Shown in pieces: positions 1 to 31,927 of a DNA stretch of 31,927 bases. The translations under genes and the position numbers were made by a program. The notes beneath the pieces are model-generated. The model did no database searches, had not been told where the DNA came from, and was given only the letters and a program-made list of their open reading frames with translations. The stretch lies in NCBI GenBank assembly GCA_022925895.1, contig JAKSYS010000702.1:1-31927 (forward strand), given 5' to 3'. Position 1 is the first letter of the stretch. Each line of letters opens with the position of its first letter. This DNA is from Fragilaria crotonensis. Its lineage: Eukaryota > Bacillariophyta > Fragilariophyceae > Fragilariales > Fragilariaceae.

Positions 1-81
1 CGTCCCATGTCCAGGACCACTCATATCGTAGCTCATAATTTATGTAGCTCACCGCTTGAACGACAATCACTACTTCAACAC

Positions 82-335
82 GGAAACACCGATTTTCAAT
101 ACGGTTCCGAAACCCGAAAAATTACGGCGTACAGTTCAGTACTGGTATCAGTAGAGAGTACTGGAATACATAGTACGTATAAGAGTATAGCAACAATGGG
201 GTTGCGGGAAACACCGATTTTTCAATACGGTTCCCGCAACCCCGAAGAATTCCGGCGTACAGTTCAGTGCTGGAATCAGTACAGAATACAAGTACTGTAC
301 TGGAATACAGAGTACTGTAGTATAAGAGTATAGTA
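82..335. repeat. Tandem direct duplication, about 125 bp unit, two copies
   Basis: Two adjacent diverged copies can be read directly. Both begin with GAAACACCGATTTT, continue through CAATACGGTTCC and CGGCGTACAGTTCAGT, and end near TATAAGAGTATAG. The first runs from about 82 to 195 and the second from about 209 to 335. The second copy starts inside a hairpin at 198-243. No coding sense is visible. Confidence 0.75.
198..243. repeat. GC-rich hairpin with 13-bp perfect arms
   Basis: Arms GGGGTTGCGGGAA (198-210) and TTCCCGCAACCCC (231-243) are exact reverse complements around a 20-base loop. The same hairpin recurs in inverted orientation at 1178-1223, where it sits at the centre of the large palindrome. 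The GGGGTTGCGGG motif also appears near 577 and 1473, so it marks boundaries of the repeat units here. Confidence 0.85.
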
Positions 336-349
336 ACAATATATATATA

Positions 350-600
350 TAGTAGACTACGCATAAAATGAAATAATATATTTGATTACGTATGCTTTCT
401 CCTAAAAACCCAAAACTCTACTACTAGCGAGAACACCGTTTTCCAGGGTTCGTAACGGCGTCTCGGATCGCGCTTCCATTAAACAGCTTGTATTGCTATC
501 GTATGATATATGCATATATGTCATACCTATGATGAGCATGTAAGATACGCGAAGGACAAAGTCGGCAGTTTTTTTAGGGGTTGCGGGAACCGGCTGGAAT
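350..600. repeat. Dispersed repeat unit, further copies at 1230-1490 (direct) and 1016-1226 (inverted)
   Basis: The stretch from the ATAAAATGAAAT-ATATATTTGATTACG motif through GAACACCGTT, ATGATATATGCATATATGTC and GATGAGCATGTAAGA to GGGGTTGCGGG is repeated in the same orientation at about 1230-1490 with scattered mismatches. The interval 196-415 is repeated in reverse complement at about 1016-1226. No protein is evident. The unit is probably a non-autonomous mobile sequence or part of one. Confidence 0.8.
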
Positions 601-667
601 TGATTCTCTGGTGTCACGCTATTGCGTCAGAGAGAGCTCAACACGGATTCGACAATCATATAGGAAG

Positions 668-722
668 TTGTCCGAGTGATCCGAGAAGTTGTCCGAGTGA
701 TCCGAGACGTTGTCCGAGAGCG
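668..722. repeat. Minisatellite, 21-bp unit GTTGTCCGAGTGATCCGAGA
   Basis: There are two full units and a partial third (GTTGTCCGAGTGATCCGAGA, then one variable base), directly in front of the left end of the foldback palindrome. A related GTTGTCCGGAGGATTTT repeat lies in the palindrome arms. Confidence 0.75.
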
Positions 723-1836
723 TATCCCTAATGCATAGCGGTACTGAGTACTAGGGTGTGTAGGAATGTCAGTAGAGTAGTCCATGTAAAAGTAATTTCA
801 TCCTCTGAAACGAGTTTCAAAAAGTCAAATCGCTCTGAAAAGTTGTTTCAAGAAATGAGTGATCCGGAATTGGGATCACTTCTTTTTAATCGCTGTAGAC
901 CTATGCCAGAAGCTACACAAAAATAGGGTTAAGAAGTGATCCAGAAGGACAACTCGAAAATCCTCCAGACAACTCAAAAATCCTCCGGACAACTCGACTC
1001 TCTAGAGTAGAGATCTGGGTTTTTAGGAGGAAGCAGCACACGTAATCAAATATATTATTTCATTTTATCCGTAGTCTAGTATATATATATTGTTGCTATA
1101 CTCTTATACATACTACATACTCCATATTTCAGTACTCTCTACTGATACCAGTACTGAACTGTACACCGGAATTTTTCGGGGTTGCGGGAACCGTAGTGAA
1201 AAATCGGTGTTTCCCGCAACCCCAATAGATATACATATACTACGTATAAAATGAAATTATATATTTGATTACGTGTGCAGCTTCCTCCAAAAACCCAGTA
1301 TTGTACTCTACTCTCTAGAGAGAGAACACCGTTGGCCCGGCTTTGTAACGGCGTCTTTGATCGCTTCCATGGAACAGCTAGAATAGCGTATGATCGTATG
1401 ATATATGCATATATGTCATACCTAGGATGAGCATGTAAGAAACGCGAAGACAAAGCCGGCAGCTTTTTTTGGGGTTGCGGGAAACTGCGGGTATCGATTT
1501 GTTGTTTCGCACTATTATCGAAAAACGGAGCTCGACAAAAATGGCGTCTTTCAGAGAATTTTCGAGTTGTCCGGAGGATTTTTGAGTTGTCCGGAGGATT
1601 TTCGAGTTGTCCTACTGGATCACTTCTTAACCCTATTTTTGCGTACCTTCTGGTATAAGTCTACAGGGATTAAAAAGAAGTGATCCCAATTCCGGATCAC
1701 TCATTTCTTGAAACAACTTTTCAGAGCGATTTGACTTTTTGAAACTCGTTTCAGAGCATGAAATAACTTTTACATGGACCACTCTACTGACACTCCTACA
1801 CACCCTAGTACTCAGTACCGCAATGCATTAGGGATA
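723..1836. mobile_element. Foldback-like element: 275-bp inverted arms around inner inverted repeats
   Basis: The interval 723-997 is a near-perfect reverse complement of 1562-1836. Outer ends are TATCCCTAATGCAT on the left and ATGCATTAGGGATA on the right, with only scattered mismatches along the arm. A second inverted pair lies inside (1016-1078 against about 1240-1297) around a central hairpin at 1178-1223. The right half carries about 250 extra bases (1298-1545) matching 416-600. Each arm holds three copies of a CGAGTTGTCCGGAGGATTTT-type minisatellite (948-997 and 1562-1612). The right end touches Copia pol sequence at about 1831. I found no convincing target duplication and no ORF, so the class is undetermined. 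Foldback or TIR-only element fits best. Confidence 0.75.
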
Positions 1837-3279
1837 AACCCCAAGTACACCGCTTTCATGACTGTCGAGAACGGCGCGAAAGTCATATACGTTCGTTTGA
1901 TCAAAGCCCTTTATGGATGCGTCCAATCGGCTCTATTGTGGTATGAAATGTTTCACTCATACCTCGAGGAAATCGGTTTCGAACGCAACCCGTATGACCC
2001 GTGCGTTGCAAACAAGGTTATAAACGGTAAGCAATGCACGGTTGCGTGGTATGTCGACGACATGAAAATCTCGCACGTCGACCCAAACGTTGTTACTCAA
2101 GTTATCGAACAGATTGAGGATCGGTTCGGGAAGATGACCGTCACCAGAGGCAAAGAACACACGTTCCTCGGGATGAAGATTCTGTACAAGGAGAATGGAA
2201 CCGCAGAGATTACCATGCGGGATTATTTGGAAGAAGCCATCGTGGATTCCGGATTGGATATCCAGAACTGCCGCAACGCCAGCCAGAAGGGACCTATTTG
2301 AGACCGACGCCATCGCGCGACCCCTTGCAAAGAGGGAAGCCGAGATTTTTCACAGCGTGACAGCCAAGCTCCTGTATGTGTCCATACGCGCACGCATGGA
2401 TATACTCCTACCCGTCATTTTCTTATGCACACGAGTTTCCAAATGCACCGTACAGGATCAAGCGAAGCTGAAACAAGTTTTGGAGTACTTAAAGGGTACT
2501 TTACACTATAAGTATACGATCGGTTCGGATGGCATGGGAAAAATCAGAACATGGGTGGACGCATCATACGCAGTCCACCCCAATATGAAGAGCCACACCG
2601 GCGGCTTACTGTCTTTCGGTACTGGTGGCCTCGTGTGTAAGTCAGCCAAACAGAAATTGAACACCAAGAGTTCCACCGAGGCCGAGCTAGTCGGAGCTAG
2701 CGATTACCTTCCAAACTTAATGTGGGTACAGAACTTCCTGAAGGGACAAGGATACGAAGTAAAGGAGAGCACGCTGCAACAGGACAACAAAAGCGCCATC
2801 AAGTTGGAGAAGAACGGGCGGATGTCGGCTGGGCAAAAGTCCAGGCACATCGACATCAGATATTTTTGGATTAAGGATCGAGTGCAGTCGAACGGCGTGA
2901 CCATCCAACACTGCCCCACTCTCGAGATGCTATCGGATTTTTTACCAAGCCTTTGCAGGGCAATTTGTTTCGTCGTTTCCGCGATGTCATATTAGGATAC
3001 AGCCACATCGACAACCTCCGGCGCGACCCCGCCGTGCCGGTCGAGGAGCTTGTTGGAAAAAGACAACCGAATACGCGCGACATCGCACCTCCGGGTGCAG
3101 AGGAACTGCATGAAGGAGAAGTAAAAGGTAAGAAGAGTGCTATATGTGAACGTACGTGGGCCGACGTAGTCAGAGGGCCCGTGCGTGGAAAAGATCGAAG
3201 GGCACTACTACTAGACGAAGAGAATAAAAAAGGATTTGTTGCGAGCGCACGACTTTTTTGCAACAATCCCGTAAGTTAG
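1831..3279 (+). pseudogene. Ty1/Copia pol remnant: reverse transcriptase and RNase H, two frameshifts
   Basis: The reading starts in the middle of the RVT_2 domain (INPKY, then LIKALYGCVQSALLWYE). It carries the catalytic YVDD box at 2050-2061 and the FLGM motif. RNase H follows, with WVDASYAVHPN, KSSTEAELVGASDYLPN, QQDNKSAIKLEK and SRHIDIRYFWIKDRV giving the expected acidic residues. The frame changes near 2270 and again in the T-run at 2936-2944, after which QGNLFRRFRDVILGY and TWADVVRG give the usual Copia C-terminus. Gag, protease, integrase and the RT N-terminus are missing, cut off at the foldback palindrome. No LTR was recognised. It is a non-functional retrotransposon fragment, typical of those abundant in diatoms. 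Confidence 0.9.
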
Positions 3280-4895
3280 GTTCGAAATTTGATTGACTTC
3301 TGACTACTATCAACATTATCTATATCGTCCAGGAAGAAACAATAACGAGTTGAAGGCTCTATTATATTGTGGACGGAATAGCTAGTTGCAACAAGAACGA
3401 CTACCGTACAAATTATTATGTAAGTACTCCGAGAATCTGTGAAAGGGAAAAAATTCTAAAAACACATCCCTTCTTAACTCTTTATCAGTGCGACGTCGGT
3501 AGATAACTACGAACAGAATACAGGGCATGCATGTAAGTCTACAGAAGACAACAAAGAATAGTGGAGTCGATTTTGCGTTAAGGGTTAAGGCGTCCTTATG
3601 GCCACAATAAGTCCCTGCAAAAGGGAAAAGGACACCTTTGTTTTGTGAAGCCGAATGCTTTTGAAGACCAGCAAAACAACATGTTCACATCGTTTCTTGA
3701 AGACACCGGAGTACTTGCCCTAGTGGTTTTCAGATTGAATTTGAGTGCATCTGAAGGTGTGGTGTTCGTCGAATTCAAATGTTGGTCACCACCCAATGAC
3801 AATGTTGTTGGCAGCAACTTCAACATATTGCACCACTAAAGGTATATGTATAGGCATATACTAAGAATGATGTCTAACAATGCTCTGACATTCCGCGCGT
3901 TCACAAAAATCTAGGTGACCAGAGCGATTTGCAAAGAAGACAAAGCCAGTTCCCAGCCTTGCTGAATAGCATTTTGTTGTTGTTGACCACCTGCTGCTGG
4001 TGAACTATTGGAAGATGATTGTGAACCTCCGACATCAAGGATTCATTGCTGCTACCATATCTGAGAATTAGTGTTGCATCAGACGATGAAGAAGCTGTGA
4101 GCTCAATACTTAAGTAATTATTTACTATGTTGCTGTGATGTCAATATTCATTACTTTGCAACTCGTCAAATGATTGAGTGATGGGCGATTTTGTTTTCAA
4201 TATCATTTCCTTTGACAAGGAGCCTCTTGTTGTGACAGTGTAATGAATATCTGTGAATCATTGGGCAAGAGAAATACTTGCACCATTTGGTTCTGTCTAC
4301 AATGACAGTGTATGTATCCCATTGAATTTGTTATGCCCAAGCATAAACTAATCAACATAGATGATCAATTCAGGCTCTGCACACCATTCTTGTCACACCC
4401 GTAGGCTATGGAAGTCAATTTTTAATTGCCGCTCCCCATAAAGACGCTCCTCGCTTTGTCAGAGACGGCAAATGGTAGTGCAATGCTAAGGCACCAATGA
4501 GTGCCTGCAATTCTTTTAAGAGGCCACGCGACATGTTTGTCAAGCATTTCTTGGGGTTTTCTGTCGCTTTGCTCTTGGCAAGTAGAAATTGTACTTCGAC
4601 GTATGATGCGACAAAGTCTTGTTTGCAAAAGAGACGACTCCACAACATGACAACCGTAGGAGTCCATGCATGTTTTGGTACACAACAACTTTCTGTGTCT
4701 CATTTCTTTTATGACTGCTATCCATGCCACGATAGGAAACATATATTGCTGTCCAAAGTACACCTGTAAGCACCATGATTTTAGTTTCATTTGTTTGCTG
4801 TAGCCATTGGCCTCCTAAGGTCAACAACAAATCACAAAAACGAGAAGAAGTTTTGAGCTTGTGTTTTATGTGATATGCTGATCTCCAGCATCACA
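3280..4895. other. Gene-poor stretch, nothing recognised
   Basis: Only short open stretches are present. One plus-strand stretch at 3645-3839 has protein-like composition but no family I know. Minus-strand stretches at 4415-4830 are open in several frames and could be further remains of the decayed transposase just downstream, but I could not match them to a domain. Confidence 0.5.
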
Positions 4896-5290
4896 TGAAA
4901 AGCAGGTAGAGTTTCCTCAACCAATGATTCAAACAAGAATACAAAGGAGAGGATTTAGAATGCTGTATACATCATTCACCCACCCTGCAAATTTTTGAAG
5001 TATGAATGCCACGACCACAAATAATAATCAAATACTGCTTCAAACTAGAGTGTTGGCTTACCACTCTCCTTTCCTATCTTGAAGATGCTTAGCATCCCTT
5101 TGGGCAATCTTTCCATCCAGTATGTATTGCAATCCAATGGCAATTTTTCCACCCCCAACCCAAACATTCCATTAACTTGGAAATGCTTGCTGGTGTGCAG
5201 TACAAGTATCGTCTCCAGGTCATTGGTGTTGGGGAAAGTGAGATATTTCTCATCATAAAGTTTCAGTTTGCTATTACAAAACTCTGCAGC
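4896..5290 (-). pseudogene. Decayed PIF/Harbinger (Plant_tran-type) nuclease fragment
   Basis: Read on the minus strand from about 5290, there is an 80-codon open stretch with YDEKYLTFPNTNDLETIL, then FQVNGMFG, then NTYWMERLPKGMLSIFKIGK. After a TAG at 5045-5047 it continues in frame with FEAVFDYYLWSWHSYF, and after a further stop and frame change with NDVYSILNPLLCIL. This order matches the Plant_tran (PIF/Harbinger) DDE nuclease pattern: a D-L-x-x-L segment, a GM-G segment, a Trp-rich insert, LEAV-x-LWIWHAFFG, then NDINVL-x-SPLF. The usual SIDC aspartate region is not recognisable. Frame breaks and stops make it inactive. No intact ORF covers it, so simple gene calling would miss it. The family assignment is from remembered domain patterns. 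Confidence 0.55.
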
Positions 5291-5300
5291 AAGTCCTTCC

Positions 5301-5669
5301 TAGTCTGTGTATGGGTGAGTATACATAGATGCATAGTGACAAACATAACTTGGAGGTTTCCAGTCGCGATACCAACTAGGGTACTACAGAGTACAGAGTA
5401 CTACTCCTTCGTATTCTGGTGTATTAATACACCGATAGCATAGCAAAGTACTGTTATTCATCTGAGTACACAGACAGGAGACACGCTATTTGCGTGGAAA
5501 CAAACGGTACTGCTCCAAGTTAAATGTGACTTTGATGAGAGAACTTGAACACCAACATAAGTAGACCATGAAGTGGAGACCCAACACCAACATGAGTAGA
5601 CCATAGAGGGCAGATGCGATTAATAGATTCCTCAACCCAACCCTCGAAGTGTGCCCATGAGCCCATCAA
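5301..5669. other. Spacer with GTAC-rich stretch and a short direct repeat
   Basis: The interval 5375-5470 is rich in GTAC and AGTACT motifs. AACACCAACAT-AGTAGACCAT occurs twice, near 5549 and 5585. No gene was seen. It lies downstream of the stop of the minus-strand membrane-protein gene. Confidence 0.5.
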
Positions 5670-6589
5670 TCACGCCAAGAACGGCCTAAGAAGATTGTAA
5701 ATACTAAAAGCAAGTAATCCCATCTTCATCGTATCCATTTGCTTGGCATTCGCAATGGCGAGTTGGAGGGAAAATCCAGTGCCGTCATTACCCAGCTCTG
5801 AGACGGTTCGATAAATGACGAATGCAGACATTGCCTGAGCAAATCCGAAGCTTGGTTTGGACGATGTCGGTGGCGGAGGTTCATAACTGTCGTAATCGGC
5901 TGTGCCACTCAAGTCCCTGGGCGTGCCATCGTCCATCAGTGGCGACGATGACAATGGGAATGCAGCGGATGCTGTCGCGGGTCTTTTGGGAGAGAAAGGA
6001 ACACGGAAATCCCGGCGAGAAGCAACATGAAAATGACGATCCCGGCGGCAATTGGGTCTGTCAAGCGACCCCGAGTAAAGGGCGCCGACTGTTCAATCGT
6101 TTCCCGACATCGACGAGGAAAATGTTGCACAACAAGCCTTGGCGACATTCCGTTGGCAACGTCAGGTCCGACAATCAAGGCGACCATCATGATCATGGAT
6201 AAGATCATTAAAGTTTTCGAGAACCCGATAAAATAGATAAGAGCAAGGAATGCGACAGCTATAGCTCCTCCGGCATATTCTGGCTTGAAACCCAATTTTG
6301 TCTGTGCCGTGTTATAATAGTGCGTGATCTGTCGTCTGACAGTTGGGTCCTTGCGAATCTGTTGGAACTGCGCTTGATACGTTTCGATTGTGCTTGCCTT
6401 AACAATATTGTCTGGTTTGATTGCCATGGTGGTTTGGGTAGTCACCAAATGAACGATATAACGGCCACGCTCTGCGTTGAATTGCATTGCAATTCCCAAC
6501 TGGCCGTTGACGTCATCGCGTGAGGTTCCATGTATTTTGACGACAGACGATGGTGGGCTCCTGACGATGTTCAGCGGGTCTCTTGACAT
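5670..6589 (-). CDS. Multi-pass membrane protein with SH3-like N-terminal domain, function unknown (one frameshift)
   Basis: The N-terminal 65 residues carry VVKIHG, VNGQLGIA, GRYIVHL and AIKPDNIV, the pattern of small SH3-like barrels seen at the N-terminus of various algal proteins. A charged linker follows, then hydrophobic segments at about residues 106-123, 126-141 and 179-199. After a one-base frame change at about 5983-5990 (CCCAAAAGA), the protein continues as SSSPLMDDGTPRDL, an acidic Pro-rich linker, and ends with another hydrophobic helix (MGLLAFSIYNLL). The start at 6589 is the first ATG after the GTAC-rich spacer. It is divergent from SF3B4 across a 942-bp intergenic region. The frame change lies in a homopolymer, so an assembly error is plausible. 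I do not recognise the family. An endomembrane location is inferred from the helices only. Confidence 0.65.
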
Positions 6590-7531
6590 GGTGTGCTATA
6601 GCCTAACGATCTGCGCTCTGGAGTACTCCGGATTCCGGCGTCTCAACGTTACAGTATATTCTAGAATAGTATGATGCGTCGATTTCAGCTTAGTTCTTCT
6701 GTTGCTGGTTCAGTTTTAGTTTCGGTGTATGACATACCTGGTATGCATACAAGTACCACTGCGTCATCCTGGGGTAGCTCGTACCCATTACCATTACCTG
6801 GTACCAAGTGGGTGACTCTACCGGTTGAATAGAACAATAGAACCGTAGTCCATTATGTTGGCGCTGTTGGTCATATGTACAGTACCGGGCGTATGATTTC
6901 GTCGAGTACAACTGTACCAGGCGTAGGGAAATACAAGTACTGGAGGACTCGTCTACTGGAGAACAAGTTCAAGCATACTGCAGTACCAGGTACTGCAGAT
7001 CTACGGTACCGTCCGAGTTGTGAATGCGCCTTTTTATGATCCCCGGAAAAAAAATAGAAAGCGATGGAAGGTGGAAGGCATGTCAATTGGTATGTCACAC
7101 TGTATTACGTAGAATTGTAGCTGGTAGTCGTACTCTGCTTACTGTTATATGCATACTACTACTGTACTGAGCGCTCCAGTACAAGTACGGAGATCTGTGG
7201 TCTGCGGTCTGCGGGGTCGCATATCATACTTGTTTCGTACGAGGACAAGTACATTGTACTTGAACTAATTGTAGTTATGCATGCGAGTGTTCAGTGTGCT
7301 CATCAAAAAGCGCTAAAGCTTCAACCATTCATCGTCTCAACGTCTCTAAGGCCATTGCCAGCCATTAAACTAACTCTCTAATAACGCGTCAAGCGAGAGT
7401 TCATTGCGCACCAAGCACAAACTAGGAGCAGGACACGGAACAGTTTCGAGGCTCAAGAGCAGAGGTATCGTTCACATTTCGATTGACCTGCAGGCGCGGA
7501 ATCGACAACAACAAGCAACAGCAACAGAAAC
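6590..7531. promoter_or_regulatory. Divergent intergenic region between membrane-protein gene and SF3B4
   Basis: The region must hold the promoters of both genes. It is crowded with GTAC palindromes such as GGTACC, AGTACT and CAGTACAAGTAC between about 6640 and 7270. The last 250 bases before the SF3B4 ATG lack that motif and become CAACAACAAGCAACAGCAAC-like, resembling a 5' UTR leader. I cannot place a TATA box or initiator with confidence. Confidence 0.4.
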
Positions 7532-8449
7532 ATGGCGTCGCTAACCCAAATCGAACATCGCAACCAAGATGCTACTTGCTACGTGGGGAATCTCGATCCG
7601 CAATGTACTGAACAAATGATTATGGAGCTGTTTACACAAGTGGGCAGAGTCCAATCGGTTCACATGCCTAAGGACAAAATGACACAACAACACAACGGAT
7701 ATGGTTTCGTAGAGTTTATTGACGTTTTGGATGCCGACTACGCCATGACCATTCTGAACATGATAAAGCTATACGGACGACCGATTCGGGTTAGTAAGTC
7801 GTCCTTGAACAGCAAGGCAGAACTATCCAGGGACGTGGGGGCCAATTTGTATATTGGAAATTTAGATCCAAATGACGTTGACGAGGCGCTCCTCTACGAT
7901 ACCTTCTCAGCATTTGGAACTCTTATCCGATCGCCAAAGATTGCAAGAGATGAAGACACAAATGAGAGCAAGGGATTTGGCTTTGTTGCTTATGATTCCT
8001 TTGAAGCATCGGACATGGCCATTGATTGCATGCACAACCAGTTCTTGGGAAACAGACAAATTACAGTTCAATACGCTTTCAAGAAGGATACTGCAGATGG
8101 TGGAGATGCCGTGGGCAAAGCATCGGAGCGACATGGGAGTCGTGCGGAACGAATGCTGGCAGCACAACGACAAGCGCAGCTAAAGGAGACATCACTGTCG
8201 TTCACAAATTTCAAGCCAAATACGCAATTCGCAGGTTCCTCTACCGCCATAATTCCACCTCCTCCTCCGTCCCTTCCGCCGATCCCTCCCCCTTTACCTC
8301 AAGCAGGAATTTCCTTTCCTCCTCCTCCCCCACCGCCACCTCCTCCCCCACCACCACCACTCCCTTTCTCCCAATTCATGCCCACGCCACCTAATATTCC
8401 ACCTCCTCCCCCACCACCACCGCCGCCTCCTCCTCCACCCATGATGTAA
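7532..8449 (+). CDS. SF3B4: Splicing factor 3B subunit 4 (SF3B4/SAP49), two RRMs
   Basis: This is an intact 305-residue ORF. RRM1 has RNP2 CYVGNL (16-21) and RNP1 NGYGFVEF (55-62). RRM2 has RNP2 LYIGNL (106-111) and RNP1 KGFGFVAY (147-154). The inter-RRM stretch and the [14 protein letters not shown] segment after RRM2 are characteristic of SF3B4. The C-terminus (about 240-305) is almost pure proline, encoded by CCT/CCA repeats, as in the family, but shorter than in animals. In the SF3b complex of U2 snRNP this protein contacts pre-mRNA next to the branch site in the nucleus. The start is set by the first ATG after a CAACAG-rich leader and by alignment of RRM1. Its 3' end is 100 bp from the convergent GRASP gene. 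No frameshift is seen. Confidence 0.95.
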
Positions 8450-8549
8450 CAGTTGATATCATTCTGTCGGGATTTATGCTATTTCGGAGCGTTGTTACGC
8501 TAAATGGTATTCACACCCCATTAGATGATAGTCTATAATCGATGGTATC

Positions 8550-9692
8550 TCATGTCTTTCCTGAGGCGACTGGTTTACCGTAGATCCACGTCCTCCTCAT
8601 CTGGAGGTGGTGGCCCGGAGAAAAGCTCAGCGGCACCGATTTGCTTGCTACTCCTTGTAACGCTTCTAGTTCCGTCGTTTCCTCCACAAAGAGGCTCGTC
8701 GCCGAGCCACGATCAGCTCCCGGCGTTAGTGGAGTCTTGCCACTCGACATGTCGGAGACGTCCTCCGGAGATGCAAGGGTACCAGGGGCACCCTCTTCAG
8801 TCTCTAATTCAAGCTGAGGTTCATGTTCCAAATTTCCAGGCTTTTCGTTCTCACTCGACTCGTCGCGCTTGCTTTGAACGTATCGAATTTTTCTTGCCAC
8901 GGATGATCCAGATGTGTTCCGCGCTGAGTGCGGCAAACGGTGCAGGTAGCCAGTTCCTACTTCGGCTCCCAGCAATCCCTTGCCACCCCAACTCCATGTG
9001 GGCATCAAGGGTACTACTCGAACAACATCAGAATTGGTGTTGTAGACATAAAATTCCAGCACACGATCTACGTGAACGGCGAGCAGATTCGCCAATGACT
9101 GTGTATCATCCAAGGATTCGCCCACAGTACCCAGCAGATAGTCCTGTTCTGGAACTAGTCCCGCAATGGCGGCTGGGGAATTGTGTTCCACTGTTAGGAC
9201 ACGAATCAATCGCTCGTCGGCACCGCCGTAATTGTCCAAACGAATGGTAACGCCAAGCAGTCCCGCGCCACCCCACGCGTCGGAGGGAATGAGTGTCACG
9301 AGTCGCGTTTCTTGCGATTTGATATTGTAGACAACTGATTCAAAATTTTAGATTGAATTGAACGCAATTGAATGTAATTGTGAGTTGTGGTTGAGATGAA
9401 TCATGTGGATCAGTGCGTCCATGCCAAACTTACGCAACTCCAGTTCCTTTCCTATGTTATCTCGCAGCAACGCTGGTAGATCAACATCGTCGTATTCGTC
9501 GCCTTCCTCCAGATCCTCCCCGCTACCTAGCAACATCACTCCATTGACTCCCACCAAGAAATCAAAGAACGAGACGAGGCCTGCTTTGCTAGCCGGTGAT
9601 GATGGCTGGACACCCAGCACTCGATACCCTAGAGTTTCCACACCATCGAATCTATCATATTCGTCCTCGTGTTGGGAACTGGAGTTTCCCAT
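8550..9692 (-). CDS. Golgi reassembly-stacking protein (GRASP), two exons
   Basis: Two exons (9692-9434 and 9334-8550) give 347 residues. The N-terminus MGNSSSQ fits N-myristoylation, as expected for GRASP55/65 proteins. PDZ-like domain 1 has GYRVLGVQPSSPASKAGL and FFDFLVGVNGV. The splice joins LELEL to VYNIKSQETR, and TLIPSDAWGGAGLLGVTIR then ends the first GRASP repeat. Domain 2 has VEHNSPAAIAGL, EQDYLLG, LEFYVYNTNSD and SWGGKGLLGAEVGTGYLHRL. The remaining tail is acidic and Ser/Pro-rich, like the regulatory SPR region. GRASPs tether Golgi cisternae from the cytosolic face and take part in unconventional secretion. The gene converges on SF3B4. No frame breaks occur, which is notable given the other genes here. 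Confidence 0.93.
9335..9433 (-). other. Spliceosomal intron in the GRASP gene (99 bp)
   Basis: On the minus strand the donor is C/GTAAGT at 9434/9433 and the acceptor is TCAG/TT at 9335/9334. Joining the exons restores the expected GRASP sequence at the junction (ELELLVYN). The unspliced frame runs into a stop at 9348. Confidence 0.9.
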
Positions 9693-10360
9693 CCTTCCAG
9701 TATGTTCGTTCCTTTGTAATAGTTAACTGGTACCTTTACTGGAGAACTTAGTGCGAATATGTGTATGCTGAATGCTTAAGTGCTTGTATTGTCAAGAACT
9801 TTCAGCACTGCCAGGTGCCAGGATCCAGGATGGCAGTTGGGAGATACGGAGACCAGACACGAGGCGGTGACAGCTGGGAGGTTGGCGCAGGGATATGTCG
9901 AAATGTCGATATGTCTCAAGTCATCTCAACAAATGAATCATCGGCGTCGCCGTGTGCGTGTACTCCTCCAGTACAAGTATGATACTACCGCTAGTCTAGT
10001 CCGGCAGGTTTTATGGTACGCAAGTATTCGGACTACAGTACACTTGATAGTACTACTGTATTGCCCCACCACTACTAGAGTACTTCAAGTTACTACAGTA
10101 CTACGTACGATGTACTACTATCTTGAAGAAGTCGAATGACTACCGGTAGACCCAGTACTGAGCATTCTTACAGCAGTGTCGCGTACTGGAGTACAAGTAC
10201 GATGTACTCGAAACTCGGAGTGTTAACTCGGAAGTATGAACAACTGTACGCTTCCTAGAGAGAAGTGTAGATGGCTCAGCAGTTCAGAAAAGAGGGGACT
10301 ACTAGTCTAGTACCTCGTTATTATGGAAAATCTGTTTCCAAAATGGTGTGATCTCGTCAT
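9693..10360. other. Intergenic region with GTAC-rich low-complexity DNA
   Basis: The region lies upstream of GRASP and downstream of the DUF6920-like gene. The interval 9965-10320 is full of GTAC, AGTACT and TACTACC motifs, including CTCCAGTACAAGTA and GGAGTACAAGTACGATGTAC. No gene was recognised. The promoter of GRASP must lie at its left end. Confidence 0.55.
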
Positions 10361-10910
10361 TCACTCCATCAACGCCGCCCCTGCATTTGAAGAAGGTGCG
10401 AGTACATAATGTTTGAAATCAAAGTTATCTCCTTTGAAGTTGCGCTCTTCCTTCCCATCCAACTTCCGTGTGAACGGGAACCCACGCGGCAGCATCTGGA
10501 ACGAACTCATACATGGAGAAGTATCCGACCAATGGCGTCAAAACAACGTCCTTTCCAACCATGCTAAAACGCATGCCTTCGACTTTTGTCATCCAGGCAT
10601 CTTGTCAAAGATAGCTGTTAACTCAACTTCCTTGCCGTTGTACGGATCTGAGATTGTCATGAGAGCCCGGTCATCATCAATCTCTTTCCACGTAACAAGT
10701 CCCTGTTCCGGCAAAAAGAACGCTTGGGATCAAGGCGGCCTCTGCAAGCCATCGTTGCATTTCTCCTCTCGCGAGCATATCCTCCGCTTCTTGACCAAAT
10801 GGGGGCGGAACCACAGAAAAAACACCAAATAAATGCGCAGTTAAACGACCGATACCTGAAGTCCACGACATGCGCAACGGAGTATAAGTACACCGTGTAC
10901 ATGTCACTGC
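10361..10910 (-). CDS. DUF6920-like protein, frameshifted
   Basis: Minus-strand reading gives IGRLTAHLFGVFSVVPP, GEMQRWLAEAALIPSVLF, then after a frame change near 10675 DDRALMTISDPYNGKEVEL. After another near 10592 come MTKVEGMRFSMVGKDVVL, TPLVGYFSMYEFVPDAAAW and VPVHTEVGW. A third change near 10455 gives EERNFKGDNFDFKHYVL and a stop at 10361-10363. The order RWLAEA...P, a Thr-rich strand, T-x-x-x-G-x-F-x-x-Y, P-x-x-x-E-V-x-W and F-x-G-D-x-x-D-x-K-H is the DUF6920 pattern as I remember it. The usual N-terminal part is missing or lies in an unidentified upstream exon. An ATG at 10871 is the most convenient start, but it is uncertain. The function of the family is unknown. It lies downstream of MsrA on the same strand. 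Confidence 0.5.
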
Positions 10911-11144
10911 TCTGACGATCCTTGTGTCGAACCCTCGAGTGGGTCATATGAAAGAGAAAAATGTTCCGACTTACATGCAGATGTGTCTGATGTATCGAAT
11001 CATCTGCAGTACCATGGAGCAATCTTCAATCGTAGGACAATAGCAGGGGGTTGTCACGATTGCGAAAAAATGCATCATTTCTCACGCAAATATGTCACGA
11101 ACACAATGCATGACGACGGTACCAGTTATTGGATGGAAAAGGCA

Positions 11145-11973
11145 TTAGACCGTATCGGGGCAACCTTGGCCAATAATCCTTCCATCTTCAAGCGCCAATT
11201 CGACGAGGTTGTTATACTCTTTCCCGTAAGGTTCCGACTGAAAATCATCTCTAAATTGCATGAATACTTCGGCTTGATGGAAGTGAAATAGGCTCGAGTC
11301 GTAGACATATACAAGCTTGCCTTTTCCGTAAGTGTCTGGTCGTTTCCACTCCAATTTCCAGCTGGAATCCCATTGCCTCCCTGCTGCTCGAACTGCTGCA
11401 TACGCTGGATGTTTCGTTCCTGGGCAATCCGATGACAGATCGATACTCAGGTCCTCGGTCCATTGGATCAACGCGCTCTCCAGTATCAGGGTCAAACAAA
11501 TTAAAATAAACTTCGCTGAAATCTTCAATTTTGTCTTCTGGTATCTTCATTCCGACAACTTCGGCGTGACCGAGTTTCGAGTAATCAGCAATGTTTTCAA
11601 AATTGTGATAGCATACTCGTCCTTCGGAACCTTGTGACGTTCCACCGGCGTACCCTGCGCGGGATGTTAGTTGCGGGTCTGTCCTGCCGAGAAGATCTCG
11701 TTCGGCTTGCACAAATTCATGCTGAATATGCCAATAGCAACCGACCCCAAAGTAAACATCGACTACCGGCTGTGCGGTTTCTTCGGCCAGAGACCGATCA
11801 GAATCAGAAGTATTGAGTCCTGAAGTGATACCCGCGACCGTGTTGCGCAATGGAGTACGACGTCTGGACACGACGTCGTAGGTCTCCGATGGATTGTCGG
11901 CAATGATGGAGCGAAGCACTGACAGAGCGAGGACGATCGACAGGAACATCATGGCGCATTTGTAATGTTCCAA
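11145..11973 (-). CDS. msrA: Peptide methionine sulfoxide reductase A homologue, secretory signal, one frameshift
   Basis: The first 26 residues include MMFLSIVLALSVLRSIIA, a likely signal peptide, which could be part of plastid targeting. The catalytic motif is GVGCYWH with Cys at about residue 79 (the usual form is GCFW). MsrA landmarks follow in order: GYAGGT, VCYHN, LGHAEVVGM, FNLFDPD, RGPEYRSVIGLP. At about 11419-11424 (CCCAGG) the frame shifts by one base. The other frame then gives KHPAYAAVRAAG, LVYVYDS, FHFHQAEVFMQF and a GCPDTV C-terminus, as expected in algal MsrA-like proteins. MsrA reduces methionine-S-sulfoxide in proteins. Because both sides of the break are well conserved, a sequencing indel is as likely as a real lesion. 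Confidence 0.8.
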
Positions 11974-12407
11974 GAATTGCCCGGTACATGAACTATTACT
12001 GAAGTCTACAAGATCATATGATACACGTTATGCATACACAGTATGTGTATACGAGTACTGTACCTGATTTCTGGACTATTTCTGGCATACAAGTAGTATG
12101 ACGTATGACATAGATACTATTCATACATACTTACATACTACATACCGACATCCGACAGACCGACATACCCCTTTCACCTCTACTGTCGTAGCAACCGTTA
12201 AATCATGCCAAAAAAAAAGGGGAAATTGCTATTGTACCTGTTATCTACTCCAAAAATTGAAAACACCTGTTATCTGCTATAATATACCCCCTCAAATGAC
12301 AATAATAGCACGCTAATTTTTAATATACCCATAACCCCAGTTATCTTTTTGCAATTTTTGCAATAGCACCACTTATGTTTTACACAATTTGCAAATAACA
12401 CCTGTTA
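11974..12407. other. Upstream region of msrA, then AT-rich degenerate repeats
   Basis: The interval 12000-12150 contains ATACA/TACAT-rich sequence. From 12225 a motif like AACACCTGTTATCTGC recurs loosely (near 12231, 12249, 12396, and again at 13207 beyond the MITE). No gene was seen. The MITE sits inside this repeat tract. Confidence 0.5.
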
Positions 12408-12521
12408 GAGCATTCTCTATGGAGGGGTATATTTGAGTAAATTTCAACTTTTTTTCAAAAAAGCATTCTCTATGAGGGGGTATATTTGACATTTAGGGGG
12501 GGTCACAAATATACCCCCCCT

Positions 12522-12563
12522 GGTCAGATTTCGAAAATCTGGCCAGATTTTCGAAATCTGACC
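12522..12563. repeat. Perfect 42-bp palindrome inside the MITE
   Basis: The interval 12522-12542 (starting GGTCAGATTTCGAAAATCTG) is an exact reverse complement of 12543-12563, with no spacer. A shorter perfect palindrome, ATCTGACCCTAGGGTCAGAT, lies near the right end (13142-13161) and shares the GGTCAGAT motif. Confidence 0.9.
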
Positions 12564-12666
12564 CCTAGGTATATTTGGGGGGTATATCGTTGCATTTCTC
12601 ATTCCGCGTGTCAAACTGCGCGTCATCCACTCGAAACCCTCCTAGTAGTCACACTTCATACTCCTG

Positions 12667-12963
12667 TTGATACCAGCCAAATCACCACGCCTGGAACTCC
12701 GACATCACCTTCGTCTCGACGCTCTCCCCGAAGCAACAAGACGAAGGCATGTAGCTACTAGTATTACTATCATACTACCGGTAGCGCCAACAGCAAATCG
12801 GATGCTGTCGGATGAACTCCGACGACACATCCGCCTCGACGCTCTCCCCGAAACAAGAAGACGGCACGTACCAGTGAAAACAGCGCATCAGACGCTGACG
12901 AACGAACTCCGACATAAAGTCGTCTGCCTCAACGCGCTCCCCGAAGCAAAAAAAGGCACGTAG
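12667..12963. repeat. Three diverged tandem repeats of roughly 110 bp in the MITE interior
   Basis: GAACTCCGAC...CGTCTCGACGCTCTCCCCGAA-CAA-AAGACG-CACGTA recurs three times, starting near 12690, 12811 and 12905. On the plus strand the units are open and read as ELRHHLRLDALPE, ELRRHIRLDALPE and ELRHKVVCLNALPE. In another frame the motif reads RRSPRN/SK. It is possibly captured gene sequence. A real product is doubtful. Confidence 0.5.
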
Positions 12964-13196
12964 CCACTGTATGTGTTGTTTTTGTTGTCGGCTCTACGAC
13001 TTCTGCCTCGTCACTTCAATGATGAGATGATGAGACTCGAGAAGTCTGCCGGGTAGTGTAGGAAAAGACCAGTACGTCAGTAGAAAAGGGGGTCAACGAT
13101 AGAGAATGCTCAATTTTTCATTTTTTAAAAAGGGTATATTCATCTGACCCTAGGGTCAGATTTTTGACGTACCCCCCTCAACCATAGAGAATGCTC

Positions 13197-13652
13197 TTAC
13201 AATCTGCAATAACACCTGTTTGGATGGTGCCAATTTCAACTCCACGCAGATTATCATACCCCATAATGTACAAAGCCAACACATTGACACCCTTTCAAAG
13301 GTAAGGATCTCATGCATTGCTTAGCATTATCATGTGTTTCCCACTGATGAGGAAATAAGCTGTGTTATTCCATTGACAAGGCTTGGCTTGTTGGTGTGAG
13401 GAAGTATGTGGTCATCTTGTGTGCTCTTGGGTACATTGTGCTTGCATTGTCATACGTCTTCAGATTTCTTGGGCTTGAGACCGGCCAATAACAAAAATCC
13501 CTTGTATACAGTGCTGTACAAATGTACAACGACGATCTTTTTTGACACCAACACAACACAATCTCATCAGCCATTCATTATCATCAACAGCATCACCCTC
13601 TCCCTCCCCATTCCCTTTTTGACAGTCCCTGTCACTGATTTCTTGTCTCATT
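13197..13652. other. Spacer and probable 5' leader of the Ulp1-like ORF
   Basis: No gene was recognised. The last 90 bases before 13653 are C/T-rich (CATCACCCTCTCCCTCCCC), like a 5' UTR. Confidence 0.4.
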
Positions 13653-13936
13653 ATGCCACCAAAGAAGAAGCCAAGAAGAGCGGCTGTTGAGAAGAACTTT
13701 TTTCAGGAGACCAAAGGTTCACTTTTGCTCTCTTGGCACATGCAGAACATGTGGTGCAGGCGCTTCGGGAGAATAAGTATTTGAGTACAAACCTGTTGGA
13801 CTACTTGATCCAAAGAGGAGCTCCATCTCCCACACTCGACGGCAACCTGTCGTTTGAGCAAGCGACGGTCGCTACCAACTGCTCATTGTATTATTTCATC
13901 TCTCAACATGAGCGGAATCCGTTATTCGTGAAGTAA
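13653..13936 (+). pseudogene. Truncated Ulp1-like protein N-terminus
   Basis: An ATG at 13653 begins MPPKKKPRRAAVEK, a basic, nuclear-signal-like start. In a second frame, about 35 codons later, comes FALLAHAEHVVQALRENKY, then LSTNLLDYLIQRGAP. The L-x-x-N-LLDYLIQRG stretch resembles the N-terminal part of Ulp1/C48-like cysteine peptidases that occur in large families in diatoms, often with mobile DNA. The catalytic His-Asp-Cys part is absent. The reading runs into Copia sequence at about 13905. Assignment is by remembered pattern. Confidence 0.35.
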
Positions 13937-14757
13937 AGAAACGGTGGTTTAGACAAATGACAAAGAGAAAGGTTCCCATGAGACAATGGGACTGTGGTAT
14001 AGTATGGGTGTGTGAGATTACGTCGGTGACAGCAAAGAACTCAGTATTCTCTCTTGGTGGCAGAGCTTCAATGGAGCAAATTACCGGCAAAACACCAGAC
14101 ATGTCGGAATATTTGGACTTCAGCTTCTATAATTGGGTATGCTGGTTCAAAGAGAACGCCGGGGTTGGAGACATCTCATGCAGGGGATGGCTCGGCGTCT
14201 CACACAGAGTTGGAAACCTTTATGTCGCATTGGGTGCTGACCGAGAATGGTAGAGTTAAATCGATAACAACTGTACAGCTGATAACGAACCTCGAACTCG
14301 GAACGATTGATGTTAAAGTGCGATGCAAGCATTACAATGAGTGCATAGCGGAATCACTCAACGATAAGACGTCGACTTGAAGATTGTTGGGATGAGTATA
14401 CCCTGGAAAGCGATGAGGATTTTGCAAATGAATTAAGCAATGCATTATCAGACAGTCAAATACCTGAAGCAGATGAGACATTTTTGCCAGATGTTTGATG
14501 ACAAATACCTTCGAAAGGAGATTGCAATCGCAAGAGGCGCTGGGACACAAGAAGATGCGTGGAATATGGTAGTAAAGTAACCAAGCGATTGCGTGACGCA
14601 GAGGGTCGGCTCATTGGCACGGGACATGACAACCCATAGCTCGATGCCTGAGAATATAAAGTTGAATCTCAAGACGGTCATAACGAATCGTTGTCTGCCA
14701 ATTTGATTGCTCAACACTTGCTTGTATTCACAGATTCAGTACTATAGACCAGGTTGT
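13905..14757 (+). pseudogene. Copia retrotransposon fragment (post-integrase linker region), decayed
   Basis: The frame ESVIREVKKRWFRQM begins at about 13912. It continues with WDCGIVWVCEITSVTAKN, GKTPDMSEYLDFSFYNWV and GVSHRVGNL, changes frame at a T-run near 14219, then gives MSHWVLTENGRVKSITTVQ and NLELGTIDVKVRCK. After an acidic stretch it shows DDKYLRKEIAIARGAG, KVTKRLRDAEGRLIGTGHDN and ESLSANLIAQHLL, interrupted by in-frame stops near 14501, 14577, 14638 and 14649. This is the region between integrase and reverse transcriptase of diatom-type Copia polyproteins. It covers a different part of the polyprotein from the 1831-3279 copy, so the two cannot be compared directly. Confidence 0.8.
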
Positions 14758-16630
14758 TAGCTAGTATGATGCTTACTTAAAATACAATGTGGTGCACCAT
14801 GTACCACATGTCATTGTCATCATGGTCTCTTCCTGTATCATATTATTGCCAATCCGTTGACTTCCACGCTGTTTTATGATTGGAACTTCATTTTTAGCAA
14901 TTCTTGATACTGAACCTAATATGATGGCTGCTTTCAACAGTGATTGCAAGGTGACTTGGCCATGCCCTCCATGCACTTCATAAGAGACCTCCGTATTGTA
15001 CACAAATTCCTTGTGGGCAGTGTGACACCCTTGGAAATTTCACTTTCACACAGCCATGCCAATGACATTGTGCAGCTGTCTGCAAAAAATCCCTCAATTT
15101 GGGATAAATTGAGATACTTGTGGGTACCAGCTCAAGGTGGAAAATGAGCAGGATTTCCAGGGCCTTAAATCTGGCCCTTGAGTAGAAGTACTGCTGGAAT
15201 GTGGTTAAGCCCTGATTAGTGCAGCATTTTAGATCTAATGTAAACTCTTGTGATAGTGGATGAGGCATCACAATGTTTGTGAGAGGAATATTTATGATGC
15301 AAGGTGAAGCCATGCTGGAGCATGTCTGTGATTGAATTTGCTCATTGTGTACAGTATTTATGCATGTATTCTGAGGATTTACCTACACATAGAATCAAAT
15401 AACTGATATCAATAGGGAGGAAGAGCGGAAATTGTATGCCATCAAATGATGCTGGAGATTTGGACGAACAAATGTACCAAGGGAAATGACAAATTGCGAG
15501 TATTAATGTTTCACAGATGGCTACTGTAGTACCTAATTCAATTGATTGTGTGCCGAAGGAGCAAGAATGAGCAAAGCCTTTTCAAGGAAAGAAGCAGAAA
15601 GGTCCCGAAAATGATCATGAAGAATCTTACCCACATCATACTAGCTCTTATGATGATAGGCAACGGAACTATCATGGCCATTATCAACAGAACTGAGGCA
15701 GTAACTGCTGAACAACAACAACAATAATTACTACTGATGCTCAGGCAGAGGGTGAAGAAGTGTAAGAGGCTAAGGCAGTTACGAAGGTTGAGGAAGTCCA
15801 TGTTCATTGCATTTTTCCTGGTAAGAGGGTTATTAAAATTCAAATGGAGACAACAATCACCTGCACACATGGTGAATACAGGTCAACAAGGAAACAATAC
15901 AGGGTCCAGAAAACAGCTCAAGGTACAGAGAAGCTTTCATGATGGAAACAAAGGTGCATCAACACACAAAGCACACCATGTATATCATTGACATGCTCAA
16001 ACCTGATCAATGAATCTGTCTCCACCTTTCTAGCACTTGAGCTCATTTCTCGGCTGCTCTTTTGCTCACTGAAACTTCAGTACCAGCCTCATTATGGAAG
16101 CTTGGTTTCCCTTCACCAAAACTGGAATGACCACGAGCTTTCTACACAAGGACCCAAACACTTGGCCACTTTACTTATCAATCAGCCAAAACAAGCTTGT
16201 AGCAGAACCCAGATGTGGAGGTGCCACTAAAGCTTCTATCGACAAGTTCTTCATCTTGACTTAATGTGAAACGCCTTTCTTAGCAATGGCATCACCACAA
16301 CTACCAAATCAGCCTTCCACTTCATTGTCACAGCACCTGGCAATCTAATTAGCTGGATTGCCTCCCTAAGGAGAGCACTGCAACTTTCCATGATGACTTC
16401 ACTCAAGAAAACAATGCTAACTTGAACAGAACTCCTTGTCCAAACACAATTAATGTGCACTAATCACCACCAGCAGCAACGCAACATAAGCAGCCAAAGA
16501 GTACAGGCAGATGACAGTCAAATCAGGGCATCGTTGAACAAACGAAGGCAGTAGAACATGCTTCAGCATCATTGTTCCCGAAAACTTCTTCCTCTGAACC
16601 CGGCTGATTTGCACCTTTCACAAGCAAAAG
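14758..16630. other. Unassigned decayed sequence
   Basis: Open stretches on both strands (for example 14978-15313 minus, 15737-15991 plus, 16251-16460 minus) have plausible composition but no motif I recognise. Runs such as CAACAACAACAACAA at 15714-15726 occur. It is probably more mobile-element debris between the Copia fragment and the nested transposons. Confidence 0.35.
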
Positions 16631-16635
16631 TCTTA

Positions 16636-17660
16636 TCAGATTGCTGTCAGTGCCTTGTGTGTGCAACTTCTTCCAGCTGGTAACAGGTCTACCTTGTCAT
16701 AATCAGCCAGCAACATTCCTCCCAGTGTCATCAATTGCTGGTGGGATGGAACCCCTGAAGAGCAGATTGCCATCCAATGAGCATTTTTCCGTGAACAAAT
16801 TTCAGCTGCCTTGATTGATGTGCCAGGAAGCAAATCTGAAATGTCTGCCAAAGGCAGTCTGATCAACCATTTGCCAGACCGCTTCACTTCATAAATATTG
16901 ACGTTGCAAGTAATCTTTGAGGTAGCTCCCAGTTATGTGGCTGATATCTGATATGCTCATCACCTTTCCTTAGCTAGAAGTGCACTGGAGCGACGATGAT
17001 GATCGAAATTGCAAGGAGGGATTATTGTCCATCATCATCAGCATTGGTGCTGCTCTTAGCTTGGAGTGGACTGCCGTTGCCAGACCATCAACTTTGACAT
17101 TATATTTGTCATCTTCAAATAGAGTACCGTACGTGGCGCTAGTATCGTGACGATGCTTCATCCACTGGTCAGTTAGTGCTGGTCTGCATAGTTCCTTAGT
17201 AGTGACAAGAAGCTATGATGTCATACTTATCAGTGGGCACTTTCAATTTCAGTCTGAGAATCTTCTGCCAACAAACCTTTCTTTTACGATTCCACCCTAA
17301 CCATTTCTCTGCTTAGTCTCCTACTTTGACGCCGATGGCAAATAAAGAGACACAGTTATAATAGGTGTTACGACTACGCCTCACACACAATCTTACCAGA
17401 TTAACTTTGGTTTCAACTTTCAGCATGGCACCCCTGTGATCACTTGTGGAGATGATGAAGACAATTGTGTTCTTCCCTTCATTCACATGTTAGTATTCCT
17501 GGAAAGAAGCAGCAGAGTAAGATAACAAAAGCTTCTATTTGATAGAAACTGAATGAGATACGTCTACCGGTAATAGAGGAACCTTAACTCTTTGTGAACA
17601 TAAGCTCCAAACTCAGAATTTGGAAACATCTTGCCCAATTGCTTCTGCAGCAGTTCCAGT
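16636..17660 (-). pseudogene. Coding-like minus-strand fragments of an unrecognised gene
   Basis: From about 17660 downwards the minus strand reads LLELLQKQLGKMFPNSEFGA and YVHKELRFLYY. A possible intron (GTAGAC ... TTTCCAG) leads to NEGKNTIVFIISTSDHRGAM and LKVETKVN. A second possible intron starting GTAAGATTG precedes AEKWLGWNRKRKVCWQKILR, LKLKVPTDKYDII, then QWMKHRHDTSATYGTLFEDD and KYNVKVDGLATAVHSKLRAA. A separate stretch at 16636-16887 reads KWLIRLPLADISDLLPG. Several stop codons interrupt. The composition is convincingly protein-like over about 1 kb, but I do not recognise the family. It could be a decayed host gene or a transposon gene. Confidence 0.4.
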
Positions 17661-17663
17661 AGC

Positions 17664-17736
17664 TAGTAGGCAAGCGTTGCGACTCATTCGTACCGAGTCT
17701 GAACACCAGGCCCCTGCTTGTTTGCACAAACCTTCA
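17664..17736 (-). pseudogene. Continuation of pogo-like transposase beyond the Harbinger insertion
   Basis: Directly outside the left end of the Harbinger element, the minus strand reads RFVQTSRGLVFRLGTNESQR. This is the end of the helix-turn-helix segment typical of pogo-like transposases (the pattern RRFV-x-LV-R-GT-ESQR). It is in register with the other half at 21228-21674 once the insert and one TCA copy are removed. Homology fades after about 17665. Confidence 0.65.
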
Positions 17737-17981
17737 GGCTCGTTCTTATCGAGCCTCGTTTTTTGCGGAGGTCCGCAATCTTCTCATGACTTTTTCTGAC
17801 GTGGCCCATTCCAACATTCTTATCGGGAAACAAATATCAAAAACTCCGCAACCTTTGCAGACCTGTGAATTACTTCCACCACGCGTAGTATAAAGTATAC
17901 TAATACTCGGAGTACATCTTTGTAATTGGTATGCACTTGTTGGTTTCTTAGTGTCGCACACTGATCTTGCTTTCAAGTGCA

Positions 17982-19432
17982 ATGGACGTTGCTGCGACCC
18001 CCTGCCTCAACAGGAAGCGCAAGATCAAGGCATTTCCCATTGAACTGGCAAATGCGACAGATGACCGCAGGTCAAGATTTAGCTTCGCTTTGGAGCTTGA
18101 TCCAAACCGAAGGAGCAAAATATGATGGATCTGAGTCCCTTGTCGCCAAGCAGTTGCAGTCAACGTCGACAACAGGAAAGTTGTTGTTGATCTAAAGACT
18201 CTTGTCGTTGATCATCTCTGTCTGTTATGCAAAAACATAGGAGTTGTTAATTGTGGATCTGCCAATAACTTTGATTGCCGAAAGGCCCTTGCTACTTACA
18301 TCAAGTACCACGACGAGTTGGAGCGAAAGGGCCTCACTGCAACCTCTACTGCATCACGACTCACTAGCACTATATGTCGTGCGGTGAATGTTGTATTTAG
18401 CGATCAATTTGTTGAGAACTTCTTTACCGTCAACAACAACATGTCCAGACACGACCATGAACAAACCAAAAGAAACCCGAAGTCACTCTGGATTGCAGCT
18501 ACTCTTGCCCACAATTCTTGCATCGAAAGCGACGTTGATCCACATACGATGGTGCTTCTGCTCCTCCCAAGTATAACATCGACGTGTCTGTCGCAGCAGG
18601 CGAAACAGCGGAAGACGATGATGACGCAAGTACCGTTGGTTGTGGTGGAGCTGAATTTGGCACCCGTGATCCCTTCTCAACAATTCTGAACAATGATCAT
18701 GATCCTCTCATTGAAGGAAGCCTTGAGACTGACAAAGCCATAAACTTCTGGAGGTTGATATCCAATTTGATACAAAGGCGTTTCGGAAAAAAATTCTTGA
18801 CCGTTTCAAGATCCGCCGCATTATGAAGGAGAACATGACAGTCTCTGGCACACACGACAACGAGCCCTGGAATTTTGTTGAGAGTGCAATGACAAAGGTA
18901 CAAGGCTTCACCAAGACTTTTTTTGTGTATTTCTTCTACAAGCGATGCGAAGCATATGATGAGATTGACGCGGTATTCCAACCATTTTTAGATCCAGCCT
19001 TTGTTGGCGATACAACTAGCCTTGGTGGATGCAATGACAGTGACGACAAGGAAGATGGTGTGGGAAGTATTGCTACTACTTCCACGAATAGCTTAAAGAA
19101 GCAAGGTGCGAAGGTGGAGAAGAATGATGATACTAGTGCATTCGACAAAAAGCATTCACTCAAGGTCAGATGACAATACATCATGTGGAACAATCGGCCA
19201 ATCGTGAGCAAGCTCATTTTGAACTTGAACAGGAATCGGCCATTCGCGAGAAAGCTCGTTTTGACCTTCAACAGGAATCGGCCAATCGTGAAAAAGCGCG
19301 TTTTGACCTTGATCTGAACTAAGATAAGTTCTTTGCGTGTCTTGAGGTTGCAAAGGCCATGAACGATTATGAAGAGCTCTCGCAAAATTGGAGAAGGAGG
19401 CTAATGAAATGCCTTTGGTGCTGGGATTGTGA
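17982..19432 (+). pseudogene. Harbinger-associated accessory protein (diatom-type), decayed
   Basis: It starts MDVAATPCLNRKRKIKAFPI and continues with RRSRFSFALELDPN and SESLVAKQLQ, then VNVDNRKVVVDLKTLVVDHL, CLLCKNIGVVNCGSANNF, DCRKALATYIKYHDELE, and after several frame changes AFRKKILDRFKIRRIMKENM, TVSGTHDNEPWNFVESAM and YFFYKRCEAYDEID. A coiled-coil repeat region follows, and KLEKEANEMPLVLGL ends at a TGA at 19430-19432. I recall this protein type as common beside DDE nucleases in diatom genomes. By analogy with Harbinger Myb-like proteins it may bind transposon ends, but I cannot identify a Myb/SANT domain. Frame changes near 18123, 18540-18560, 18650-18750 and 19170, and a stop near 19319, make it inactive. 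Confidence 0.6.
19188..19313 (+). repeat. Three 42-bp repeats encoding a 14-residue coiled-coil unit
   Basis: The reading EQSANREQAHFELE, QESAIREKARFDLQ, QESANREKARFDLD is three consecutive 14-residue units (42 bp each) with charged/hydrophobic spacing suited to a coiled coil. They lie near the C-terminal end of the accessory protein. Confidence 0.8.
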
Positions 19433-19680
19433 GCAATCAGATCTTCAGTCTACTATTTTGCCTTTTTTGTTTGAATTTGATATCGCAAACGTAATTAGAT
19501 AACAACGAAACTTCGACGACGAGTCTGACCTCCCATTAGTGCTGATGTCTGACCTGTGAGTTTAAGACTACTAGACAGCCATGTAGATGTGTACGTAGCC
19601 GTAGCACAGTGGGTCTAAAAACCTTCTTACCAGAACGAAACATAATGTGAACTCGGATTACAAGCTGTGACTATTTGCTG

Positions 19681-20924
19681 TTATGACACTCCCGGATGAG
19701 TGAGTTGCATATACTCAATTTCCTTTGTTGCCATCCAATCACGGTTCATTGACCACGGATTCTCGAAGGCATCTTCCATTTCTTCCCATTCAATATCAGC
19801 AGCACTCTCGCGCAACATGGTTTTGTGGGTGGTGAACCTCACATTACTTGGCGTGAATACTGCACTGTCCTGATTATTGTGTTGCTTTGCTTGGAGACGC
19901 TCGTTGATACAAAATTGTGAAGCCGTGCAATTGCTACCATCAACCTCTTCATCTTTATCATCTTAATTGAGAGCGGTCAAGCGAGAATTCCCCACTTTTT
20001 CACCATGAGCCCGAATGCCATTTCAATTCGGATGCGAAGCTGACTCGAAAAAATTGAAGTTGCCACTTCACTGGGCCATCTCACCCCTATAGATGGGTAT
20101 GAGGTGTTCACTTGCAGTGTAGGCACAATTGCCAATAGCACAATAGAGGCCAGGAAGACCTTCGACCGACGAACCTAATTTCACCATTTTGATCGCATCT
20201 CGATCCCCAATCACTCCAGGTCCTGCAACACCAAGGGACGAAGTGAAGCGACAATGATGGTCACATGCGGCCTGTATGCCTGTATGTTAAGGCCATGTGT
20301 CTGGTAATGACAAGAGAAAAAGGATTGTACGTTCTATTCCTCCTTTTTTGATGGCGTCTGAATTTGTAAGTGGTATCTATCGATGACACTGACACAATTC
20401 CGTATAGATCCTTCTTGCGTGCTTATCGTTTCAAATCCCCTCAAAGCCTCTTTGACTTCTTCCAATGTTTTCGGAAGTTTAACAGCCAAGTCATCACATT
20501 CATTGATAGCATCAATGCATTTCCAAACAACACGATAAAGCAATGCAACAGACATACCGGTGAAAATTTGATATCCGAATATGACCCACCAGCCAGATAC
20601 CGCAAACATGCATAGAGGCATCATTCTGGAAGTATTGGACCACCTCTCAGACTTCCCATGTGTCGATCAATCTCCAACTTCTCCCTGACTAAAGACAGTA
20701 GTCGAATAAAAGAGTCTTCTGACATTTGTAGGTGCCGTCTCAGATTTGGTCTGCCAGCATGCTTTGACCAAAACGCCTCCCAATGTACTAAGCTGATCAA
20801 ATATGGAGGAGATTGCTCACTTCTTTTATTCCTCCTGTTCTTCTTTGATCTCATTTCTTCCAATATAGGTTGTAGCAGTAAGCCTTGCAACAAAGGATGC
20901 AAATGTACCACCTGCTTTTTTCAT
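19681..20924 (-). pseudogene. HARBI1-like DDE nuclease of the Harbinger element, decayed
   Basis: It starts MKKAGGTFASFVARLTATTY (ATG at 20924). After frame changes it reads RRHLQMSEDSFIRLLSLV, GGPILPE, LYRVVWKCIDAINECDDLAV, then SIRNCVSVIDRYHLQIQTPS with the first catalytic Asp. Next come GLNIQA, AGPGVIGDRDAIKMVKLG, then AIGNCAYTASEHLIPIY, where the usual second catalytic position GD is GN (near 20121). SQLRIRIEMAFGLMVKKWGI supplies the catalytic Glu, followed by VAIARLHNFV and a C-terminus ending at a TAA at 19681. At least four frame changes and the missing Asp make it non-functional. The DDE nuclease would cut and join the element ends. Confidence 0.8.
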
Positions 20925-21073
20925 TGCTGCCAAGAACTGATTGTTACTATGAACTGTGCACAAGATTTACAGTCATAATCCCTTGCACGCTCGAGAATTT
21001 GCAAAAAAGATTTCGTGAAACATGAATTGATGGTCAGCACCAGCTTGCAGAGTCATTCTGATCCATTTGAACC

Positions 21074-21116
21074 CATAACCCCCGCACATCCAAAGAACTG
21101 AGTTGCGGGGGTTATG
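21074..21116. repeat. 13-bp perfect hairpin upstream of the nuclease start
   Basis: CATAACCCCCGCA (21074-21086) and TGCGGGGGTTATG (21104-21116) are exact reverse complements with a 17-base loop. The hairpin lies inside the Harbinger element between the right terminal repeat and the nuclease gene. It could be a subterminal binding site or a remnant of another insertion. Confidence 0.8.
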
Positions 21117-21227
21117 ACCTTTGAAGCCCTCCGCAAGTTTTTTGAATTTGCGCTGACATTGCAGCTTTTTTTGCGGGATTTGCGGACCTCCACAAAGAAG
21201 AGGCTCGATATGAACGAGCGAGCCTCA

Positions 21228-21674
21228 TGCAGCATTGTACTGCACAACTTCCAATTTTTACGCAAATTCTGTAGACAATTGCGCTGCTTTAATCTTCACT
21301 ATGGAAATGGACACTGCCATGCCCTGTTTGCGAAGTTCAAAAATTAAGCAAAGTAACTCATTTTGGAATGGTGCCAGAGATGAGATTCGTCCTTGACACA
21401 GGCTCCTTGACTTGTTATTTTGTTCTTGCCCAAAGTCTCCAAGCTGCTTCAACCATATGCCGTGATGGATGTTGAGATCCTCACACGCGGTATGTTGTGA
21501 CAACCCTTCGCCCATCTTCCTCCTCACATTGCGGACAAAAGCAAGCTTCTCAAGAATTTTGAAGTGCCTTTGCCTTTGTGGAGGCAATGGTGGCGGTGGT
21601 GCTTCCAATGGTGCTGGTTATTGAATTGGTTGCCTGGGCGGTGTTGCTTGACCATCGTCCTTGTCATTGGTCAT
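21228..21674 (-). pseudogene. Pogo-like transposase N-terminal part, interrupted by the Harbinger element
   Basis: An ATG at 21674 begins MTNDKDDGQATPPRQPIQ. After a TAA (near 21620) the same frame continues APPPPLPPQRQRHFKILEKL, FVRNVRRKMGEG, HTACEDLNIHHGIWLKQLGD, and then FELRKQGMAVSISIVKIKAA. After a second TAA at 21258 it reads KLEVVQYNAA up to the insertion point. This is the helix-turn-helix N-terminus of pogo/Tigger-type DDE transposases as seen in stramenopiles. The frame resumes on the other side of the Harbinger element at 17736. Nonsense codons show that the gene was dead or dying regardless of the insertion. Confidence 0.7.
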
Positions 21675-22484
21675 AATTATATTCAATGGTGGATCTTGTT
21701 TGGACTGTAATATTAAGGAACGAGTTGCAAGAAAAACAGGAATCTTGCACATCGCTAAAGTCGAAACACGTGGTGGATTGGTGGATAAGCTCCATTTCGG
21801 AAATTTCGTGCACAATTCCCGGTGCTCAAGTTACGCTGTTCACGGAAGAAATGAATGTTGTATCGTACTACAAGTACGTACAATACTCCTGGCTTCCTGG
21901 CTGACAACGCATTCATGCTTGATACTTCGACTCTGGGTTAGTACTACCGGTAGCTGGAGTTCAACAGTACAGTTGTAAGAAGAGTAGCTATCTACTCTAC
22001 TGGAGTTCAAGTATTCGTACTACCGTATTACCTCGGAAATGCGACCGAGGTAGTACTTCTCTTATAGGATTCCACCGATCTTGCGGATTAATTAGAACTG
22101 GTACTATGTTGCATAATAGGGGTACTTGATGACGTTTTTCGTGCGTTTGCGTGGGGCATATGAACTGCAAACGATAGTACCAGCATTTTGGGTTCTGCAA
22201 CATCTGTTGCACCTACGGTATCTTTACGTGCTTCGTATATGGAACGAATGCAACTTTTTTCCCGAGGTACTCTTCTACGTTTTGCAATACTAGCTCTACT
22301 AGTTTGTGGGTACCCTGAGCCCTGAGACCAGATTTCCAGAATGACACAAAACACAAGCCGCAACGAACCATCGACGATGCCATTGGCGGCTTCGCTGCCG
22401 GAGTCGCCTTGCGCGGTCTCGTTACCACACAGATTGCGGATGATGTCAATCTCCCTTCCTTGATCTTGGGAACGCTCTTTGGAG
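21675..22484. other. Spacer with GTAC-rich part and an ambiguous two-strand open region
   Basis: GTAC-type low-complexity sequence lies at 21850-22060. The interval 22210-22500 is open on both strands. Plus-strand readings include RFAILALLVCG and GGFAAGVALRGLVTTQIADD. The minus-strand reading includes LVELVLQNVEEYLGKKVAF. I cannot decide between them and call no gene. Confidence 0.35.
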
Positions 22485-23075
22485 GAGCCTACTTCGCGGG
22501 AGCAGCTTCTTTCGCAGCCTTGCGTTCCTCGGCCATTCTTTGTCGCTCCATCTCCTGCTGTCGTCGCCTCTCAGCAGCTTCTTGGGCCTATGCCTCGCGC
22601 TCTGCCTCTTTTTACAATGACGCTCAGCTGTACCACCTATAGCAGCGGCCTTCTTAATCTTCGCCCGCTTGTTCATGACGACACGCTTCTGCATCAGCAG
22701 CCTAAGCCGCACGTTTTTGTTCTTGCTGAGCGATGACGTGGTTGAGCCAACGCAGCAACTTCCGCCGCTTTCTTTGCCTCAGCTTGTTCGCAACGACGTG
22801 CTTCTGCTTCAGCATCCTTGGCGGCAAATTCTTCCTCTCGTCGATATTGCTGAGCCAACGCAGCCATTGGGCTGCATTTTTCGAATCGCTTTCTTGCTGC
22901 GCCTGTCGGGAGCAGAGCTCTGCTGCCTGCGTTCTTGTTCGCGACGTTGTTACTAGCAGAAGCCTCCGCCAGGCGCTGTTTATCCGCTGCAGCAACGGCA
23001 GCAGCCTTCTTGGCCTCAGCCGCGACATGCTTCAGCCTTGGCAGTAAGTACTTCTTCTTCCTTGCGACGCGGTGC
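22485..23075 (-). pseudogene. Decayed Ala/Glu/Lys/Arg-rich coiled-coil gene
   Basis: The minus strand reads VAAEAKKAAAVAAADKQRLA, then AALAQQYRREEEFAAKDAEA and EARRCEQAEAKKAAEVAALA, a frame change to AQQEQKRAA with stops, DAEACRHEQAGE, and finally QEAAERRRQQEMERQRMAEE, ending AAPAK at a TAG near 22486. These are long charged helices in imperfect repeats of roughly 45-50 residues. At least four in-frame stops and several frame changes are present. Such low-complexity coiled coils give no clue to function. Confidence 0.5.
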
Positions 23076-24396
23076 TGTGCTGCAGCTGCTCAGATCGACT
23101 CTTCTTTGTGCTGCTTTTCATGCAAAATTGCGGATACCCCCTGTTGGGCTTAAGCTCCTCCTATCAAAGTTGTCTTGGCAGAATGGGACTGCCTCTCAAT
23201 CCCAATGTTGCTAATAGTAGCTCATCTGTTGTTCATTGTACTTGTGCTTTTTTACTGTTAACACTTTTAGCGTTACTTGACAATCTACCTTCAGAATACT
23301 CGCCAGTACTCCGTTTTAACACGGCAAAAGCACGGGGTTTTTCCTGCTTGGCGAATATACCATGCCCTACATGGTTGCTTTATTAGTTTCATGAATTTTA
23401 GGTACATCCGTAGTACTCTGTCGAACTGCAGCAATACACGAATACAGTACACGAATAGAAGAATACAAGTACTGAACAGATCGTGCATTTTGCATTACAT
23501 ATAGGCATTTTGCTACATGTAGCAAAAAGTACAGTACAGTACAGTACAGTATCGTACTGCCTATTTGTCGACGCGCAACGCGCGTTCGAGCAATCCTGGT
23601 CGATTCCCTCATTTTCCGCGTCGCAAGAAGAACAAGCATGATGGCCAAGATTCGCTGTCGCCTCCTAAGACTAGCAGTTTGTTTCAGCTCATTTTCTTTA
23701 GGAAGATACACATTGTGAAGGTAAGATGGCATATAGAACAATATGCAAAGAATTCTATGCACTGGGTAAAAAGAAAGACGATGTGTTGCTGCGCACCACC
23801 GATCATATTGTTAGAGACCAGAAAGCGTATTTTCATGTTTCTCGATCTACTTCCAATCAGAAGAGCATTCGCATTCCCTTACCTGTGCCAATGATATTAC
23901 TGCGAGGACAGGAAAGTACTGCAAAGTGCTATTTCGTTTCGTTTCAACCTTGAACCATCACATCCTTTCGTCCTCAACCCGTGCAGCAGCAGCACGTACA
24001 GGAAAAACGTTTCCAAAGAGCAAAACTGGTCAAAAGAACGTTTGTCCTCAACCCTAGAATGTGTGACTTTGATATTTCTTGAATACCGTGAAAATGTCCG
24101 ATGACACTTTGTGCTGTACTGCACTGAATACTATAGAGATGTGTGACGATGGAACACATGCAGACTCGCAGTACGGTACAACTAGTAGTATGCGGGAATT
24201 CATTGCGACTCAAGACTTCGCATCTCTGATGCAACTATGGTTCGCCAACTCTTGCTGATTCCTCAAGCGCCAACAACCAAATCATGGCGTATTGGAGCAG
24301 CTACCAGCCCGCAGGACGAGCTTAACTTCGAAGCCTGGCGCGCTGACCTGCGATTTATCGAGCATGTCATCGACCACTCCTTTGTCTTCACGGCCT
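23076..24396. other. Intergenic region with GTAC-rich DNA, short palindrome and AGTAC microsatellite
   Basis: GTAC-rich sequence runs from 23270 to 23560. It includes the perfect 20-bp palindrome TTTTGCTACATGTAGCAAAA at 23508-23527, followed at once by four AGTAC units (23528-23547). Plus-strand open stretches at 23565-23953 are not recognisable. At 24305-24345 a fragment resembles the 3' end of the adjacent long gene (GCTCGATAAAT and CGCAGG-CAGCGCGC shared), which hints at a small local duplication. Confidence 0.5.
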
Positions 24397-27300
24397 CTAC
24401 TTTTCCGCGGCGCGAGCCTGAGCTCGTTGCCGTGCGCGCTGGCCTGCGGTGGTGCGACCCTCCATGAATTTATCGAGCCTCTCCTTCATGCTATCAAGAA
24501 CAACTTGATGTCTCCTGAGAATGGTTTCATCTCTAAGATCCTCTTCTCCAGAATCACTCTCTCCATTCACAATAACCGAATCATCGACGCGATTGCAGAA
24601 TGGAGCAAAGATGGTTGTGCTCAAACGGTTTCGAGCTTGTTGATGGCCAGGTGAACTCGCCTTCGACGCTCGTCGTCTCGAGGGTATAGATCCCTCTGCC
24701 AGATCAACTGTCACGAAAGCCTTCGCGACGTCCGCCCAATCAACCTCTTCCGTGCTTCGTCGGAGGGATGTACCGCTGCTGGTCGCATCGCCTTGCAGCC
24801 CTTGCTGAGAAGACGTGATGGTAGAGGAGGCACTGCACGCTCTCTGATCGTTGCCCGCTGCCTCCCCCTTCATCAACTCTGGACTGCTCAAGGACAATGC
24901 ACAAGGCCGATACGAATGGGAATGTTGACCGTAAGGCATGTTCTCGATGGAGGTGGTGTCCCAGAACAAGGGCGTGGAGACGTGCTGTGGGTTGTACTGG
25001 TGTACGCTGTTTGTTTGACCAGCGCCTGTCCAGACGCGTGCTGGTTGTTCAGGCAAAGAAACTGATGTCCGCCGCTTCAACGAACCGCTTTGTGTGCGTT
25101 GAACGGCCTTCGCTTCGAGCAAGGTTTGCCCTTGCAAGTGAGGGCGTTCAGCGTACGGTCCTGAGTCAGATGTTCCACCTTTGATGCGGTTGCGATCTTG
25201 CATTTTCTTCAGTGATTTGATTATCATTGCACGTGCATGAGCTCGTCTAACGAGATCTTCTCCACTCAGGTTGGAGGTAAAACCATTTCAGGTCTACAGG
25301 GATCCTCCCAAGCCCTTGTTTCGTCAGAGAAAATGTCGTAAGGCATCATGGTCGACGTTGAAGTTATTTCATCCTGCACCATTTCGAAAAGTTCGCCGTG
25401 ACCGAGTGCTTCTCCACCACGCACCATTGAGCTGACATAAGCATCAGCAAACGTTTCCGACATCGTTGCCCGTTGAGCTATGACTGCCGCTAAGAGTACG
25501 CTCTCTGCACTTGGCTTTCAGTGCAAGCTCGCATCCCGTCTAAAAGTTGAACGGCATCTTCGTAGATCGGCAGTATCGTATCCACCTCCTCATCGATGCA
25601 CAATTCCGTCATCAAGGCTTCACTTACGATTGATGCGATCCTCGCATCCACGGTGATCGATGCTACGGCGTGTCTATCTAGCTCAATACCCGTCTGCTTC
25701 ACTGATCCAGAGCCACCTTTGTTTCTCGCCGACGAGAGTGCGGACGCCAATAACCCACCATTCTGCAACGCCTCTGCTAGCTCCGACACAAGAGCCCTTG
25801 ACGCGGCATCTACAGCTGCTTGGATGAGCCACTTGCACTCAGGATCAACGTCGATTCGTCCGCTTTTTGCAAATGCTCTTTGGAAACTATCCTTGTGTTG
25901 GACCCAGAGCCAGACCAAAACTATCGCTGTAACAACTTCGCGAGGAATTGACGGAGTGTGGCCACCATTACTGGACAACTTCAAGCTTTGGATGTTAAGG
26001 CGCTCCTTCAGAGGATTGCTCACCAACGCCTTGGGAATAGGAACTGCTGAAGCCACGGCCTGTATGTATTCAAGGAAGACCGAAGCTTTAGAAACCGAGC
26101 AAAGCTGGCCGGACGGGAGGAAGAGATTGCTGACGGCGACATGGATTCTGCCGTCGAGTGTGCAGGCCGCCACCTGCGGGTCCAGGGAAGGCGGAACCGG
26201 AGGTGCAGAGAACTGCATTCCGCCAGTTGCTTGCGGGGAAGGAACATCATCTGGGATTGCGGAAGCACATTCATCCCCATCGCAGGCCGTGAGGAAGGGA
26301 GCATGGTTAGATGACGTAATTGTAGAATCCTGCTTTGGGGATTCAGTCCGGGTAGCCGTCGATGGCAACCTCTTTCTGGGAGGACTGTCTGCACCTGATT
26401 GCTGCGCAATGCTAATGTTGTTCTCGTCGCTCGGTTCGTGGGCTGCCATTTTCTCGTCTTGTACGCTATCCGTTTCCTGGTCACTAGTTTGAGTGCTTGG
26501 AGCCAGCTCCGACACCTTTCGTTTTGAGCCAGAGTGCTTTCCTTTCTCGACATTTTGAGATTTTCCTGACATCGAAAGATCTGCTGCTTCGACTTGCACG
26601 GTATCTTCGGCGCTTTCTTTTCTATTCTTGGAAGACGATGACTTCCCTCTGGTAGATTTCGTCGATGAAATTGAGTGCTGAGAACTGGGCCTGGAATCCA
26701 CGTGCTGAGACAAAGCCAGATGGCCTGACATCGCTCCTACTGATAGCTGCGATTGTCCGATCAACGCAGCAGCAGCAGGCGACGACAAGATAGCTGCTGC
26801 ACTGGCTGCTGAGTGGCCCCCTAATTGGCCAAACCGTGAGGATGATGATGTCGAGAATAAGCCCGCCCCGGTTTGACTAGCCCGCGCGCTGATCAGTGCG
26901 GCGGCTTGCTGCGAAGAAAGTCCCGACATGGAACCACCGCCTCATGGCAGACACTTGACGAACTGCGGCAGCGTGTACAGCAGAGGCTTGTTGCTCCCTT
27001 GCGAGCATGGCCCGTGTAGCGTTATCCCTTGCAGATAGCTCAAGCATAGCCGCCTGGTGATGACTTAACCCAAGGGCAGCGAGGGAAGATCGAGATGGCA
27101 AGAGACCTGCCGATGCCTGGGTTGCATTCCCTAGGGCTGCCCAATCTGCATGGCTGGGAAAGCCCTGTCGTTGATGCAAACTCGTTCCAAAGAAATTTGC
27201 CAAATCACCGGCAGGCGTGAGGCGGTTTAGCGCAGCAGCTTGAAGTTGGAGTTGATGCGCATGAGCCTGCGCGTGGAGCTGATTCACAACTCCTTGATGA

Positions 27301-30300
27301 GCTGCTGTAGCTGCAGCCAGTTCAAAGCCCGCGTTTCGCTGTGGGGAGAACGCTGCACCGGAAGACCCGTGAGCATTAATTCTAGTCTGTGCTAGAGTTG
27401 AGAACAGTCCATCAGAACTGGATGGTCGCATACTCTGAGCAACTCTACCGGCCGCGGAAGAGGATGAAGAAGGCCTCGATGAACTCTTACTTGGGGCACT
27501 CCCTGGTCTTTTTAATGCCTCCACTTTCATGTCGCCTCCGTTGTCGACCGCGAAGTGAGATGGATACTCATCGCCACCATCGCCACCGCCACCACCCTTA
27601 TGGAAACCACAGGACTGTCATCGCTTGCCATTCCTACCTCTTCCACTTCCGAGGTGGCTGTGACGTGCTCAGCGTGATTCCTGTTTGAGTCATTGCTTGC
27701 ATCTCGGTTCTCATCAGTGGCGACCATTGGTATCGGTGTTGTGGCGGCAACCGAACGAGGTTGCAACAGGCGTCAACCGAAGCTGATACGGACGAAAACG
27801 CCTCAGAGAATGATCGTTTCTTGGATGTCACTTTTCGATGAAGAGTTAGGAACCTTGAGGACGGGCCAATCCTTCAGGCGAGTCGAGTACTGCGCTTGCT
27901 TGCAAGAGGCGTTGCCACACTGGACCAGATTGCTCTCGATGAGATGAAGGAGTGTCGTGGATAAGACCGAGAGCCTGCAAAACCGAGAACGCTACAATAG
28001 GTTCGATCGCATCTTGGTCAGATTGTTCGGGAATCACTCGTATTGATGCTGAAACCAAGCTCTGGAGACTAGCAACGTCAGGAGTTCGAATGACTGTGGA
28101 GCCGGTGATGTTCCCTTCTCCGTCAGCTGAATGTTGCATGCCATGCAGAAGACCTATTTCAGTTGCTCGGCGATTTCGTTTGCTTCCGGCTACCTGCGAG
28201 AGTGTACAGCTGGCTCCTATCCCTTTTTCGCCATTATTCCTTTCGCTTTCGTTTAGCTTGCCGTCATCAGGCGAGACGAATTGCGACAAAATCGACTCGA
28301 GAACTTTCATCGCGCGATCCGACGTCAAAATGGTTGTGTCATCGAATTTTATCGATTTTCTCTCTCTTCGATCGGCTGCGTTTGTTGGCCATTTCAAGTC
28401 AAGGCCCGATTTCCCGCTGCGTACTTCCGCGCCAGTTCCTGGCGACTGGCTTCAGTGCTTCTGGAACTCAAGTTTGATGGAGTTTCCTAGCTGCGACGGA
28501 CTCCGGATGCGGATGTCGCCATCGCTGCTGCATGGATTTGCTTCCGACACCTCTCGCGAGGAGAGCTGACGTGGCAGCGGACGGTCTTCGGTTTGCATCC
28601 AGATCTTCAGCGAGGGGTTCATGCTCAAAATGGATTCGACTGAAACCACTGGTTGGCTCAGGGACCGGCCAGCTTTGCTTGAGGCAGTTGAGCTGACCAC
28701 ACTTTTGGATTGAGCTGCTTTTAAATTGTTTGGGAGCGACCCGTGCGCTTGTCTGGTCGGATGCCTTGGGTGTCGCAGCACTTGTTGTCGTCGTGGATGA
28801 AAGTAATTGATATTTCGAGAGAATCGTATTATTGCTGCTGGATGGATCGATTGATCCGTCGGCGTCAGGTCCATTCTGATGGCGACGTTGACGTTCACAG
28901 CGCAAAATGCTTGCTCTTCGGACGCGATCAAGGATTGCTTCCGCTGCGGTGGCTACCGCAGCACTGATCCCACCGACTCGCTGACCCGTTTCGGCGTTTA
29001 TGGGACCCCTGTATTCATACTTTCCCAATTCAATACCCGTACCTTGCATGTCTTCCTCCGGAAGGATGACGAGATTGAGTCCTGCTCCTATGTATGCGAG
29101 CTGGTCCGCCGTTTCTGCGTTGATAACTTGTGAGGCGGGTGGATGCTTCCCTTCCCCGGTAATTCCATTGAATATTCCAGCTGTAGCGAGCGTCTGGGCT
29201 TCCTTTTTCTCCAGCTCTTTCTCTTCCTTGATAGCACGAATCTCCTCCATCAGCTGTGACTTCCTCACTATTGGATCTGCACTGATCTTTGCAATAAGAG
29301 TGTCCACGCAATCTGGGACAGGCCTAAGAATGACCTTGTATTTTTCATATACTCTGTCAGTGAAAGCCGCTCGCAGGATCCGAGTCTGATCCAGAGCTTT
29401 TCGCAGGCGCTTTCTGGCGTCATTCAATGAGGTATCGGTGGGATGAATGACTGTTCCATACAGACTAACAAGTGGGAGTCGAGCCTTTTGTATCTCATCG
29501 GTCGGGCCAAGCATTTCGCTTCGTACGCTTGGAGCAGAACTCTCGCCTGCTTCATCAGGTGGTGAAGCCGTCGAGATTGTTAATGTTTCTTTTCCCGCTG
29601 TCGGCGAATTCATTTGCGGTTTCTGAATGCTTTGCGACTCGTCGTCGACGCCGTTCGGAGCTAGTGTTGATTGATGCTTTAATTTGTCATGAACGATCGA
29701 ATGAGGAGGCTGGGTTCCCGTGAATGATACGCACTTAGAAGCTTGCAATCCGATTCCCACTTTCAAAGCGGGCATTTTATTTGTCGATGACATATCCATT
29801 GGCTGAACGATCGCGCCTGGGAGCTTCTTGGGCACGTTCATGATTGCAGGTTTCGACGAAGGTGACACTTCATTTGACCCCTGCAGTCGGTTTGGTTTAT
29901 GTACAGTGTCCGCATCGCCACCGTTTGACGTATCTGTCGCTTCTTGTTCATTCCTTTGCAATATCGCCGTCGCGGATGGCGTCGAGTTTGTGCTGAGGGC
30001 GACATCTGTCTGGATAAGGTTGAAAAGATGGTCGTGGCTATTCAGGTGATCTTTTGGGACTATTTCTGCAGTTCCCTTCACAAGAACTGGTGCCTCGACT
30101 ATCGAATGCGTCAGGGGTATTGATGTGGACTGCGGTGATGTTCTCTTCAGATGGTTCTCAACGATATTCATAGTCGATTGTTCAGATTTTATGGCCGTAC
30201 AATCACCGCTACGTAGCATAGGTATGGAGTTGTCGCCTTCCGTTTCTCTCGTTCGATTTTCTTTTCATACGCCTCCAATGGATCTACTCCGCCACCATCG

Positions 30301-30617
30301 TGACTGTCGTGGAAATCCAACCACCTGTTTGCCAAAGAATGGGCCCAGATGAGCTTGAGCTATGAAATATTGACTGCAATTGCCGCGCTGCTTCGTCTCA
30401 TCGTCGAGATCACGTCGATGGGCCGTCGTAGGAAACATACACAAGACTCAGTAGAAGTTTCGACCTCCATAGCCCCAACTGAATTCCCTCTCTATCAGTC
30501 TCCGTCGACGGCTACGTATTTTCATACTATCTCCTGGCTAGTGAGTCGCAAGCTGGCAGGCATCGATAAATCTTGCGTTTGGTTCGACGAAGCAAGACCC
30601 TCCTCGGTCTTTTGCAT
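24397..30617 (-). CDS. Very long low-complexity nuclear-type protein, function unknown (about 2,000 residues, several frameshifts)
   Basis: Exon 1 (30617-30528) encodes MQKTEEGLASSNQTQDLSMP and ends LTSQEI. After a 168-bp intron the protein continues LKLIWAHSLANRWLDFHDSH and PLEAYEKKIEREKR. Later blocks are RLPLVSLYGTVIHPTD, ARKRLRKALDQTRILRAAFT, a coiled coil EEIRAIKEEKELEKKEAQ, RGPINAETGQRVGGISAAVA, RPSAATSALLARGVGSKSMQ, an Ala/Ser-rich middle, RIDVDPECKWLIQAAVDAAS, AYVSSMVRGGEALGHGELF, RRAHARAMIIKSLKKMQDRN and a C-terminus DETILRRHQVVLDSMKERLD ending in basic residues. Frame changes lie near 30240, 28430, 27845, 27780, 27610, 26940, 25503 and 25280. Each time the next frame continues plausibly without splice signals. 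I believe similar uncharacterised proteins exist in other diatoms (from memory). Basic clusters such as GSKRKVSEL suggest a nuclear location. No catalytic domain was seen. Confidence 0.65.
30360..30527 (-). other. Phase-0 intron after exon 1 of the long gene (168 bp)
   Basis: The minus-strand donor is ATA/GTATGA at 30528/30527 and the acceptor is TTTCATAG/CTC at 30360/30359. Splicing joins SQEI to LKLIWAHSLANRW and avoids stops present in the intron. The donor differs from the GTAAGT of the GRASP intron, so support comes mainly from the reading frame. Confidence 0.65.
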
Positions 30618-30928
30618 CGTCTTGCGATTTCCCGCCAGCGCATCGAGAACTGCCAAAATCGCTGAGGTTCCTGTCCTTGTACACAGTACTGTTCGGTACC
30701 AGTATTGTACTGTTGTGCAAGTACCGTGTACCAGTACGAGATTCTACTAGAGTGGCGAGTACACCAAAAAAACTCCAGTCATAGAAATCTTTTTCGTTAA
30801 AAGTTAGTTAAACGTACAAGTAGTGTAGTACAATTGTATTTGGTTAACTCGATCGATGGATGTGTGGGTCGTGAGTCGTGACCCCGAGATCGAGTTAAGT
30901 ACAATAACGATAGTACTGTACTCGAGTA
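30618..30928. other. Upstream region of the long gene, GTAC-rich
   Basis: The region contains CAGTACTGTTCGGTACCAGTA-type sequence near 30685-30740 and further GTAC motifs to 30925. It presumably holds the promoter of the minus-strand gene. No other gene was seen. Confidence 0.45.
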
Positions 30929-31841
30929 CTCATCTGTTCCAAAATGAATGCTCGAAAAAAAAGTTCCTACAGCAAAAACTGGCATTTCACCGAAACGTCA
31001 TGGCATTCAGATTCCTCGAGATAATTCATTCTTATGGATGTATATATCCTAATGTAAAAGATTGAATTTGAATGTTCATTTTCAACCTCAAAGTTTTGAA
31101 AAACTGCGCATCGTAGGTTTTTTTGCCATAACAGACCAATTTTGACCCGGTTGCTCCAGAACCCATACCAAAGCACGTTCTACGAAGACAAACGAAGAAG
31201 ATCACGTCCTCAGAATAAACCAAGAAGGCGTCTTGATGTTTCTTAAATCGAGCTCAAAGATGCAGCAACAACAGGAAACTTTGCTCGAGGTCGTGTCTGT
31301 TTCTGCAAACACGTTTCATGTGTGAAAGCAAAACTGCCAAAAGCAGAATTCGAATTGGTACATATGTGTACATACAGGTACATATACATAAAGTAGGTAT
31401 AATCTTTATTTGAATCATGTTCGACATTCAAGTATGAATATAAACATCAAGTCCGATTCACCCTTACAAACGGTATGCATTCATTCTTCGTTCATATAAA
31501 AAGTGTGCAATCATACATCATGTGGAAGCGTATATTCATGAAATGATTCGGCTTTTTAAAAATTGAACATATCAATAAACGTAGATGTAATTTCAAAACC
31601 CCCATTCAGAAGCCTCAATACATCCTCTAGAGACGATTGTATCATATATCCCTCAACCTCATTCAAAATCATTCGCACACGAATAATATATGAATAGTTT
31701 TGCGCCTTTTTGTCTAAATATCGGTCGCAAGCCCAACCAATCGTAGAAATCGTACGTACATGTACGTACAAGTCACATGTGGACACTTTCATCCTACGGC
31801 GTGACTTTTTTTGTCCGCGCATTCATTTTGGAACAGATGAG
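30929..31841. mobile_element. Stowaway-like mariner MITE, 913 bp, TA target duplication
   Basis: The left end CTCATCTGTTCCAAAATGAA (30929 on, continuing TGC) is repeated exactly as reverse complement at the right end, finishing at 31841. The match continues more loosely inward (CG-A-AAAAAAAGT). TA flanks both ends (30927-30928 and 31842-31843). The terminus closely resembles the plant Stowaway consensus (CTCCCTCCGTTCCAAAAT...). The interior is AT-rich with no convincing transposase, so it is non-autonomous or gutted. Confidence 0.8.
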
Positions 31842-31927
31842 TACTCGAATACCATATTCAAAGCTCAAGTACCCAGCACTTACATACGGCTACACTAGTT
31901 GTCTACTCGTCCGGAATCCGGAGTCCG

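Follow-up and report, generated by a model that had tools for sequence, protein, structure and literature searches.

A Harbinger-type element of 3,488 bp occupies positions 17737-21224 of a 31,927-nucleotide stretch of Fragilaria crotonensis DNA (contig JAKSYS010000702.1, forward strand; the window), embedded in the remains of a pogo-like transposase gene on the minus strand. It is highly probable, in our judgement, that the element inserted at a TCA target, that the host gene was already dead by then, and that the element belongs to a clade inserting at T-N-A, as opposed to Harbinger clades that use TTA or TAA. A first-pass annotation, made from the letters of the window, had proposed a 3.49-kb element with TCA/TCA borders and GGCTCG termini. 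These ends are upheld by a second copy of the element (contig C394), a duplicate of the locus (C797) and an empty site (C410), and no other copy places the termini elsewhere. The range first given, 17734-21674, does contain the element but also covers part of the pogo-like flank. The features are listed in Table 1.

In the window, the left TCA is followed directly by GGCTCG..., and ...GAGCC runs up to the right TCA. The second copy, on C394, is 89% identical across window positions 17732-21216. Its termini are inverted repeats, with GGGCCGTTCTTATCGAGCCTCG on either end and TTA/TTA outside. Counted back from CGTTC, the C394 terminus has the same length as the left terminus of the window, GGCTCGTTC, which fixes base 17737 as the start of the element. 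The duplicate of the locus, possibly the other haplotype, is colinear with the window over C797:57567-96356 (individual pieces 89-99% identical, with several indels). It lacks window positions 17348-19871, the left part of the element included, and its right end reads GAACGAGCC followed by TCATGC. The right end in the window, GAACGAGCGAGCC, has 4 bp extra that are absent from both C797 and C394, and that are most simply explained as a small later duplication.

Table 1. Features of the nested insertion in the window, and target duplications of Harbinger elements elsewhere in the genome.
Feature	Position or contigs	Strand	Basis
Pogo-like gene, continuation past the insertion	17638-17736	-	Homology to C410, ending near 17638
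Left target site duplication, TCA	17734-17736		Same place in empty site C410: single TCG
Harbinger-type element (PHIS superfamily, DDE_Tnp_4), 3,488 bp, both genes broken	17737-21224		Likeness to C394
Left terminal inverted repeat, GGCTCGTTCTTATCGAGCCTC	17737-17757	+	Length to end equals C394 terminus
Accessory gene remains, frame broken, end approximate	17982-19431	+	512-aa open frame in C394
DDE transposase gene remains, in-frame stops and frame breaks, limits approximate	19681-20930	-	C394 protein comparison
Right terminal inverted repeat, 4 bp longer than in C797	21200-21224	-	C797 comparison
Right target site duplication, TCA	21225-21227		C797 also TCA
Pogo-like transposase remains, about residues 20-158 of the 442-aa C383 relative	21225-21629	-	Protein comparison
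TCA duplication, window clade	C672, C329, C75b, C799, C311		
TGA duplication, window clade	C101, C319, C531, C118, C324, C871, C73, C234		
TTA duplication, window clade	C394		
TTA or TAA duplication, other Harbinger insertions (8/8)	C163a, C51, C163b, C438, C807, C301, C228m, C246		

Contig C410 carries a paralogous pogo-like sequence without the element. Its homology extends along the left flank to window base 17735 and resumes on the right flank at 21225. When the window flanks were joined and aligned with C410, 214 of 262 columns were identical, and none of the 22 gap positions fell at the joint. The alignment scored 254 bits with one TCA removed, 244 with both kept, 243 with both removed and 230 with the inner ends. 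Chance resemblance of the flanks is ruled out, as C410 aligns straight through the joint. The nesting, the order of insertion, the element ends and the TCA target, all of them in the first-pass annotation, are thus backed by an empty paralogue, a second copy and a duplicate of the locus.

On the coding strand, the joint reads TGA in the window and CGA in C410 and C82, the Arg-to-stop difference that had been predicted. C410, which carries TCG at the position of the window TCA, otherwise matches the predicted joint, and C383 also has Arg at this position, in a different codon. Both copies of the duplication in the window hold A where C410 and C82 have G, so that the base change is most likely older than the insertion: a single change suffices if it came before, while two parallel changes are needed if it came after. 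As judged from these codons, the stop at the joint would most likely predate the element, and the pogo-like gene was most likely already interrupted by TGA when the element arrived. An alternative history would have the target as TTA, the triplet found at C394, with both copies of the duplication mutating to TCA afterwards. We consider this extremely improbable, as it calls for the same change twice, puts the target two steps away from TCG as carried by C410 and C82, and leaves the TCA and TGA pairs at other copies unexplained.

The insertion had also been described as frame-restoring. The frame does resume across the joint, but the relic at 21225-21629 has two stops in addition to the TGA, and the gene was most likely dead beforehand. 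These further stops, together with the end of C410 homology near 17638, indicate that what survives in the window is a remnant of the gene's first part. The pogo-like gene is multicopy in this genome. The C383 relative, an open frame of 442 aa, matches DDE_1 (E 5e-22) and shows a weak Tc5-type DNA-binding match, and C410 has a DDE_1 region by protein match (residues 138-431). The window relic stops short of the DDE_1 catalytic domain, which is found in these two relatives.

One strand of the C394 element carries an open frame of 512 aa; the opposite strand holds a transposase frame of 309 aa, then a stop and another 102-aa stretch. The 309 aa match DDE_Tnp_4 (PF13359) at E 9e-16, and a 495-aa frame in C101 and a 457-aa frame in C319 do so at 2e-21 and 1e-21, respectively. 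The transposase pieces of the window are 60-84% identical to the C394 protein; three of them, searched singly, gave no DDE_Tnp_4 match. The DDE_Tnp_4-type transposase that characterizes the PHIS superfamily (PIF/Harbinger, ISL2EU, Spy, Pangu and Nuwa) is thus found in C394, C101 and C319, the window copy being broken. Searched against solved structures, the C394 transposase had two matches at E 0.8, neither of them noteworthy. The accessory protein is common to C394, C101, C319 and C531 (42-49% identity to that of C394). Profile searches at E up to 0.1 or 1 found no Myb/SANT domain in it; there was a weak SAP-like match (SAP_new25) in C101 (E 0.012) and C531 (E 0.002), below the family cut-off in both. 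The predicted structures of two pieces of the window accessory gene (pLDDT 38 and 44) were too poor to use.

Target duplications were then compared across the genome assembly (62.1 Mb, 881 contigs). The terminus pattern preceded by T-N-A, with the middle base free, gave 54 matches, as against three for a backward control; nine of the 54, with the sequence TCAGTATC, are apparently part of a different repeat. Duplications at both ends were scored on subsets of these 54 matches and of 118 transposase matches. Among 14 distinct insertions in the window-clade group, 13 had C or G as the middle base of TNA, C394 being the only one with TTA, and all eight other insertions had TTA or TAA (Table 1). 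The non-autonomous copies in the count can be assigned by sequence to C101 (C118, C324, C871, C73 and C799), to C170 (C75b, C234 and C311) or, for C51, to C163a. For the 22 sites, the 130-bp flanks on either side showed no mutual match at E 0.01; the flanks being distinct, the insertions are independent. C90, C756 and C869 were excluded as the same sites, by flanks, as C531, C319 and C73, respectively, as were C797, which duplicates the window locus, and C525, which has TAA at one end and TAG at the other. Also excluded were single-end loci with TCA or TGA (C408, C678, C170, C218, C55, C66 and others) and with TTA or TAA (C599 in two places, C579, C208 and C228). C408 was rejected as a full copy, having just about 140 bp of the left end with TCA before it, and so was C678, which has only the last 28 bp in common with C394, no other end being found in the 4.6 kb examined.

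In keeping with a diatom, the genome as a whole matches the silicon transporter family PF03842 at 19 places, 18 of which exceed the cut-off (best, 646 bits); among 14 control genomes there was a match in one, and none above the cut-off. Silicon transporters are not wholly confined to diatoms. A possible silicon-transporter fragment in the C871 derivative (22.5 bits, below the cut-off) was discarded, as two transporter loci did not match it by blastn or tblastx.

The difference in middle base between the window-clade group and the other insertions, 13/14 against 0/8 with C or G, gives a Fisher p of 2.8e-5, with the groups drawn post hoc, in knowledge of the duplications, and with relatedness ignored in this and the following p values. 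It persists without C329 and C228m, which have no parent among the loci examined (12/13 against 0/7, p 1.0e-4), among transposase-bearing copies together with C101-like derivatives (9/10 against 0/8, p 4e-4), and among transposase-bearing copies alone (4/5 against 0/6, p 0.015). The first-pass annotation was right that TCA departs from the usual TTA/TAA, and the tabulation of 3-bp flanks that it proposed reveals moreover that TCA and TGA are usual among the clade members examined here. The TCA of the window looks like a trait of its clade and not an accident.

Within the loci examined, 69% of all TNA triplets are TCA or TGA. With free choice of the middle base, the probability of at least 13 of 14 C or G would be 0.04, and that of at least 12 of 13 would be 0.053; for the other clades, 0/8 and 0/7 would have probabilities of 9e-5 and 3e-4. 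The window clade is thus clearly relaxed for the middle base, a preference for C or G is only weakly shown, and the other Harbinger clades look strict for TTA/TAA. The clade is not strictly TSA, C394, its nearest full copy, being TTA. TNA itself was found at 14/14 clade sites, with a search pattern that favoured T.A.

It could be argued that the window TCA is a rare off-target insertion of an element that is otherwise a typical TTA/TAA Harbinger. The closest copy does have TTA, and there is a parallel in mPing: with TCA ends, mPing is reported to have made 45 of 46 insertions at TTA/TAA and one at TCA, and flanking triplets with C or G as the central base to have altered the result of a transposition assay by a small amount (Gilbert et al., 2015, PMC4561436). 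The 12/13 clade insertions with a C or G middle base, against 0/7 in the others, make this very unlikely, and both an off-target event and a mutated TTA are rejected as the source of the TCA on the table of duplications and the empty site.

In a transposase tree of 23 rows, the window-clade transposases group with support of 100/99; over 21 rows, with the long branches C491 and C672 left out, the support is 100/100. Some rows were labelled from a single end (C170 and C491; C525, C599, C579, C228 and C208), and four were unlabelled. The 21-row tree can be explained by a single change of middle-base type (as can 74% of bootstrap trees), with a branch support of just 70/60. The 23-row tree needs two changes, as C672 groups with C394, and C491 falls outside the clade. 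C491, with TGA at one end, is a misfit to a single origin, albeit on a very long branch. We tentatively suggest that a single change in the transposase tree separates one Harbinger lineage, with TCA/TGA targets, from sister lineages with TTA/TAA. The trees were rooted at the midpoint and do not give the direction of the middle-base change; a start from TTA/TAA would be both the bolder and the more probable option.

These observations are consistent with the following sequence of events. A CpG change, a single C-to-T on the coding strand, would most likely have converted TCG to TCA, and with it an Arg codon to a stop, in one copy of the multicopy pogo-like gene; both this origin and its earlier date are suggested by the empty site. 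This copy would then have received a cut-and-paste transposon whose transposase is of the DDE_Tnp_4 type. Going by what is established for 3-bp duplications, the transposase would have cut TCA with a 3-bp stagger, and gap filling would have left TCA on either side. Transposases of the clade would accept any base between the T and the A of their target, most actual insertions having C or G there, and those of the other clades examined in this genome would insert at TTA/TAA, with the choice of middle base presumably set by the transposase itself.

The nested pair is in itself an ordinary event, albeit precisely bounded and well proved by the empty site. The clade offers a natural comparison for how a DDE_Tnp_4 transposase picks the middle base of its target. 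If a single change did occur, comparison of the relatives flanking it, and of the 89%-identical C394/window pair, would allow the residues reading the middle base to be located. Classing such elements by target duplication alone is unsafe, as copies 89% identical differ (TTA and TCA).

Harbinger-like elements have been reported in the diatom T. pseudonana (PMC2806351) and Harbinger7 insertions in a haptophyte (PMC10138859), with the target not stated in the available portions of either account. Among the titles and abstract openings of the literature searched, no report of TCA/TGA duplications for diatom Harbingers was found.

The host relic resembles pogo/Tc5-type DDE_1 transposons in the DDE_1 and weak Tc5-type matches of C383, and differs from them in being, in the window, a truncated copy with stops. 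Bacterial IS5-type elements (IS1031 group) also make 3-bp TNA duplications and have a related DDE transposase, with a single gene. The element itself shares with PIF/Harbinger (mPing/Pong, PIF) the DDE_Tnp_4 transposase, a second gene, short terminal inverted repeats starting with G, a size of about 3.3-3.8 kb and a 3-bp T-N-A duplication, which is TTA in C394. It departs from that group in the TCA of the window, which does not fit TWA even though the same-family C394 copy has TTA, in the prevalence of TCA/TGA in its clade, and in an accessory protein that gave a weak SAP-like match and no Myb/SANT match. Within the PHIS superfamily, target duplications are described as TWA for PIF/Harbinger, ANT for Pangu, CWG for NuwaI and C|TNA|G for NuwaII, in a survey of 836 genomes that included 121 protists; in the parts of that survey available, the 12 listed NuwaII species are animals, fungi and plants, and TNA covers TTA (Han et al., 2015, PMC4482050). 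The clade could conceivably be this NuwaII group, met in a diatom, and the window element, compared here with its published description, may belong there: any middle base occurs in TNA, most terminal inverted repeats start with GG, and there are two genes and a matching length. Such an assignment is nevertheless somewhat doubtful. The strict C..G context is not found, the window site being T|TCA|T and the full C|TNA|G occurring at 4/14 clade sites and 2/8 others; C before or G after TNA is about as common in the clade (16/28) as in the TWA set (9/16); and the profile searches detected no Myb/SANT in the accessory protein. Given the precedent of C|TNA|G in NuwaII, the clade is a variant within the PHIS superfamily and not a new kind of element.

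Several insertions distinguish the window locus from its colinear duplicate on contig C797 of the same genome, and the two loci may represent two haplotypes. The tabulated window segment of ∼790 bp is probably a recent insertion, for example a solo LTR. Comparison of the window with C797 showed that C797 lacks this segment and that its two flanks there overlap by 6 bp, and copies with 93–99% identity were found on at least 10 other contigs.

Segments distinguishing the window and C797 loci, and an adjacent repeat
Feature	Coordinates	Remarks
Extra segment, ∼790 bp	window 12407-13197	in window, not in C797 duplicate locus
Repeat match	window 13194-13835	91–92% identity on 10 contigs
Window segment absent from C797, ∼1.4 kb	window 22031-23413	adjoins pogo-like relic
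C797 segment absent from window, ∼10 kb	C797:69532-79549	opposite window 14922-14931

The sequence TCAGTATCGTTCTTATC lies ∼1 kb from the tabulated repeat on eight of the 10 contigs bearing it; perhaps the two belong to one family.

Silicon-transporter domains were also observed in this genome (G000). A single open frame at C97:29749-33762 encodes 1,456 aa with three silicon-transporter domains, and a 1,008-aa frame on C771 carries two.

At locus L037 on contig C491, TGA precedes one Harbinger end at position 1823; the second end of this element was sought at the locus and was not found. Despite this TGA, the C491 transposase fell on a very long branch outside the clade of the window's Harbinger element in the transposase tree.
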